From positions 1-64,000 of the forward strand of contig VGHK01000001.1 of the NCBI GenBank assembly GCA_016868305.1: 64,000 nucleotides of DNA, given 5' to 3'. The notes under the pieces were generated by a model. It saw only the letters and a list, made by a program, of their open reading frames with translations. It was not told where the DNA came from and searched no databases. The translations under genes and the position numbers were made by a program. Positions within the stretch are counted from its first letter, which is position 1, and every line of letters begins with the position of its first letter. Positions 1 through 64,000 of the stretch are shown in pieces. Source of the stretch: Betaproteobacteria bacterium (GTDB lineage Bacteria > Pseudomonadota > Gammaproteobacteria > Burkholderiales > Burkholderiaceae_A).

Positions 1-66
<66 letters not shown>

Positions 67-76
<10 letters not shown>

Positions 77-1218
77 TGGGTACGGAACATCAAAATTCTA
101 GCAGTCAACAGCCCGAGAAGCAGGCCCCAGAACGCGGAGGCGATACCCAATAGATTTACGCCAGAGGCAGACACAAGGAATGTCACCACCGCGGCCTCAC
201 GCTGTGTTGGGTCTTGTAATGCCTGGTGCAGGCTATTGGCGATGGTGGGCAACAGCGCCAGCCCGGCAATAGCCATCACAAATGCCGGGGGAAGGGCGGC
301 AAAGAGCGAGGCCACCGTCGCTCCAAGGAGTCCGAGTGCGATGTAAAAGGCGCCCGCCCACATGGCGGCCTGGTAGCGTTTCGTGGCATCAGGATCGGCA
401 TCGGGGCTCATGCAGATGGCAGCGGTAATGGCCGCCAGGTTGTACTGAAACCCGCCAAAGGGCCCGAGCACCAAGCCTGTGAGCCCGGTGGCCTTGAGCA
501 GGGGCGAGATCGGTGTCTTATAGCCGTTGGCCCGCAGCACACTGAGACCCGGCACGTTCTGCGAGGCCATGGTCACCACATACAAAGGCACTGCGATTCC
601 CAAGGCGCTTTCCCAGGAGAAGCTAGGCGCGGTAAAAACGGGCGTTGCCCACTGCCAGGCAATGGTGGTTCCGGTGAATCCGTTAGAGAGCCAGAGCCAG
701 AGCAGGCCTGTTAATAGTGTTATTGGCACCGCATACCGTGATGCGAACCGCTTTGTAATCAGAAAAACGCCAAACATCACAGCTATCAGCAGCGTATCGG
801 TCTGAAGGCCCTCGAAGGCCCCAATACCAAACCGCAGCAGAACCCCCGCGAGCATCGCAGCGGCAAGCGCCATGGGGATATGGCGCATCACCCGGTCAAA
901 GGCGCCAAGAAAGCCAGTGAGCGTAATGAGCCCCGAGGCGAGAATAAAAACACCGATGGTCTCCGGTAAAGAAAGACCCGGCAGTGCGCCCGCGAGAAGG
1001 GCAGCACCCGGCGTGGACCAGGCAGTGAGGATGGGTTCCTTCGTCCACCAGGAAAGGCCGATGCAGCTAATGCCCATGCCAATGCCCAGCGCCCAGAGCC
1101 AGGAACTCACCATCTCAGGCGAGGCACCGGCCGCATGCGCCGCCTGAAAGACAATTGCCACCGAGCTGGTGTAGCCCACCAGCACCGCAACAAAGCCTGC
1201 TGAGATTCTTGAGACCAC
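67..1218 (-). CDS. benE: Benzoate/H+ symporter, BenE family
   Basis: A 383-residue, very hydrophobic protein with about 12 predicted membrane segments. It matches the BenE family along its length, including SSVAIVFQAA near the N-terminus, TPGAALLAG, and VVTMASQNVPGLSVLRANGY in the middle. Known members import benzoate across the inner membrane with protons. The start is GTG with no convincing ribosome site, but it lies 15 bases after the guaC stop, so translation may be coupled. The last codons run into the tRNA-Ala gene: the TAG stop is tRNA bases 8-10. The box genes for benzoate breakdown lie about 10 kb away and are not in this operon. Confidence 0.9.
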
Positions 1219-1233
1219 GTGGGGCCTGGTTTC

Positions 1234-2211
1234 TTACATCAGCAGATGCTCCCCGGCGTTGTCACCACCGAGAATCACGTAGTTCACTTTGCGAATATCA
1301 AGCAGCTTCAGGCCCCCCGCGTACGAGATGGAAGACTGCACGTCCTGCTCCATTTCCACCAGGGTATCGGCAAGCCGACCCTTGATGGGCTCCAGAATGC
1401 GCTTACCCTCAACGTGCTTGTACTCGCCTTTGTTAAAGTCACTCGCGGACCCGTAGTACTCCTTGTAGCGCTTGCCATCGACTTCGACAGTCTGTCCTGG
1501 GCTCTCTTCATGACCGGCCAGCATCGAGCCAATCATCACCATGGTCGCGCCAAACCGAATGCTCTTAGCAATGTCGCCATGTTCTCGAATGCCGCCATCG
1601 GCGATGATGGGTTTGGTGGCCACGCGGGCACACCATTTCAAGGCAGACAGCTGCCAGCCCCCCGTGCCAAAGCCGGTCTTCATCCGCGTAATACAAACCT
1701 TCCCAGGGCCAATGCCCACCTTGGTGGCATTGGCCCCCCAGTTCTCCAGATCGATCACCGCCTCTGGCGTGCCCACGTTGCCGGCAATCACAAAGGTCTG
1801 CGGCAGGTGGGTCTTAATATGGCCAATCATGTCGCGCACGCTGTCTGCATGGCCATGGGCAATATCAATGGTGATGAACTCCGGAATTAAACTCTGCTGC
1901 CGCAAGGAGAGCACCGCCTCACGGTCCGCCTCTTTGACACCCAGCGAGATAGAGGCGTAGACCCCGGCGTCATGAAACCGCCGCACCAGGGCCACGTTAT
2001 CCACATCAAACCGATGCATCACATAGAAGTAATCGTGCTGGGCAAGCCAGACACAGATTTCCTCATTTACCACCGTCTTCATGTTGGCAGGCACCACGGG
2101 AATACGAAACCCGCGCCCCCCAAGCTGCGCGCTGGCGTCACATTCCGATCTGCTCTTCACCCGGCATTTGCGCGGCAAGAGCAAAACATTGTCGTAGTCG
2201 AAAATTTCCAT
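1234..2211 (-). CDS. guaC: GMP reductase, IMPDH/GMPR family
   Basis: A 325-residue (beta/alpha)8-barrel protein that converts GMP to IMP with NADPH in the cytoplasm. The catalytic loop [11 protein letters not shown], with the active-site cysteine, is present, as are the [11 protein letters not shown] phosphate-binding segment and the YYGSAS flap motif. There is no CBS insertion, which fits GMP reductase rather than IMP dehydrogenase. The length and the start [11 protein letters not shown] are typical of the short bacterial GuaC2-type enzymes. It is the first gene of a guaC-benE-tRNA-Ala run on the minus strand. No purine riboswitch is visible in the 176 bases upstream. Confidence 0.93.
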
Positions 2212-2388
2212 GCGGTCTGAACTCCGGGGGTGAAAACGCCCCCATTATCCCTAAGCTGGACGAACCGTCCTAGGGCGCTGCCCGAAATTCAGACGCGCAT
2301 TAACCCCTAGCCATAGAGGCCACAGCGAGCCACAGAGGGCAGCAGCCGGCCAGGGCGTTTGTGAGACCGCTACCCGGGGACTAGCCCT

Positions 2389-2592
2389 CTACCGCCGCTT
2401 CGCTGCGGAGAAATACTTCTCGAGAAAGTCCTCATCGGGCCGGGTGGTGGTTGGGGTGTACTCGTCTTTGGCCACGGGCCGACGGGTCTCTGTTCTGGGC
2501 TCGGAAAAGCCCAGAGAAAGCCTAAGCTGGCCGGGACGGGCCTCTCGGTTGGGTTTGCTGGGCGTAGCCGAGCGAACGCTGGGAATCAACAT
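2389..2592 (-). CDS. Small basic protein of unknown function
   Basis: A 67-residue, arginine- and proline-rich protein that I do not recognise. An ATG further upstream in frame would give 89 residues. The internal ATG at 2592 is preferred because AGGAGG lies seven bases before it. The N-terminal half is basic and looks disordered (SVRSATPSKPNREARPGQ). The C-terminus, DEDFLEKYFSAAKRR, could form a short amphipathic helix. It follows the P450 gene by 69 bases on the same strand and is probably the last gene of the MFS-P450 operon. No function is proposed. Confidence 0.55.
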   Translation of the reverse strand: MLIPSVRSATPSKPNREARPGQLRLSLGFSEPRTETRRPVAKDEYTPTTTRPDEDFLEKYFSAAKRR

Positions 2593-2661
2593 GGCATGCC
2601 TCCTGCGAAAAAGTTGACGGAAATGCGGACAAGGATTGCCGCATGCCATACAAAGCAAGGA

Positions 2662-3915
2662 CTACGCCAGAAAAGCAGGAATCGACTGGAACCCGCGAAA
2701 CCGCACCCGGCCCCCGCGAATCGGTGGGGCGGCCAGGCGGTAGCCGGGAAAGCGCGCCAGGAAGCGCGCAAGGGCAATGCGCCCTTCGAGCCTGGCAAGC
2801 GACATGCCCGCACAGAGATGAATACCAGAGCCAAAGGCAAGGTGCCGATGCTGCGGCCGATCAATGCGAAATTGTTCGGGGTGCTCGAAAACCTCAGGGT
2901 CACGGTTGGCCGCCCCAATACACAGGGTGATAAGGGTACCCCTGGGAATCTCGGTATCCGATAGGCGCGTATCTTCTAGGGCCCGCCGATTACCAAGCTG
3001 ATTCGAGCTTTCAAATCGCAGCATTTCTTCGATGGCATCGTCTATCAAGTGGGGCTCTGCAAGCAGCCTGTGCAGTTCATCAGACCAGTGCTGCAGCGTG
3101 ACAAGGGCATTGCCGATCAGGTTGGTGGTCGTCTCGTGGCCCGCATTCAGAATAAAGATGCAGTTCTGTAGCAGCTCTTCTTCGGACAGCAGCTCGCCAG
3201 TACCGCCTTCGCCGAGAATAAGCCGGGTAAGTACATCGGTCTGTGGATCTCCCAGGGCAGCCCGCCTTTGGGCAACCAGGCCGCGCAGATAGGATAAAAA
3301 ATCGGTGACTGCAGAGTTACCCCGTTGCATCTGCGCCTCTGACAGACTTGGCTCTAAGGCCCCCAGAATGGCAAGCGACCAGTCCCGCAGGGGCCCACGC
3401 TCGTTGTGGGGAACGCCGAGCAGATTGCCAATAACTTCAACAGGAATCGCACTTGCGAAGCCTGAGATGAGATCAACGGCTGTGCCTCCGCGGGCATCGG
3501 TCGCGAGCTCGTCGAGCAGCCCATCGACGAGCCGAACAAGGCCTGCCTCCATCTGGTGAATGGCCTTGGGTGTCAGGGCACCCATGAGAATTTTCCGAAC
3601 CCGGGTGTGCAGCGGCGGGTCGTTAAAGACCAGGCTTGTTGTGTGGTGGTCGTATAAAGGGCTTTGCCCAAACTTGGGCAGAAACTCCTGCTTCTTATCC
3701 GATGAAAAAATCTTTGGGTTGTTATAAACAAACTCAATGTCTCGATAGCGCGTAAGAAACACGGAGCCATCGGGCATCCGGCGCACCGGAGTCTGGCTGC
3801 GCAGGGCCTCGTACCAGGGGTAGGGGTTATCGGTGAAACCGGCAGGCAGGCGTCGCAGGTCAAACCCGTCCAGGGTAGTGGGGGTGATGGGCGTCATGGG
3901 GCTCATGGGGGTCAT
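2662..3915 (-). CDS. Cytochrome P450, bacterial class I type
   Basis: A 417-residue soluble P450 monooxygenase. All the hallmarks are visible: the I-helix oxygen-activation motif AGHETTTN, the K-helix ExxR (EEMLR), and the heme-thiolate loop FGSGIHLCAGMSLA with the ligand cysteine. Its length fits ferredoxin-dependent bacterial P450s such as the CYP107/CYP109 groups, but the substrate cannot be told. The N-terminus is a Met/Pro/Thr-rich run (MTPMSPMTPITPTT) encoded by imperfect 9-12 base repeats, so the start could be Met1, Met4 or Met7. The ATG overlaps the stop of the upstream MFS gene by four bases, indicating coupling. No ferredoxin or ferredoxin reductase gene is adjacent. Confidence 0.93.
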   Translation of the reverse strand: MTPMSPMTPITPTTLDGFDLRRLPAGFTDNPYPWYEALRSQTPVRRMPDGSVFLTRYRDIEFVYNNPKIFSSDKKQEFLPKFGQSPLYDHHTTSLVFNDPPLHTRVRKILMGALTPKAIHQMEAGLVRLVDGLLDELATDARGGTAVDLISGFASAIPVEVIGNLLGVPHNERGPLRDWSLAILGALEPSLSEAQMQRGNSAVTDFLSYLRGLVAQRRAALGDPQTDVLTRLILGEGGTGELLSEEELLQNCIFILNAGHETTTNLIGNALVTLQHWSDELHRLLAEPHLIDDAIEEMLRFESSNQLGNRRALEDTRLSDTEIPRGTLITLCIGAANRDPEVFEHPEQFRIDRPQHRHLAFGSGIHLCAGMSLARLEGRIALARFLARFPGYRLAAPPIRGGRVRFRGFQSIPAFLA

Positions 3916-5255
3916 GATGCGACCGCATGCTCAGCCTGATCTTTACCCAACAACACCACCCGGTGCGACCACCAGATTCCTAACAGAGTGGCCAGCAGCG
4001 AGGCAAGCGATACCCAGACCATGCCGTCAAAGCCGCCCTCGGGGCGGGCGGTGAGTAGCAGCCCGCCAATGATTGCGGCAGAGCCCATCGCCAGTTGCTG
4101 GGCAGCGGTGTTCACGGCCATGAAGCGGGCACGTTGGCTAGGCGGCGGGGCAGAGACAATCGCAGCGGACACAGCCACCATTCTTCCGGGTACGAGCACA
4201 AAAAACAATGTCGTGCAGATCAGCGCCAGCCAAAGCGGCGAGGCGCCCATATTGGGCAGCCATACCAGAGGTATCAGCGAAAGCAGGGCCACCCGCCGGT
4301 AGACCTTAAGTTTTCCATACCGGTCTGCCAGACGACCGATGATGCGGGCCGAGAAGAACGAGGCCGCGCCCCCAAACAGGTACATCAGGGGAATCTGCTC
4401 AAGGCGCACCCCCACGTCATAGACCAGGTGCACTGTGATGTAGGGGATTAACAGAAAGCTCGAAAAGAGCACGAGCATGCTCAGGCCCATGGCGATCTGG
4501 CAGTGGCGCGCCCGCAGCACGTCGCGCAGGGGGCCCAGGCGACGAAGAATCAGTGCGGGCTCCAGCGGCGGGGCTGCATGGTGGACAGTGGCGCCTCTCG
4601 AGTCTCCTGCGGCACCAGAGGCAGTATGAGCGTCATGGGCACCATGGGCAGCAGCAACACCCGCGGCAGGACCATGGCCATGGGCCCGTGATTTTCGGGG
4701 GATCTCCCGCCAGGCCAGGTACAACAGCCCCAGCGATACCGCTCCGATTGCAAAAAACGGCATTCGCCATCCCCAGTGGGTTGCCAGCGTGAGCGATAGC
4801 GGTACGCCAATCACCGTGGACAGTGAGAAGGCGCTCATGATCACGCCGCTTGCCTTGCCGCGGCGTACATAGGGAATATGGTCTGCGCTGATGGTAAAGA
4901 TCAGCGCCCCCATGATGCCGCCAAAGGCCCCTGCGGTGGCGCGTGCGGCCACGAGCCAGAAATAGCTCTGGGCCAGGCCACAGGCCATTGATGCGAGGAT
5001 GAACCCCGAGAAGACCACCAGCAGATACCGCCGGCGATCGAACCGGTCAATGACGCTGGCCGTAATGAGCCCGCTGATCGCGCCGGTGTAGGTGTAGCTC
5101 GACACCAAAAGCCCGAAGGCTGCGGCAGAGATGCCAAAGGCCTCCATGATCTGAGGCCCCAAGGGCATCATGACCATAAAATCGACGATATGACTGAACT
5201 GAATGCCCGCCAGCACCCACAAGAACCGTTTTTCCTGCAAGGGGCTAAGCGACAT
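3912..5255 (-). CDS. Major facilitator superfamily transporter with His-rich central loop
   Basis: A 447-residue, 12-segment MFS permease of the drug/arabinose-efflux type (DHA1-like). MFS signature sequences include VIDRFDRRRYL after TM2 and GRLADRYGKLKVYRR in the second half. A longer open frame extends upstream but would read through tRNA-Cys, so the ATG at 5255 is chosen. The loop between the two six-helix bundles (DNA about 4567-4695) is unusually rich in histidine, alanine and glycine (HGHG, AAHGAHDAHT, TVHHAAPP), a composition seen in metal-responsive or disordered linkers. It is coupled to the P450 gene, so export of a P450 product or substrate is a reasonable inference. Confidence 0.85.
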   Translation of the reverse strand: MSLSPLQEKRFLWVLAGIQFSHIVDFMVMMPLGPQIMEAFGISAAAFGLLVSSYTYTGAISGLITASVIDRFDRRRYLLVVFSGFILASMACGLAQSYFWLVAARATAGAFGGIMGALIFTISADHIPYVRRGKASGVIMSAFSLSTVIGVPLSLTLATHWGWRMPFFAIGAVSLGLLYLAWREIPRKSRAHGHGPAAGVAAAHGAHDAHTASGAAGDSRGATVHHAAPPLEPALILRRLGPLRDVLRARHCQIAMGLSMLVLFSSFLLIPYITVHLVYDVGVRLEQIPLMYLFGGAASFFSARIIGRLADRYGKLKVYRRVALLSLIPLVWLPNMGASPLWLALICTTLFFVLVPGRMVAVSAAIVSAPPPSQRARFMAVNTAAQQLAMGSAAIIGGLLLTARPEGGFDGMVWVSLASLLATLLGIWWSHRVVLLGKDQAEHAVAS

Positions 5256-5268
5256 TGAGGATGAGTAG

Positions 5269-5342
5269 TGGAGGCGGGACCCGGAATCGAACCGAGGTAC
5301 ACGGCTTTGCAGGCCGCTGCATAACCACTCTGCCATCCCGCC
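5269..5342 (-). tRNA. tRNA-Cys(GCA)
   Basis: A 74-nt cloverleaf on the minus strand, with acceptor stem GGCGGGA/TCCCGCC, an encoded CCA end, and anticodon loop CTGCAAA giving anticodon GCA. It sits between the MFS gene and tRNA-Gly. The order pgsA, tRNA-Gly, tRNA-Cys matches the pgsA-glyW-cysT arrangement known from E. coli. Confidence 0.95.
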
Positions 5343-5417
5343 GGGGATGAAAAAAGGGACCATTCAAGGACGCCCGGATCTTTTTTGGGCGACTGAAGAT
5401 CCCTTGCACGCAGAAAC

Positions 5418-5493
5418 TGGAGCGGGAGACGAGTCTCGAACTCGCGACCTCAACCTTGGCAAGGTTGCGCTCTACCAACTGAGCTACTCCCGC
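5418..5493 (-). tRNA. tRNA-Gly(GCC)
   Basis: A 76-nt cloverleaf on the minus strand, with acceptor stem GCGGGAG/CTCCCGC, an encoded CCA, and anticodon stem CAACC/GGTTG around the loop TTGCCAA. The anticodon GCC reads glycine. It lies 75 bases upstream of tRNA-Cys on the same strand, probably in one transcript with pgsA. Confidence 0.95.
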
Positions 5494-5585
5494 AGTAAGC
5501 CCACGATTATAGGTTCCCAGGGCGGTTCCCGCAAATAGAAAAAACCATCCTGCCAGGCGCTTTGCCGGTAGCACCAAGCCTCCGG

Positions 5586-6158
5586 CTAGGAACGCCGCCG
5601 AATCTCAGGGGCGGCCTTCACAAGGTAGTAGACCATGGACAGAAAGGTGAGTGCCGCAGCAAAACGAATCAGCCAGTCGCCCCAGTGCTGGGTGTGTATG
5701 GCCCCATCGAAGATCGGCCCGTAGTAGAGCAGAAAAGGAATCGCCACCATCTGGGCAATGGTCTTTGCCTTGCCCAGCCAGTTGACCGCAACGCTGCGGC
5801 GCGCGCCAATCTCAGCCATCCATTCCCGCAGGGCAGAAATAGTGATCTCTCGACCAATAATGATCAGACCAATAATCGGACCAACACGGCCCGCATCAAT
5901 CAGGGCTACCAGGGCGGCACAGACCATGAGCTTGTCTGCCACAGGATCGAGAAAGGCACCAAAGGACGAGGTCTGGTTCCAGCGTCTGGCCAGCCAGCCA
6001 TCAATCCAATCGGTCAGCGCCGCGGCCACGAAAATCGCTGTTGTGAGTATGTTGCGCTCGTGCACCGAGAGGCCCAGGGGAAGATAGAACACCCCTAGAA
6101 ACATCGGTATCGCAAGAATTCGGGCCCAGGTAAGCAGGTTCGGAAGGTTTAGCACCAT
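5586..6158 (-). CDS. pgsA: CDP-diacylglycerol-glycerol-3-phosphate 3-phosphatidyltransferase
   Basis: A 190-residue inner-membrane enzyme that makes phosphatidylglycerol phosphate, the committed step to phosphatidylglycerol and cardiolipin. The CDP-alcohol phosphotransferase signature is intact (DG-x2-AR-x8-G-x3-D-x3-D), visible as DWIDGWLARRW followed by GAFLDPVADK. The N-terminus MVLNLPNLLTWARI is typical of PgsA, and four to six hydrophobic segments are present. Downstream on the same strand are tRNA-Gly and tRNA-Cys, a conserved arrangement that supports the assignment. Confidence 0.95.
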   Translation of the reverse strand: MVLNLPNLLTWARILAIPMFLGVFYLPLGLSVHERNILTTAIFVAAALTDWIDGWLARRWNQTSSFGAFLDPVADKLMVCAALVALIDAGRVGPIIGLIIIGREITISALREWMAEIGARRSVAVNWLGKAKTIAQMVAIPFLLYYGPIFDGAIHTQHWGDWLIRFAAALTFLSMVYYLVKAAPEIRRRS

Positions 6159-6409
6159 AGTGGCGAATCATAGCCGCTTCGCTTGTTCACAGGCCTGTGC
6201 CTGGTTGGAAGCCCCCCGAGGTCGGACGCCTCCCCGAAATAGTGCAGAAAAAGATTGACGCTCGCGCCGGTTTCTGGAGAGAATGCTGCTACGCAACATT
6301 TTTGGTTTGTTTTTGCAATGGCCCGTAATCCTCGTGCTGGTGTCTGCACCCCGTGGTGCCCGGGCCAGTTTGTAGTGCAGTCTTCTGTCAACCTAACCGT
6401 GAATCGACC

Positions 6410-6853
6410 ATGGAAAATACCGTCTACAGCGATATCTCAGTTGGCCAATCGGCCAGTCAATCGGCAACCCTCACCCCCAAGGCCATCCGCGACTTTGCCG
6501 ATGTCACGGGCGATACCAACCCTGCCCACCTCGACCCAGACTTTGCCCGCACCACCATCATGAAGGACGTTGTGGGCCATGGCATGTGGAGTGGCGCGCT
6601 GTTTTCGCGCATTCTGGGCACGCAGTTTCCTGGGCCTGGCACCATCTATCTGGGGCAGACCTTTAAATTTCGCCGACCGGTCTATGTCAACGATGTGATT
6701 ACCGCCACCGTCACGGTAACCAAGAAAGACGATGCCAAAGGCATGGTCTGGCTTGATACCGTGGTCAAGAACCAAAGGGGCGAACTTGTGATTGAGGGCG
6801 AGGCCACCATTTTGGCTCCGAAGGTCAAGTTCAAGGTTGCCCGGGCCGCCTAA
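6410..6853 (+). CDS. MaoC-like (R)-specific enoyl-CoA hydratase
   Basis: A 147-residue single hot-dog domain of the hydratase-2 family. The motif DVTGDTNPAHLD carries the catalytic Asp and His of PhaJ-type enzymes, followed by GHGMWSGALFS. Such enzymes hydrate trans-2-enoyl-CoA to (R)-3-hydroxyacyl-CoA, feeding polyhydroxyalkanoate synthesis or acting in other CoA pathways. The frame is open upstream, but the ATG at 6410 gives the normal family length. No clear ribosome site is visible. Its 3' end overlaps the convergent molybdoprotein gene by 23 bases. Confidence 0.85.
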   Translation: MENTVYSDISVGQSASQSATLTPKAIRDFADVTGDTNPAHLDPDFARTTIMKDVVGHGMWSGALFSRILGTQFPGPGTIYLGQTFKFRRPVYVNDVITATVTVTKKDDAKGMVWLDTVVKNQRGELVIEGEATILAPKVKFKVARAA

Positions 6854-9149
6854 GACGCACGGGAATGAATTTAGAGGTTGGGGTGAAGCTGCGCTCGCCG
6901 TGGCTTTCGAGCGCAATCAGGGGATTCACCTCGGGGTAGTAGGCCGCGGCCTGTCCTCTCGGGATGTCGAAGGGCAGGGCCTTAAATCCGTGAAGTCGAC
7001 GATCACGGCCATCGGCCCAGACAGAAACTAGGTCGATTCGGTCCTCTTCGCGGATTCCCAGGGCCTGCATGTCTTGCGGGTTTAAGAAGACTACGTCCCG
7101 CTGTCCCGATACGCCTCGGTAGCGATCGTTCAGGCTGTAGACCGAGGTGTTGTACTGATCATGCGAGCGGATCGACTGCAATGTCAGCACTGGGTCGGCC
7201 GCCATAGTTGCAATGGGCTGAGAGGCCTGCGACAAGAAGGCCGGTAGCGCGTGCGCCATGAGTTGGGCCTTGCCCGAGTCTGTCTTCCATCGACGCTCAC
7301 GGGCCGTGTTGCCCAGGTAGAAGCCACCGGGAGACCGAATACGTTCATTAAACCCCTCAAACCCCGGAATAGTGAGCGCAATCAGGTCGCGAATGCGGCC
7401 ATAGTCTTCGATGAGCCAGAGCCAGGGCACGGGTCTATCGCCAAGAAGCGCATGGGCGATTCCAGCAATGATGGCGGGCTCGGACCGCATCTCGAACGAG
7501 AGTGGCGTTAGCACACCGCTTGAGGCGTGCACCATGCTAAAGCTGTCTTCTACCGTGACAGATTGTGGGCCAAAGGCCTGAAGGTCTAGGTCGGTGCGCC
7601 CCAGGCACGGAAGAATCAAGGCGTCTTGGCCAATCACCAGATGGCTACGATTGAGCTTGGTCGAAATCTGTACGGTGAGTGCGCACCGTTGCAACGCCGC
7701 GTGGGTGCGCATCTGGTCGGGCGTGGCCTGGGCGAAATTTCCCCCCAGGCCGATAAAGACCTGCAGACGCCCCGCCTCCATGGCGGCAATGGTCTCCACC
7801 GTATTGAAGCCTTGGTGTCGTGGTGGCTGGAAGGAAAAGGTCTGGGCAAGGGCATTGAGCAGCGCCTCAGGCGGCCGTTCGTGGATACCCATCGTACGGT
7901 CGCCCTGAACATTACTGTGGCCGCGTACTGGGCAGACCCCTGCCCCGGGCTTGCCGATCTGCCCCCGCAATAGCAGCACATTGCTGAACTCCTGGATCAT
8001 CGCCACCGAATGCTGGTGCTGGGTAATGCCCATGGCCCAGCAAAAGATGGTGGCATTCGCGCGGGCATAGACCTGGGCGATCTCCTCGATGGCTTCGCGC
8101 GTGAGGCCCGACTGATACTCGATCTCGAGCCAGTCGGTGGCCTCGACCATCGCGCGGTAGGCGGCAAGGCCGGTGGTCTGTCTCTGCAGAAAGGTGTGGT
8201 CGAGAATACCGGGGCGACCCTCGGGGTGTTCGTCGCTTGGGGCGGCATCGTCCCAGGCGAAGAGGGCCTTGGCGATACCCCGCATGATGGCCATGTCCCC
8301 CCCAAGCTGAGGCCGCAGATACCGAGTGTGGGTGGGCTTGGCGCGGTTACTCAGCATCTCTGTGGGGCTCTGGGGATGCTGAAACTTTTCGAGCCCGCGT
8401 TCTTTCAATGGATTGATGACCACTACCTCTGCGCCGCGCGCCACGGCATCACGCAGTACCTCGAGCATGCGCGGATGGTTGGTGCCCGGGTTCTGGCCAA
8501 TGACAAACAAGACATCAGCCTTCTCGAAGTCGTCGAGGGTTACCGTACCCTTGCCCACCCCAATGGATTCCTTGAGCGCCACACCGCTTGCCTCGTGGCA
8601 CATGTTGGAGCAGTCGGGCAGGTTGTTGGTGCCATAGGCCCGCACCATGAGCTGGTAGAGAAAGGCGGCCTCGTTGCTCGCACGGCCCGAGGTATAGAAG
8701 GCGGCCTGGTCGGGCGAGGATAGGCCCTTAAGGTGTGAGGCAATCACAGCAAAGGCGCTGTCCCAGTCGATAGGCTCGTAGTGGTCGGTGGCACTGTTGT
8801 ACCGCATAGGTCTGGTAAGGCGCCCCTGTGCCTCAAGCCAGTGGTCTGACTGCACGCGTAGTGCGGTGACGGAGTGCTCTGCGAAGAAATCGGCATCGAC
8901 CCCTCTGCGGCTCGCCTCCCAGTTCACGGCCTTCGCGCCGTTCTCACAAAATTTAAAGGCCTGGTCATGGCCGGGCTTCTCGCCCCAGGCGCATCCAGGG
9001 CAGTCAAAGCCTTGGTCTTGGTTGGTCTTGAGCAGCGCACGAATCCGCGGCACAGGGCTGCCTTCGCGCAGGCACGACTGGGCCACACTCTTCAGAGCCC
9101 CCCAGCCTGCGGCGGGGGCAGTGTAGGGTTTAAACGATTCTTTGGCCAT
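6831..9149 (-). CDS. FdhF/YdeP-family molybdopterin oxidoreductase
   Basis: A 772-residue member of the DMSO-reductase superfamily in the FdhF/YdeP branch. Three cysteines near the N-terminus (C50-x2-C53 and C68, in DCPGCAW and FCENGAKAVNWE) indicate a possibly incomplete iron-sulfur site. A cysteine in DCSNMCHEASG (C184) aligns roughly where formate dehydrogenase H has its selenocysteine. The C-terminal molybdopterin-binding domain follows. A TTG start upstream is possible, but the ATG at 9149 is preferred; it overlaps fdhD by 20 bases. No Tat signal is present, so it acts in the cytoplasm. The substrate is unknown; E. coli YdeP is linked to acid resistance rather than proven formate oxidation. 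Confidence 0.88.
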   Translation of the reverse strand: MAKESFKPYTAPAAGWGALKSVAQSCLREGSPVPRIRALLKTNQDQGFDCPGCAWGEKPGHDQAFKFCENGAKAVNWEASRRGVDADFFAEHSVTALRVQSDHWLEAQGRLTRPMRYNSATDHYEPIDWDSAFAVIASHLKGLSSPDQAAFYTSGRASNEAAFLYQLMVRAYGTNNLPDCSNMCHEASGVALKESIGVGKGTVTLDDFEKADVLFVIGQNPGTNHPRMLEVLRDAVARGAEVVVINPLKERGLEKFQHPQSPTEMLSNRAKPTHTRYLRPQLGGDMAIMRGIAKALFAWDDAAPSDEHPEGRPGILDHTFLQRQTTGLAAYRAMVEATDWLEIEYQSGLTREAIEEIAQVYARANATIFCWAMGITQHQHSVAMIQEFSNVLLLRGQIGKPGAGVCPVRGHSNVQGDRTMGIHERPPEALLNALAQTFSFQPPRHQGFNTVETIAAMEAGRLQVFIGLGGNFAQATPDQMRTHAALQRCALTVQISTKLNRSHLVIGQDALILPCLGRTDLDLQAFGPQSVTVEDSFSMVHASSGVLTPLSFEMRSEPAIIAGIAHALLGDRPVPWLWLIEDYGRIRDLIALTIPGFEGFNERIRSPGGFYLGNTARERRWKTDSGKAQLMAHALPAFLSQASQPIATMAADPVLTLQSIRSHDQYNTSVYSLNDRYRGVSGQRDVVFLNPQDMQALGIREEDRIDLVSVWADGRDRRLHGFKALPFDIPRGQAAAYYPEVNPLIALESHGERSFTPTSKFIPVRLRRPGQP

Positions 9150-9966
9150 GGGTGTAAATGGAAAACGATTCTTCGCGCAGGAAGCCGACAAGACTCACGC
9201 CCAGGCGTTCTGCGGTCTCGACAGCGAGGCTGGTGGGGGCTGAGACGGCGGCAAGCAGCCCGATCTGCTGCGAGGCGGCCTTATGCACCATTTCAAAACT
9301 CGCCCGGCTCGTCACCAGCAAAAACCCCTTATCAAGCGCTGCACTGCTGCATCGTAAAAAGCCCAAGAGCTTATCTAAGGCATTGTGTCGGCCCACGTCT
9401 TCGCGTACGACGAGAATCTTTCCGTTGATATCGGCCCAGGCAGCCGCATGTACGGCGCCAGTCTCGGCAAATAGGGGTTGATGGTCTCTGAGGCTAGAGC
9501 GCGCGCGCTGCAAGGCAGCCGTGGTAAACCGCTGCGCAGAGCTTTCCGGCGGGAGGGCTGGTAAGGGCCGCACCAGTTGTGAGAGCTGCTCAGCGCCGCA
9601 GAGGCCACAGCCCGTGCGGCCAGCCAGGCTGCGTCGATGTTCGGAAAGTCGCTGCATCTGGCGGCTGGCGATCCCAATAGAGACTTCGATGCCCTGCGCC
9701 CCTTCTTTAACTTCCACATCAAAGACATCTTCTGGCGATGCGATGATTCCCTCGGTGAGGCTAAAGCCCAGGGCAAAGTCATAGAGATCGGCGGGCGTGG
9801 CGAGCATTACTGCATGCGAGACACCGTTATAGACCAGCGCAACTGGAGTCTCGCAGGCCACCGCGTCCATCTGCATGGTCTCAAGCGGCGAAGGCTCACG
9901 CGCCTGTCGTAGGTCAACCGGCACGCGGGCGATGGGTTCGCGGTCTCGTTGATGATCCACAGGCAC
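9130..9966 (-). CDS. fdhD: FdhD sulfurtransferase for formate dehydrogenase-type enzymes
   Basis: A 278-residue protein that passes sulfur from IscS to the molybdenum cofactor of FdhF-type enzymes. The essential CxxC lies in GRTGCGLCGAEQL (C120, C123), at almost the same position as in E. coli FdhD. The family segments REDVGRHNALDK and VTSRASFEMVHKA are also present. It precedes and overlaps the YdeP-like gene, so the two are translationally coupled and the molybdoprotein is very likely its client. Confidence 0.95.
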   Translation of the reverse strand: MPVDHQRDREPIARVPVDLRQAREPSPLETMQMDAVACETPVALVYNGVSHAVMLATPADLYDFALGFSLTEGIIASPEDVFDVEVKEGAQGIEVSIGIASRQMQRLSEHRRSLAGRTGCGLCGAEQLSQLVRPLPALPPESSAQRFTTAALQRARSSLRDHQPLFAETGAVHAAAWADINGKILVVREDVGRHNALDKLLGFLRCSSAALDKGFLLVTSRASFEMVHKAASQQIGLLAAVSAPTSLAVETAERLGVSLVGFLREESFSIYTHGQRIV

Positions 9967-10007
9967 AGCTATGGGTGCATCCGGTAGCAGTGGTGAGGCG
10001 GGTCTGT

Positions 10008-10832
10008 CTATGGGTGGCTTTCAATAAACCGGCGTACGGCGGTAATTACCTGGTTGGGCTGATCTTTATGGGGTGAATGCCTGCACTGCGCGAGTTTCAC
10101 GAGCGTTGTTTGGGGAAGTCGGGCGGCAATGCCATCGATCTGAATCATGGTGCCATATTCGTCGTCCACGCCCTGGATTGCAAGAACGGGGCAGCTAATG
10201 GAGGGCAACGCATCTTCGATCGACCACTTCGTGAACCGAGGATCGAGCCAGATCTGGTTCCATCCCCAGAAGGCCGAGTCGGGGTCTGCGTGGTGGCGGG
10301 CAAGCCGTTGCTTCAGATCGGTGGTGCGGTAGGCCTCGCGCGCCTTTTGAATGTTCTCTACCGTAATGTCTTCCACCATGATGTGCGGCGCGGCCACAAC
10401 AATGCCGGCAAGCGACTGGGAATGTCGCGCCGCATAGAGCAGGCTGATCGAACCGCCATCGCTGTGGCCGAACAAGTAGATCGGCTGATCAGCAGGCGTA
10501 ATTGCAAGCGCTCCAAGAAATGCCGGTAGCACCTCAAAGGCCTGTCGGTGCATGAAGTCCGGCTGCCAGCGTTCGTCGCTTGGCCGAGGGGTGGAATTCC
10601 CATAGCCGGGCCGGGAGTAGACCAGGCCTCGCAGGCCCAGTGCCTCGCAGAGCTGATCCGGAAAGTCTTTCCACATAGACACCGACCCCAGGCCCTCGTG
10701 CAGAAAGACCATGATCGGGGTGGGCGACGAAGCCTTTTGTGCTGCGGTCAGGGAGCTGCCTTCTTCGGTCGCATTCGTCCATCGATACTCGACCTCGATG
10801 CTGCGACCAGCCCAAGATATGCCGATGTTCAC
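10008..10832 (-). CDS. Alpha/beta hydrolase of the box locus
   Basis: A 274-residue alpha/beta-hydrolase-fold protein. The nucleophile elbow is GHSDGGS and the oxyanion-side segment is FLHEGLGSVSMWKDFP. The charge-relay Asp is probably in GVDDEYG and the His in CRHSPH. Hydrolases of this kind are commonly found next to benzoate-CoA ligase genes in box clusters, where a thioesterase or lactonase role has been suggested. Its ATG overlaps the upstream chimeric boxD-bclA gene by four bases, so it was part of the same operon before the rearrangement. The exact substrate cannot be inferred. Confidence 0.82.
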   Translation of the reverse strand: MNIGISWAGRSIEVEYRWTNATEEGSSLTAAQKASSPTPIMVFLHEGLGSVSMWKDFPDQLCEALGLRGLVYSRPGYGNSTPRPSDERWQPDFMHRQAFEVLPAFLGALAITPADQPIYLFGHSDGGSISLLYAARHSQSLAGIVVAAPHIMVEDITVENIQKAREAYRTTDLKQRLARHHADPDSAFWGWNQIWLDPRFTKWSIEDALPSISCPVLAIQGVDDEYGTMIQIDGIAARLPQTTLVKLAQCRHSPHKDQPNQVITAVRRFIESHP

Positions 10833-11776
10833 GTGCTCTGCTGCTCCTGTTCGCGAAGCCGAAACCGCTGAATTTTGCCGGTGGCGGTCTTGGGTAGTTC
10901 ATCGACAAAGGCGAAAAACCGGGGGCACTTGTAGGCCGCAAGTTTTTCTTTGGTAAAGGCCTTGAGCTCCTCTTCGGATACCTGCTGTCCCGGCTTACGC
11001 ACCACGAAGGCCTTGGTCTTGGTCAGCCCTTCGGCATCGGTAACACCGATCACGGCAGCCTCTAATACCGCAGGGTGCTGCATGAGGGTGGATTCGATTT
11101 CAAAGGGAGAGACATAAATACCGCTGACCTTGAGCATGTCGTCGCTGCGGCCGGCATAGGTGAAGCTGCCGTCGTCGTTCTGCACATATTTGTCGCCACT
11201 CTTGGTCCAGGCCCCCCGAAAGGTCTCCTGCGACTTCTCCCGGTTCTGCCAGTACATGAGTGCGCTGCTCGGTCCATGAATGTAGAGGTCACCCACCTCG
11301 CCTGCGGCCACAGGCTGGCCCTTGTCGTCGCGCAGTTCAATGGCATAACCCGGCACCGGCCATCCCGTGGTTCCGTAGCGTACCCGCCCTGGCTGGTTAG
11401 AGAGAAAGATATGCAGCATCTCGGTGGAGCCGATGCCATCGATGATCTCCACGCCATAGTGCTGGGTAAACCGTTGACCGATTTCCGCTGGCAGCGCCTC
11501 ACCGGCTGAGGAGCACATGCGTAGGGCCACCGCATCGCGCGCAGGCAGATTGGGTGAGGCCAGCATGCCCGCATACCCCGTGGGCGCGCCAAAAAAGATC
11601 GCGCGCAGGGCGGGGCCCGCCTGCGACCGGGCAAAGGCAAACCCTGCCTGAAGATCAAGGCCCTTTGCATCAACCTCTACCAGAGGGGTTCCCAGCACAG
11701 GGTCAGACAGGGTGATGCCTGCGCCGCTGCCTGCCTGCCATTGCCCTGCGAGATAGTTCGTAAGCCTTTCTGCCAT
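10829..11776 (-). pseudogene. In-frame BoxD-like/benzoate-CoA ligase chimera (internal deletion)
   Basis: A 315-residue open frame made of two unrelated parts. Residues 1-59 (MAERLTNYLAGQW to GPALRA) match the N-terminus of PaaZ/BoxD-type 3,4-dehydroadipyl-CoA semialdehyde dehydrogenases, in which the same GxALRA motif precedes the Rossmann fold. From residue 60 (IFFGAPTGYAGML, DNA near 11597) the sequence is the C-terminal half of a benzoate-CoA ligase: CSSAGEALP, DGIGSTEMLHIF, YAGRSDDMLKVSG and the PKTATGKIQR lysine motif. Missing are the dehydrogenase catalytic domains and the ligase N-terminal AMP-binding half with its P-loop. The ribosome site AGGAGG is intact, so a protein could be made, but neither activity is expected. 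Real deletion and assembly collapse cannot be separated here. Confidence 0.85.
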
Positions 11777-11863
11777 GGTTACCTCCTCGTCTTTATCTTT
11801 GTATCTGCTGCTTTGGCCCTGCCGCCCAGAGATCGGGGCCCAGGCTTGCTACAGTGGGACTTA

Positions 11864-11885
11864 TGCAGTATCGTGCAGATATGCA
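11864..11885. promoter_or_regulatory. BoxR operator candidate (TGCA-N6-TGCA)
   Basis: Three TGCA half-sites occur within 22 bases: 11864-11867, 11874-11877 and 11882-11885. The first pair is spaced by exactly six bases, the arrangement reported for BzdR/BoxR operators in Azoarcus. It lies between the divergent chimera and boxR, 22 bases before the boxR start, so it is well placed for autoregulation and for control of the minus-strand operon. Confidence 0.65.
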
Positions 11886-11906
11886 CATTAAATTTCATTT
11901 CCTAAA

Positions 11907-12821
11907 ATGTCAAGCACTATAGTTCACATTCTTCATCAAGACGGTGAAACCGAAGAGAAAAACCCCTTTCTGGTGGCACTTGGAGAGCGGGTAAAAACCG
12001 CCCGGGCCCGCAAGGGCATGACCCGCCGGGCGCTTGCCCAGGCCGCCGAGGTGTCGGATCGTCACCTTGCCAACCTCGAATATGGGCTGGGCAACCCATC
12101 CATTCTGGTTCTGCTGCAGGTGGCCAATGCGCTGCAGTGCTCTCTGGCAGAGCTTGTTGGCGATGTGACCACCCAGAACCCCGAATGGCTGCTGCTGCGG
12201 GAGCTTTTGCTGCAGCAGGATGAGGCGTCTCTGCGCCGGATTCGCATGCAGATTTCAGACAGTCTGGGCCTGGCAAAGGCCAGCGCCCGGGCCGCCAACC
12301 CCCGTCTGGCGCTGATTGGCCTAAGGGGCGCGGGTAAGTCCACGTTGGGGCGCATGCTCTCCGAAGACTTAGGGTTTCCCTTTGTGGAGCTCAGCCAAGA
12401 GATTGAAAAGTTTGCCGGCTGCAGCGTCGCGGAGATACAGGCCCTCTATGGGGTCAATGCCTATCGCCGGTATGAACGCCGGGCGCTCGAAGAGGCTATC
12501 CAGATCTATCCCGAGGCGGTGATTGCCACGCCAGGTGGGCTGGTATCAGACCCAGCCAGCTTTAACCTCTTGCTGCAGCACTGCACCACTGTCTGGCTCA
12601 AGGCCGACCCCGAGGACCATATGGGCCGGGTGCGGGCCCAGGGTGATCTGCGGCCAATGGCTGCCAGCCGGGAGGCCATGCAAGACCTCTGCAACATTCT
12701 GGCTGGCCGGGCTGCCTTTTATTCCAAGGCCGACCTTACTCTCGACACCAGTCGCCAGCCCCTGGCGGAGACTTTTGGGCTCCTGCGGACTTCTGTAAGG
12801 GATTTTCTGAATATGAATTAA
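11907..12821 (+). CDS. boxR: BoxR, benzoyl-CoA-responsive transcriptional regulator
   Basis: A 304-residue two-domain regulator. Residues of about 20-90 form an XRE-type helix-turn-helix (MTRRALAQAAEVSDRHLANLE). Residues of about 130-300 resemble shikimate kinase, with the Walker A motif GLRGAGKST and a following FVELSQEIE segment. This architecture is that of BzdR/BoxR, repressors released by benzoyl-CoA. It lies immediately upstream of boxC and divergent from the damaged boxD-bclA gene. The start ATG has no ribosome site. TGCA repeats lie upstream of it and in front of boxC, which fits direct control of both sides. Confidence 0.93.
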   Translation: MSSTIVHILHQDGETEEKNPFLVALGERVKTARARKGMTRRALAQAAEVSDRHLANLEYGLGNPSILVLLQVANALQCSLAELVGDVTTQNPEWLLLRELLLQQDEASLRRIRMQISDSLGLAKASARAANPRLALIGLRGAGKSTLGRMLSEDLGFPFVELSQEIEKFAGCSVAEIQALYGVNAYRRYERRALEEAIQIYPEAVIATPGGLVSDPASFNLLLQHCTTVWLKADPEDHMGRVRAQGDLRPMAASREAMQDLCNILAGRAAFYSKADLTLDTSRQPLAETFGLLRTSVRDFLNMN

Positions 12822-12826
12822 AGTGC

Positions 12827-12859
12827 TTGACACGGGGGTTATTGTTGCATTATTATTCA
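12827..12859 (+). promoter_or_regulatory. boxCBA promoter with degenerate BoxR half-sites
   Basis: A consensus -35 box TTGACA (12827-12832) is followed after 18 bases by TATTAT (12851-12856), a close match to the sigma-70 -10 box. TGCA at 12846-12849 followed six bases later by TTCA (12856-12859) makes an imperfect TGCA-N6-TGCA site covering the -10 box, a position suited to repression. It starts right after the boxR stop codon, 58 bases or more before the boxC start. Confidence 0.62.
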
Positions 12860-12917
12860 TCTAATAGCAGCACGCACTGCTGTAGCAACCACCACAACAC
12901 GACCCAAGGAGACAGAC

Positions 12918-14576
12918 ATGAATAGCCACCCCCGCGTTGAGTACCAGACCGATCCCACGCAGTACAAGCACCTGAAACTAAGCTTTAACGGCGTCGTAGC
13001 CACCCTGGCCGTAGATATTGATGAGAACGCAGGGCTGCGCCCCGGCTACAAGCTCAAGCTCAACAGCTACGACCTCGGCGTGGATATTGAGCTCAATGAC
13101 GCCTTAAACCGCATTCGCTTTGAGCACCCCGAAGTGCGCTCGGTGGTGGTGACCAGCCTGAAGGATCGTATCTTCTGCTCGGGCGCCAACATTTTTATGC
13201 TGGGACTCTCCAGCCATGCCTGGAAGGTTAACTTCTGTAAGTTCACCAACGAGACCCGCAATGGCATTGAAGACTCGTCTAAGTACAGTGGCCTGAAGTT
13301 CATCGCTGCGGTCAACGGTGCCTGTGCGGGCGGCGGCTACGAGCTCGCCCTTGCCTGCGATGAGATTGTCTTGATTGATGACCGGTCGTCTTCGGTAAGC
13401 CTGCCTGAGGTTCCCTTGCTTGGCGTGCTGCCCGGCACCGGTGGGCTTACCCGGGTTACCGACAAGCGTCATGTACGTCACGACCTTGCCGACATCTTCT
13501 GTACCACCACTGAGGGCGTGCGTGGCCAGAAGGCCAAAGACTGGCGGCTCGTGGATGAGGTGGTCAAGCCTGCCCAGTTTGCAGAGTATGTGCAAAAACG
13601 CGCAGAGCAGCTTGCAGAGCAGAGCGATCGCCCGGTAGGTGCTAAAGGCATTGCCCTGCCACCGGTTGTCCGTGAGCTCTCTGCAGACGCCATGCGTTAC
13701 GATCATGTGAAGATTAAGATCGACCGGGCATTGCGCACCGCCACCATTACGGTGCATGGCCCCGATGCGGTCCTGCCTCAGACCACCGAGGCCATTGAGG
13801 CAGCCGGTGCCGCCTGGTATCCCTTGGCCCTGGCCCGTGAGCTAGATGACGCCATTCTGCAGCTGCGCACCAACGAGCTCGACCTGGGCACCTGGATTAT
13901 CAAAACCGCTGGAGATGCCCAGGCTGTGTTGCAGATGGACGCGCTGCTGCAGGCGCATCAGAGCCACTGGCTGGTACGCGAAACCTTGGGCCTCATGCGC
14001 CGTGTCTTTAGCCGCCTCGATGTCTCCTCGCGCAGCCTGTTTGCCCTCATCGAGCCGGGCTCCTGTTTTGTTGGCAGCTTTCTGGAATTTGCCCTGGCCT
14101 GCGATCGCAGCTATATGCTGGCGCTGCCCGATGATGCACAGAAGGCCCCGAAGATCGCGGTCTCTGAGATGAACTTCGGCACCTTTCCGATGGTGACGGG
14201 CCAGAGCCGCATTGGCCGTAGGTTCTACGATGAGGCCCCCGCTGTTGCCGCGGTGCAGGCAGCCAAGGGTCAGATGCTTGATGCCGACGCCGCATTTGCC
14301 TTGGGCCTGGTTACCAGTAACCCAGATGACATCGACTGGGCCGATGAGGTGCGCATTGCGATTGAAGAGCGTGCTGCCATGTCGCCCGATGCCCTTACGG
14401 GTATGGAGGCTAACCTGCGCTTCAATGGCAAAGAGACTATGTTTAGCCGAATCTTTGGACGTCTGACTGCCTGGCAGAACTGGATATTCCAAAGACCCAA
14501 TGCAGTAGGTGAGAAGGGCGCTTTAAAGGTCTATGGCAAAGGCGAGAAGGCGGCCTTTGACTGGAACCGCGTCTAG
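12918..14576 (+). CDS. boxC: Benzoyl-CoA-dihydrodiol lyase (2,3-epoxybenzoyl-CoA dihydrolase)
   Basis: A 552-residue enzyme of the crotonase superfamily that hydrolytically opens 2,3-epoxybenzoyl-CoA to 3,4-dehydroadipyl-CoA semialdehyde and formate. The N-terminal crotonase half shows the CoA oxyanion-hole segments FCSGANIFMLG and NGACAGGGYELALACDE. The glutamate-bearing segment LPEVPLLGVLPGTGG follows. A second, divergent half extends to the C-terminus as in known BoxC proteins. AAGGAG lies before the ATG. It is the first gene of boxC-boxB-boxA and appears intact. Its product has no visible downstream enzyme here because the BoxD-like gene is truncated. Confidence 0.95.
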   Translation: MNSHPRVEYQTDPTQYKHLKLSFNGVVATLAVDIDENAGLRPGYKLKLNSYDLGVDIELNDALNRIRFEHPEVRSVVVTSLKDRIFCSGANIFMLGLSSHAWKVNFCKFTNETRNGIEDSSKYSGLKFIAAVNGACAGGGYELALACDEIVLIDDRSSSVSLPEVPLLGVLPGTGGLTRVTDKRHVRHDLADIFCTTTEGVRGQKAKDWRLVDEVVKPAQFAEYVQKRAEQLAEQSDRPVGAKGIALPPVVRELSADAMRYDHVKIKIDRALRTATITVHGPDAVLPQTTEAIEAAGAAWYPLALARELDDAILQLRTNELDLGTWIIKTAGDAQAVLQMDALLQAHQSHWLVRETLGLMRRVFSRLDVSSRSLFALIEPGSCFVGSFLEFALACDRSYMLALPDDAQKAPKIAVSEMNFGTFPMVTGQSRIGRRFYDEAPAVAAVQAAKGQMLDADAAFALGLVTSNPDDIDWADEVRIAIEERAAMSPDALTGMEANLRFNGKETMFSRIFGRLTAWQNWIFQRPNAVGEKGALKVYGKGEKAAFDWNRV

Positions 14577-14658
14577 CCCACCTCCCGAGCGAAAACACCA
14601 AGATTCAATTCACTTACTTCATTTTTTTTCCACGAACCGCATTTCTAAGGAGCAGACC

Positions 14659-16086
14659 ATGAACGGTATTAACTACAGCGAGAAGATCCCCAATAACGTC
14701 AACCTCAGCGAAGACCGCACCCTGCAACGGGCGCTCGAGCAGTGGCAGCCCAACTACATTCAGTGGTGGAATGACATGGGCCCGGAGGGCAGCCAGAACT
14801 TTGATGTCTATCTGCGCACTGCAGTCAGCGTAGACCCTCAGGGCTGGGCGCAGTTTGGCCACGTGAAGATGCCCGACTACCGCTGGGGCATTTTTCTAAA
14901 TCCCGCTGAGGCCGGTCGCAAGATTCATTTCGGCGATCACATGGGCGAGAATGTCTGGCAAGACGTGCCGGGTGAGCACCGGGCCAACCTGCGCCGTATC
15001 ATCGTTACCCAGGGCGATACCGAACCCGCCTCGGTGGAGCAGCAGCGTCACCTGGGTCTTACCTGCCCCAGCCAGTACGACCTGCGCAACCTTTTTCAGG
15101 TCAACGTAGAAGAGGGCCGCCACCTCTGGGCCATGGTCTATCTGTTGCACAAGCACTTTGGCCGTGATGGCCGTGAAGAAGCAGAGGCACTGCTTGAGCG
15201 CCGCAGCGGCGAGCAGGACAACCCCCGCATTCTGGGTGCATTTAACGAGAAGACGCCGGACTGGCTCTCGTTCTACATGTTCACCTATTTCACCGACCGC
15301 GATGGCAAGTTCCAGCTCTGCGCCTTGGCAGAGTCGAGCTTCGACCCGCTTGCCCGCACCACCAAGTTTATGCTCACCGAAGAGGCCCACCATATGTTTG
15401 TGGGTGAGTCGGGCGTGTCACGCGTGATTCAGCGTACCTGCGACATGATGAACCAGTTGAAGACCGACGATGTCTCTAAGTTGCGGGCTGCAGGTGTCAT
15501 CGACCTGCCCACCATTCAGCGGTATCTCAACTTTCACTTCTCGGTCACCATCGACCTCTTTGGTGCCGATGAGTCAAGTAATGCCGCCACCTTCTTCAGC
15601 TCTGGCCTTAAAGGGCGGTATGAAGAAGGCAAGCGCATCGATGACCATATTCTGAAGAACGACACCTACAAGGTGCTGCAGGTGGTCAATGGCCAGCTCA
15701 TCGAGAAAGATGTTCCGATGCTCAACGCACTAAACGAGGTCTTGCGTGATGACTACATCAAAGACTCGGTGGGTGGTGTTGATCGCTGGAACAAGGTTAT
15801 TGAGAAGGCAGGTATTGATTTCCGGCTTAAGGTGCCGCACAAGGCCTTTAACCGGAAGATTGGTGCCCTCTCGGGCGTTAAGGTGTCACCCGATGGCCGC
15901 GTGGTCTCCGACCGCGAGTGGAACATGTATGCAGACCAGTGGCTTGCTACCGAAGAAGACCGTGCCTATGTCGCATCACTGATGGGCCGCGTCGTAGAGC
16001 CGGGCAAGTTTGCGAGCTGGATTGCGCCGCCGGTCATGGGTATTAATCGGCAGCCGGTGAACTTTGAATACATTCGGTTTAACTAG
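14659..16086 (+). CDS. boxB: Benzoyl-CoA 2,3-epoxidase, diiron subunit
   Basis: A 475-residue oxygenase component that epoxidises benzoyl-CoA with O2 and electrons from BoxA. Diiron-ligand motifs are visible: E122, E152-x2-H155 (in NVEEGRHLW), D213 (FTDRDG) and E242-x2-H245 (TEEAHHMF). They correspond with a two-residue shift to those described for the Azoarcus evansii enzyme. A longer upstream open frame exists, but AAGGAG sits seven bases before the ATG at 14659 and that start gives the family length. It lies 82 bases after boxC in the same operon. Confidence 0.96.
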
Positions 16087-16145
16087 GCCGTTTTATACTC
16101 GGCGCCAAGAGACCCCAGACAACGATTAGGGCAGAGGAGACAGCC

Positions 16146-17447
16146 ATGGGTATAGACGATAGCAAGGTGCTCAAGCAGCACCTGATAGACCCCGAAATCT
16201 GCATTCGGTGTAACACCTGCGAGGCTACCTGCCCCGTAGGTGCTATCAGTCATGACTCGCGTAACTATGTGGTCGATGCAGAGAAATGCAACTTCTGTAT
16301 GGCATGCGTGCCGCCATGCCCTACTGGGTCGATCGACAACTGGCGTGTGGTACCGAAGGTAAAGGCCTATAGCCTTGAGGCGCAGCTGGGCTGGGATGAA
16401 CTTCCTGCCGAGCTCTCGGCAGAAAGCCTTGCAAGTCTGGGCGTTGGTCTTGAAGATGCCGCTGCCTCTTTGGCATCTTTGGCGGGCGATGCGGGCGCAG
16501 CAACGGGGGATTCGATTCAGGGTGAAACCAATGCTCTGCCGGCAGCGGCCGGTGTTTCTGCCGCGATGCCGCCCTGGTCTGCGGCCCACCCGTATACCAA
16601 CCTGTATGGGCCAAAGGCCGCACAAAAGACGGTCAAGGCCACGGTTACCGGCAACTTCAGGGTGACCGAGGTTGGCAAAGACTACGACACCCACCATATT
16701 GTCCTGGACTTCGGCCAGGCGTTTTTTCCGGTGCTCGAGGGGCAGTCGTTGGGCATTGTGCCGCCCGGGGTGGATTCACACGGTCGGGCGCACCATCCGC
16801 GGCAGTACTCGATTGCCAGCCCCCGCAATGGCGAACGTCCCGGGTATAACAATGTGTCGCTTACGGTAAAGCGGGTGCTCCAGGACTGGAACGGAAACCC
16901 CATGCGCGGCATCGGCAGCAACTATCTGTGTGATCTGCAGGTGGGGGATTCGGTGGATGTCATTGGCCCCTTTGGCTCCAGCTTCCTGATGCCCAATCAT
17001 CCGAAGTCCAATATCGTGATGATCTGCACGGGTACTGGAAGCGCGCCCATGCGGGCGATGACCGAGTGGCGCCGGCGTGACCGCAAAACTAGCGCAGCCG
17101 AGCAGGGTAAGCTCATGTTGTTCTTTGGTGCCCGTACCAAGGAGGAGCTGCCTTATTTCGGCCCGCTGATGAACCTTCCCAAAGACTTTATTGATATCAA
17201 TCTGGTCTTTTCGCGCGAATCCGGTAAGCCCAAGCGGTATGTGCAGGATGCTTTGCGCGAGCGGGCGGCAGACTTGGAAGGCCTTTTGGCCGACCGCAAT
17301 ACCTACATTTATGTCTGCGGCCTGAAGGCAATGGAGGAAGGGGTGGTTCTCGCCCTGCGTGATGTTGCATCACAGACGGGCGGCGACTGGGCCGCTATGC
17401 ATCAGGCCATGCGGTCAGAGGGTAGAATCCACTTCGAAACCTACTAG
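16146..17447 (+). CDS. boxA: Benzoyl-CoA 2,3-epoxidase reductase subunit
   Basis: A 433-residue NADPH-dependent flavoprotein that passes electrons to BoxB. The N-terminus carries two [4Fe-4S] motifs: C19-C22-C25-C29 ([12 protein letters not shown]) and C48-C51-C54-C58 ([12 protein letters not shown]). An alanine-rich linker of about 60 residues follows, then a ferredoxin-NADP reductase module with RQYSIASP for FAD binding and [12 protein letters not shown] for nucleotide binding. GAGGAG lies before the ATG. It is the last gene of boxCBA and is followed by a strong terminator. Confidence 0.96.
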
Positions 17448-17467
17448 TTCATCGACAGTCTTTGTCT

Positions 17468-17504
17468 GGACACGGACGCGTCGCTGACGCCCGTGTCCTT
17501 TTTT
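17468..17504 (+). terminator. Intrinsic terminator after boxA
   Basis: GGACACGG pairs with CCGTGTCC, and inside it GCGTC pairs with GACGC around the loop GCT, leaving a two-base bulge. The stem is followed at once by TTTTTT. It lies 20 bases after the boxA stop and 27 bases before the next gene, so the box operon ends here. Confidence 0.9.
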
Positions 17505-17530
17505 ATGCGTGTCTTCTGGAGTGTTGCCCT

Positions 17531-17974
17531 ATGCGATTTGCGGAATTCTTTCCTGGCCAGGTGATAGAGGCGGGCCCTGTGTCTGTTGATGAGCAAGAGA
17601 TCATCAGCTTTGCCAAGGCCTACGACCCACAGTGGTTTCACACCGATCCTGAGGCCTCCGAGCAGGGACATTTTGGGGGGCTGATCGCCAGTGGCTGGCA
17701 CACCTGTGGTCTGGCCATGCGGCTTGTTGCAGATAAGGTGCTTGCGGGGTCGGAATCGTTTGCCTCGCCTGGGCTGGCCTATCTGAAGTGGCCCGCACCT
17801 GTGCGGCCGCATGATCAGCTGCGGCTGAAGGCGGAGGTGCTGGAGGCAAAGCGATCGGCAAGTAAACCGCACCTGGGCATTCTGCGCTGGCGTTGGCAGA
17901 TGCGCAATCAGCATGCGGTGATGGTTTTGGAGCTTGAGGCAACGAGCCTTTTTCATGTGCCCGTTGCAGCCTAG
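17531..17974 (+). CDS. MaoC-like dehydratase domain protein
   Basis: A 147-residue hot-dog-fold protein with the hydratase-2-like segment FAKAYDPQWFHTDPEA, carrying the usual Asp and His, and GGLIASGWHTCGLAMR. It belongs to the broad MaoC group that includes enoyl-CoA hydratases of unknown specificity. The ATG at 17531 was chosen because the upstream open frame runs through the boxA terminator. Lying just downstream of that terminator it is probably a separate unit, though it could serve a CoA pathway. It is a different subfamily from the PhaJ-like gene at 6410. Confidence 0.82.
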   Translation: MRFAEFFPGQVIEAGPVSVDEQEIISFAKAYDPQWFHTDPEASEQGHFGGLIASGWHTCGLAMRLVADKVLAGSESFASPGLAYLKWPAPVRPHDQLRLKAEVLEAKRSASKPHLGILRWRWQMRNQHAVMVLELEATSLFHVPVAA

Positions 17975-18054
17975 GAATTACGAATTACGGAATTACGGTG
18001 ACTGCAGCAAGCCGCATGCCGTGGGCTTTGATCTGTAGCATCGGGCGTATGGCG

Positions 18055-18141
18055 CTACCCCTGTCGCGGTGGCTGTTTGCGCCCGACGACGTAACCGGCA
18101 AGAAAACCCACCAGAAAAATAATGATCCAGCCAATTACCAT
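18055..18141 (-). CDS. Micro-ORF: 28-residue single-pass membrane peptide
   Basis: A 28-residue frame starting at the ATG at 18141. Residues of about 2-20 are a hydrophobic helix (IGWIIIFLVGFLAGYVVG) with glycines spaced G12-x3-G16-x3-G20, and the tail RKQPPRQG is basic. This is a classic small Nin-Cout membrane peptide. AAGGA lies about ten bases before the ATG. It sits alone in the gap between the MaoC-like gene and the HNH gene. I do not recognise a family; conservation in relatives would decide whether it is real. Confidence 0.45.
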   Translation of the reverse strand: MVIGWIIIFLVGFLAGYVVGRKQPPRQG

Positions 18142-18206
18142 GGGGCGAAGTCCTTCTTGTGTCGTGGTCGTTGTGAGGTGATGCGAGGCGGGCGTTCAGT
18201 CCAACT

Positions 18207-18533
18207 TCAGCCCAAAAATTCCGGTGGGCGTTTTTGTACCCAGCCGATAAATTTGGCAACCTCTGGGTGGGTACGTAATGACTCCCAGCTATTGTACTGT
18301 CGGGCAAGTTCGCGGGGTTTGAGCGCCTGGTGAATCTTCAGGTGACAGACTTTATGTAGCCTAAACTTTTCTCTGCCCCCCTGTGACCGCGGAGTAAGGT
18401 GGTGTTCATCCACCGTGGGCCCGAGCACCATCAGCCTGTCGCACAAAGGGCAGCGCAGGTCTTCTTCGGGCAGAATCTCTGCGCCGGAGGCATCTTGGCC
18501 TTCTTTCCATCGGAGGGAACGTTTTGCAACCAT
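18207..18533 (-). CDS. Small HNH endonuclease-like protein
   Basis: A 108-residue protein with a zinc-ribbon HNH core: CPLC (C28, C31), DEHHLTPRSQGGRE (H44, H45), and KVCHLKIHQ (C63, H64, H68). The C-terminal segment (ELARQYNSWESLRTHPEVAKFIGWV) is typical of a widespread group of free-standing bacterial HNH proteins whose role is not established. The central asparagine usual in HNH motifs is not obvious. It is divergent from pnuC, with only 22 bases between the starts. No restriction-modification partner is present. Confidence 0.8.
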   Translation of the reverse strand: MVAKRSLRWKEGQDASGAEILPEEDLRCPLCDRLMVLGPTVDEHHLTPRSQGGREKFRLHKVCHLKIHQALKPRELARQYNSWESLRTHPEVAKFIGWVQKRPPEFLG

Positions 18534-18555
18534 CTTTAGATCATAGTCGCTTCGC

Positions 18556-19125
18556 GTGAACTTGCTGGAATGGCTTGCAGCCGGTCTGGGGCTTTCAGGC
18601 GTTTTGTTGGGTATTGCCCAAAAGAGCGCCGTATGGCCGCTATGGATTGCCTCGAGTGCGATCTATGTCTTTATTTATGGGCAGCTTGCCCTTTGGGGCC
18701 AGGTAGGCCTCATGCTGGTCTTCATCGGTCTTTCGTTGTGGGGGCTTGTGCAGTGGCGCAGCCAGACCACCCAGGCGCAGGCGCAGCCGGGCTGGCTGGG
18801 GCTGCCGCATTGGCGCACCTTATTACTGTTGGTCGCTGCCGCCTGGCTGCTTATGGGGGTTTTTCTCGGCCAGACCGAAAACCCGCATGCCTGGCTCGAT
18901 GCCTGGGTAACCACCGCAAGCCTCTTTGCTATGGGGCTCATGGCAAAGAGGCGTCTGGACTGCTGGCTTTTCTGGGGCGTTGCCAATGCCTCGGCAGTGG
19001 TCTTGTTCGTGCAGCAGGAACTCTGGGCAACCACTGTCCTGTATGCCGTGCAACTGTTTCTTTCCTGGCTGGGCTTTCAACGCTGGCGTGCGTCTGTATG
19101 GAACCCTGATGCCAACGGCTCCTGA
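18556..19125 (+). CDS. PnuC-family vitamin transporter, probably thiamine (PnuT-like)
   Basis: A 189-residue membrane protein with about seven hydrophobic segments and PnuC-type features: LLGIAQKSAVWPLWIASSAIY near the N-terminus and WFWG-type segments (CWLFWGVANASA) later. PnuC proteins let nicotinamide riboside, thiamine (PnuT) or riboflavin equilibrate across the inner membrane, with cytoplasmic phosphorylation trapping the substrate. The next gene encodes a NadR-like kinase and overlaps by 17 bases. A TPP riboswitch and a TonB receptor follow, which points to thiamine, but the kinase type also allows nicotinamide riboside. The start is GTG without a clear ribosome site. Confidence 0.82.
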   Translation: MNLLEWLAAGLGLSGVLLGIAQKSAVWPLWIASSAIYVFIYGQLALWGQVGLMLVFIGLSLWGLVQWRSQTTQAQAQPGWLGLPHWRTLLLLVAAAWLLMGVFLGQTENPHAWLDAWVTTASLFAMGLMAKRRLDCWLFWGVANASAVVLFVQQELWATTVLYAVQLFLSWLGFQRWRASVWNPDANGS

Positions 19126-19690
19126 TCCAGAGCCTGTCGTCCGCCCCGCCGTGTGCAGGGTTGCTGTCATTGGGGCGGAGTCGACTGGCAAGACGCGGCT
19201 CTGTAACGCCCTGGCACAGAGTCTTGATGGCGCGTCTTTCGAGGAACCCTTACGGCTGTGGGTCGCGCAGTATGGCCGCAGCCCCCAGGCAGACGAGCAG
19301 CGGGAAATACTGCAGCAGCAGAAGCAGGCCGAAGACCAGGCCCTCATGGCTGCCCTTCGTGCAGGCAAGCGATGGGTGTTCTGCGACTCTGCGCCTCTTG
19401 TTACCGCGGTCTATAGCCAGTTTTATTTTCAAGACCATTCGCTTGTGTCAGAGGCGGTCGCACACCATAGGCAGGCCTACGCGCACACACTGCTCTGCAG
19501 TAACGACCTGGGCTGGCAGCAAGACCCCGGAATGCGCGATGGCCCCCAGGCGCAGGCCCATGTGCAAAAACGCCTGATGCAGGTTCTCAGCGACCATGCA
19601 CTGCCCTACTTTTCAGTCAATGGCCAGGGGGAAATCCGGGCTCAGCTTGCAGTCCAGTTCCTTGCCGGGGTAGACTTCGAGCAACGCTAG
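19109..19690 (+). CDS. NadR-like ribosylnicotinamide-kinase-type ATPase
   Basis: A 193-residue P-loop protein with Walker A GAESTGKT (about residues 22-29) and a likely Walker B in WVFCDSAPLVTAVY. It resembles the C-terminal kinase domain of NadR. The NMN adenylyltransferase and DNA-binding domains of full NadR are absent. NadR kinases phosphorylate nicotinamide riboside delivered by PnuC, so the pnuC-nadR overlap fits substrate trapping. The adjacent TPP riboswitch raises the alternative that it phosphorylates thiamine or a thiamine precursor. The last bases of the gene form one strand of the riboswitch P1 stem. Confidence 0.78.
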   Translation: MPTAPDPEPVVRPAVCRVAVIGAESTGKTRLCNALAQSLDGASFEEPLRLWVAQYGRSPQADEQREILQQQKQAEDQALMAALRAGKRWVFCDSAPLVTAVYSQFYFQDHSLVSEAVAHHRQAYAHTLLCSNDLGWQQDPGMRDGPQAQAHVQKRLMQVLSDHALPYFSVNGQGEIRAQLAVQFLAGVDFEQR

Positions 19691-19799
19691 GGGTCCCGAC
19701 ACGTCAGGCCGGTTTTCTGGGTCTGATCTCTTGCAGCAAAAGAGCGGGTGAGACAAACCCTTTGAACCTGATCGAGTTAAGACTTGCGCAGGGAAGCGT
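19684..19799 (+). promoter_or_regulatory. TPP (thiamine pyrophosphate) riboswitch
   Basis: The conserved THI-element core is present: AGGGG after P1, TGAGA, ACCCTTTGAACCTGATC, and CAGGGAAGC closing the structure. P1 can form between ACGCT (19684-19688) and AGCGT (19795-19799). The aptamer therefore begins seven bases before the end of the upstream kinase gene and uses its stop codon region. It lies 95 bases before the TonB receptor start, which it should switch off when TPP is abundant. Confidence 0.92.
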
Positions 19800-19863
19800 C
19801 GAGAAGCCTTCCGTGCGGGGTATTTAAAGCCCAGCGGTTTTCACGGTAAAAAGTCTGCTCGCT

Positions 19864-19888
19864 GCCTCTCTGCTTTTTTAAAAGAGGC
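19864..19888 (+). promoter_or_regulatory. Hairpin occluding the TonB-receptor ribosome site
   Basis: GCCTCT (19864-19869) can pair with AGAGGC (19883-19888). The right arm contains the AGAGG ribosome-binding site of the receptor gene, which starts at 19895. The T run is in the loop, not after the stem, so this looks like a translational expression platform for the TPP riboswitch rather than a terminator. This is inferred from base pairing only. Confidence 0.55.
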
Positions 19889-19894
19889 CTCCCC

Positions 19895-22087
19895 ATGACA
19901 CCTGTTTCAAATCCCCGCAATACTGCAGTTTCTGCGCTTGCCTTAGCGGTACTCGCCAGTCTGGTACCGGGTGCTGCACATGCCCAGGCGGCTTCTGTTC
20001 TACCAGCCGTGGTGGTTACCGAAGCCCCAGAGTCTTCGCTTGCCCCGCGCGGTGTGTCACTGCCTGTGGCTGCAGACCAGATTCCCTGGCTGATGCAGAG
20101 TCTGTCGTCTTCGGTGATCACGCAGGAGCAGATCACACAGACGGGGGGCGGCCGTCTCACCGAGGCGCTGCGGTTTGATACCTCGGTGGATCCGAACTAC
20201 AGCCCTCTGGGCTACTACGAGAGTTTTCAGATACGGGGCTTTGCCGTGGATCCTGTGTTCGGCTTTCGGGTAAACGGTGTACCCGTAGTGGGTGAGGCAC
20301 CGATTTTTATGGGTAATAAGCGGCAGGTCGAGGTCTTGCGCGGCGCTGCCGGGGCTGGGACTGCCCCCGGCGCTGGGGGCGGGCTTGTGCATCTGGTTAC
20401 CAAACGTCCTGAGTCGATTCGCAGCCTGGAGACGGGGATACAGACGCGATCTTCTGCTGGGCTGGCCGCAGACATTGGTACCTTAGATGGTCAGGGCAAT
20501 GGCTGGCGGCTGAACCTGGCGGGAGACCGCCTCTGGCCCTATGCGAAGGGCGCCGATGGCGAGGCGGGCGCCCTGGCTTTGGCCTTTGATCAACGGCTTT
20601 CAGGGGGGGGCCGACTGGCCTTTGATGCGGAACTTGCGCGTCGCGAACAGATAACCCAGCCTGGTAGCCAGCTGCTTGGCGGCACCGCCCTACCCCCCCT
20701 GCGGCCAAAGACGGTGTTGGGTCTCTCAGGCTGGTCTGAGCCCGTGCGGTTTGACTCGGCCTTTGCCATGGCCCAGTGGGAGATGCCTCTGCAGAACGAC
20801 TGGATGGCCTCGGCACGCCTATCGGCCCATCAGGTAAAGACCGATGACTACAGCAGCTTTCCATGGGGAGTTCCCGGTGATGATTTTTTGGGAATCGCAA
20901 CTGACTCCTACTTCTCCCCGACCGCCGGCTTCGGATTTTATGATTATCGATCTATCAATGAGCAACGCAACACGCACGCCGTCAGTTTTGACCTGTTAGG
21001 CAGAGTTACATTGGGGTCAACTGCACATGCTATTCACGTTGGCGGAGAAGTTATTGAGCATCTATCGACAAAACCCGATTACCTTTATGCGTATGTAGGA
21101 GAGGGCAATGCAAATGCTTTGTCCTGGTCTGGGAGCCCAAGCGGTGAAGCTGGCAGAGATGTATTCCGTCGCGAGCTTCGCCAGTCTAGCCTTTACCTTA
21201 CGGATCGGGTGGCGTTGGGTATTGGGGCGCTCTCTCTGGGTCTGCGTTGGGTTCACATGAAGGATGGCTATCGGTCGAATTTCGATCCCGCGTTTTACAA
21301 CCCGATTGATTGGAGCAGTCGCTCAGACCACTGGCTCTTGCCCGCGATCACCTACAGCCTTCCCCTGCAGGGGCAGCAGCAGATCTGGGCCTCATATCGT
21401 CAAGACATAGAGGCTGGTGCCGTGGCGCCCCTGTCGTCTGCCAACAACGGCGCGGTGCTGCCTGCCCGTCGGCTGTACCTGCTTGAACTCGGTACCAAGG
21501 CCCTTTTTCGCCCGCAGCTAGAGGCCTCAGCCGTGGTTTTTCATAGCTGGCGGCCGCATAACTTTCGCAACGATGACCCGCTCGATCCGCTGGGGAACCC
21601 CGCAGGCCGTTACGAGCAGCGAGGCCGGGAATCGCGCACGGGCCTTGAACTCTCGGCGGCGGGCCGAATTGCGCCCGGTCTGCAGGCGCAAGTGTCTGCA
21701 AGCTATCTAGCGTCTGATACCTCGGGCCTTGATAATGCCGCCTTTGAGGGAAAGCAGGCCCTGAACACGCCAAGGCTTCGGCTGTCTGCGCTCCTGGACT
21801 ATCGACTGCCCCAGGTGTCAGGTCTTTCGGTCTGGGCGGGCGGCTTTTATGTCGGTCGGCGCCCCGCCAGTCGCGATAGCTCGGTTTTTGTGCCCGGCTA
21901 CACGCGGTTTGATCTGGGCCTGAACCTTGTGCACAAGGCGGCAGGGCAGCGTCAGACCTACCGGTTCAGTGTTGAAAATATTTTTAACAAATCATACTGG
22001 CGCGATGCCGCGGAATTTCTCGGCGATGCCTACCTTACGCCAGGTGCGCCGCGAATATTTAAGTTCAGCGCAACCACAAGCTTCTAA
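19895..22087 (+). CDS. TonB-dependent outer-membrane receptor, probably for thiamine or a precursor
   Basis: A 730-residue outer-membrane protein. A signal peptide ends near AAHAQA and is followed by a TonB-box-like PAVVVTEA. A plug domain spans about residues 50-170 (QTGGGRLTEALRFDTSVDPNYSPLGYYESFQIRGF is its middle), including VEVLRGAAG and the glycine-rich GAGGGLVHLVTKRP. A 22-strand beta-barrel ends in the aromatic FKFSATTSF. The best substrate evidence is the TPP riboswitch directly upstream; energy-dependent thiamine uptake through such receptors is known in other Gram-negatives. Bases of about 20,880-21,190 are markedly richer in A+T than the rest of the gene, suggesting exchange of a surface-loop segment. 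Confidence 0.88.
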   Translation: MTPVSNPRNTAVSALALAVLASLVPGAAHAQAASVLPAVVVTEAPESSLAPRGVSLPVAADQIPWLMQSLSSSVITQEQITQTGGGRLTEALRFDTSVDPNYSPLGYYESFQIRGFAVDPVFGFRVNGVPVVGEAPIFMGNKRQVEVLRGAAGAGTAPGAGGGLVHLVTKRPESIRSLETGIQTRSSAGLAADIGTLDGQGNGWRLNLAGDRLWPYAKGADGEAGALALAFDQRLSGGGRLAFDAELARREQITQPGSQLLGGTALPPLRPKTVLGLSGWSEPVRFDSAFAMAQWEMPLQNDWMASARLSAHQVKTDDYSSFPWGVPGDDFLGIATDSYFSPTAGFGFYDYRSINEQRNTHAVSFDLLGRVTLGSTAHAIHVGGEVIEHLSTKPDYLYAYVGEGNANALSWSGSPSGEAGRDVFRRELRQSSLYLTDRVALGIGALSLGLRWVHMKDGYRSNFDPAFYNPIDWSSRSDHWLLPAITYSLPLQGQQQIWASYRQDIEAGAVAPLSSANNGAVLPARRLYLLELGTKALFRPQLEASAVVFHSWRPHNFRNDDPLDPLGNPAGRYEQRGRESRTGLELSAAGRIAPGLQAQVSASYLASDTSGLDNAAFEGKQALNTPRLRLSALLDYRLPQVSGLSVWAGGFYVGRRPASRDSSVFVPGYTRFDLGLNLVHKAAGQRQTYRFSVENIFNKSYWRDAAEFLGDAYLTPGAPRIFKFSATTSF

Positions 22088-22094
22088 AAAGGTG

Positions 22095-22125
22095 CTAGCC
22101 TTCCGCAGTCTTTAAGGGAGGCTAG
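22095..22125 (+). promoter_or_regulatory. Hairpin over the MarR-gene ribosome site
   Basis: CTAGCCTTCC (22095-22104) pairs with GGGAGGCTAG (22116-22125) over ten base pairs, one of them G-T, with an 11-base loop. The GGGAGG ribosome site of the following GTG-started gene is inside the right arm. No T run follows, so it is not a standard terminator. It may limit translation of the regulator or protect the receptor mRNA end. Confidence 0.45.
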
Positions 22126-22127
22126 TC

Positions 22128-22607
22128 GTGAAAACACATGTGCCCGAACACGCCGTTCGGGTCTTAAAGCAGTTTAGGGTTATTTTTAGGGCGGTAAAAG
22201 AGCACTACCGCATGGTGGAACTGGCTACCGGGCTGTCTGGGTCCCATGTCTGGGCCCTGGTGATCATCGAAGAAAATCCAGGCATTCGGCCTGGCGCGCT
22301 CACCGATCGGCTGGCCATTCATCAGTCCACCGCAAGCAATATCGTGCGGCATCTGGTTTCTGAGGGCTATGTGCTTAGGGCCCGTTGCCCTGATGATGCC
22401 CGAGCCTTCGAACTCAGTGCAACGCCTAAGGCGCGCGAGCTACTGGCCAAGGTGCCGGAGCCCAAGATTGGCATTCTGGTGCAGGCCCTGGCAGATATGC
22501 CACAGGGTTCGGTAGCAGGCCTCGAAGGCTATCTGGATCATCTTATTGCCCGAATGGGCCAGTCGGGCGATGCTGAGGCCGGTCTTAAGCCCCTGGCCGA
22601 TCTCTAA
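22128..22607 (+). CDS. MarR-type winged-helix regulator
   Basis: A 159-residue transcriptional regulator. The winged helix-turn-helix is visible as IRPGALTDRLAIHQSTASNIV with the wing LRARCPDDARAFEL, flanked by helices typical of MarR dimers. The start is GTG at 22128 behind GGGAGG. It follows the TonB receptor by 40 bases on the same strand and may be co-transcribed with it. MarR proteins usually sense small aromatic ligands, but no ligand can be inferred. A bidirectional terminator follows. Confidence 0.85.
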   Translation: MKTHVPEHAVRVLKQFRVIFRAVKEHYRMVELATGLSGSHVWALVIIEENPGIRPGALTDRLAIHQSTASNIVRHLVSEGYVLRARCPDDARAFELSATPKARELLAKVPEPKIGILVQALADMPQGSVAGLEGYLDHLIARMGQSGDAEAGLKPLADL

Positions 22608-22670
22608 TTGCACACTGCCAAGACACTGACCTTGATCCGTTAAACCTTTCCGACGACAGTGCCAAAAAAA

Positions 22671-22694
22671 AGCCCGTAGATTTCTCTACGGGCT
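22671..22694. terminator. Bidirectional terminator between marR and the symporter operon
   Basis: AGCCCGTAGA pairs perfectly with TCTACGGGCT around the loop TTTC. An A run lies on the left and TTTT on the right, so it can end transcription from both convergent sides. Confidence 0.9.
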
Positions 22695-22748
22695 TTTGTC
22701 TAAAGAGGGCCTTACCTGTGTTCTGGCAAGGCCTACCCTGGAGCGATC

Positions 22749-24833
22749 TTAGGCCATATGCAGGTCGGGGTACCGAACCGAGGAGACCAGATCTTGTACT
22801 TCCCGCTTCGGTGCCGGCGTGATCAGCGACACGATCACGATGATGGCAAAGCCTAGTGGCATACCGAAGAGACCCGCAGAGATGGGCTGAATATCCCACC
22901 AGAGGTCGGGAGTGGTGGGCACGCTACGGGGAATACCGTAGAAGACCTCACGCAGCCAGACCTGGGTTAGGGTCATGTAGTAGAACGTGATGCCGGTGCC
23001 GGCAATCATTCCCAGCGAGGCAGCGATACCCGTGGTGCGCTTCCAGAAGATTCCCAGTACTAGGGCCGGGAAGAATCCGGCTGCCGCAAGCGAGAAGGCT
23101 GCAGCCACCAAGAACAGAATGTCTGCCGGGGCCTGCTGGGCAACCAGGGCTGCCAGAATGGCCACGATCAACAGCATGGTCTTGGAGATGGTTACGCGAC
23201 GGGACACCGGTGCATTGGGGTCGATCATCTTGTAGTACATGTCGTGCGACAAGGCATTGGCAATCGTGAGCAGTAACCCGTCAGCGGTTGACAGCGCCGC
23301 AGCCAGACCACCGGCGGCCACCATACCTGACACCACATACGGCAGACCGGCAATCTCAGGCGTTGCAAGCACCACGATGTCATTGCCCAGCACGATCTCG
23401 GCCAGTTGCACGATGCCGTCTTTGTTGACGTCTGTAATGGCCAGCAGCGATGCATCCACCGCGTTCCATCGGGCGACCCATTCAGGCAGCGCCGCGAACT
23501 GCGACCCCACGATGTCGTTGTACATCACAAACTTTACGAGCACGGCCAGAGCAGGTGCCGTGAAGTAGAGCAGGAAGATGAAGAACAACGACCAGGTAAC
23601 CGAGTTACGCGCCTCACGTACTGATGGGGTGGTGTAGAACCGCATCAGAATATGGGGCAGGGCAGCGGTACCTACCATCAGGCAGAGAATGAGCGCCAGG
23701 AAGTTTTTGCGCGCAATGTCTTTTGCCTGTTCGTCTTTACCTGGGAAGGCATCGGCATGGTTACGAGGAGCGTTTGCACGGGCCGCCAGACCACGTTCAC
23801 GATTGAGCCCAGCCGTGTAGGCGGCGACGTCTGCAGGGAACTTGGTAACAGCAGCCTCTGCGGCAGCAATGGCGGCGCCATCTGCCTTCGCAGCCTTCAG
23901 CTCGGTTACCTTAGCCTCGAGTGCTGCCTTGTCAGCCGCATATGCTGCAGGCGCATCTTTGAGCTTTTCGACAGCAGCAGCAGAGCGGTCTTTGAAGATC
24001 TTACGGACTTCTTGTTCGCCCGGATCTGCATTAATCTTCTTCTCAAGCTCGGTCACCTTTACCAATTGCTGACCGTAAATGAGCTGGGGTATTGGGAAGC
24101 CGGTTTGCTTCACCGAGAGCCAGACCACCGGGATCATGTAGGCAATGATCAGGATGATGTACTGGGCCACCTGCGTCCAGGTAACGGCACGCATGCCGCC
24201 TAAGAACGAGCAGACCAGAATGCCGCCAAGGCCCAGGAACACGCCAATCTCAAAGCTCACGCCGGTAAGACGGGTGGTAATGAGACCCACCCCATAGATC
24301 TGGGCAACCACATAGACGAACGAGCAGAGAATCGCTATGAGGACCCCAATGAAACGGGGAACAGATCCACCGTAACGCGCACCCAGGAAGTCTGGAATGG
24401 TGTACTGGCCAAACTTACGTAGGAACGGCGCCAAGAAGAGTGCTACCAGCACATAGCCGCCGGTCCAGCCCATGATAAAGGCAAGTCCGCTGTATCCACC
24501 CGCATACAGGCCACCGGCCATACCAATGAACGACGCGGCAGACATCCAGTCTGCGCCAGTTGCCATTCCATTAAAGACCGCGGGCACCCGTCGACCGGCC
24601 ACATAATAGTCATCCGCTACGTTGGTACGGCTAATGATGCCGATACCTGCGTAGAGGATAACGGTGGCTGCTAGGAAGACATAACCAATGCCCACCTTGG
24701 ACAGACCCATCTGCTCGGCGATGGCCAAAAGAATGCAGAACGCAAAGAAGCCACCGGTATAGAAACCGTAGACCTTTTTGAGTTGTGCGTTAAAGGCCTT
24801 CTGCGAGCTTCCTGCATCAAGTAATCCCGCCAT
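22749..24833 (-). CDS. Sodium:solute symporter (VC_2705/ActP-like) with EF-hand-like loop
   Basis: A 694-residue SSS-family permease with 13 or so membrane segments. The conserved core is clear: GMATGADWMSAASFIGMAGGLY, LGARYGG and STADGLLLTIANALSHD. Relatives with a DUF4212 partner transport acetate or other monocarboxylates, but the substrate is not proven. There are two oddities. An Ala/Lys-rich, probably coiled insertion of about 110 residues (DNA about 23,740-24,060) sits in a loop. A canonical EF-hand calcium loop, DVNKDGIVQLAE (23397-23432), sits in another. The gene starts two bases after the DUF4212 stop. Confidence 0.9.
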   Translation of the reverse strand: MAGLLDAGSSQKAFNAQLKKVYGFYTGGFFAFCILLAIAEQMGLSKVGIGYVFLAATVILYAGIGIISRTNVADDYYVAGRRVPAVFNGMATGADWMSAASFIGMAGGLYAGGYSGLAFIMGWTGGYVLVALFLAPFLRKFGQYTIPDFLGARYGGSVPRFIGVLIAILCSFVYVVAQIYGVGLITTRLTGVSFEIGVFLGLGGILVCSFLGGMRAVTWTQVAQYIILIIAYMIPVVWLSVKQTGFPIPQLIYGQQLVKVTELEKKINADPGEQEVRKIFKDRSAAAVEKLKDAPAAYAADKAALEAKVTELKAAKADGAAIAAAEAAVTKFPADVAAYTAGLNRERGLAARANAPRNHADAFPGKDEQAKDIARKNFLALILCLMVGTAALPHILMRFYTTPSVREARNSVTWSLFFIFLLYFTAPALAVLVKFVMYNDIVGSQFAALPEWVARWNAVDASLLAITDVNKDGIVQLAEIVLGNDIVVLATPEIAGLPYVVSGMVAAGGLAAALSTADGLLLTIANALSHDMYYKMIDPNAPVSRRVTISKTMLLIVAILAALVAQQAPADILFLVAAAFSLAAAGFFPALVLGIFWKRTTGIAASLGMIAGTGITFYYMTLTQVWLREVFYGIPRSVPTTPDLWWDIQPISAGLFGMPLGFAIIVIVSLITPAPKREVQDLVSSVRYPDLHMA

Positions 24834-24835
24834 GG

Positions 24836-25099
24836 TTAATCCTCCTCAGGCTCGGCTACGCCGAACTCTTCATCGATGCGGTTCATGGAGCGGGCGTAGT
24901 ACCAAATGATCAAAACATAAATGACCAAGGCACCCTGGGCGCCCACCCAGAAAGAAAAGGGCCAGCCAAAGAAGTTAAAGCTCAGCGCCTCGGCGTAATA
25001 CCCGATTACGTAGGTGACTACGAACCAGATCGCCAGGAGCCATGCGGTCTTCTTCAGCAACGCCCGCCAGTAGGCTAGGTGTCGTTCAGTGAGTTGCAT
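24836..25099 (-). CDS. DUF4212 small subunit of the symporter
   Basis: An 87-residue protein with two membrane segments and the DUF4212 pattern: WRALLKKTAWLLAIWFVVTY, FNFFGWPFSFWVGAQG and VYVLIIWYYARSMNRID-like elements. Proteins of this type are always found directly upstream of VC_2705-like symporters and are taken to be an accessory subunit. The spacing of two bases to the symporter gene supports coupled synthesis. The C-terminus is acidic (EEFGVAEPEED). Confidence 0.9.
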   Translation of the reverse strand: MQLTERHLAYWRALLKKTAWLLAIWFVVTYVIGYYAEALSFNFFGWPFSFWVGAQGALVIYVLIIWYYARSMNRIDEEFGVAEPEED

Positions 25100-25171
25100 T
25101 AAGTCCTCCAGTTAAAATTGTAAATTCCGGCTTATCCCGCCGTTTCGTCAGTCAATTCGTTAAGGCGCAGA

Positions 25172-25759
25172 TTACAAAAACGGATCCTTCACGCCAGCAT
25201 CAATACCGGTTTCTCGTTGCAGTTGTACCGCCAGCTTTGGCTCAAAACTACCCAGCTTGCGGGTGGTTTTACGGTAGGCTTTTTCGTCGCCCATTTTGAA
25301 CTGTAAGACAGCCAGGTGGTAAAAGCCATAGGGGCTCATTGGCTGCAGTTCCACGGTGCGCTGCAGCGCGGCGCGGGCCTCTTCGTTACGGCCAAGGGCC
25401 ATGAGTGACAGAGCCCTTCCATAATGCGCGCGATCGAGCGAGGGGTGAAACCGGATGGCCTTATCGAAGGCGTTCAGCGCCTCTTCGTGTTCGTCGCGCT
25501 TTTGAACCAGAAATCCAAGGTTAAACCAGGCCGCGGCCTGGGTATCATCAATAAGCAGACTGCGACGCAGGAGCGCCTCTGCCTCAGCGTTTTTATGGGC
25601 GAGTGCCAGATGGTTGGCAGCAGTAACCAGCAGACCTGCTTTTTCGGGCTGAAACCCATGGGCGCGCACCCAGAATTCGGCGGCGATTTCCTGACGGCCA
25701 AAGATTGCTGCCCAGATAGCGATTTGTTTGTTGTACCAGGCAGAAAGGGCGTTCATCAA
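25172..25759 (-). CDS. Tetratricopeptide-repeat protein
   Basis: A 195-residue protein with about four TPR units, for example AAAWFNLGFLVQKRDEHEEA, LDRAHYGRALSLMALGRNEEA and SPYGFYHLAVLQFKMGDEKA. The N-terminal segment has aromatic residues but no clear signal peptide. TPR proteins bind partner proteins; the partner is unknown. It lies 72 bases upstream of the DUF4212-symporter pair on the same strand, and a similar TPR gene is often seen in this neighbourhood in betaproteobacteria. Confidence 0.82.
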   Translation of the reverse strand: MMNALSAWYNKQIAIWAAIFGRQEIAAEFWVRAHGFQPEKAGLLVTAANHLALAHKNAEAEALLRRSLLIDDTQAAAWFNLGFLVQKRDEHEEALNAFDKAIRFHPSLDRAHYGRALSLMALGRNEEARAALQRTVELQPMSPYGFYHLAVLQFKMGDEKAYRKTTRKLGSFEPKLAVQLQRETGIDAGVKDPFL

Positions 25760-25785
25760 GATCTCTTTTTTTGGTCGGGACGGTG

Positions 25786-26052
25786 TTACTGACTCAAAGG
25801 CGGCAGTTCGGCAGTAATGAGCACGGCCTTGGTAATGACCAGACCGAACCAGAGCCAGAACAAGAGAAAAAAGCCAACAAATGGCACATGTTTATCCGAA
25901 ACCTGCCTTGGGGTGATGAAGCGTACCGCACTAAACACCGGCCGACTAAAGAAACGAAACATGAGGTAGACCGCATTGGTGTTGTGCCGGCCAAAGCTAA
26001 GCAGGTAGACAAGACCCTGCCCGAGCAACATGAGTCCGATAAATTCCGTCAT
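25786..26052 (-). CDS. Small membrane protein of unknown function
   Basis: An 88-residue protein with two strong hydrophobic segments (about residues 3-22 and 62-82) separated by a basic, phenylalanine-rich loop (FRFFSRPVFSAVRFITPRQV). I do not recognise the family. A TTG ten codons upstream is an alternative start; the ATG has AAGGG close before it. It precedes the TPR gene by 26 bases and probably begins the operon leading to the symporter. Confidence 0.6.
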   Translation of the reverse strand: MTEFIGLMLLGQGLVYLLSFGRHNTNAVYLMFRFFSRPVFSAVRFITPRQVSDKHVPFVGFFLLFWLWFGLVITKAVLITAELPPLSQ

Positions 26053-26280
26053 GCCCTTTAACACTGACACCAGACCAAGCAATAGTACACTCCCCCTAGC
26101 GATGAGGCCCCGTTACCAAACGTTTTACCTTCAACACCGAGCGCCTTACCCAAACGTATACTGATGAATTGAGAACCAACCTGAATCAATCTCAGGAATT
26201 TTTCTCAGGTTTTCTTATGAATAGCGAAGTTACTGTCCCTTCATCCAAAAGTCTAGCTATATTCACATAGAAGAATCCCT

Positions 26281-27759
26281 GTGAGTGACGCACTGCAGCA
26301 AGACCTTACCGAACTCAGCCTAGAGACCCCCATTTCGGAGCTGATTAAGTCTGAGCCGCTCTTATGCCTGCCCGAGACCCCCCTGCGGGCTGTTTTTGAG
26401 CGTATGCATGCGGCCCGGGTCGGGTCGATTGTGGTGGTCAATACCTTTATGGAACCCGTCGGTATCCTGACCCGGTACGACCTGATCAGCAGGATCATCC
26501 TGCCCGGCAAGGAACTCACAGCCCCTGTCTCTGACGTGATGAGCCGCGATGTGATCTGCGCGCCTGCCCATTGGTCGGTGATGGAGGCCACCATCTGCAT
26601 GGCCACCCACGGCATTCGCCATGTTCCGGTGGTGGCAGATGGCAAGCTCAAGGGCGTAATCTCTGAGAGCGACCTGGTTCGCCATCAGCGCGAGAGCCTG
26701 CGTAGTCTCTCGGCCATGGTGCAGCGTGCCAGTGACCTGCCCAGCCTTGCCCAGGTAAGTGCCAGCATTCGGCAGCTGGCCCAGCGACTCTTGCAGGAAG
26801 GGCTTGCCGCCACTGCGGTGGCCCGACTGGTAAGCCATCTAAACGATGCCATGACCAGGCGTGCCATCGAGATTGTCTCCGCCCAGAACCCTGAGATGGT
26901 GGCAGGCCTTCCCGAGTGGAGCTGGCTTGCCTTGGGCTCCGAGGGCCGCGAGGAGCAGACCATTGCCACCGACCAGGACAACGCGATTGTCTTTGTGGCT
27001 GATGCAGGCGCAGCCGATAAGATCCGGCCACGGTTTCTTGCGCTGGCCGACAAGGTGAACGATGCCCTGGCCGAGATTGGATTTCCCTTATGCAAGGGCG
27101 GCGTGATGGCCAGGCATGAGAAATGGTGTCGCAGCCTTGAGGAATGGAAAGAGGCCATGGCAGATTGGTTTCGCAGGCCTACGCCCGAGAAGCTCTTAGA
27201 TGCCCATACCTTCTTCGACTTTCGCAGCCTTACCGGCAGCCTGGCGCTTGGCGAAACGCTTCGTGACTGGGTTACTGCAGAGGCTCCTTCTCATCCCCTA
27301 TTTCTGCGCGAACTCGCCGAAGACTCCATGCGCAGCGCGGTGGGCGACCTGCCCCGTCCGGTATTGTTCTCAGCGGTGGCGCGCTGGCTCAGACGCAAAA
27401 ATCTTCCCGGGCACTGGATCTCCCCGGACCGTCTGGACATCAAAAAAGAGGCTACGGCCCCCGTGGTGGCCTGGGCACGCGTGCTCTCGCTGATGAACTG
27501 GATTGCGGCCACTTCTACCGATGGCCGGCTTGCAGGGCTGCAGGCTGCCGGAAAAATCCAGCGTAGTGAGGGTCAGGCAATACGCGAGGCATTTGATCTG
27601 GCCCAGAAGTACCGTCTGAGGGCGCAACTGGCCGGATTGCAAGACCCGAATTCTTTAATGCTCGATCCCCTGAGTCTGCATGAACTTGAGCAACTTACGC
27701 TCGCACTAGACGAACTGGCAAAGGTAAAAGATGCTGTTCGTCTGGAGTTGCGTCTCTAG
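26281..27759 (+). CDS. CBS-pair/DUF294 nucleotidyltransferase-like signalling protein
   Basis: A 492-residue cytoplasmic protein. Residues of about 20-140 form a CBS pair (GILTRYDLISRII, GVISESDLVRHQ). Residues of about 190-320 form the DUF294 nucleotidyltransferase-like domain with the signature LGSEGREEQTIATDQDNAI. The rest is the DUF294 C-terminal helical domain. Related GlnD-like proteins are commonly encoded next to DUF4212/SSS symporters and are thought to regulate them, but the reaction is not established. It starts with GTG and is divergent from the membrane-TPR-symporter genes. A cyclic-nucleotide-binding domain, present in some relatives, is absent here. Confidence 0.87.
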   Translation: MSDALQQDLTELSLETPISELIKSEPLLCLPETPLRAVFERMHAARVGSIVVVNTFMEPVGILTRYDLISRIILPGKELTAPVSDVMSRDVICAPAHWSVMEATICMATHGIRHVPVVADGKLKGVISESDLVRHQRESLRSLSAMVQRASDLPSLAQVSASIRQLAQRLLQEGLAATAVARLVSHLNDAMTRRAIEIVSAQNPEMVAGLPEWSWLALGSEGREEQTIATDQDNAIVFVADAGAADKIRPRFLALADKVNDALAEIGFPLCKGGVMARHEKWCRSLEEWKEAMADWFRRPTPEKLLDAHTFFDFRSLTGSLALGETLRDWVTAEAPSHPLFLRELAEDSMRSAVGDLPRPVLFSAVARWLRRKNLPGHWISPDRLDIKKEATAPVVAWARVLSLMNWIAATSTDGRLAGLQAAGKIQRSEGQAIREAFDLAQKYRLRAQLAGLQDPNSLMLDPLSLHELEQLTLALDELAKVKDAVRLELRL

Positions 27760-27787
27760 CCGCAAGCCCCCTAAGGCGAAGGCCAAA

Positions 27788-27815
27788 GGCAAGGCGATTG
27801 GTGATCGCCATTGCC
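27788..27815. terminator. Hairpin between convergent DUF294 and mrp operons
   Basis: GGCAA-GGCGAT pairs with ATCGCC-TTGCC around TGGTG, with one bulged A. No T run follows on either side, so termination is uncertain. Its position between two convergent stop codons is what suggests the role. Confidence 0.4.
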
Positions 27816-27835
27816 GACCGGTTATGGGCTATTGG

Positions 27836-29077
27836 CTAAAGCGTCAGGTAGATCATTGCGTAGAGGGCCAGAAGACCAATGACCCAGATCGCGGTGTAGC
27901 CGATTCCCCAGGTACGCGAGAGAAGACCACCAACCCCCGTGTACTGGCGGGCTAGGCGCTGGACCGCCGTTACTAGGCCGAAGCCGGTCTGGGCAATCAG
28001 ATCTCTGAGGCCAAAAGAAACCTGGGCGAGCGCGCTTGCAACCCGGAAGAGCCCTGTGCGCCAGAGCCAGTCGGTGTCCACAAGCACCTCGGCCGTTCGG
28101 CGCTCGCGGTCAGTCTGCGAAGCTACTGCACCTGCTGCGAGAAAGAATCCCAGGGCGTATACCGCTGGTAAGAGCCAGGTAATGGCCCACCCCATGGTTT
28201 CGCTGCCACTCGCACCCAATGCCAAGGCAAGGCCAGTGAGGCCTACCCCTATGCGGGCCATGCGTACCATCGCCGTGCGAGCGGCGATTCCGTAGACGAT
28301 GGCATAGGCAGCCATAACAAGGCCAAGCGCTATAAATTCTGTGGGCAAGGGTGTTAGTAAGATATTGAGCACCATCAGGGCGGAGACGGGAAGGGCAATG
28401 CCAAGCCAGAGGCTGCCGCTGCGCGCAATACCCCGGGCCGCATCGGGCAATACCATGGCAACGGGCCATGCACCGAGTTTGATGCAGGCCCCCGCAATCA
28501 GGGCCCAGCCACCTGGTATCTCTACGACCGGTTGTGTGGCCGCGGAGAGCAGGTAGCTACCGAAGCTTGCCTCATAGCCATGCATTCCGTACTTAAAAAG
28601 AAAGCCGCCGGAGAGCTGCAGCAACAAAAACCGAATACCCGCGGCACGCGCCTGTTCGGTGCCGGACATAAAGATAAGGGCAGTAATGCTTAAGGCCAGA
28701 AGCTCCCACTGCAGAAAGATGGCAATGAGGTCGCCAGAGAAGACCACGCCAAGGCCGAATGCCGCCGAGAGGAGTCCTGCCACCGCTGATCGTCGGTCAT
28801 TTTCACCAAGAAAGGGGGAAAGAAAGACTGCCAGAGCGGCTCCCGCCAGAACAGCCCATGCTGCGGCTGAGCGGCTGGCATCGTTCAAAACAAGTGCCAC
28901 GGCGTACTTCATGAAGCCGACCTCAAGCAGCAGCCCATTGGGCAAAAGACCGACTGCCACCGCGGTTATGGCGACACCTGCAAGCCCAATCGAACGCGTA
29001 CGGCTATTGGGTGAAACCGCCACAAGCACCGCGGTAACCATAAGCAGTAGGCTGGGAGGAAAGGCAGCAATATTCAT
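27836..29077 (-). CDS. Third MrpD/NuoN-like antiporter subunit (short)
   Basis: A 413-residue polytopic protein with weak but recognisable similarity to the proton-translocating MrpD/NuoLMN family: LLQWELLALSITALIF and LIAGACIKLGAWPVAMVLPDAARG match the conserved helix around the key lysine. It is about 80 residues shorter and more divergent than the other two MrpD-like proteins. The C-terminal third differs, resembling the tail of NuoL-type subunits. It overlaps the preceding gene by four bases and ends the mrp operon. Confidence 0.75.
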   Translation of the reverse strand: MNIAAFPPSLLLMVTAVLVAVSPNSRTRSIGLAGVAITAVAVGLLPNGLLLEVGFMKYAVALVLNDASRSAAAWAVLAGAALAVFLSPFLGENDRRSAVAGLLSAAFGLGVVFSGDLIAIFLQWELLALSITALIFMSGTEQARAAGIRFLLLQLSGGFLFKYGMHGYEASFGSYLLSAATQPVVEIPGGWALIAGACIKLGAWPVAMVLPDAARGIARSGSLWLGIALPVSALMVLNILLTPLPTEFIALGLVMAAYAIVYGIAARTAMVRMARIGVGLTGLALALGASGSETMGWAITWLLPAVYALGFFLAAGAVASQTDRERRTAEVLVDTDWLWRTGLFRVASALAQVSFGLRDLIAQTGFGLVTAVQRLARQYTGVGGLLSRTWGIGYTAIWVIGLLALYAMIYLTL

Positions 29078-30540
29078 GGTGCCCCCCGGTATATCTGCAT
29101 CTCAAGTGCAATGGGAATGCCGTTGAAAAAGAAAAAGGCCAGTGTAAATAGCGCCGTGGTACTCAGGGCCAAGACCATTGGCCAGGGTGCCTCGCCATGA
29201 TCTTTTTTAGGTGCAACGTTTTCGGGCAAGAGAAACGCTCGAAAGACAACCGGCAAAAAATAGGCGCAGTTCAGTAGGGTACTGGCCAGCAGGGTAAGGA
29301 TCACGAGCATATTGTGGGTGTCGAGTGCTCCTCCGAGAATGCCCCATTTCGAGATCGCTCCGGCAGTGGGGGGAATGCCAATCATGCTCAAGGCCCCTAT
29401 GGTGAACGCGACCATCGTAATCGGCATTCGCCGGCCAATGCCGTTGAGCTGCCCAAGCTCGGTTTTTTTGGAGGCGACATAAATGGCGCCTGCTGCAAAA
29501 AACAGGGTAATTTTTCCAACACCATGGGCAAGAATATGCAGTGCCGCGCCGACCTGAGAGATCGGTGCCAAGAGTGCTGCAGCCATTACCACATAAGAGA
29601 GCTGCGCCACGGTGGAATAGGCGAGCATGCGCTTGAGGCTGGTCTGCCGCAGCGCAACCACGCTCGCCGCCACGATGGTGAAGCAGGCAGCCGGAATCAG
29701 CCAGTCGGTTCCTGCCTGCGAGAAGACATAGTCGGGGCCAAAGATATACAGAATAAGTTTGGTAACGGTAAACACCCCTGCCTTAACCACAGCCACTGCG
29801 TGCAGCAGGGCGCTTACCGGCGTAGGCGCAACCATGGCGGCAGGCAGCCAACGATGAACGGGCATGACCGCAGCCTTGCCCACACCCAAGACAAACATGA
29901 GAAGAAGCAGGCCAAGGGCAGGCCCTGCCAGATGCCCCTCAAGAATGCCGCCCGGCGTAAACGAGAGCGTTCCGGCAACGGAATAGGTAAAGATAATTGC
30001 GGGCAGCAGCAGGCCAATCGAGGTGGCCAACAAGATTCCCATGTAGACCCGGGCCTGCTGGATTGTCTGGGGGTCACCCTTGTGGGCAACCAGAGGGTAG
30101 GTGGAGAGGGTGAGCACCTCGTAAAACACGAAAAGCGTAAACAGGTTTTCGGCAAAGGCAATGCCTATTGCGGCGCTCAATGCGATGGTGAAGCAGGCAT
30201 AAAAACGCGTCTGGTGTTTCTCGTGGTTACCGCGCATGTAGCCAATGGAATACACGGAATTAACAATCCAGAGGAGCGAGGCCAGGCAGGCAAATAGCAT
30301 TCCGAGTGGCTCGATCTTAAAGGCGATCGATAGCCCCGGCATGAGCGTGGTGAGGTGGGCCTCTGGCCGCTCTCCTGCCAGTAGCGCTGGCAGGAATGAC
30401 CAGACAAGGAGCATCAGAATGCCTGCCGTGGTGAGCGTGATGGTCTCGCGGATATTGGGCCAGCGTCCGGCAATCGTGAGCAATACGCCGCCAATAAGAG
30501 GTACAAACAGAGCGAGCAAGATCTGCGTGCTTTGGCTCAT
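29074..30540 (-). CDS. Mrp-type antiporter subunit D (second copy)
   Basis: A 488-residue membrane protein of the NuoM/MrpD family, which forms proton or cation half-channels. Conserved segments are FAENLFTLFVFYEVLTLSTYPLV, with the key glutamate, and GVGKAAVMPVHRWLPAAMVAPTPVSALLHAVAVVKAG, with the key lysines. About 14 helices are expected. ATGA overlaps link it to the genes on both sides. It is distinct from its neighbour at 30537, so these are diverged paralogues rather than a recent tandem duplication. Confidence 0.88.
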   Translation of the reverse strand: MSQSTQILLALFVPLIGGVLLTIAGRWPNIRETITLTTAGILMLLVWSFLPALLAGERPEAHLTTLMPGLSIAFKIEPLGMLFACLASLLWIVNSVYSIGYMRGNHEKHQTRFYACFTIALSAAIGIAFAENLFTLFVFYEVLTLSTYPLVAHKGDPQTIQQARVYMGILLATSIGLLLPAIIFTYSVAGTLSFTPGGILEGHLAGPALGLLLLMFVLGVGKAAVMPVHRWLPAAMVAPTPVSALLHAVAVVKAGVFTVTKLILYIFGPDYVFSQAGTDWLIPAACFTIVAASVVALRQTSLKRMLAYSTVAQLSYVVMAAALLAPISQVGAALHILAHGVGKITLFFAAGAIYVASKKTELGQLNGIGRRMPITMVAFTIGALSMIGIPPTAGAISKWGILGGALDTHNMLVILTLLASTLLNCAYFLPVVFRAFLLPENVAPKKDHGEAPWPMVLALSTTALFTLAFFFFNGIPIALEMQIYRGAP

Positions 30541-32045
30541 CGGGACGCTCCCAATAGCTGCTGCACTTCCATGCCGGCCAGACCAAGCGGCAGGCTTGGG
30601 TCTATGCCAAACCAGATATTGGCGATTGCCAAGAGCCAGATCATTAAGAGCATGGGCATGGGGGCTTCGGAGATCAGCCTAGGGGGCTCTCCCTGCGGCA
30701 TGCTGGCTGGCTCTTGAAAATAGGCCACCTCAATGACCTTCCAGATATAGACCACTGCCAGCAGGGAGCTGACGAGAATAAGAAAGACAACCAGATAGCC
30801 GATGCCTTCTATTTCGAGCATGGCCTGAATCAGAAACCACTTGCTCATAAAGCCAGCGGTGAGCGGCACCCCGATAAGCGAGAGTCCCGCCACACAGAAC
30901 GCGGCCATGGTCCAGGGCATAGACTTGCCCGCTCCGGCGATGTCACTGATACGCGATGAGCCATATCGTAGAACCATGGCGCCGACGGCCATAAACAGTG
31001 CCGCCTTAATGATCGCGTGATTAAACATGTGCAGAATCGCTGCAGTGGTACCCGCACTACTCACCAGGCTGGCACCCAGCAGAATGTAGCCGATCTGCGC
31101 CACTGAAGAATAAGCCAGCATGCGCTTGAGGTCGCGCTCAAAGACCGCTACGGTGGATCCCACCAGGAATGCCACGATGCACAGAGGCATCAGAATGGTG
31201 GTAAAGAGCAGGGCATGGTCGCCAAGGTTTGGCTGCAGAATAAGGAAGTCAAACCGGATGAGAACGAACAGAGCCACCTTGGTTGAGCATGCAGCCAGAA
31301 ACACGGTGACGATGGTTGGTGCATACCGGTAGGCGTTGGGCATCCAGGCATGCATGGGAAAGAGGGCCGCCTTCAGGGCGAGCCCCAAGACAATAAATCC
31401 GCTGGCCATCAGCACCGGTGCGGTGTCCGATACCTGAGACAGGCGATCGGCCATATCGGCCATATTCAGTGTGCCGGTCATCATGTAGAGATAGCCGACC
31501 CCAATAAGGTAAAAAGTGGCACCGATGGTTCCGGTAACCAGGTACTTAAAGGTAGCGGTAAGCGCCTGCCGGCTGGGGCCTGCCGAAACCAGCACGTAGG
31601 AGGCCAGCGCGGAGATCTCCATGAAGACAAAGACATTGAAGGCGTCGCCGGTTATGGTGATTCCAACCAGACCAGCAGTGGCCAGAAGCCAACAGGCATA
31701 GAGAAGCGACTGATGTTCCTCGCCGACCTCCTGGTTCATGCTTGCCCGACCCCAGAGCAGGGCGCCCAGTGAGGCTCCCGTAATAACCAAGAGCAGGAGC
31801 GCAGCAAATGGCCCAATGACAAGCCCAATACCAAAGGGCACCGGCCAGTTGCCCAGTTCGTAGAGCAGAACGCCTTGGGCCATCACCTGCTGGGTTACAC
31901 CGATGGCAAGCAAGAAGCTAACGAAGGCAGTCAGGGTCGCTACGAGCCAGGGAGTCCCGGACCGACTCGGAAGGACTGCCACTAGGGGCGCCATTACCAG
32001 CGGAACCACCACCACCAGGATGGCAAAGTGCGAGGATAAGGTCAT
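30537..32045 (-). CDS. mrpD: Mrp-type antiporter subunit D (first copy)
   Basis: A 502-residue NuoN/MrpD-type protein with TGDAFNVFVFMEISALASYVLV and GLALKAALFPMHAWMPNAYRYAP, carrying the conserved glutamate and lysine of the ion path. It directly follows the MrpC-like gene with a four-base overlap, the usual mrpCD order, so it is taken as the canonical MrpD. Mrp complexes exchange cytoplasmic Na+ or K+ for protons and need all subunits. Confidence 0.92.
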   Translation of the reverse strand: MTLSSHFAILVVVVPLVMAPLVAVLPSRSGTPWLVATLTAFVSFLLAIGVTQQVMAQGVLLYELGNWPVPFGIGLVIGPFAALLLLVITGASLGALLWGRASMNQEVGEEHQSLLYACWLLATAGLVGITITGDAFNVFVFMEISALASYVLVSAGPSRQALTATFKYLVTGTIGATFYLIGVGYLYMMTGTLNMADMADRLSQVSDTAPVLMASGFIVLGLALKAALFPMHAWMPNAYRYAPTIVTVFLAACSTKVALFVLIRFDFLILQPNLGDHALLFTTILMPLCIVAFLVGSTVAVFERDLKRMLAYSSVAQIGYILLGASLVSSAGTTAAILHMFNHAIIKAALFMAVGAMVLRYGSSRISDIAGAGKSMPWTMAAFCVAGLSLIGVPLTAGFMSKWFLIQAMLEIEGIGYLVVFLILVSSLLAVVYIWKVIEVAYFQEPASMPQGEPPRLISEAPMPMLLMIWLLAIANIWFGIDPSLPLGLAGMEVQQLLGASR

Positions 32046-32437
32046 GCCTCGCGGTCCATTCTCTGGGTGTCAGCCTCCTCGATGGACCCGTACTCTTCTT
32101 TGATACGAATAGCCAGCGCCAAGCCTAAGGCGGTGACCGCAATACCCACAACAATGGCCGTAAGAATTAGAACCTGAGGCAAGGGGTTGGAAAAAATTTG
32201 ACCGGCCACCGGTTCGCCCTGAAAAATGGGCCCCGTGCCGCCATCGACCTTGTCCATACTGATATACAAAAGGAACACCGCAGACTGGAAGATGCCAAGG
32301 CCAATCATGCGCTTGACGTAGTTGCCCTTCACCAGAACGGCATACAGGCCCACGCAGAGCAGAAAGATATAGACCCAGTAGTTGAGCAGGCCCAGTGCGG
32401 TGACCACGAGGTTGCTAGTAGGAGTCACGGTTGGCAA
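32042..32437 (-). CDS. mrpC: Mrp-type antiporter subunit C (NuoK-like)
   Basis: A 131-residue protein with three membrane helices homologous to NuoK. Typical segments are NYVKRMIGLGIFQSAVFLLYISMG-like (here ending SMDKVDGG) and LPQVLILTAIVVGIAVTALGLAL, with the conserved PQ/LTAIV region. Its start overlaps the end of the mrpB-like gene by 23 bases. Confidence 0.92.
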   Translation of the reverse strand: MPTVTPTSNLVVTALGLLNYWVYIFLLCVGLYAVLVKGNYVKRMIGLGIFQSAVFLLYISMDKVDGGTGPIFQGEPVAGQIFSNPLPQVLILTAIVVGIAVTALGLALAIRIKEEYGSIEEADTQRMDREA

Positions 32438-33401
32438 TCGCGTTGAAGATCATGATAAGAACCGCGGTAACCGTAAGGCCCACGCCGAATTCGATAAGCA
32501 GAATACCAAGGTACTGACCGGCAAGGGGGTCGGTGACAAGCACGCTGTAGTTAAGGAAGTTCCCGCCCTTAAAGAAGGCGACGAGACCCACGCCGCTATA
32601 GATGGTTGCCCCAAGGGCAGCTAGGCGAAGCATAACCAATTGGGGCAGTGCCTTGGCAGACTTGTCTGCGCCTTCCAGAATGCCGTAGAGCATTACGGCT
32701 GCTGCAAATAAAGCACCGGCGGAGAAGCCGCCCCCTGGGGTGTATTTCCCATGAAACTGGACCACAAGCGCAAAGAGCATCAGCACCGGGATAAGCAGCT
32801 TGCCCACCACCCGCAGCACGGCATGGTGCTGCACACCCCGTACCCTTTGGGCAAGGGAGCTGCCGCGTAGCGTAGACTTTGACTTGGGACGAAACCCCAG
32901 AACCGAGATAACCCCAATGCCCGCGGTAAACACCACGATGACCTCACCCAGGGTGTCATAGCCCCGGAAGGAGGCCAGAATAGCGGTGACGATATTGGGT
33001 ATATCGATGAGCCGAGGGGTCTCGGAGAGATACCAGGGGGCCACATGCTGATGCACCGGCGCGGTGTAGTCTCCGAGCAGGGGCTGCTCAAAGCTCACCA
33101 CCAAGAGCACAACCCCAAGCACAGACATAACGACCACCGGAAGCCAGCGAAATTTTTCTTTGACATGCTCGTGCTCAGCAGTGAGGGCCAGCGCACCGAG
33201 GAACAAGACGGTGGATACCCCTGCGCCCACAGCCGCCTCGGTAATGGCGACATCGGGGGCATCGAGAATAAAAAAGTTCGCGGCCATCATGAGGCTGAAA
33301 ATGCCTAGCCAGACGCTGGATTCAAACAAGTTGCGACTGGTTACCGCAAGTACGGCCGATATGGCTACAAAGGCAAGGGTAAAAAATCCTAGAAAGGTCA
33401 T
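32415..33401 (-). CDS. mrpB: Fused MrpA C-terminal (DUF4040)/MrpB subunit
   Basis: A 328-residue protein. The N-terminal 90 residues match the DUF4040 domain, which in classical MrpA forms its C-terminal part (LFESSVWLGIFSLMMAANFFILDAPDVAITEAAVGAG). The C-terminal half is an MnhB domain (ALVVQFHGKYTPGGGFSAGALFAAAVMLYGI). The window has no full-length MrpA; the first of the MrpD-like proteins may replace its antiporter part. An upstream open frame overlapping mrpG was rejected in favour of the ATG at 33401, which gives a four-base overlap. Confidence 0.88.
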   Translation of the reverse strand: MTFLGFFTLAFVAISAVLAVTSRNLFESSVWLGIFSLMMAANFFILDAPDVAITEAAVGAGVSTVLFLGALALTAEHEHVKEKFRWLPVVVMSVLGVVLLVVSFEQPLLGDYTAPVHQHVAPWYLSETPRLIDIPNIVTAILASFRGYDTLGEVIVVFTAGIGVISVLGFRPKSKSTLRGSSLAQRVRGVQHHAVLRVVGKLLIPVLMLFALVVQFHGKYTPGGGFSAGALFAAAVMLYGILEGADKSAKALPQLVMLRLAALGATIYSGVGLVAFFKGGNFLNYSVLVTDPLAGQYLGILLIEFGVGLTVTAVLIMIFNAIANRDSY

Positions 33402-33727
33402 TGCTGCCGCGCCTTTTGATTCTGCGGGCCAAGCAGCGGTTTGAGCCCGGAGGCCTGCGCCGTATTGGCCAGGGCATAGCCGCTGATTGGCGAGGTGAAG
33501 AGCAGAAACACCAGGATTGCAAAGAGCTTGAAGGTGGCCAGTTGCCCGCCAGAGTGCAGCATGAGGCCGGCAACGATGAGCAGCGTTCCGAGGGTCTCTG
33601 TAACGCTCGCGGCATGCAGCCGGGTATACAGGTCGGGCATGCGCAGGGCGCCAATGCCGCCCACCAGTACAAAAAACGCCCCCGCACCTAGGCAGGCCCA
33701 TGTGGCTATGTCGTAGGCCAGGCTCAT
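33398..33727 (-). CDS. mrpG: Mrp-type antiporter subunit G
   Basis: A 109-residue protein with three membrane helices and the MrpG/PhaG pattern ALRMPDLYTRLHAASVTETLGTLLI followed by KLFAILVFLLFTSPISGYALA. It overlaps mrpF and mrpB by four bases each. It is a structural subunit of the antiporter complex. Confidence 0.93.
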   Translation of the reverse strand: MSLAYDIATWACLGAGAFFVLVGGIGALRMPDLYTRLHAASVTETLGTLLIVAGLMLHSGGQLATFKLFAILVFLLFTSPISGYALANTAQASGLKPLLGPQNQKARQQ

Positions 33728-34014
33728 GGGGTTTCCTTTCGGCCAGACTCTTGATTGCGCCGTAGTTCGCGGATTTGCACAAACTGCAGCACCGCGAGAA
33801 TGCCGATGAAGTTAATTAAGGCATAGGCCAGGGCCAGATCGATAAAGTCAGGGCGGCCAAAGAGCATCGCCACCAGCGCTAGAAGCAATACGGTTTTTGT
33901 GCCAAACATATTGACCGCCAGCACCCGGTCGTAGACCGTAGGGCCCAGAATTCCGCGGGCCAGGGCCAGGGCCATGGTGACCAGAATGGCAAAGCCCGCC
34001 ACTGCCAGCATCAT
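33724..34014 (-). CDS. mrpF: Mrp-type antiporter subunit F
   Basis: A 96-residue protein with three membrane helices and the MrpF signature GPTVYDRVLAVNMFGTKTVLL followed by DFIDLALAYALINFIGILAV. It overlaps mrpE and mrpG by four bases. Confidence 0.93.
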   Translation of the reverse strand: MMLAVAGFAILVTMALALARGILGPTVYDRVLAVNMFGTKTVLLLALVAMLFGRPDFIDLALAYALINFIGILAVLQFVQIRELRRNQESGRKETP

Positions 34015-34523
34015 GCGGCACCCCCTTTTGCGGCTCTGCGATGACGCTCAATACGCGCGACACGGTCGTTCATATCGGTGCCGGCCATACCCTCGGCCCC
34101 TTCTTGGGTGAGGGCGTGCACGGAGACAACGCCGTGCTCATCGATATCGGTGGTGAGCGTGCCGGGGGTGAGGGTAATAGAGTTGCCAAAGATCACCCTG
34201 CCCACCTGAGAACGGGCCTTGGACTGCACCTTAACCAGGGTGGGACTGATAGGCAGTGAGGGCGAGAGAACGATTCGGGTTACCTGAAGGCTTGAGACCA
34301 CGATTTCTTTTAAGAGCCAGCCCCAGTAGGGAAGCACGCCCAGGGTGAGGCCAGCAGGAATGGATTCTTCGTCTACGGTGTCAAGGTGGCGCACCAGCCA
34401 GACAACGAATAGGCAGGAGGCTAGGCCTAGGCCCAAGATAATGGGCTTATAGAGCCCCGACCAGAGTAGCCAGAGGCCCGCAAGGAAGAAAAACAGCAGC
34501 AGACTTTTTTGATTTTTTGTCAT
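34011..34523 (-). CDS. mrpE: Mrp-type antiporter subunit E
   Basis: A 170-residue protein with two N-terminal membrane helices and a cytoplasmic domain with the MrpE signature NSITLTPGTLTTD. It is the first gene of the eight-gene mrp operon. Its start is 41 bases from the divergent phosphoesterase start, so both promoters must lie in that short gap or inside the genes. Confidence 0.93.
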   Translation of the reverse strand: MTKNQKSLLLFFFLAGLWLLWSGLYKPIILGLGLASCLFVVWLVRHLDTVDEESIPAGLTLGVLPYWGWLLKEIVVSSLQVTRIVLSPSLPISPTLVKVQSKARSQVGRVIFGNSITLTPGTLTTDIDEHGVVSVHALTQEGAEGMAGTDMNDRVARIERHRRAAKGGAA

Positions 34524-34564
34524 AGATCAGACAACCGATTAACCCTGGATTGTAAACTAGGCTT

Positions 34565-35371
34565 ATGTATATTCACCTCGCATCCGATCTGCACCTTGAG
34601 CTTCTGCATAAACGGTTTCCCGATTTTGTGCGTGTTGACCGGTTGTATTCCCCTTGGGCCGACGTGCTTGTTCTGGCCGGGGACATTCATAAAGAGTCCG
34701 ATACCATCAAGTCCTTTGGTCGCTGGCCCCATCCGGTTTTGTACGTTCTGGGTAACCACGAGTTCTACGACCATACCATTGCCCAGACCATTGCTGGCAT
34801 TCAAAAGGCGGCCCAGAACACCGCGGTCATCCTGCTTGACCGCGACGAGTTCGTTTACCTGGGGGTGCGGTTTTTAGGGTGCACCCTCTGGACCAACTAT
34901 CTTTTGTTGGGCGAGTCGCGCCAGCGGGCCGCGATGATGGCCTGCGAGGCCCGTCTGGCAGACCACCGCAAGATTATGGGGATTAGCTCTCCGGGCGAAA
35001 AGTTTACGGCGGCTCGGGCATTGGAGCTGCACCAGAGAGACCACGACTGGCTTGCGGCCAAGCTCAACGAGCCTTTTGATGGCCCCACCGTGGTCATTAC
35101 CCATCATGGTCCGCACCCAGGTAGTGTGCATCCGCGGTTTAGAGACGATCCCTGCAACGCCGGGTTTATCTCTGACCTCACCCCTTTGGTATCCAAGGCC
35201 ACGGTATGGATTCATGGCCATATCCACGACAGCTTTGACTATAAGGTGGGGGGGTGCCGTGTAATTACCAACCCTGGAAGCTATGCTGCGGGGGTGCCCA
35301 AGGCCAAGACGCCTGCCGACCTGGTCTGGGAAAATCCCTTGTTCGACCCGCAAAAGGTGGTCGAGGTCTGA
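34565..35371 (+). CDS. Calcineurin-like metallophosphoesterase
   Basis: A 268-residue cytoplasmic protein with the full metallophosphoesterase motif set: SDLHLE (variant of DxH), LVLAGDIHK (GDxxD-like), LGNHEFYDH (GNHE), THHGPH and HGHIHDSFD (GHxH). Such proteins bind two metal ions and hydrolyse phosphoesters of very varied substrates, so the target cannot be named. It is divergent from the mrp operon and is followed 23 bases later by tRNA-Leu on the same strand. Confidence 0.88.
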   Translation: MYIHLASDLHLELLHKRFPDFVRVDRLYSPWADVLVLAGDIHKESDTIKSFGRWPHPVLYVLGNHEFYDHTIAQTIAGIQKAAQNTAVILLDRDEFVYLGVRFLGCTLWTNYLLLGESRQRAAMMACEARLADHRKIMGISSPGEKFTAARALELHQRDHDWLAAKLNEPFDGPTVVITHHGPHPGSVHPRFRDDPCNAGFISDLTPLVSKATVWIHGHIHDSFDYKVGGCRVITNPGSYAAGVPKAKTPADLVWENPLFDPQKVVEV

Positions 35372-35394
35372 GACAATTGGGTTCTGGTCATTCC

Positions 35395-35479
35395 GCCCGG
35401 ATGACGAAATCGGTAGACGTACGGGACTTAAAATCCCGGGCCGCAAGGCGTGCGGGTTCGATTCCCGCTCCGGGCACCA
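35395..35479 (+). tRNA. tRNA-Leu(UAA)
   Basis: An 85-nt class II tRNA with acceptor stem GCCCGGA/TCCGGGC, encoded CCA, a variable arm (GGCCGCAAGGCG region), and anticodon loop CTTAAAA giving anticodon TAA. A toxin-antitoxin pair begins four bases after its 3' end. Confidence 0.95.
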
Positions 35480-35482
35480 AAC

Positions 35483-35743
35483 CTAATAATCTGCGCGCGT
35501 CTGTCGAAACGGCATGTTAGAGGCGGTCGCCTCTAAACGTTCGGCCAGCCAAACCTTGATAACCGACTGCCTTGTAACCCCCAGCTTGCTGGCTTCGCGA
35601 TCTAGCGAGTCAATCATCCACGTTGGAAAATCAACGTTCACCCGTTTCTGCACTTGTAGCACGCGCTTGGCCTTGGGCAAGTCCAAAGAAGCAATGATGT
35701 CGACGCCATCATCAAACTGTTGCTCGAACTTTTTAGCTTTCAT
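35483..35743 (-). CDS. brnA: BrnA-type antitoxin
   Basis: An 86-residue DNA-binding antitoxin. The C-terminal half is a ribbon-helix-helix domain (RVNVDFPTWMIDSLDREASKLGVTRQSVIKVWL), and the N-terminus is the toxin-neutralising part (KKFEQQFDDGVDIIASLDL). BrnA inhibits BrnT and represses the operon. It overlaps brnT by 11 bases, as usual for brnTA. Its stop codon is four bases from tRNA-Leu, on the opposite strand. Confidence 0.9.
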   Translation of the reverse strand: MKAKKFEQQFDDGVDIIASLDLPKAKRVLQVQKRVNVDFPTWMIDSLDREASKLGVTRQSVIKVWLAERLEATASNMPFRQTRADY

Positions 35744-35996
35744 AAAGTGCTACCTCCTCTGTGCGTGCCCGACGCACGGATATCAATCGAACATTGGCCC
35801 CTCGATAGGTAATGACCGCCGACCAATGCTTTCCATCGATCAATCCAATCACCAAATACCGCGGTTCATCATCTGTTTTTGCTGCAATTTCCAACAGCAT
35901 TGGGTCACGCCAAAGATTCTGCGCTTCAACAAAATCAATGCCATGTTTGGTGCGATTGGACTTGCTCTTTTCGGCGTCAAACTCAAAGGAAATCAT
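35733..35996 (-). CDS. brnT: BrnT-type ribonuclease toxin
   Basis: An 87-residue RelE-fold toxin with the family core FEFDAEKSKSNRTKHGIDFVEA, LWRDPMLLEI and the C-terminal ISVRRARTEEVALYE, including the catalytic Arg/Glu-type residues. BrnT cleaves RNA and halts translation until bound by BrnA. The ATG lies inside a palindrome and has no ribosome site, so the mRNA may be leaderless or nearly so. The region is visibly richer in A+T than the flanks, suggesting transfer. Confidence 0.9.
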   Translation of the reverse strand: MISFEFDAEKSKSNRTKHGIDFVEAQNLWRDPMLLEIAAKTDDEPRYLVIGLIDGKHWSAVITYRGANVRLISVRRARTEEVALYES

Positions 35997-36021
35997 GGTA
36001 TAGGAAATATACCATTAATGG
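35995..36021. promoter_or_regulatory. Palindromic operator over the brnT start
   Basis: ATGGTATA (35995-36002) and TATACCAT (36008-36015) form an 8-bp inverted repeat with a five-base spacer. A second perfect palindrome, CCATTAATGG (36012-36021), overlaps its right arm. Both cover the brnT start, the expected place for BrnA autorepression. AT-rich -10-like sequence is included. Confidence 0.6.
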
Positions 36022-36104
36022 CATCAAATGGTCGCGTGCTTAGCACTCAGTAGCGCCTTGTAATTACGGTTGCAGTTGAAAATTACGGTATTTTTACAAG
36101 CTCC

Positions 36105-36191
36105 CTGCTCCGATGGCGTGACTGCTTGCACCGGAGAGTCTTTAAAGTCTTTCACGTTACGAGTCACAATGAATTGACCGCTTGATGTCCC
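36105..36191 (-). pseudogene. VapC-like PIN-domain remnant
   Basis: Only a C-terminal PIN-domain fragment remains, readable as GQFIVTRNVKDFKDSPVQAV, which matches the end of VapC toxins (VTRNVKDF). The N-terminal catalytic acidic residues and a VapB partner are absent, and flanking codons in the same frame do not resemble a PIN domain. The 340-base stretch from 36003 to 36342 holds this remnant, the brnT operator and nothing else I can assign. Confidence 0.6.
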
Positions 36192-36342
36192 GATAGAAAT
36201 CCCAAAAGGTGCGGCATCTTCGCGGGGCTCGGCCATTGAAGCGAGCGACTCGGCAATAAAGCTGACCGGCATATCCGGGTTATCTAAAGCCGCACGGCCC
36301 ACCCTTGGCCAGCGATGGTTCGATGCTCAGTAAGGCTGCCGA

Positions 36343-36702
36343 CTACTTCGGAACCTGCTGGCCAAGCTGTGTGGCAAGGCCAATCAGGTTGGTGCAGCGC
36401 GCGCCACTTCGGCAATAGGCAAGAATGGGGGTGGGCAGACTGTTGATTAAAGCCCCCATTTGCAGCGCCTGCTCTGGGGTGTGGCCTGTGGAGGTAACTG
36501 GATGGTAGGCGAAGGCCAGGCCCATGGCCTTTGCCGCATCACTGACTTCAGACTGGCTTGGCTGCATTGGGCCCTCTTCACCGTCCGGGCGATTACAGAT
36601 CACCGACTTGAACCCGGCCTCTTGGGCGGCGGGAATATCCGATGCGGAGATCTGGGGACATACCGCGATTTTGGGCGTGAGCCACCGAACCTCAAGTGTC
36701 AT
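36343..36702 (-). CDS. DUF442/TIGR01244 phosphatase-like sulfur protein (Blh N-domain type)
   Basis: A 119-residue protein-tyrosine-phosphatase-fold protein with the Cx5R loop YCRSGARCTNL (C97, R102) and ICNRPDGEEGPMQP, typical of DUF442. In bacteria with BigR this domain is often fused or adjacent to an ETHE1-type persulfide dioxygenase. Here it stands alone, 50 bases downstream of a BigR-like gene. A role in sulfide detoxification is inferred from that pairing and the nearby sox genes. Confidence 0.87.
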   Translation of the reverse strand: MTLEVRWLTPKIAVCPQISASDIPAAQEAGFKSVICNRPDGEEGPMQPSQSEVSDAAKAMGLAFAYHPVTSTGHTPEQALQMGALINSLPTPILAYCRSGARCTNLIGLATQLGQQVPK

Positions 36703-36752
36703 AGCTGTGAACCTCCCTTACTGAGTATTTATCTACCACTTTATGTTGCGCT

Positions 36753-37133
36753 TCACGAGACCGATGATACTTTGGCGCGTGTCTTTGCGGCCTCTGGCCG
36801 GGCCCCTGGCTGCCGGGGTGCGGGGCAGAACAGGGCGTAAAGGGTCATCAGCAAAGCCTCAACCTGTTGGTTGCACAGGCGGTAATAGATCTGTTTTCCA
36901 TCGCGGCGCGTTTCAACCACCTGCTCATTCCGTAAGACTCCCAGCTGCTGCGATAGGGTTGGCTGCCGGATACCCGTGAGGTCTTCCAGCGCGCTCACGT
37001 TCTGCTCGCCCTGGGTGAGCTGGCACAAGAGCATAAGCCGGTCTTCGTTGGCCAGGAGCCGCAGCAGCCCTGAGGCCTGGGCGGCGGCAGACCGCAGATC
37101 GGTAAGGTTTGCAGAGGAAGACGCATCGGACAT
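36753..37133 (-). CDS. bigR: BigR/SqrR-type sulfide-responsive ArsR repressor
   Basis: A 126-residue ArsR-family winged-helix protein (QPTLSQQLGVLRNEQVVETRRDGKQ). The cysteines C37 (LLCQL) and C103 (LFCPAP) are 66 residues apart, the same spacing as the redox pair C42/C108 of BigR and C41/C107 of SqrR, which form a disulfide or polysulfide bridge on sensing persulfide. A third cysteine, C87, is extra. It is the first gene of a two-gene operon with the DUF442 protein. Confidence 0.85.
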   Translation of the reverse strand: MSDASSSANLTDLRSAAAQASGLLRLLANEDRLMLLCQLTQGEQNVSALEDLTGIRQPTLSQQLGVLRNEQVVETRRDGKQIYYRLCNQQVEALLMTLYALFCPAPRQPGARPEAAKTRAKVSSVS

Positions 37134-37137
37134 GCGG

Positions 37138-37160
37138 TTATTATATAAAAAAATAAACTA
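37138..37160. promoter_or_regulatory. AT-rich control region of bigR
   Basis: An almost pure A/T stretch with the palindrome TTATATAA (37141-37148) sits directly before the bigR start. BigR-type repressors bind AT-rich imperfect palindromes, so this is a plausible autoregulatory site. No closer match can be claimed. It reaches the end of the cbbR gene. Confidence 0.4.
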
Positions 37161-38117
37161 TCTTGGGTGTCCCGCAAGGGCCCCGGCCGTGAGGCCACGA
37201 AACTGCGGAAACATTTCATCAATAACCGCATTGGCCCGTTCGAGCATGAAACAGCGAAAGGCCTCTGCTGCCAGCGACAGGGTGCGGTTACTCAGGTTAA
37301 CCACATGCCAGAGACGCATGACTGGCGTTTTTTCCACCCGCAGTACCTTGAGCACGCCATGGTGACTTTCAAGGCCGATGGTGTGTAGCGATACAAAAGA
37401 GATTCCCAGGCCCGCCATAACCGCCTGCTTAATCGTCTCGTTGCTCGACATCTCCAGGGTGGAGAAGGGCCGAAACCGGTGGTCTTCAAAGAAAGACTCC
37501 ATGACCGCACGGGTTCCAGAGCCTTCCTCACGTACGAGTATCTCCCGCTGATCGAGCTGCTTCACCCCAATTCGCGGTTCCTGCACCAGGGGATGGTCGG
37601 GGGCGGCAATAAAGGCATGGGGGTGCGGTGCGAACACCTCGGCGCGGGTATCAAGGTCTTTGGGGGGCCGGCCCATGATGGTCAGGTCAATGTCGCCGTC
37701 GCGAAGCAGGGCGCCCAATTGATCCCGGTTGCGCACCTGGATCACGACCTGGATTCCCGGGTGTTCACGGCGAAAGACAGCAAGAAGACGGGGCACCAGA
37801 TACTTTGCGGTACTGACCAGTCCAATGGTGAGCTGGCCGGTCTCCACGCCTTTGAGCTTACGCATCATGTCTTCTGCCTCACGCAGGGAGGCCAACACCC
37901 GCCGCGCATAGACCAGGAAGTATTCGCCGGCACTTGTGAGCGACACGCCCCGGCCCTTTTTGGCAAAGAGCGTTATCCCGAGGTCTTCTTCCAGGTCGCG
38001 CATCTGCATGGACACGACCGGTGCTGTGAGGTGCATCTCATCGGCGGCCTTGGCAAAACTCGACTGTCGTGCCGCTGACACGAAGATACGCAACTGTCGT
38101 AGCGATAGGTTCCGCAT
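37158..38117 (-). CDS. cbbR: CbbR, LysR-type regulator of Calvin-cycle genes
   Basis: A 319-residue LysR-type regulator. The N-terminal helix-turn-helix is LRIFVSAARQSSFAKAADEMHLTAPVVSMQMRDLEEDLG, followed by a substrate-binding domain (LTIGLVSTAKYLVPRLLAVF). The N-terminus and effector domain resemble CbbR, which activates cbb operons in response to metabolites such as phosphoenolpyruvate. Divergence from the fructose-bisphosphatase gene supports this. It could regulate RubisCO genes elsewhere on the genome. Confidence 0.87.
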   Translation of the reverse strand: MRNLSLRQLRIFVSAARQSSFAKAADEMHLTAPVVSMQMRDLEEDLGITLFAKKGRGVSLTSAGEYFLVYARRVLASLREAEDMMRKLKGVETGQLTIGLVSTAKYLVPRLLAVFRREHPGIQVVIQVRNRDQLGALLRDGDIDLTIMGRPPKDLDTRAEVFAPHPHAFIAAPDHPLVQEPRIGVKQLDQREILVREEGSGTRAVMESFFEDHRFRPFSTLEMSSNETIKQAVMAGLGISFVSLHTIGLESHHGVLKVLRVEKTPVMRLWHVVNLSNRTLSLAAEAFRCFMLERANAVIDEMFPQFRGLTAGALAGHPR

Positions 38118-38153
38118 GGGTCTCCTCCCATACCAGTGGTGGCTGGCGCTGTG

Positions 38154-38168
38154 ATAAGCGCTACTTAT
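38154..38168. promoter_or_regulatory. LysR-type operator candidate in cbbR-fbp gap
   Basis: ATAAG-N5-CTTAT is a 15-bp inverted repeat containing the T-N11-A core of LysR-family sites. It lies 37 bases before the cbbR start and about 225 bases before fbp, a usual position for CbbR autoregulation and divergent activation. Confidence 0.5.
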
Positions 38169-38393
38169 TGTTTTGTAATTGATTTAATGTTGGTTACCCT
38201 TGCTCATATTGTCTTCATAGACTAATGACTGGTGGGTTAAACGGGTTCAACAGGGGAGACAAGACCAATGCATGCCCCTCAAGACGCAAGGATTACCGAT
38301 ATCAAGGAAGGTTACAAGTGTCTCGAGTCGCAGTTGAGGGCAGTTTGAGACCTATGGAGCCTCGGGAACTGATTATCTTTTGGGAGAGTTGTT

Positions 38394-39398
38394 ATGCACC
38401 TAGGACGCACCACCCTGTCGCAGTTTTTGATCCAGCAGCTCAAGGGCAGTGACCAGCAGGCTGCACTTGCTGACCTGTTGGTCGATATTGCGGCGGCAGT
38501 CAAGGCGATTTCAAGCATGACCGCCAAGGGCGCGCTTGCCGGCGTCTTGGGTAGCCTCGAATCCCAGAATGTGCAGGGCGAGACGCAAAAAAAGCTTGAT
38601 CTGCTCTCCGATAAGGCCTTTATCAATACCTTTCATCTGGGCGGGCTGGTTGCGGGGATGGCCTCCGAGGAAAATGAACATCCCATTGTCTTTGATGACC
38701 TGGAAGCTCCCGGCGCTTTTTTGGCGGTGTTTGATCCACTGGACGGTTCATCGAATATTGACGTGAATGTCTCGGTGGGGTCTATCTTTTCTATTCTAAA
38801 AGCACCTGAGGGCAGGCTCCCCGGGCTAGCCGATTTTCTGCGGCCGGGTAAAGAGCAGATCGCGGCTGGTTATGCGGTCTATGGTCCCTCAACCATGCTG
38901 GTGTTGACCGTGGGCCAGGGCACCCATGGCTTTACGCTCGACCGTGAGATGGGCAACTTTATTCTCACCCACCCCAACATTCAGATTCCGGCCCAGACCA
39001 GTGAGTTTGCCATTAACACCAGCAATGAGCGGTTCTGGGAGCTGCCGGTGCTGCGGTATATCGAGGAGTGCAAGGCGGGTAAGACCGGGCCTCGGGGGCG
39101 AGACTTCAATATGCGCTGGATAGCAAGCATGGTGGCCGATGTGCATCGCATTCTGATGCGTGGCGGGGTGTTCATGTATCCCAGAGACACGAAAGATCCC
39201 TCTAAGCCCGGGCGGCTGCGCCTGATGTATGAGGCCAACCCCATGTCTCTGGTGGTGGAACAGGCCGGGGGCAAGGCATCTACCGGCCATGGGCGGATCT
39301 TAGAGGTTCAGCCAGATCAGATTCACCAGCGCGTACCTGTGATTCTGGGCTCCTCTGAAGAGGTGGACCGTATCGCGGGTTACCATGAGGCCGGTTAG
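38394..39398 (+). CDS. fbp: Fructose-1,6-bisphosphatase, class I
   Basis: A 334-residue enzyme that hydrolyses fructose-1,6-bisphosphate in gluconeogenesis and the Calvin cycle. The metal-binding segments [13 protein letters not shown] and [11 protein letters not shown] and the substrate loop [11 protein letters not shown] are intact, and [13 protein letters not shown] is near the C-terminus. The 276-base gap from cbbR contains an operator-like palindrome. Pairing with cbbR suggests the cbbF role; no other cbb gene is in the window. Confidence 0.93.
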
Positions 39399-39476
39399 AA
39401 ATGGCAGTGCATGTCTGCGAAGCAGCTCATAGTGGCAGGCACGCGGATGCAGCAGGATTTCGCGGGGCTTACATGG

Positions 39477-40895
39477 TTACAGAGGCGCATCTTGGTGTAC
39501 GAGTCGCCTTCGGGCCCGACGAACTCCCAGAAGTAGCAGGCCCCCGATAAGAGGCACCGCTGCTGCGGTAATAAGGTCTACGGGTAGATTGAGGCCCAGA
39601 GAGTTTGCCCCCTTGGCAAGGTAGTTCACCAGCCCTACCCCGTAATAGGTGAGTACTACCAGTGAGAGCCCCTCGACGGTCTGTTGCAGCTTGAGCTGCA
39701 GCTGCGCCCGACGGTTCATGCTGGCCAGTAGCGCCTGGTTCTGCCGCTCGTTCATAAACTCAATACCGGTGCGCAGAATCTGGGTGGTGCGCGTGACCCG
39801 GTCGGAGAGTTCGCGCAGTCGGCGCTGTGTCCAGCGGCAGGTGCGCATCGCAGGCTCAAACCGGCGGTCCATAAACTCCGAAAGGTTCTGCACGCCCGGC
39901 AGGGGTGTCTCCTTGAGTTCGCTGATCGCCCGACGTACCAGCTCAACATAGGCCTCGCTGGCCGTAAACCGCAGGCCATGGGCAGAGATCCATTCCTCTA
40001 CGCGGGCCGCGAGCACCGATACGCCTTTTAACAGCCCCTCGTGGTCTGGGTAGCCGGCAGGCTGTGTCTTGGCGTCTTCTTGTGTACCTACGGCCTGCAG
40101 TGCGGAAACGGGGGCTGACTCTGCCAGGGCGATCTTGCTCGAGAGTCCGGCCAGCTCCTCTTCGGCGCGTCGCAAGGGCTCTGAAAGACTTTTGGCCCGC
40201 GGCAGTGCAAGCATGGCCATCATGCGATAGGTATCGATATCGATGAGCCGCTGGACCACCCGTCCGGCCTGCCGCGAGCCCATACCCTGGTGGTTGACAA
40301 GTATGCGGATCAATCCCATGGCGTCGAGCTGGAAGTCGGTCCAGACCTGGGCCTTGCCCAAGGCAAGAATAGACGCGCCCACCAGCGTGTTTCCGGAGAA
40401 CAGCGGGGCAAAAATTGCTGCGTCTTCCTCGGGGTCGGATCGACGAACGGCGATATCGAGGGCGGAGATACGCTCACCAAAGTCGGCCCCGGGCATTGCA
40501 AGCCCAAGGTCCATGAGCCGAGATCGTAGCCGATTGAGCATGGCCTGACGCGAACTTGTCCAGTCGTCGTCGATATTCGGTGTGCCCTGCTCATAAATGG
40601 TGAGGGAGGAAAACTCCCCATGCAGTTCCCACTTCAGAAGCATTCTCTGCGGCTCAGGCAGAAGCTCAAGAATACGAAAGTTCTGGCCATGCACCGGATG
40701 GGTCTCTGTCTCTAAGGCCTTGGTGAGAGACTCAATAAAGGCTTTTTGATTCGACCTGTGGCTGGGCTCGGTGAGAAGGAAGGCCTGGTTGCAGACCCGT
40801 TCCTCTGGCCACAGGGCAATGGGCGGACGGGCATGTACTTCTTCGTGCAGTATCTGACGCTGGGTATGTTCGTGAGACGAGGGCAGTGGGTTCAT
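39477..40895 (-). CDS. DUF3422 membrane-anchored protein
   Basis: A 472-residue protein of the DUF3422 family. The N-terminus HEEVHARPP and the segment GMGSRQAGRVVQRLIDIDTYRMMAMLALP are the family hallmarks. Two hydrophobic helices near the C-terminus (LSLVVLTYYGVGLVNYLA and LITAAAVPLIGGLLLLG) anchor it to the inner membrane. The function is unknown. It overlaps the thioredoxin-like gene by four bases, so the two are coupled. Confidence 0.88.
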   Translation of the reverse strand: MNPLPSSHEHTQRQILHEEVHARPPIALWPEERVCNQAFLLTEPSHRSNQKAFIESLTKALETETHPVHGQNFRILELLPEPQRMLLKWELHGEFSSLTIYEQGTPNIDDDWTSSRQAMLNRLRSRLMDLGLAMPGADFGERISALDIAVRRSDPEEDAAIFAPLFSGNTLVGASILALGKAQVWTDFQLDAMGLIRILVNHQGMGSRQAGRVVQRLIDIDTYRMMAMLALPRAKSLSEPLRRAEEELAGLSSKIALAESAPVSALQAVGTQEDAKTQPAGYPDHEGLLKGVSVLAARVEEWISAHGLRFTASEAYVELVRRAISELKETPLPGVQNLSEFMDRRFEPAMRTCRWTQRRLRELSDRVTRTTQILRTGIEFMNERQNQALLASMNRRAQLQLKLQQTVEGLSLVVLTYYGVGLVNYLAKGANSLGLNLPVDLITAAAVPLIGGLLLLGVRRARRRLVHQDAPL

Positions 40896-41401
40896 GCGGT
40901 TTGGTTCCAGTAGCGATTGGCACGCACAATCTGGTCATCAAGATAGGCGCCATAGAAGTCTCTAGAACTGTATCCCACCAAGGGCGGAAATAGTGGCTCG
41001 GCGTCTTTACCGACCATTGCAACGGTGGGTGCGACTCGGTAGCCGTGGTTTTCAGCCCAACGGGCAGGCGTAAACCGCAGGTCCGCGGGTGATGGCCCAG
41101 GTGATGTTTTAGGCGATGGCCCAGACCGTTCTGTGCTACCCGCCTCGGGTCGTGTGTTGGGCTGCAAAATGAGGACGGTCTGGCTATCGGCGATATCAAA
41201 GACAACGACATCGAGGGCGGGGCCTGAGCGGCTGCGGATGCGGGGGATCAACTGCTCCTCGACAACCAGGCCGCACCAGGGACAGTGCGCGGCAGTCACC
41301 ATGATCGCGACCGCGCGGTTTTTCTCCTTCTGGGCCCGGGAGACCGCCGCCTTGAGATCTCGGGCGGGCAACAAAGGAGGCGGAGGGGGATGCGGGGTCA
41401 T
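40892..41401 (-). CDS. CPWC thioredoxin-fold protein (SoxS/SoxW-like)
   Basis: A 169-residue thioredoxin-like protein with the redox motif AHCPWCGLV and the cis-proline segment YRVAPTVAMV. No signal peptide is seen; a Pro-rich stretch (PPPPPLLPARD) begins the protein, so it is probably cytoplasmic. A Gly/Pro/Ser-rich insertion in the middle is encoded by repeated GATGGCCCAG units. SoxS-like thioredoxins in sox loci reactivate SoxY; divergence from soxR supports such a link but does not prove it. An upstream in-frame GTG at 41437 is the alternative start. Confidence 0.7.
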   Translation of the reverse strand: MTPHPPPPPLLPARDLKAAVSRAQKEKNRAVAIMVTAAHCPWCGLVVEEQLIPRIRSRSGPALDVVVFDIADSQTVLILQPNTRPEAGSTERSGPSPKTSPGPSPADLRFTPARWAENHGYRVAPTVAMVGKDAEPLFPPLVGYSSRDFYGAYLDDQIVRANRYWNQTA

Positions 41402-41480
41402 CTTAGGGGCTCTGCGGGGGGTAAGAGAACAGACCACAATTCGCCAATGTGCCGATTGTGCGCCGCGTCAACTCTTGTTC

Positions 41481-41509
41481 TTGACTATATGCTTGTAAAA
41501 GAATATTTT
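41481..41509 (+). promoter_or_regulatory. soxR promoter
   Basis: TTGACT (41481-41486) is followed after 17 bases by TATTTT (41504-41509). The -10 box ends eight bases before the soxR ATG and no ribosome site is present, so the transcript would be leaderless or nearly so. Confidence 0.45.
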
Positions 41510-41517
41510 CCACTTCC

Positions 41518-41889
41518 ATGACACATTCTGTTCTTCCGACAGCGCCAAAAGAAGCCAAAAATGTAGACTTCGTCAAAGGACTGTCGCACGACACCGCCGA
41601 GCTCGATTTTATTTTTGAGCGGGCTGCCCAGTATTTTGCGCTCCTTTCGGAGCCTGCGCGCCTAAGGATCATTCAGGCTGTCTGTACCGAAGAGCGATCC
41701 GTGCAAGAGGTGGTGGAAACCACGGGGCTTCCGCAGCCCAATGCCTCGCGTCACCTCACCATGCTCTATCGCGCGGGGGTCTTAAGTCGCCGTCGTCGAG
41801 GCACCTTCGTCTATTACAAGGTGACTGATGCGCTGCTGATCGATCTCTGCCGGTCGGTCTGCGTGCGGCTTGCGGGGGCGATGGAGTAA
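41518..41889 (+). CDS. soxR: SoxR, ArsR-type repressor of the sox operon
   Basis: A 123-residue winged-helix regulator (LPQPNASRHLTMLYRAGVLSRRRRGTFVYYKV). Cysteines at 56, 111 and 115 (in QAVCTEE and DLCRSVCVRL) fit the SoxR group, in which conserved cysteines sense sulfur species. SoxR represses sox genes until thiosulfate-derived persulfides are present. It stands 139 bases before soxC on the same strand and is divergent from the CPWC protein. Confidence 0.85.
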   Translation: MTHSVLPTAPKEAKNVDFVKGLSHDTAELDFIFERAAQYFALLSEPARLRIIQAVCTEERSVQEVVETTGLPQPNASRHLTMLYRAGVLSRRRRGTFVYYKVTDALLIDLCRSVCVRLAGAME

Positions 41890-42028
41890 CTGTCTTATTG
41901 AAGTGGCGATAAACAGGGGGGGTTTTCTACAGAGATGGCGGTGCACCTGGTCGAGGCAGGTGATGGTTTGAGGTTTGGTTAGTGTAGTAGTGCATCAAAT
42001 GAAGAAAAAGGTTTTTGGGGAGAAGCAT

Positions 42029-43381
42029 GTGACAACACTCAGTACGCGGCTCGGGCGCCTGATGAAGGCACCCGAAAATTTCTTATCACAAGAAGACGCT
42101 AAAGAACCAACCCAGATGCGTCGGAAGTTCCTGGCGGCCTCTGCGGCAACAGCCGCAGGCGCTGGCCTAAGCCTGGCGGGTGCCGCGCGCGCGGCCTCTA
42201 ATCCGGTATCGGGTGCCGGAGATCCCAATATTCTGCAGCTACCCCCGCACTCGGTCGGGCTTGGCATGCCGGTGGCGGCCAACGGCTACGGCATGCCTTC
42301 TCAGTTTGAGCAGGGCCTGCAGCGCCGTGAGAGTCCAGGGCTTACTCGGGTGTCAGCGGCCTCCGTGGCCTTCACCCCTTTGCAGGGAACCTTCGGAATC
42401 ATTACCCCCAGCGGTCTGCACTTTGAGCGTCATCACCAAGGATGGTGGGACATCGACCCCTCAAAGCATCGGCTAATGATCAACGGCATGGTCAAGACCG
42501 CCAAGGTCTACACCATGGACGACCTGATGCGTCTGCCTTCGGTCTCGCGTATTCACTTTATTGAATGTGGTGCCAATACCGCCATGGAGTGGGGCAACGT
42601 TGCGGTGCCTACGGTGCAGTACACCCACGGCATGGTGTCTTGCTCGGAGTTCACCGGGGTGCCGCTCTCAGTGCTGCTCGACGATGCCGGTTACGACAAG
42701 AAAAACGGAAAGTACATTCTGGCTGAAGGCGCAGACGGATCAGGCATGACCCGTACGATTGCGATCGACCGCGCGCGCGACGACGTTATTGTGGCCTATG
42801 GCATGAACGGGGAGATGCTACGCCCCGAAAATGGCTATCCCCTGCGTCTGGTGGTGCCTGGCATTCAGGGTGTCTCGTGGGTCAAGTGGCTACGCCGTAT
42901 CGAGGTGGGCGATCAGAAGTGGGCCACCAAAGACGAGGCAATCCATTATGTTGACCTCATGCCCGATGGTATGCACCGTCAGTACAGTGGCATGCAGGAG
43001 GCCAAGTCGGTCATCACCTCGCCCTCGGGGGGACAAATCCTTCTCGACAAAGGCTTCTACAACATTACGGGCCTTGCCTGGTCAGGCCGTGGCAAGATCA
43101 AGCGGGTGGATGTCTCTACCGACGGTGGTATTAACTGGCGAACCGCGCGGCTTGAGACGCCGGTGCTTACCAAGGCCTTTACCCGTTTCAATATCGACTG
43201 GTCCTGGAATGGCAAACCCGCGATTCTGCAGTCGCGGTGCATTGATGACACCAATTACGTGCAGCCTACAGTCCATCAGTTACGCGCAGTACGTGGCACA
43301 CGTTCGATTTATCACAACAACATGATTCAGTCTTGGCGTATTGCCGAGTCAGGGGAGGTGGGTAATGTCCAGGTTGGCTAA
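42029..43381 (+). CDS. soxC: SoxC, sulfane dehydrogenase molybdopterin subunit
   Basis: A 450-residue periplasmic protein of the sulfite-oxidase family. A Tat signal (MRRKFLAASAA, RR at 31-32) ends near ARAAS. The molybdenum-ligating cysteine is C180 in HFIECGANTAMEW, and the C-terminal Mo-co dimerisation domain follows. With SoxD it oxidises the sulfane sulfur on SoxY by six electrons. The GTG at 42029 is chosen because GGGGAG lies eight bases upstream; an ATG ten codons earlier (41999) is the alternative. It overlaps soxD by 17 bases. Confidence 0.92.
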   Translation: MTTLSTRLGRLMKAPENFLSQEDAKEPTQMRRKFLAASAATAAGAGLSLAGAARAASNPVSGAGDPNILQLPPHSVGLGMPVAANGYGMPSQFEQGLQRRESPGLTRVSAASVAFTPLQGTFGIITPSGLHFERHHQGWWDIDPSKHRLMINGMVKTAKVYTMDDLMRLPSVSRIHFIECGANTAMEWGNVAVPTVQYTHGMVSCSEFTGVPLSVLLDDAGYDKKNGKYILAEGADGSGMTRTIAIDRARDDVIVAYGMNGEMLRPENGYPLRLVVPGIQGVSWVKWLRRIEVGDQKWATKDEAIHYVDLMPDGMHRQYSGMQEAKSVITSPSGGQILLDKGFYNITGLAWSGRGKIKRVDVSTDGGINWRTARLETPVLTKAFTRFNIDWSWNGKPAILQSRCIDDTNYVQPTVHQLRAVRGTRSIYHNNMIQSWRIAESGEVGNVQVG

Positions 43382-44138
43382 GATAATGTATTCGCAGACA
43401 TGGCTCCGTGCCGGGCTGGGGGTAGTGTTATCGGTATCGCTGCTTGGCTCCGCGGCGGCCGCAGGCAAGTTTGAGGGGGTCGGTCGGGCGGCAACCCCCG
43501 CCGAGGTAAAAGCCTGGGACATCGATGTCCGTCCCGACTTTAAGGGTCTGCCCCCGGGTTCGGGCTCGGTAGCCAAAGGGCAGGATGTCTGGGAGGCGCA
43601 GTGCGCCTCCTGCCATGGTGTCTTTGGGGAGAGCACCGATGTCTTCACCCCCATTGCCGGGGGCACAACCAAAGAAGATATCAAGACCGGCCGTGTGGCA
43701 AATCTGGCCCGCGAAGACTTTCCCCAGCGCACCACACTCATGAGGGTGGCCACGGTCTCCACACTCTGGGATTACATCAACCGGGCCATGCCTTGGACAA
43801 CGCCGAAAACGCTTTCGGTCGACGAGGTCTATGCCGTTGTGGCATTCATGTTGAATCTGGGTGAGATTGTTCCCGAAGACTTTGTGCTGTCTGACAAAAA
43901 CATTGCGGAGGTGCAAAAGAAGATGCCCAACCGCAATGGCATGACGACAGACCATGGGCTATGGGACCTTAAGGGAAAGCCTGATGTAAAGAATGTTGCC
44001 TGCATGAAAGACTGTAAAAAAGAAGTTCGTGTGACGTCGTTTCTGCCGGGGTCTGCGGTCGACAGTCATGGCAACCTGATCGAGCAGAACCGCCCGATCG
44101 GCCCCACACGTGGTCTTGATACCAGCAAGCCTCGTTAG
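43365..44138 (+). CDS. soxD: SoxD, cytochrome c subunit of sulfane dehydrogenase
   Basis: A 257-residue periplasmic c-type cytochrome. A signal peptide ends near AAAAGKF. One heme site, CASCH, is at residues 80-84. GGGAGG precedes the ATG at 43365. The diheme SoxD of Paracoccus is longer; here the C-terminal region contains only CMKDCKK, not a second CxxCH, so this is a monoheme form. It passes electrons from SoxC to a cytochrome c pool. Confidence 0.9.
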   Translation: MSRLAKIMYSQTWLRAGLGVVLSVSLLGSAAAAGKFEGVGRAATPAEVKAWDIDVRPDFKGLPPGSGSVAKGQDVWEAQCASCHGVFGESTDVFTPIAGGTTKEDIKTGRVANLAREDFPQRTTLMRVATVSTLWDYINRAMPWTTPKTLSVDEVYAVVAFMLNLGEIVPEDFVLSDKNIAEVQKKMPNRNGMTTDHGLWDLKGKPDVKNVACMKDCKKEVRVTSFLPGSAVDSHGNLIEQNRPIGPTRGLDTSKPR

Positions 44139-44167
44139 TTTTTTATATTTTTGAAAGGAGTAACTCC

Positions 44168-44635
44168 ATGAGTATGAATCGACGTGATGTACTAAAGGTA
44201 AGCGGCGGTGCTGCGGTCTATTCCGCGCTGGCCTCCATGGGTTTCTTTGCGGCGAATCCCGCCATGGCCGCCTGGAAAAAAGAATGGTTTGAAGCCAAGA
44301 GCATTGCCGACACGCTCAAGGCCATGGGGGTTGCATCCCCTGCAGAGAGCGCAGAGCTGGCGATCACCTCGCCAGATATCGCTGAAAACGGTGCGGTCGT
44401 GCCGGTTGGGGTCGCTAGCAAGCTTCCCAAGACCGAGATGATTGCTGTCATGGTCGAGAAAAATCCCAACATGATGGCTGGCATCTATGAGTTCACCCCT
44501 GCCGCCGATCCCGATGTCTCGATGCGGGTAAAAATGGGCCAGAGCTCCGATGTCTTTGCCGTGGTCAAGGCCGATGGCAAGTTCTACATGACCAAGAAAG
44601 AAATCAAGGTAACCCTTGGTGGTTGCGGCGGCTAA
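44168..44635 (+). CDS. soxY: SoxY, sulfur-carrier subunit
   Basis: A 155-residue protein with a Tat signal (NRRDVLK, cleavage near PAMAA) and the diagnostic C-terminal swinging arm GGCGG, whose cysteine carries the substrate during thiosulfate oxidation. AAAGGAG precedes the ATG. SoxZ is encoded next. Confidence 0.96.
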   Translation: MSMNRRDVLKVSGGAAVYSALASMGFFAANPAMAAWKKEWFEAKSIADTLKAMGVASPAESAELAITSPDIAENGAVVPVGVASKLPKTEMIAVMVEKNPNMMAGIYEFTPAADPDVSMRVKMGQSSDVFAVVKADGKFYMTKKEIKVTLGGCGG

Positions 44636-44685
44636 TGCCCCGCATGCCTTCAGAGTGATTTCGAGACAACGAAAGGAAATTTACG

Positions 44686-44997
44686 ATGACAAGTCCAATG
44701 CGTATTCGTGCCCGTATGGCGGGCGATGTTGCTGATGTGCGGGTTCTTATGGCCCACGAAATGGAAACCGGAACCCGTAAAGGGTCTGATGGAAAGATTG
44801 TGCCTGCCTGGTTTATCCAAGAGGTGGTTGGCAGCCATAACGGCAAACCAGTAATGACGGCCCAGTGGGGTCCCGCCATTTCCAAAAACCCCTACCTGCA
44901 GTTCAAGATCAAGGGGGCAAAGGCGGGCGATAAGGTAACGGTGACCTGGAAAGACAATAAGGGTGAAAGCCGTACCGATGAAGCTGCTATTGCGTAA
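44686..44997 (+). CDS. soxZ: SoxZ, partner of the sulfur carrier
   Basis: A 103-residue beta-sandwich protein that forms the SoxYZ heterodimer. Family segments are VRVLMAHEMETGTRKGSDGK and KNPYLQFKIKGAKAGD. It has no signal of its own and is exported bound to SoxY through the Tat system. AAAGGAA precedes the ATG. A strong hairpin follows the gene. Confidence 0.96.
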   Translation: MTSPMRIRARMAGDVADVRVLMAHEMETGTRKGSDGKIVPAWFIQEVVGSHNGKPVMTAQWGPAISKNPYLQFKIKGAKAGDKVTVTWKDNKGESRTDEAAIA

Positions 44998-45016
44998 CCG
45001 GCTTTTGCGATAAGGC

Positions 45017-45048
45017 CCACCCCTCCTTGCCCTTGCAAGGAGGGGTGG
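45017..45048 (+). promoter_or_regulatory. Intercistronic hairpin soxZ-soxA
   Basis: CCACCCCTCCTTGC (45017-45030) pairs perfectly with GCAAGGAGGGGTGG (45035-45048) around CCTT. There is no T run, so full termination is unlikely; 3' end protection or partial attenuation between soxCDYZ and soxAXB is more probable. Confidence 0.65.
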
Positions 45049-45117
45049 TGCTGTAGAGAAGATTGTCCTGCGTGTGGTTGTTGCGTGGGTGAGCATCGAA
45101 ACGACGGGAGACACATA

Positions 45118-45930
45118 ATGATCAAGAAATCGTGGGCAACATGGGTAGTGGGGCTTGGACTCGGCGCCCTGGCCTCAACGGGTGCCATGGCACTCGAGCA
45201 AAAGTCAGAGACCGAAAAGGGCATTGACCGGTACCGCGAGCTTCTGCAAGACGGCAATCCTGCAGAACTCTGGGAGATGCAGGGCGAAGAGCTCTGGAAG
45301 AAAAAAGCGGGCCCCAAGAATGTATCGCTTGAGCAGTGCGACCTGGGTCTTGGGCCTGGTGTTATCAAAGGCGCTTATGTCAGCCTTCCGCGCTATTTCG
45401 CCGATGCCGGTCGGGTCATGGACCTTGAGGTGCGGCTTGCCTGGTGTATGGAGAAGCTTCAGGGTATTACGCCAAAGGTGGCCCAGTATGACCGTGGTGA
45501 CCATAAAAACATTGTTGCACTGGTCACTTACATTGCTACCGCCTCTAAAGGATTGCCGGTGAATGTGCCCCAGAGTCATCCTGAAGAAAAGAAGATGTAT
45601 CAACTGGGAAAGCGGGCGTTTTTCCATCGCACAGGGCCATACGACTTCTCCTGTGCCACCTGCCATTCTGCAGAGAATGTGCGCATTCGGCTGCAGGGAC
45701 TGCCAGACCTCACCAAGAACCAGCCCGCCGGGCAGGCCTTTACCTCCTGGCCCGCCTATCGTGTAAGCAACTCGCAGTTGTGGCCCATGCAGAAGCGTCT
45801 TGAAGACTGCTTTCGGCAGATGCGCTATCCCGAGCTGCAGTTTGGCTCTGATGCCTCAGTGGCCTTGTCGGTCTATATGGGTGTAAACGGCAAGGGCGTG
45901 CCTTCTCTGGCGCCCACGATTAAGCGCTAA
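45118..45930 (+). CDS. soxA: SoxA, cytochrome c of thiosulfate attachment
   Basis: A 270-residue periplasmic cytochrome with a signal peptide ending near GAMALEQ. A single heme motif CATCH is in the middle (FSCATCHSAENV). The segments YVSLPRYFADAGRVMDLEVRLAWC and DCFRQMRYPELQ are typical of SoxA, the latter containing the probable active-site cysteine. SoxAX joins thiosulfate to the SoxY cysteine. GGGAG precedes the ATG at 45118. Confidence 0.94.
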   Translation: MIKKSWATWVVGLGLGALASTGAMALEQKSETEKGIDRYRELLQDGNPAELWEMQGEELWKKKAGPKNVSLEQCDLGLGPGVIKGAYVSLPRYFADAGRVMDLEVRLAWCMEKLQGITPKVAQYDRGDHKNIVALVTYIATASKGLPVNVPQSHPEEKKMYQLGKRAFFHRTGPYDFSCATCHSAENVRIRLQGLPDLTKNQPAGQAFTSWPAYRVSNSQLWPMQKRLEDCFRQMRYPELQFGSDASVALSVYMGVNGKGVPSLAPTIKR

Positions 45931-45948
45931 CCGCAAAGGACAATAATC

Positions 45949-46587
45949 ATGATGAGAAATCAATTTTTCCTGGCGCTGGGCGGCGCTTCGGCGGTTGCCC
46001 TGGTTGCAGCGGGCTGTGTCGCTATACCTAGTAGTGCCGAGCTCGACAAGGTTGCGGCTGACATGATGGTGGCGTCTTTTAAGGCCAAGGGCCAGGCGGG
46101 CATGGACCGTATGGGGCAAGACGCGGTCAACGCTGCCTGTAGCGCGGCCGATGTTGCCGGCAAAGACCTTGACTCTGAGCTCAGAAAAAAGGTAGAGGCC
46201 CAGAACATGGCCATGATCAAGTGGCCAGCCGATGGTAAGTATTTTGGCGACTGGAAGCGCGGAGAGTCGATAGCCCAGAGTGGCCGTGGCATGACCTACA
46301 GCGATCAGGCAGGCGCGAGCAACGGGGGCAACTGCTACAACTGTCACCAGATCTCTAAAGAGGAGCTGTCTTATGGCACGCTTGGCCCCAGCCTTTATAA
46401 CTACGGCAAGCTGCGTGGCAACTCAGAGGCAGTGTTGAAGTACACCTGGGGCAAGCTCTATAACGCCAAGGCCTATAACGCCTGTACCAATATGCCCCGG
46501 TTTGGTCCCACTAATGTCCTTACTGAGGCTCAGATGAAGGACCTCATGGCCTTACTGCTCGATCCCAACTCCCCTATTAATAAATAA
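45949..46587 (+). CDS. soxX: SoxX, cytochrome c partner of SoxA
   Basis: A 212-residue cytochrome with one heme motif, CYNCH (129-133), and a C-terminal methionine region (NMPRFG) fitting the sixth ligand. It is longer than the roughly 130-150 residues of many SoxX proteins because of an added N-terminal helical region. The signal ends in LVAAGC (C23), a lipobox, so this SoxX may be a lipoprotein. It lies 18 bases after soxA. Confidence 0.92.
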   Translation: MMRNQFFLALGGASAVALVAAGCVAIPSSAELDKVAADMMVASFKAKGQAGMDRMGQDAVNAACSAADVAGKDLDSELRKKVEAQNMAMIKWPADGKYFGDWKRGESIAQSGRGMTYSDQAGASNGGNCYNCHQISKEELSYGTLGPSLYNYGKLRGNSEAVLKYTWGKLYNAKAYNACTNMPRFGPTNVLTEAQMKDLMALLLDPNSPINK

Positions 46588-46631
46588 CAAGGGGCGTTTC
46601 GGCAGTACAAGGGTTTGTGAAGGTGGAAGAG

Positions 46632-46661
46632 GCGCTCTTGGTGGCTAGGCACCAAGAGCGC
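46632..46661 (+). promoter_or_regulatory. Intercistronic hairpin soxX-soxB
   Basis: GCGCTCTTGGTG pairs perfectly with CACCAAGAGCGC around GCTAGG, and TATTTACTT follows. The T content is too low for a confident terminator. It may end part of the transcripts before soxB or protect the soxAX mRNA. Confidence 0.6.
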
Positions 46662-46727
46662 TATTTACTTCAGGCCAGCGCAGCTCATCCTGGTCTGAGA
46701 TCTGCAACATTTGTTTAGGGTAACCAA

Positions 46728-48449
46728 ATGAGTCTGAATCGACGCGAGTTTCTCGGGGTAATGGCGGCTGCCTCTGCCAGTGGTATGTTTACTACTTGGC
46801 AGGATGCCAACGCGCAGGCAAAAAAAGGCGCAGACCTGTATGCCATCCCCAAGTTTGGCAACGTTAGCTTTCTGCACTTTACCGACTGCCATGCCCAGTT
46901 GCTGCCGGTGTATTTTCGTGAGCCTAATGTCAATCTGGGCCTGGGCGAGATGCTGGGTCGGCCGCCGCATTTTGTGGGCCAGTCGCTGCTGAAGCATTTT
47001 GGTATTGCCGCCAACACGGCTCTGTCGCATGCCTTTACCTATCTCGACTTTGAGAAGGCCGCGCGCACCTATGGCAAGGTGGGCGGTTTTGCGCATATGG
47101 CAAGCCTGGTAAAAATGATGAAGGCTTCGCGCCCCTACGCCTTTCTGCTCGATGGCGGCGATACCTGGCAGGGCTCTGCCACCGCGCTGTGGACTAAGGG
47201 TCAGGACATGGTCGATGCCACCAAGCTCTTGGGTGTCGACATGATGAGTCCGCACTGGGAGTTCACCTACGGGGCCGACCGGGTCATGGAGATTGTTGAG
47301 AAGGAACTCGCCGGAAAGATTGAGTTTCTTGCCCAGAATGTGAAGACCAATGACTTTGGTGATCCCGTATTCAAGCCCTATGTGATTCGTCAGCAAAATG
47401 GTATTCCTGTGGCTGTCATTGGCCAGGCGTTTCCGTACACGCCCATTGCCAACCCACGGCACTTTGTTCCCGACTGGACCTTTGGTATTCAAGACGACAA
47501 TATGCAAAAGATGGTCGATGAGTGCCGTGCCAAGGGCGCTCAGGTGGTGGTGGTGATATCCCACAACGGTATGGACGTTGACCTGAAGATGGCCTCGCGT
47601 GTGCGGGGCATTGATGCCATTTTGGGGGGCCACACCCACGATGGCGTTCCCCAGCCTGTTAAGGTGAAGAATGCCGGGGGGGTTACGCTTGTTACCAATG
47701 CCGGGTCGAACACCAAGTTTCTCGGGGTACTCGATTTTGAGGTGAAGAGCGGCAAGGTAGCTGACTTCCGCTATAAGCTTCTACCGGTCTTTGCCAATAT
47801 GCTGCCGGTCGACAAAGAAATGCAGGCCTTTATCGACAAGGTACGCGCACCCTATAAGGCAAAGCTCGAAGAGGTCTTGGCTGTGACCGAGGGCACGCTC
47901 TATCGGCGCGGCAACTTCAACGGCAGCTTTGACCAGCTTCTGGTCGATGCCATGATCGATGTGAAGGGGGCGGACATTGCCTTCTCGCCTGGTTTTCGCT
48001 GGGGAACTTCGTTATTGCCAGGTCAGAGCATTACGCGTGAGCATGTCATGGACCAGACCGCAACCACCTATTCGTTTAGCACACTCACCGAGATGTCTGG
48101 CGAGATGATTAAAACTATTTTGGAAGACGTCTGTGACAACCTGTTTAACCCCGATCCCTATTACCAGCAGGGTGGTGACATGGTACGTGTGGGCGGGCTC
48201 GAATATGCCTGTGCGCCACTGGAAAAAATGGGCAACCGCATTCAAGAAATGCGGCTCAAAGGCAAGCCAATTGAGGCCAACAAGAACTACAAGGTGGCTG
48301 GCTGGGCACCGGTGGCCGAAGGCGCCTCGGGCGAGCCGATCTGGAATGTGGTTGAGACCTGGTTGAAAGACAAAAAGACCGTACCTGCGCTCAAAATTAA
48401 TACGCCGCGGCTCATCGGCATGAAGGGTAATCCCGGCATTTCTTTGTAA
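46728..48449 (+). CDS. soxB: SoxB, thiosulfohydrolase
   Basis: A 573-residue periplasmic di-manganese enzyme that hydrolyses the sulfate group from SoxY-bound thiosulfonate. A Tat signal (NRREFLG) is followed by metal-site motifs LHFTDCHAQL, LLDGGDTWQGSA, SHNGMDVD and GGHTHDGVP. The 5'-nucleotidase-like C-terminal domain is complete. It is the marker gene of the Sox pathway and shows no damage. Confidence 0.97.
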   Translation: MSLNRREFLGVMAAASASGMFTTWQDANAQAKKGADLYAIPKFGNVSFLHFTDCHAQLLPVYFREPNVNLGLGEMLGRPPHFVGQSLLKHFGIAANTALSHAFTYLDFEKAARTYGKVGGFAHMASLVKMMKASRPYAFLLDGGDTWQGSATALWTKGQDMVDATKLLGVDMMSPHWEFTYGADRVMEIVEKELAGKIEFLAQNVKTNDFGDPVFKPYVIRQQNGIPVAVIGQAFPYTPIANPRHFVPDWTFGIQDDNMQKMVDECRAKGAQVVVVISHNGMDVDLKMASRVRGIDAILGGHTHDGVPQPVKVKNAGGVTLVTNAGSNTKFLGVLDFEVKSGKVADFRYKLLPVFANMLPVDKEMQAFIDKVRAPYKAKLEEVLAVTEGTLYRRGNFNGSFDQLLVDAMIDVKGADIAFSPGFRWGTSLLPGQSITREHVMDQTATTYSFSTLTEMSGEMIKTILEDVCDNLFNPDPYYQQGGDMVRVGGLEYACAPLEKMGNRIQEMRLKGKPIEANKNYKVAGWAPVAEGASGEPIWNVVETWLKDKKTVPALKINTPRLIGMKGNPGISL

Positions 48450-48491
48450 CGGTGTTACCGTAGCCTGATGTGTGAACAGGAGGTACAAGCC

Positions 48492-48878
48492 ATGGGCATG
48501 GGACGTTGGTGGGTGTGCAGTGGCTCCGGTAAAAGAGACTTTGGTAGCACCTTGTTTTCGGGGGCCTGCTTGTCGGCGGCCTTTCTCCTTATGGGCTTGA
48601 TGGCAGAGCCTGCCCAAGCTGCTCCATTTGCCAAGGGAACTCTGGCGACGGGCAAGGCGCTCCATGACAAGAGCTGTGCGTCTTGCCATAACTCGATGAT
48701 GCCCGATGGCAAGGGTTCTGAGATTTATTCAGAAGACTTTCGTAAGATGCAAAACCTCGCCCAGGTTAAAACCATGATCGAGGTCTGCGCAAGCCGTAGT
48801 CGTGCGGGATGGTTCGAAGAAGAAATCGAGCATGCTGGGCGGTATCTCAACGACACCTACTACAAGTACACCAAGTAA
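48492..48878 (+). CDS. Small periplasmic cytochrome c of the sox cluster
   Basis: A 128-residue protein with a signal peptide ending near AQAAPF and one heme motif, CASCHNSMM. AGGAGG lies eight bases before the ATG at 48492. It follows soxB by 42 bases. It is probably an electron acceptor for SoxAX or SoxCD, but small cytochromes of this sort are too variable for a firm name. Confidence 0.82.
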   Translation: MGMGRWWVCSGSGKRDFGSTLFSGACLSAAFLLMGLMAEPAQAAPFAKGTLATGKALHDKSCASCHNSMMPDGKGSEIYSEDFRKMQNLAQVKTMIEVCASRSRAGWFEEEIEHAGRYLNDTYYKYTK

Positions 48879-48941
48879 GCTCGGATTAGACAAACCAACC
48901 TCGGGCGGCTTCTCTGCTTCTGGGCCCCCTAGCGTGGGCCC

Positions 48942-49682
48942 CTATTTCTTTGCTAAGACAATCGAGCCTTTAAACCGTCCGGCAAAAATAAGGTTCATCT
49001 GCGCGCCGCTTGCTGACTCGATAACGATTACCCCGGGTTGCGGCAAGGGATCTGTCTCTTTGATCTGCAGCAGCCCTTCGGTCCAGTGGACGCGCAGATG
49101 CGCGGTCATGGGCAGGTAGCCATCGAGGTACCGCCGCATCAGCGGACCGGCCTGCAGTCGCCAGGATTTCTCGTCGATTGCATCTAAGGCCTGGGAGTCG
49201 AGGTCGATACAAATTGATGCCCCGCGCTGCACCTGGGTGAGCACCACCAGATGCCGATCGATCTCAACCTTTTCAATGCCCTCTGCCTTAACAACCTTCA
49301 CGGAACGCAGACGGTCTTTGTTAAAGGCGATGACAACCTTGCGGATAGGGTCGAGCTGGTAGTGGCAGGTTGAGAGCTGCACCATGCCCGTAGCGAGGCT
49401 TTCGGGGCTGATGCGGACATGCGACTCATAGCGGTAGGTGTGGGGCTCAGGGTGGCTGGCCAGATACCGCAGCTCGCCTTCCTTTGCGATATCGGAAAAC
49501 TCAAGGGCATAGGCGCTGCTCATTGCAATACCTGATAGCGGGCCTGGCAGAAGACTGGTTGCAGACCCGAGTATCAGTAAGGGCAATGGGAACAATAACG
49601 CCGCGAGGAGCAATCGTCTTAAGGAAGACAACAAGGTGAATTGGGCACATAGAGTGAAAGTGCAGGAGAAGAGCCTAGCCAT
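48942..49682 (-). CDS. Secreted protein of unknown function
   Basis: A 246-residue protein. The N-terminus is long and hydrophobic (LLLAALLFPLPLLILG) and is probably a signal peptide or anchor ending near SSAYALEF. The remainder is mixed alpha/beta with no motif I recognise. It resembles secreted proteins of the DUF3108-like type only in overall character. It is convergent with the sox genes and 18 bases downstream of tesA on the same strand. Confidence 0.6.
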   Translation of the reverse strand: MARLFSCTFTLCAQFTLLSSLRRLLLAALLFPLPLLILGSATSLLPGPLSGIAMSSAYALEFSDIAKEGELRYLASHPEPHTYRYESHVRISPESLATGMVQLSTCHYQLDPIRKVVIAFNKDRLRSVKVVKAEGIEKVEIDRHLVVLTQVQRGASICIDLDSQALDAIDEKSWRLQAGPLMRRYLDGYLPMTAHLRVHWTEGLLQIKETDPLPQPGVIVIESASGAQMNLIFAGRFKGSIVLAKK

Positions 49683-49700
49683 AGACAGATTCTTTCTGCG

Positions 49701-50375
49701 TTAAGAGCGCAACGGCAACAAGGGTCCGAGCACCTTCCAGACGTTTTCGAGCATGATGGGCTGCGCCTGGGCATTAGGGTGAATCTGGTCAGCCTGAAAG
49801 AACGACAGGTCTTCGGCAAAGCCATCGATCAGCAGAGGCACCAAGGGTATTTTTTCTTGTTGTTGCAGGCGTCGATAGACCTGGTCGAACCTCGCCGTGA
49901 AGGCTGCGCCAAAGTTGGGCGGCATGGTGATGCCCACCAGAACCACCTGCGCCCCGGCAGACCGGCTGAGCCGAATCATTTCGCGCAGGTTCTGCTCGGC
50001 CTGCTGCAGAGAAAGACCGCGTAGACCGTCATTGGCCCCGAGCTGCAGGACAACCCAGCGGGGACGGGTCTGCGTCAACACCCGCTCAAAGCGCTGCAGA
50101 CCGCCATGGGTGGTTTCTCCGGAGAGACTGCGGTTCTCAACCCGAATCGGGGAGCCCTGCTGGCTAAGCCGCTGCTGCAGTAACCAGGGCCAGCCTTGTT
50201 CGCGGCTCAGACCATAGGCCGCCGACAGGCTATCGCCATAGACCAGAATCGTTGGGGCGGCAGGCACCGCAGCCTGGGCAACGCCCTTAAGGGCTTTGGG
50301 GAATGGATAAGCGACAATAGCCGCAAGGCCCACAATGCCGCAGAAAAAAGAAACCCAACTCCGACCCAACCGCAT
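49701..50375 (-). CDS. tesA: GDSL-type esterase/thioesterase I
   Basis: A 224-residue SGNH hydrolase with the four blocks: VYGDSLSAAYGL (Ser), LSGETTHGG (Gly), LQLGANDGLRGL (Asn) and DQIHPNAQAQ (Asp/His). A signal peptide or anchor is at the N-terminus, as in E. coli TesA, a periplasmic thioesterase/lysophospholipase. Divergence from a YbbA-type ATPase gene matches the E. coli tesA-ybbA arrangement. Confidence 0.92.
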   Translation of the reverse strand: MRLGRSWVSFFCGIVGLAAIVAYPFPKALKGVAQAAVPAAPTILVYGDSLSAAYGLSREQGWPWLLQQRLSQQGSPIRVENRSLSGETTHGGLQRFERVLTQTRPRWVVLQLGANDGLRGLSLQQAEQNLREMIRLSRSAGAQVVLVGITMPPNFGAAFTARFDQVYRRLQQQEKIPLVPLLIDGFAEDLSFFQADQIHPNAQAQPIMLENVWKVLGPLLPLRS

Positions 50376-50393
50376 ACCAAGGAACCCTTTTTA

Positions 50394-51110
50394 GTGATTG
50401 AAATCCATGACCATGAATCTACAGCAGACGCACCCGTGGCGGCCAGCACGCCGGCAATCGAGGCGCGTGGCGTTACCAAGCAGGTGTCTGATGGCGACAC
50501 GCCGCTCACTATTCTGCACGAGGTAAGCCTTACCGTTGCGCCGGGTACTTCGCTGGCGATTCTAGGTCCATCAGGATGCGGAAAGTCTACTCTCCTAGGC
50601 CTGCTCGCAGGGCTGGATACCCCAAGTGCGGGCGAGGTGATCTGGCAGGGCGAGGTCATCTCTTCGCTCTCAGAAGAAGACCGCGCGGCAAGGCGCAATG
50701 GCAGACTGGGATTTGTCTTTCAGTCGTTTCAGTTGTTGCCGCAGCTCACGGCGCTCGAGAATGTCATGCTGCCTCTGGAGCTCTCGGGCCATTCCGATTC
50801 CATGCCATTGGCCAAAGATATGCTTGCCCAGGTGGGGCTCTCGTCCCGGCTTGGGCATTTTCCCAAGACCCTCTCGGGCGGTGAGCAGCAACGGGTGGCC
50901 CTTGCGCGCGCCTTTGTCTTAAACCCACCGCTGCTCTTTGCCGATGAGCCCACAGGCAGTCTCGACGCTGTGAGTGGTGATAGGGTGATGAACCTCTTTT
51001 TTGAACTCCAGGCGCGGCACCAGACAACGGTGATCGTGGTTACCCACGATGCGGCCTTGGCTCAACGCTGTGCCAGTCGGGTACAGATGCAGGCAGGCCG
51101 GATCGTATAA
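50394..51110 (+). CDS. ybbA: YbbA-type ABC transporter ATPase (LolD-like)
   Basis: A 238-residue ABC ATPase with Walker A GPSGCGKST, signature LSGGEQQR, Walker B LLFADEPTGSLD and the LolD/MacB-like H-loop. The start is GTG at 50394 with AAGGA upstream; the longer frame would run through the tesA promoter. In E. coli ybbA is followed by the permease ybbP; here purL follows ten bases later, so the usual permease partner is missing from this site. Confidence 0.88.
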   Translation: MIEIHDHESTADAPVAASTPAIEARGVTKQVSDGDTPLTILHEVSLTVAPGTSLAILGPSGCGKSTLLGLLAGLDTPSAGEVIWQGEVISSLSEEDRAARRNGRLGFVFQSFQLLPQLTALENVMLPLELSGHSDSMPLAKDMLAQVGLSSRLGHFPKTLSGGEQQRVALARAFVLNPPLLFADEPTGSLDAVSGDRVMNLFFELQARHQTTVIVVTHDAALAQRCASRVQMQAGRIV

Positions 51111-51119
51111 TCCGGGTCT

Positions 51120-54100
51120 ATGTCAGAGCTGCTCTGCCTCCCGGGTGTTGAGGCGTTTTCAGGCTTTCGCAGGGCGCAGAAGCTCTCAGCCCTGCAGCGT
51201 GTCTCCGCACGCGTAAAGGATGTCTCTGCCTTCTGGGCCTACCTGATTTTGCGTGATGCGCGGCATTCCGCAGCCGCAGTGGTCGCCTCGGGCGGGGGGG
51301 CGCAGACTGAGACAAACATGACTGCCGATCCAGCCCTTTCAGAGCGGCAACGGCTGCAGCAGATGCTCGACCTCTCTGGGTTTGCGATTCCCCCCGTGCC
51401 ACGAGATTCCACTCGGCTCTGGGTCTTTCCCCGTCGTGGTACCCGTTCGCCCTGGTCGTCTAAGGCTACCGAGATTCTGCATCAGTGTGGACTTGATACG
51501 GTGCTTCGGGTTGAGCGGGGTGTCTGTTTCGATCTGCGTGGGGTAAAGGCAGCAGACCCACAACTTATGACCCTGGCGGCAACGCTCTACGACCGCATGA
51601 CTGAGTCGGTCTTTATCGGCGACCCGCCGGATGATTTCTTTGCCCCAGTGGCGGCGCAGCCTATACAACATGTTGCGCTGGGGGCGTCCTCTGACACCGC
51701 ACGGGCGGCACTCACCGAGGCCAACCGCGCCCTGGGTCTGGCGTTGTCGGCAGACGAGGTCGACTACCTAGCCGATGCCTATCGGGCCCTTGGCTGCGAC
51801 CCCTCTGATGTGGAGCTGATGATGTTTGCCCAGGCCAACTCGGAGCATTGTCGGCACAAGATATTCAACGCCAGCTTTACGATCGATGGCCAGCCGCAGG
51901 AGTTGTCCTTGTTTCGGATGATTCGGCATACCCATGCCGAGACACCAGACGGCACGGTGTCTGCCTATAGTGATAATGCAGCGATTTTGCAGGGCGTTCC
52001 GGCCTTGCGGCTGATACCAATTGCGGGCGCTGCCTCGGCCGCACCGCATACAGGTAGCAGCGCCCCTGGCTCGGCGGGTATGCCTGCGGGGCCCGCACCC
52101 TACTGCGAGCTGATCATGCAGCTGCACACGGTATTAAAGGCAGAGACCCATAACCATCCCACCGCCATTGCCCCGTTTCCAGGGGCCGCCACCGGTGCGG
52201 GCGGCGAGATTCGCGACGAAGGTGCCACGGGCCGCGGCGCCGAGCCCCGCGCGGGGCTCACGGGATTTGCGGTGTCAGCGATTGACTTCGATGGGGCAGC
52301 CCATGGACGGCTCGACGGACGATTCGACGGGCCTGCACGCATCGCCTCTGCGGTGCAGATCATGATCGATGGCCCGCTCGGCGGGGCGGCCTTTAATAAC
52401 GAGTTTGGCAGGCCCAATCTTCTCGGCTACTTTCGTAGTTTTCTGCTCGACCACGAGGGGCGACGCTGGGGCTATCACAAGCCCATCATGCTGGCCGGTG
52501 GGGTAGGGGTGGTGCACGATGCCTTTTCTTTTAAGCAGGAACTGCCTGCAGGCGCGCTGCTTGTACAGCTTGGCGGGCCGGGTATGCGCATTGGGGTTGG
52601 AGGCGGTGCAGCCTCTTCGATGCAGACCGGTAGCAACAATGAGGTGCTTGACTTTAACTCGGTACAGCGCGGCAACCCGGAGATGCAGCGGCGGGCCCAG
52701 GAAGTAATCGATGCCTGCGTGGCCCTGGGGGCAGACAATCCCATTATCTCGATTCACGATGTGGGCGCAGGTGGCCTATCCAATGCCTTTCCCGAACTCG
52801 TTCATGGCGGGGGTCGGGGGGGCGACTTTGCCTTGTCTGCCGTGCCGGTGGACGAGCAGGGTCTTTCGCCCGCCGAGATCTGGTGCAACGAGTCGCAGGA
52901 GCGGTATGTTCTGGCCATTGCGCCGCAGGCGCGCGCGCGGTTTGCCGCTCTTGCCGCGCGGGAACGCTGCCCCTGGGCGGTGGTGGGCGTTGCTACCAGC
53001 GAAGACCGGCTGCGCCTGACGGCCGAGACTGGGCCCGCGCCGGTGGATATGCCGCTGTCGGTGCTGCTGGGCAAGCCGCCCAAGATGCATCGCAATGTAA
53101 CCACCGTGCCTATGGCAGCCGCCGAACTCGACCTGACCGTGCTCACGCTCGAAGAGGTGGCCGAGGCAGTGCTCGCCCATCCCACCGTGGCGAGCAAAGA
53201 GTTTCTCATCACCATCGGTGACCGGACTGTGGGTGGGCTTACCGCCCGTGACCCGATGGTGGGCCCCTGGCAGACCCCCGTAGCCGATGTCGCGATCACC
53301 TTGTGGGACTACCGCGGCTATGGCGGGCAGGCCATGGCGCTGGGCGAACGCAGCCCCATCGCGGTGGTGAACGCCGCAGCCTCTGCCCGCATGGCCCTGG
53401 GCGAGGCGGTTACCAATTTATTGGCCGCACCGGTCGAAGACCTGCGGTCGGTAAAGCTCTGTGCCAACTGGATGGCCGCCTGCGGTGAGCCTGGGCAGGA
53501 TGCCGCGCTTTATTCGGCAGTAAAGGCGCTTGCCCTGGAGGTCTGCCCGCAGCTTGGTCTGTCTATTCCCGTAGGAAAAGATTCGCTTAGCATGCGCACC
53601 CAATGGCAGTCTCCCGAGGGCCCGCAGGCTGTGGTCTCTCCGGTGTCGCTTAATCTCACCGCGGTGGCAGCGGTGGCCGATGCGCGCAGGGCGTTTCTGC
53701 CGGTTCTTGATACCACCCTGGCCGACTCGGTCTTGGTATTGATCGACCTTTCAGCAGGCAGGCAGCGTCTGGGGGGGTCGATTCTCGCCCAGACCCAGAA
53801 CCAGTTTGGCGGGCTGCCCCCAGACCTCGATGACCCCATGCTGCTGCAGTCGCTTACGGCCGCTCTGACAGACCTGCGCAGCAAAGAGGGCCTGGTGCGG
53901 GCCTATCATGACCGTTCAGATGGGGGCCTGTGGGCCTGTGTCTGCGAGATGGCCTTTGCGGCGCGGTGTGGCGTAACGCTTAATATCGACCTTCTCACCA
54001 TAGACCCCGTTGCCGCCGACTGGGGCGACTTTAAGATTCGCCCCGAGCAGGTGGCCGTGCAGCGCGATGAGATCACCATGAAGGCGCTGTTTAACGAAGA

Positions 54101-55244
54101 GCTGGGGGTGGTGCTGCAGATACCCAAGGCCCGCCGATCGGAGTGCATGGATATTCTGCGTGCCCATGGGCTTTACAAGAATAGCTTTGAGATCGGTGGG
54201 CTGAACCCGCGCGACACGATTGAGGTCTATCGCGATGCCAAGTGCATCTATGCCAAGCCTCGCCGTCATCTGCAGCGAGTCTGGTCAGAGGTGAGCAGGC
54301 GGTTTGCCGAGCGCCGTGACGAGCCCGCCTTGGCGCGTCAGGCCGTCGAGGCGATTGATACCACCGAGCAGGCAATACCTGTTGTTTTGTCCGAAGGGCT
54401 GATTGCCCGTCACCAGCAGCTCTCGGCGCCTGGGCTAATCACCGGCCTAGCGCCCAAGGTTGCTATTCTGCGGGAGCAAGGCGTGAATGGTCAGGTCGAG
54501 ATGGCCGCGGCCTTTCAGCGAGCAGGCTTCGAGCCCTGGGATCTGCATATGTCTGACCTTGCCGAGGGCCGGATGTCACTTTCAGCCTTTCAAGGGTTTG
54601 CTGCCTGTGGCGGGTTTTCTTTTGGGGATGTGCTCGGGGCTGGCCAGGGCTGGGCAAAGTCGATCCTCTATAACGATGGCCTGCGCGAGCAGTTTGCCGC
54701 TTTTCTTGCCCGCCCCGACCGGTTTGCCCTCGGGGTCTGCAACGGCTGCCAGATGATGAGTGGCCTCAAGGAGATTATTCCAGGGGCCGATGCCTGGCCA
54801 CGATTTGTGCGTAACCAGTCGGAGCAGTTTGAGGCGCGTTTGTCGGCGGTCACAGTGCTTGATTCTCCATCGCTCTTTTTTACAGGAATGGCCGGTGCCC
54901 GACTGCCCGTGGTGGTCTCGCATGGCGAGGGCCGCGCGGTCTGGGGTGACCCTGCATTGGGTAAGAACAATGCTGTTCCTGCGGGGTTACAGGCCTGCCT
55001 GCAGTACACCGATGCCAAGGGCGCGCCTGCTAGCCAGTATCCTGCCAACCCCAATGGCTCTGCCCAGGGACTCACTGGCTTTTGCAATGCCGATGGCCGA
55101 ATCACGATCCTGATGCCGCACCCAGAACGGGTCTTTCGCAATGTGCAGCTCTCGTGGCTGCCAGAGCCCTTTCATGCGCTCGGCGATGACTCGCCGTGGA
55201 TGCTCATGTTCCGAAACGCCTTCGACTGGGTGCGCCAAGCGTAG
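51120..55244 (+). CDS. purL: Phosphoribosylformylglycinamidine synthase
   Basis: A 1,374-residue single-chain FGAM synthase of purine synthesis, which makes FGAM from FGAR, glutamine and ATP. Visible blocks are the linker with [21 protein letters not shown]-binding [11 protein letters not shown] and [13 protein letters not shown], and [15 protein letters not shown] in the second AIRS domain. The C-terminal class I glutaminase has the nucleophile GVCNGCQMM and the His/Glu PHPER. It is slightly longer than E. coli PurL (about 1,295 residues), partly from a Gly/Ala/Ser-rich insertion near [14 protein letters not shown]. No PurR-type site is obvious. Confidence 0.96.
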
Positions 55245-55342
55245 AAGATAGAGCCTAGCGCGTAGAGCCTCGTTCTTAGGGCCTGGGGCATAGAAGCCGT
55301 AATTTGTTTTCTTTGAATTTTTTCTGATCGGAATTTTTCTCG

Positions 55343-56959
55343 ATGTTATCGACCGCCAATATCACCATGCAGTTTGGGGCCAAGCCTCTGTTTGAAAATG
55401 TCTCGGTAAAGTTTACCGACCGCAACCGTTATGGCCTGATTGGGGCCAATGGCTGCGGCAAGTCGACATTCATGAAGATTCTGGGCAGCGACCTTGAGCA
55501 GTCCAGTGGCGAGGTGATGAAAGAGCCTGGGGTGCGGCTCGGCAAGCTGCGCCAAGACCAGTTTGCCTACGAAGACGTGCGGGTTCTTGACGTGGTCATG
55601 ATGGGCCATGAAGAGATGTGGGCCGCCATGACCGAGCGCGATGCGATCTATGCCAACCCCGATGCCACCGAAGACGACTACATGAAGGCTGCCGACCTTG
55701 AAGCCAAGTTTGCCGAGTACGACGGCTACACGGCCGAGGCCCGGGCGGGCGAACTGCTGCTTGGCGCGGGGATTCCGACCGAGCAGCACAATGGCCCCAT
55801 GCGTGAGATTGCCCCAGGCTGGAAGCTGCGTGTGCTCCTGGCCCAGGCACTCTTTAGCAACCCCGATGTGCTCTTACTTGATGAGCCCACCAACAACCTC
55901 GACATCGACACCATTCGCTGGCTTGAAGACCTGCTAAACGACCGCGACTGCACCATGATCATTATTTCGCACGACCGGCATTTTTTGAACTCGGTCTGCA
56001 CCCATATGGCAGACGTCGACTATGGCGAGATTCGTATCTACCCCGGTAACTACGACGACTACATGCTTGCCTCTACCGAGTCGCGCGCACGGCTCATGGC
56101 GGCCAATGCCAAGAGCAAGGAGCGTGTCACCGAGTTACAAGAGTTTGTGCGCCGTTTTGCAGCCAATAAGAGTAAGGCCAAGCAGGCCACCTCGCGTCGT
56201 CGGCTGATTGAAAAGATTCAGGCAGAGGCGGTGGAGGTACGGCCCTCCTCGCGCCAGAACCCCTTTATACGGTTTGAGCAGACCAAGCAGCTCTTTCGCC
56301 AGGCGGTACACCTGCAGAGCATCGTAAAAGAGTACGACGGCCAGAAGGTACTCGATAAGGTCTCTCTCATGGTCGAGGCCGGCGAGAAGATTGCCATTGT
56401 TGGGCCCAATGGGGCGGGTAAGTCGACTCTGGTGAAGGCCTTAGTGGGCGCCGAGAGGGGCGGCATTGACATTGATGCAGGCCTCGTAAAGTGGGCCGAG
56501 AACGCGCAGATTGGCTACATGGCCCAGGATGTCTACCCACAGTTTGAGCAGGAGACCACGCTCACCACCTGGCTGCGGGCCTATGCCCAAGAGGGTGATG
56601 ATGACCAGGCGCTGCGATCGATTCTTGGGCGGCTGCTCTTCTCGGGTGATGAGGTGCATAAGCCGGTCAAGGTGCTCTCAGGGGGCGAGAAGCACCGTAT
56701 GAGCTTTGGCCGCCTGATGCTCGAACGTGCCAATGTCTTGGTTTTAGACGAGCCCACCAACCACCTGGACATGGAGTCGATTGAGTCGTTGCAGTTGGCC
56801 CTCGAAAAGTATCCCGGCACGCTCTTCGTTGTGTCGCATGACCGCGAGTTTGTCAATGCGGTGGCCAACCGTATCTGGGCCATGCACGGCGATGGCAAGG
56901 TCACCGACTTTAAGGGCAGTTACGACGAGTATCTGGCAAGCCTAGGGGTAGAGGCCTAG
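55343..56959 (+). CDS. ABC-F ribosome-associated ATPase, YbiT type
   Basis: A 538-residue protein with two ABC domains and no membrane part. The first domain has GANGCGKST, the degenerate signature IAPGWKLRV typical of YbiT, and [11 protein letters not shown]. The second has [18 protein letters not shown] and [11 protein letters not shown]. The domains are joined by the P-site-tRNA-interacting linker (about residues 240-310, rich in Arg/Lys). ABC-F proteins act on stalled ribosomes. It lies 98 bases after purL without a clear ribosome site. Confidence 0.93.
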
Positions 56960-57005
56960 GTTTCATTTCCGTTTACTGTGGAGACTTCCCATAAAACGTC
57001 GAGAG

Positions 57006-57716
57006 CTAGAGTCCTAGGTTCTGGGCCTCACGTGCGCGGTAGAGCATATCAAGGGTGATCTTTCGCACTTCGATTTTGCTTTGTTCAATATGGGCCGAGA
57101 GCAGCCGCTGCGACTCTTCGCTGCGCCGGGCTTCTAAGGCCTTCACGATCAGGCCATGCTCGGTATAGGTGGCATCGATGCGGTGCTCTTTGGTGAAGTC
57201 AAGACGCCGCACGATACGAATTTTCTCGGTGATCTCGCGGTGGGTCTTGACGATCTCGGAATTTCCTGCAAGGGCAATGAGTTCCTGGTGAAAAGACTCA
57301 TCAAGCATGCCGACTTCTCGGGCATCTTTGATACGGTCGCCGGGCTTCACCCGCCAGATCTTTGAGAGCATCGCCAGGCCAGGGCGTGGGCCTTCCATGA
57401 GACAGATCACCCGAGCCGCAAAGCATTCCAGCAAGATACGAAAGTCGTACAGGGCGTCTAGGCGTTCGAACCGCAGGGGTGGAATCATCCATCCCACCTT
57501 GGGCTGTGCCTCAACAAAGCCTTCATGCTGCAGGCGCTGAAGGGCCTGACGCAGGGGCGTTCGGCTAAGCCCCAGTGCCTCTGCGAGTTCGGATTCTGAG
57601 AGCCGATCGCCTGGCATAAAACCAAAGTCGAAGATTCTCTCTTTGAGGCTGCGATAGGCCTGATCGGCCAGAGACTCGCCTGCCGGAGGAATGTGAAGAA
57701 GTTTGGGCATAGGCAC
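57006..57716 (-). CDS. GntR/FadR-type regulator of the allophanate/ABC operon
   Basis: A 236-residue regulator with an N-terminal winged helix (LSESELAEALGLSRTPLRQALQRLQHEGFV) and a C-terminal FCD ligand-binding domain with the metal-binding His/Asp pattern (DESFHQELIALAGN and AHIEQSK). It is the last gene of the operon, four bases after the amidase gene, so it probably controls it. Confidence 0.9.
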   Translation of the reverse strand: MPMPKLLHIPPAGESLADQAYRSLKERIFDFGFMPGDRLSESELAEALGLSRTPLRQALQRLQHEGFVEAQPKVGWMIPPLRFERLDALYDFRILLECFAARVICLMEGPRPGLAMLSKIWRVKPGDRIKDAREVGMLDESFHQELIALAGNSEIVKTHREITEKIRIVRRLDFTKEHRIDATYTEHGLIVKALEARRSEESQRLLSAHIEQSKIEVRKITLDMLYRAREAQNLGL

Positions 57717-57720
57717 TTCT

Positions 57721-59544
57721 TTAGATTGTAGAGCCGGATGCTACGAAAGACCGCCAGCCGCCGAAATGGGTGATTTCCAGAGCGTCGTCAAGCGCAACCG
57801 GCTCGCAGATAAATCCCTTCACCCAGCTGCCATCGCTGAGTTCGATATTGCCAAGTCCCAGGGGATGGGGAATCTGAGAGAGAAATGTGCCAACCGCGCC
57901 CAATGGAAAATCGTAGACCTCCACCGAAATCGCCGCACCACCCTGCGCAAGTCTTTTGAGACCTGGCTTGGGGGGTACTGATTGTCGAAGCGCATAAAGT
58001 GCATAATGCGCCGCCGTTTCGCATCGACTGCGTAGTCTGGCCCCTGCCTTCTCGACCTGCCAGTGCAGGGGCATACCTTTGAGGTGCGCGCCTACCATTG
58101 CGATCGGAATTGTCTCCGTGGGCGGACCCGAAGGAGCATTGACGCTCTCTGGCGCATCGACCACCGCGTCTTGAAGATGCCGGCCGACTGGGCACTGCGC
58201 GGCGCGCTGCCAGTCATGCCCAACGCCGAGCAAGGCATAGTCATGGCCCCCGGGGGCAACCAGAGTGATACCAAACGGGAGCCCCTGGGCAGTAAAAGAG
58301 GCAGGCAGAGCGATGGCGGACCATCCCAGCAGGTTCACAAAATTGGTGTAGGCACCGAGCGCGGAGTTGGCGGCGATGGGTTCTTCGCGCAGCCGCTTAA
58401 GGCTGGGGAGTTCTGGGGCGGTGGGAAGAAACAGCAGGTCGATATTAGAAAAAATCTGTGCGGCTAAGACCGCAAGCTCCCGCAGTCGGTACTCTGCCTC
58501 AAAGGCCTGCTGGGCGGAAAACTGGGCGCCTTTGCTCACGATGGCCGAGACACTGGGATCCAGGTCAGGCCTTTTTTCCTCGAGAAGCGGTCTGATGACG
58601 CTGTAGCGTTCAGCCACCCATGGGCCGTCGTACAGAAGTGTGGCGGTTTCATGCAGCGGCGCCATGTCGATCGGGGTGACCTGCCAGCCCAGTGCCTCTG
58701 CCTTGGTAAGCGCCGCCGCGTAGGCCTGTTGGTAGTGATCGCTAGTAAGAATAGGTGCCATCGGCACCCCGATGCGTAGCCGCGTGGGCATGGCCAGCCG
58801 CGGGGCTGCCGGGGCTGCGTGGAACTGTGGCTCCTGCCTTCTGGTGGCCTCGGTTGTCTGGGCGGCCTGCAGCACCAATGCGGCGTCTTGCACGGTAAGG
58901 GTAAAAAAGGAGACAACATCCAGTGTCTTACATGCAGGAAGAACCCCCTGCGTGCTCACCAGTCCTGGTGTTGGTTTGGTACCTACAAGATTGCAGAACC
59001 CCGCGGGTATTCGCCCAGACCCCGCGGTATCGGTACCAAGCGCAAAAGACACAAGACCCCGCGAAACCAAGGCGGCAGACCCCGAGCTCGAGCCTCCGCT
59101 GATGTAGTCTGGGTCAAAGGGGTTGGGCACAGCCCCATAGGGAGACCGGGTTCCTACAAGGCCTGTGGCGAACTGATCGAGATTGGTCTTCGCAAGCAGA
59201 ATGGCCCCTGCTGCCTGCAGCTGTGCAACAACCGTTGCGGTGTGCTGGGCAATGTAATGATACGAAGGGCAGGCCGCAGTGGTGGGCCAGCCATCAACAT
59301 CGATGTTGTCTTTGATGGCAAAGGGAACCCCGTATAAGGGAAGGCTTTCGGCGCTCTGGCCTGAAAGCCGGTCGAGCTGCGCCTGCACCTGCCCCCAGTC
59401 TGGAATGAAAATAATCGCTGTATCGCCATCAGGGCCAACCCCTAAGGCACTGAGCCTCTCCCATCGCTCGCGGATATGCGCCTGAACGGAAAGACCGGTG
59501 GCATAGACAGACAAGAGATCGGTGATTGTGTGGAGGTTTTTCAT
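57721..59544 (-). CDS. atzF: AtzF-type allophanate hydrolase
   Basis: A 607-residue two-domain enzyme. The N-terminal amidase-signature domain has the Ser-cisSer-Lys triad: K78 (AIKDN), S152 (GGSSSGS) and S176 (DTAGSGR). The spacings match K91/S165/S189 of AtzF. The C-terminal domain (about residue 490 on) is the AtzF-specific one that completes allophanate breakdown to ammonia and CO2. AtzF acts in cyanurate and urea-carboxylase pathways. No urea carboxylase, biuret hydrolase or AtzD/E is in view, and it sits in an uptake operon, overlapping the ATPase gene by four bases. Confidence 0.9.
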   Translation of the reverse strand: MKNLHTITDLLSVYATGLSVQAHIRERWERLSALGVGPDGDTAIIFIPDWGQVQAQLDRLSGQSAESLPLYGVPFAIKDNIDVDGWPTTAACPSYHYIAQHTATVVAQLQAAGAILLAKTNLDQFATGLVGTRSPYGAVPNPFDPDYISGGSSSGSAALVSRGLVSFALGTDTAGSGRIPAGFCNLVGTKPTPGLVSTQGVLPACKTLDVVSFFTLTVQDAALVLQAAQTTEATRRQEPQFHAAPAAPRLAMPTRLRIGVPMAPILTSDHYQQAYAAALTKAEALGWQVTPIDMAPLHETATLLYDGPWVAERYSVIRPLLEEKRPDLDPSVSAIVSKGAQFSAQQAFEAEYRLRELAVLAAQIFSNIDLLFLPTAPELPSLKRLREEPIAANSALGAYTNFVNLLGWSAIALPASFTAQGLPFGITLVAPGGHDYALLGVGHDWQRAAQCPVGRHLQDAVVDAPESVNAPSGPPTETIPIAMVGAHLKGMPLHWQVEKAGARLRSRCETAAHYALYALRQSVPPKPGLKRLAQGGAAISVEVYDFPLGAVGTFLSQIPHPLGLGNIELSDGSWVKGFICEPVALDDALEITHFGGWRSFVASGSTI

Positions 59545-61238
59545 TGTCTTGTGTCTTGCAGAAAACGGGGCGCGGCCGCAAGCAGGGTTTTGGTGTAGTC
59601 GTGCTGTGGGGTATGAAACACCTGGTGCGTGGGGCCGGACTCGACAATACGACCTGACTGCATCACGATGACACGGTCGCAGAGTAGGCGCACGACTTCC
59701 AGGTCGTGGCTGACAAACAGATAAGACATTCCGAGACGTGCCTTAAGGTCTGCAAGCAGGTTCAATACCACCGCCTGTACCGATACGTCGAGGGCCGCGG
59801 TGGGCTCATCCAGAATCAGCAGCTCTGGGCGGCTTGCCAGTGCCCGGGCGATGCCCACGCGTGCCTTCTGCCCGCCCGACAACTGGTGCGGAAGACGGCT
59901 CAGGAGTTCCGGCTCAAGCCCGACCTGCTCTGCGAGTTTTCGCACCTCCGCGCGAACCTGATTCCGCGATGAAAGGTTCAGCAAATGGATAAGGGGATCG
60001 GCAATAGACTGCTCAGCCGTAGCCCGGGGGTTCAGGCTCTCGGTAGGGTCTTGGAAGACCATCTGTATCTGTGCCCGCATCGGCGACTGAGTGAACTGGT
60101 CGCTGCGTATGAGGCTAATGTCTTTTCCCTTAAACCAGATGCTGCCATCGGTGGGCTCGAGCAGTCGGGCGATCATGGCCGAGGTGGTCGACTTGCCGCA
60201 GCCTGACTCGCCCACCAGCCCCACACTTTCGCCAGGAAATACCTGAAAGCCAATACGGTCTACGGCAAGAAAGGGGGCAGGCTGTCTGCGGTGCAGCCAG
60301 TCGCTAAGGCCCCGGGCCCTTGGAAACGCCTTAACCAGATCGACCACGTCGAGCAAGGGAACCGCCTTTTTTTCTGCACTGGATGCGTTAGGAGCCACCA
60401 CGGGCCGTGACGCCCCGTCGTCGGGGAGCAGTTCGCGAAGGCTCTGGGCATGATGCGGCGTTGCCTTCACTAGCTTGCGTGTGTACGGATGCTGCGGCCG
60501 TAGAAAGATATCTTGGGCTTGGCCAGTTTCGACCACCAGGCCACGCTCCATCACGATAAGGGTGTCGCAGTACTCGCCGGCAAGACCAAGGTCATGGGTG
60601 ATGAGAATAGAGGCCATGCCACTGTCCCGGGTGAGGTTGCGAATGAGGTCCATGACCGTTCGCTGGGTGGTGACATCCAGCCCGGTGGTGGGCTCATCAG
60701 CGATCAATATCTGAGGCTTACAGGCCAAGGCCATGGCAATCACAATTCGCTGGCACATCCCCCCAGAGAGTTCAAAGGGATAGGCGTGATATCGCTCCTC
60801 GGGGTTACGAATCTGCACGTGCCGCAGTGCCTCGATTGCCTTTTGTCGTGCCGATGTCCTTGTGGCCTGGGCATGCTCAATCAGTACATCAGAGATCTGC
60901 TGCCCCGCTGTGCGAATTGGATTTAGTGCGGCCCGCGGGTTCTGAAAGATCATCGAGATCTCTCGCCCGCGCAGCTCGTTCATGACGTCTTCTGGGGCCT
61001 GGTCCAGGCGTATGCCACCGAAGACCGCAGAGCCCGATGCGATGACGCCTGCCCGGTCGAGAATACGCATGATGGCGTAAGAAGTGACCGACTTTCCCGA
61101 CCCTGATTCGCCTACGATGCCCAGGGTCTGTCCTTTGCGCAGCGAAAACGAGACGTCTCTAACGGCATCGACCGTGCCACGGCGGGTTCGAAACTGCACC
61201 GATAACTGCTGCACTGATAAAAGGGCGGGACCAGACAT
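59541..61238 (-). CDS. Dual ATPase of a dipeptide/oligopeptide-type ABC importer
   Basis: A 565-residue fusion of DppD- and DppF-like ATPases. Each half has its own Walker A (GESGSGKS and GESGCGKST), signature ([16 protein letters not shown]) and Walker B ([12 protein letters not shown] and [12 protein letters not shown]). This GsiA-like arrangement energises transporters of peptides, glutathione or opines. It shares an operon with permease and binding-protein genes. Confidence 0.93.
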
Positions 61239-61262
61239 GGGATAGGGTTGTCGCGAAGGAAC

Positions 61263-62111
61263 TTAGGTTCTTCGGGCGGGATCGACGAGGTCGCGCAGTC
61301 CGTCGCCCATGAGGTTGAAGGTAAAGACCGCGATCATGAGTGCCAGCCCCGGAAAGAGGGCGAGCCACCATTCCCCCGAGACGATATAGCTCGCCCCTTC
61401 GGCCACCATGATTCCCCACTCGGGCGTGGGCGGCCGAACGCCAAGCCCGATAAACGAAAGCCCTGCCGCATTGAGAATTGCCCACCCCATATTAAGTGAG
61501 ATCTGCACCATCATCGGCGGCAGGATATTGGGCACCACCCGTGCAAACAGAATGCGGGCATCGTGATTGCCGGAAAGCTTGGCCGCCTGCACCCATCCGG
61601 CATTTCGACGTATCGCAACCTCAGCACGTGCTACTCGGGCATAGAAGGGGAGGTTAATGATTGCAGTGGCAATCACGATGTTTTCAATCGTGTTGCCCGA
61701 GGCAGCCACGATGCCCATGGCAAGTACAAAAAGCGGGAAGGCCATAATGGTATCCAGTAGCCGGCCAAGAATACGGTCGGTCCAGCCGCCCCAGAAACCC
61801 GAAACAGCGCCGAGGGCGGTTCCCACAAAAAACGACAAGGCGACCGCGCTAAATGAAATGAGCAGGTCAAGCCGCGTTGCCACCACGACCCGAGAAAAGA
61901 CATCGCGGCCCACCTGATCCGTGCCGAACCAGTGCTGCAGGCTTGGTGGCTTGAGTGCGCCTGTGGGCGCGCTGGCCAAGGGGTCATAGGGCACCAGAGC
62001 GGGCCCAAAGATTGCGACCAGCAGCATGCACGCAAAGAGGCTAAAGGCCAGCAAGGTGACTGGATTGCTCACCAGCACATAGCGAAGATGCTGAAAAAAG
62101 CTAGCCATCAA
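61263..62111 (-). CDS. ABC importer permease, DppC type
   Basis: A 282-residue inner-membrane permease with five to six helices and the EAA-type loop AAKLSGNHDARILFARVVPNIL. The N-terminal segment GTDQVGRDVFSRVVVATRLDL is typical of DppC/OppC. It overlaps the dppB-like gene by 11 bases. Confidence 0.93.
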   Translation of the reverse strand: MMASFFQHLRYVLVSNPVTLLAFSLFACMLLVAIFGPALVPYDPLASAPTGALKPPSLQHWFGTDQVGRDVFSRVVVATRLDLLISFSAVALSFFVGTALGAVSGFWGGWTDRILGRLLDTIMAFPLFVLAMGIVAASGNTIENIVIATAIINLPFYARVARAEVAIRRNAGWVQAAKLSGNHDARILFARVVPNILPPMMVQISLNMGWAILNAAGLSFIGLGVRPPTPEWGIMVAEGASYIVSGEWWLALFPGLALMIAVFTFNLMGDGLRDLVDPARRT

Positions 62112-63138
62112 TCTTCAACCGAGGGTCAATCAGTGTGTAGGCAATATCAACGCAGAGGTTGAGCAACACAAACAAAACGGCCATGGCCAGCACAAAGCCC
62201 TGCACGGCGGCATAGTCGGAGGCAACCAATGCCTCAATGGCATAAGAGCCAATGCCGGGCCAGCTAAATACCTTTTCAACCAGGACATTGGCCCCCAGCG
62301 AAAACGAAAAGACCATGCCAAGCGTGGTGACCACCGGAAGCAGGGCATTGCGCAGGGCATAACTGAATAGAACTTTTGACGAACGTAGGCCGCAGGCCTT
62401 TGCGGTGCGGATGAAATCCGAGCCCAATGCCTGCAGCATTGAGGCCCGGGTCATACGCGCCAGCGGGGCCAAGGTAAAAAGCGCCAGGGTAATCGATGGC
62501 AGCGCAAGCTGCTTTAGGGCAGACCAGGCCGTCTGCCACTCACCCGACAAGGGCGCATCAATCAGATAAAAACCCGTTACCTGGGGAGGCGGCAAGGAAA
62601 TGATATCGATTCGGCCCAAGGGCGTTGGCGCAATTCCTAACAGGTAATAAAACACATAGACCAAGACCAGGCCGGTGAAAAAGGTGGGAAGACTTACCCC
62701 TGCCGTAACAACAAATCGGCAGAGCTGGTCAATCCAGGTGTCTTGATTCAATGCAGCCAATACGCCTAATGGCACTGCGATCGAAACCGAAAGAAAAAGC
62801 GCGACCAGGGTAAGCTCAAGAGAAGCTGGCAGTCGCTGAGCCAGATCGGTAAGTACTGGCTGGCCTGTCGATAAAGACTGACCAAGGTTGCCACGCAGCA
62901 GGTCGGTAAGATAATCCAAAAACTGAACGGGCAGGGGCTGATCCAGGCCGAGTTGTGCTCGAACCTCTGCAATGGATTCGGTGGTGGCTGCCGGACCTGC
63001 AAAGAAAGCCGCCGGGTCTCCCGGCAGCGCCCGGGTCATGAGAAAGGTCACTACCAGAATCCCAAACAGGGTTGGCAGTGACTGACCCAGGCGACTGAGG
63101 ACCACGATGAAGCGAGACATATCGAACCCGGCCGGCAA
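62101..63138 (-). CDS. ABC importer permease, DppB type
   Basis: A 345-residue permease with the DppB/OppB pattern: FLMTRALPGDPAAFFAG near the N-terminus and the loop RTAKACGLRSSKVLFSYALRNALLP near the C-terminus. The first cytoplasmic region and six helices are as expected. It follows the binding-protein gene by four bases. Confidence 0.93.
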   Translation of the reverse strand: MPAGFDMSRFIVVLSRLGQSLPTLFGILVVTFLMTRALPGDPAAFFAGPAATTESIAEVRAQLGLDQPLPVQFLDYLTDLLRGNLGQSLSTGQPVLTDLAQRLPASLELTLVALFLSVSIAVPLGVLAALNQDTWIDQLCRFVVTAGVSLPTFFTGLVLVYVFYYLLGIAPTPLGRIDIISLPPPQVTGFYLIDAPLSGEWQTAWSALKQLALPSITLALFTLAPLARMTRASMLQALGSDFIRTAKACGLRSSKVLFSYALRNALLPVVTTLGMVFSFSLGANVLVEKVFSWPGIGSYAIEALVASDYAAVQGFVLAMAVLFVLLNLCVDIAYTLIDPRLKIDG

Positions 63139-63142
63139 TGGC

Positions 63143-64000
63143 TTAGAGCTTTAACGATCGGGCATCGACTTGGCGGTGATACCAGAAGGTGTAGCCCGTT
63201 AACTTTTGTGCCATCGCAGATTCCAGAGTGGGCTGCCATAGAGGAATTCGCGGCAGGTCTTCGAATGCTTTTTCAATCAGCTGGCGAATCTTGGGTGCAT
63301 AGGCAGGGTCGCTGGGCTCCATGTGCAGGGTCTCGTTGACCAGTTGCCTAACGGTCTGGTCATCGTAGTTCGATGCATTAAAGAGGTTCTCTTTCAGGTA
63401 GGAGTAGTAGAAGTAGTAGCAGGGCGTGTTGAGCCAGCCACCAAAGTTTTCTAACAAGAAGGGAAACTTCTTCTCAACGAGTGCAAGCGTTCGCCAGTTT
63501 GCGCCGGGTACCTTATCGAGCGATACCTTGATGCCGATTTTCCCGAGGCTTTCTTGAATCAACAAGGCGGTGGGCTCTCCCCAGTCTGCCTCGCCAAGGT
63601 CAAACGACAATGGCACCTCAAAACCCTTGGGGAACTTACTTTTACTGAGTAAGGCCCTTGCCTGCTCCAGGTTCGTGCTATAGGGGAAGGGCTGCGGCCA
63701 TGCAATGCTGGAAGGCTTTGCCGACTTCGCACCCCACATGGGCACGCCACGGCCAAATGCCGCCTGATCAAAAATCTGTTGATAGGGAATGGCAAAGGCC
63801 ACTGCCTTGCGAACGTTCGAATCCTGAAAGGGCTCAAAGTTGTAGTTCAGGCAGGCCACATACAGGCAGTTGTCAATTGGCGAGCCCACCACCTTCACCT
63901 TTGCATTGCTCGCGAGCTCCTGGGCATCCTTGTTGGGAATCTGAAAGCTCAGCTGAACATCACCGCGTTCAATCAGCGCCCTACGTGTCGACTGCGAGGG
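63143..64000 (-). CDS. Periplasmic substrate-binding protein, family 5 (partial)
   Basis: The C-terminal 285 residues of a DppA/OppA-type solute-binding protein; the frame stays open to the right edge of the window, so the N-terminus and signal peptide lie outside. Family landmarks are NFEPFQDSNVRKAVAFAIPY and the C-terminal IPLWQP and YTFWY segments. The ligand is unknown; the AtzF gene in the operon suggests a ureido or amide compound, but this is inference. Confidence 0.9.
   Translation of the reverse strand, partial: PSQSTRRALIERGDVQLSFQIPNKDAQELASNAKVKVVGSPIDNCLYVACLNYNFEPFQDSNVRKAVAFAIPYQQIFDQAAFGRGVPMWGAKSAKPSSIAWPQPFPYSTNLEQARALLSKSKFPKGFEVPLSFDLGEADWGEPTALLIQESLGKIGIKVSLDKVPGANWRTLALVEKKFPFLLENFGGWLNTPCYYFYYSYLKENLFNASNYDDQTVRQLVNETLHMEPSDPAYAPKIRQLIEKAFEDLPRIPLWQPTLESAMAQKLTGYTFWYHRQVDARSLKL

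Follow-up and report, generated by a model that had tools for sequence, protein, structure and literature searches.

Background

The PnuC-family protein PnuT of Shewanella woodyi is said, in work by Jaehme in 2018, to transport thiamine (vitamin B1) by facilitated diffusion. In Bacteroides, the passages of the source that concern these genes describe OMthi, PnuT and Tnr3 as a set linked to TPP riboswitches and often placed in one operon, and report that PnuT moves thiamine in E. coli (PMC5613172). Salvage in E. coli itself, as outlined in an extract of a further work, involves ThiBPQ, ThiK and ThiL, thiamine being converted to TMP and then to TPP (PMC12632268). For the NAD vitamers, an excerpt describes NadR as trapping the nicotinamide riboside (NR) that is taken up by PnuC (PMC7221760), and the class of the controlling riboswitch has been used, in the section concerned, to tell the substrate of a PnuC-family transporter (PMC7749635). 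SO2713 is listed in an excerpted source as a predicted thiamin transporter, pnuT (PMC5955497), and thiamine riboswitches in Shewanella are mentioned in general terms in part of another (PMC3223726). In Variovorax, one riboswitch operon contains thiC and another a permease with a TonB receptor, the passage in question making no mention of the kinase treated here (PMC10409787); putative thiamine receptors exist, for which proof is described as lacking in the extract concerned (PMC2771747).

Among the open-access matches listed, no source was recognised in which a NadR-type kinase is credited with phosphorylating thiamine, and an earlier prediction in subscription papers or RegPrecise is possible; on the vitamin needs of Rubrivivax, the matches listed held nothing on point. 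To our knowledge, the phosphorylation and trapping of thiamine is not a known task of the NadR-type kinase family.

Architecture of the locus

The following features lie within the window, i.e. the whole 64,000-nucleotide stretch of DNA that was analysed:

18556..19125, + strand: pnuC homologue, 189 aa, GTG start, TGA stop, assigned from the sequence and from Pfam and TIGRFAM models
19109..19690, + strand: P-loop kinase of the NadR-RNK type, proposed thiamine kinase, 193 aa, ATG start, TAG stop
19679..19811, + strand: TPP riboswitch aptamer, match to Rfam RF00059, with the kinase stop codon in its 5' part
19860..19897, + strand: possible expression platform, a GCCUCU/AGAGGC hairpin, from the sequence and the MFE and centroid folds
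19895..22087, + strand: TonB-dependent outer-membrane receptor, proposed thiamine receptor, 730 aa, with Plug and TIGR01783 matches
22128..22607, + strand: MarR-type regulator (Pfam MarR_2, 47.6 bits), the last gene in the same direction

The receptor, the PnuC-type facilitator, the kinase and the riboswitch are likely to constitute a thiamine salvage route that feeds ThiL. In the proposed route, the TonB-dependent receptor would carry thiamine through the outer membrane and the PnuT-type facilitator would pass it across the inner membrane, after which the NadR-type kinase would convert it to thiamine monophosphate and so trap it, the substrate being deduced from context at each of these steps. 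ThiL, encoded elsewhere, would then make TPP, and binding of TPP to the riboswitch would presumably lower the expression of the receptor, thereby closing the loop.

The route so proposed resembles the Bacteroides OMthi-PnuT-Tnr3 set, as excerpted, in combining a riboswitch-controlled receptor, a putative PnuT-type transporter and a trapping enzyme; in Bacteroides, however, that enzyme is Tnr3, a thiamine pyrophosphorylase, whereas here it would be a NadR-type kinase, with no TPK found and ThiL present (PMC5613172). With the E. coli route, in the parts of it available from the source, it shares ThiL as the second kinase and, at two loci from Rhodoferax, a thiBPQ-like transporter next to the kinase, but ThiK belongs to another family (TIGR02721) that was not found here above its cut-off (PMC12632268). 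The likeness to PnuC-NadR, on the extract concerned, lies in the pairing of a facilitator with a cytoplasmic kinase of the same fold that traps by phosphorylation; the differences are the want of NMNAT and HTH domains, E-x-L-R in place of E-Y-G-R, and the links to the TPP riboswitch and to loss of ThiC (PMC7221760). The new part is thus the kinase family in the trapping role, the rest being a known kind of system.

The 17-base overlap of pnuC and kinase claimed in the first-pass annotation proved exact (kinase start 19109, pnuC end 19125), and the riboswitch, described there as directly following the kinase, lies closer still, as the RF00059 match (59.8 bits, gathering 54.3) extends over the final 12 bases of the kinase gene, with the TAG stop codon inside the aptamer's P1/P2 strand. 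A like overlap is found in a second genome of the genus (G003), and in two others (G001 and G002) the stop codon and the riboswitch match are directly adjacent. With the start of the aptamer lying within the kinase gene, a separate promoter cannot be fitted between the two, which suggests that pnuC, kinase and receptor are probably on one transcript, or else that the receptor promoter lies within the kinase gene. The downstream hairpin covers a purine-rich stretch before the receptor ATG, and its helix appears in both the MFE and the centroid folds; because the 234-nt region from riboswitch to start codon folds no more stably than its shuffles (z 0.63), the hairpin is regarded as an inferred, candidate platform. 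The window has its riboswitch downstream of pnuC and kinase, whereas in 8/20 loci from the order-wide sample described below it stands upstream of a receptor-pnuC-kinase row on one strand; direct control of the pair is therefore suggested by the gene order of relatives rather than by that of the window.

Transporter and receptor

The pnuC product is a member of Pfam PF04973 (NMN_transporter; 119.4 bits, cut-off 27.3) and scores 58.6 bits against TIGR01528, an NR transporter by name. The window PnuC alone matched no solved structure, and a search with the aligned family gave PnuC 4qtn as the closest solved relative. Judged from its sequence and setting, the protein is probably a PnuT-type thiamine facilitator. 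The receptor matches Pfam Plug (44.7 bits) and TIGR01783 (236.4 bits, cut-off 223.5); it scores as a siderophore-type receptor, which is counted against the thiamine reading, as is the NR name of TIGR01528. Receptor homologues follow the riboswitch in relatives from the genus.

The kinase

The kinase scores 91 bits against Pfam AAA_28 (cut-off 27) and 65.5 bits against TIGR01526 (NadR; cut-off 341), the latter match being confined to positions 156-320 of 325. Because the match covers just the C-terminal region of NadR, the protein is the kinase domain alone, in agreement with the first-pass annotation; the Pfam and NCBIfam profile search yielded no NMNAT or HTH domain, and the ThiK model TIGR02721 was absent among the NCBIfam matches. 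An AlphaFold2 model (mean pLDDT 94, from an alignment of 45 sequences) is closest to NadR 8x7f (Z 21.9, rmsd 2.2, 176 residues aligned) and predicts a ribosylnicotinamide-kinase fold, the next-closest structures being thymidylate kinases with Z of about 16.

The window kinase carries the motif E-P-L-R, and the NadR proteins compared (n=4) carry E-Y/F-G-R. The leucine of E-x-L-R is present in 77/78 members of the kinase clade (13/13 TPP-linked and 64/65 others) against glycine in 4/4 NadR, the counts being made without L133 and, from the set of 80 named kinases described below, without L102, which was dropped for want of a motif match. Four further residues (R57, P59, E63 and Q64) hardly vary within the clade, which is not the case in NadR. 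From the likeness to thymidylate kinases, we take both E-x-L-R and these residues to lie on the acceptor side of the fold. In the kinase tree, from which one NadR locus (L012) was dropped for want of a motif match and named rows shorter than 170 aa were left out, the TPP-linked rows fall into two groups; branches in the tree are long, and its bootstrap was unsettled. Short NadR-like kinases of a third kind (L013, L016 and L017), bearing G-P-E-S-C-G-K, form a separate branch; pnuC adjoins the kinase in L013 and L016, and no TPP riboswitch was seen near the short kinases of these three loci.

Thiamine genes in the genome of the window and in the genus

Profile searches were carried out in the genome of the window, a 2.26-Mb draft that is 97.45% complete, and in 26 relatives (n=27). 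Neither ThiC nor ThiE was found in the genome of the window, the former being present in 17/27 genomes and the latter in 20/27 at E 0.001, so thiamine must come from outside. TPK was found in 0/27 genomes and ThiK in 0/27 above its cut-off, with weak partial matches in 11, while ThiL occurs in 27/27 (26 above the cut-off; 236.6 bits in the genome of the window). No enzyme of a known family was found for the step from thiamine to TMP, the only one left unassigned, and the kinase fits this gap. One TPP riboswitch was found in the genome of the window, namely the 19679-19811 aptamer. Among the relatives, one genome (G034, L043) has neither ThiC nor the kinase and shows a weak TPP riboswitch match of 45.9 bits.

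Kinase, pnuC, riboswitch and receptor recur jointly within the genus. The kinase is found in 8/11 genomes (G000-G006 and G010, that of G005 being a fragment at a contig end); pnuC adjoins it in 7/8 loci, and a riboswitch with a receptor homologue accompanies it in 7/8, the miss lying at a contig end in either case. Together with the riboswitch found near the kinase in 17/24 genomes of the order (see below), this recurrence makes the four-element grouping more than chance. ThiC is present in 0/8 kinase-bearing genomes vs 3/3 without the kinase (Fisher p 0.006, a test that ignores kinship). ThiE is absent in 7/8 kinase-bearing genomes; the one that keeps it (G004) has a second riboswitch nearby on that contig. 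One kinase-bearing genome (G001, locus L069) was matched to the cultured isolate LSUCC0115, the genome of which is 98.78% complete (PMC6952679).

Distribution across the order

When 300 genomes of the order were sampled, 51 were matched by the kinase profile (E 1e-10), 24 of them with more than 170 bits and 27 with 135 or fewer, the 170-bit line that defines the clade having been set after the scores were seen (gap 174 to 135 bits). ThiC, found in 262/300 genomes, is missing in 16/24 of the kinase clade vs 22/276 others (Fisher p 6e-11, kinship ignored), although shared ancestry links related genomes and genes can go missing from MAGs. Weaker NadR-like matches lack the association, ThiC being missing in 2/27 of them vs 20/249 genomes without a match (p 0.66). 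Counted by genus, ThiC is wholly missing in 5/11 kinase genera vs 4/123 others (p 1e-4), and one further genus (g61) repeats the swap, with two genomes that have the kinase without ThiC and three that have ThiC without the kinase.

Flanking DNA was retrieved for 20 of the 24 clade kinases; the remaining four belong to the genus, and their riboswitches were already known. The kinase has a TPP riboswitch nearby in 13/20 of the retrieved loci and hence in 17/24 in all, which answers positively the proposal that pnuC-nadR-like pairs co-occur with TPP riboswitches elsewhere. As the riboswitch model used (R1) has only 11 base pairs, ten matches were re-checked against Rfam, and 10/10 passed. The window's order of kinase, riboswitch and receptor recurs in two genomes of another family (G288 and G230), no pnuC being detected alongside in G230. 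No riboswitch was seen near the kinase in 7/24 genomes (G258, G229, G073, G192, G287, G253 and G282), five of which keep ThiC.

Among named bacterial genomes, 80 loci were drawn from at least 482 relatives, mostly Burkholderiales with some MAGs labelled actinobacteria; this set overlaps the order sample, L070 and L155 appearing by match positions to be the same contig. Within the stretch of DNA taken around it, the kinase is linked to a TPP riboswitch in 13 of these loci and to an upstream eno-like gene in 45, with other settings in 22; the neighbours seen beside the clade are eno/ftsB/hslO-like genes, serS, TBDT and thiB, which bears in part on the first-pass question of whether such pairs keep company with NAD-pathway rather than thiamine genes. 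No riboswitch was seen near the kinase in the eno-linked loci, which make up most of the named set (45/80), and this counts against the thiamine reading. Ten of the eno-linked kinases (L071, L074, L083, L111, L114, L117, L118, L123, L138 and L145) have no adjoining pnuC, as if the kinase there outlived the transporter. In the 50 named kinase genomes tested, TPK was found in none (0/50) and ThiC was missing in 33. Since ThiC is kept in 17/50 of these and in 8/24 kinase-clade genomes of the order sample, the kinase is not confined to auxotrophs.

Two Rhodoferax MAGs (L081 and L087) have the kinase without pnuC, near a riboswitch (about 1.3 kb from the kinase in L087) and a thiamine ABC substrate-binding protein that scores 310.9 and 287.9 bits, respectively, against TIGR01254 (cut-off 93.4) and falls short of the stricter thiB model TIGR01276. 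A permease with ThiP models as its best matches, below cut-off, and an ABC ATPase follow, and serS (L087) or a like sequence (L081) lies upstream of the kinase. Because the kinase adjoins a thiBPQ-like transporter here, it is tied to thiamine independently of pnuC. The view that the window holds a complete thiamine salvage set spanning both membranes, put forward in the first-pass annotation, gains support from this adjacency in two loci and from the linkage to loss of ThiC.

Alternative explanations

The most conventional explanation is an ordinary uptake-and-trap pair for NR, in which PnuC and a NadR kinase domain would supply NMN for conversion by PncC to NaMN and thence to NAD, the TPP-controlled receptor standing alongside by accident. 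The nearest named families of the kinase clade are NAD-salvage proteins, the solved structures nearest to the pair likewise belong to NR proteins, and PncC is present in 26/27 genomes, that of the window included, so the product of an NR kinase could also be put to use. Even with PncC present, such a kinase is the less likely reading for the window, and the explanation as a whole is improbable: the linkage to TPP riboswitches recurs, the association with ThiC loss is missing from the weaker NadR-like matches, the kinase occurs beside a thiB-type gene in loci without pnuC, and it has no NMN adenylyltransferase domain. More weight, while still well short of an even chance, can be given to a mixed family that acts on thiamine in the TPP-linked lineages, that of the window among them, and on a different nucleoside-like vitamin in those linked to eno. 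Such a split would suit the separate tree branch of the eno-linked rows, near which no riboswitch was seen, and one position of the PnuC partner, which is T or M in 9/10 TPP-linked proteins and Q in 4/4 eno-linked and 3/4 NadR-linked ones; the change from Q to T or M is put forward as a lead on a substrate difference and nothing firmer. Against it, ThiC is missing in 22/35 eno-linked genomes tested, similar to the 6/9 of the TPP-linked ones, and the kinase signature is common to both groups.

Control by TPP would equally suit the salvage of a precursor or breakdown product such as HMP or the thiazole alcohol, and G004, with its ThiE and second riboswitch, would accommodate a kinase for one of these; such a kinase is nevertheless very unlikely, as ThiE, which joins the two halves of thiamine, is absent in 7/8 kinase-bearing genomes of the genus, including that of the window, and HMP could therefore not be used there. 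Thiamine thus remains the probable substrate of the window kinase. The first-pass annotation had proposed thiamine or a precursor in place of NR: the former is well supported by comparative genomics, and the precursor half of the proposal is disfavoured for the genus. By extension, the NadR-fold clade defined by E-x-L-R and G-R-x-P-x3-E-Q, eno-linked members included, may well be the missing thiamine kinase of auxotrophic Burkholderiales and perhaps of some Actinobacteria, a non-orthologous stand-in for ThiK and TPK that would work with PnuT- or ThiBPQ-type uptake; this wider reading is held with less assurance than that of the window locus.

Implications

Phosphorylation of thiamine would, we infer, be a new activity for the NadR fold. 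If the thiamine reading is true, the NadR kinase fold acquires a new substrate, kinases that are modelled as parts of NAD salvage would be enzymes of vitamin B1 metabolism in many bacteria of fresh and coastal waters, genomes without TPK or ThiK would no longer show a gap between the uptake of thiamine and ThiL, and predictions of vitamin B1 need in plankton communities would be corrected. The reading is directly testable, as one member of the kinase clade (L069) comes from the cultured isolate LSUCC0115.

Neighbouring genes

Just upstream of the locus (window 12918-17447, + strand) lie boxC, boxB and boxA of aerobic benzoyl-CoA degradation, with matches to TIGR03222, TIGR03225 and TIGR03224 all above cut-off, followed by a gene for a MaoC-like hydratase. 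A small HNH-type, HlpB-like protein is encoded divergently to pnuC at 18207-18533 (- strand; NF058586, 49.2 bits, under the cut-off of 130), and its gene is kept at the same place in 7/8 kinase loci of the genus. Beyond the MarR-type regulator, a sodium/solute symporter of the VC_2705 family and its small subunit are encoded at 22749-25099 (- strand; TIGR03648 and TIGR03647).
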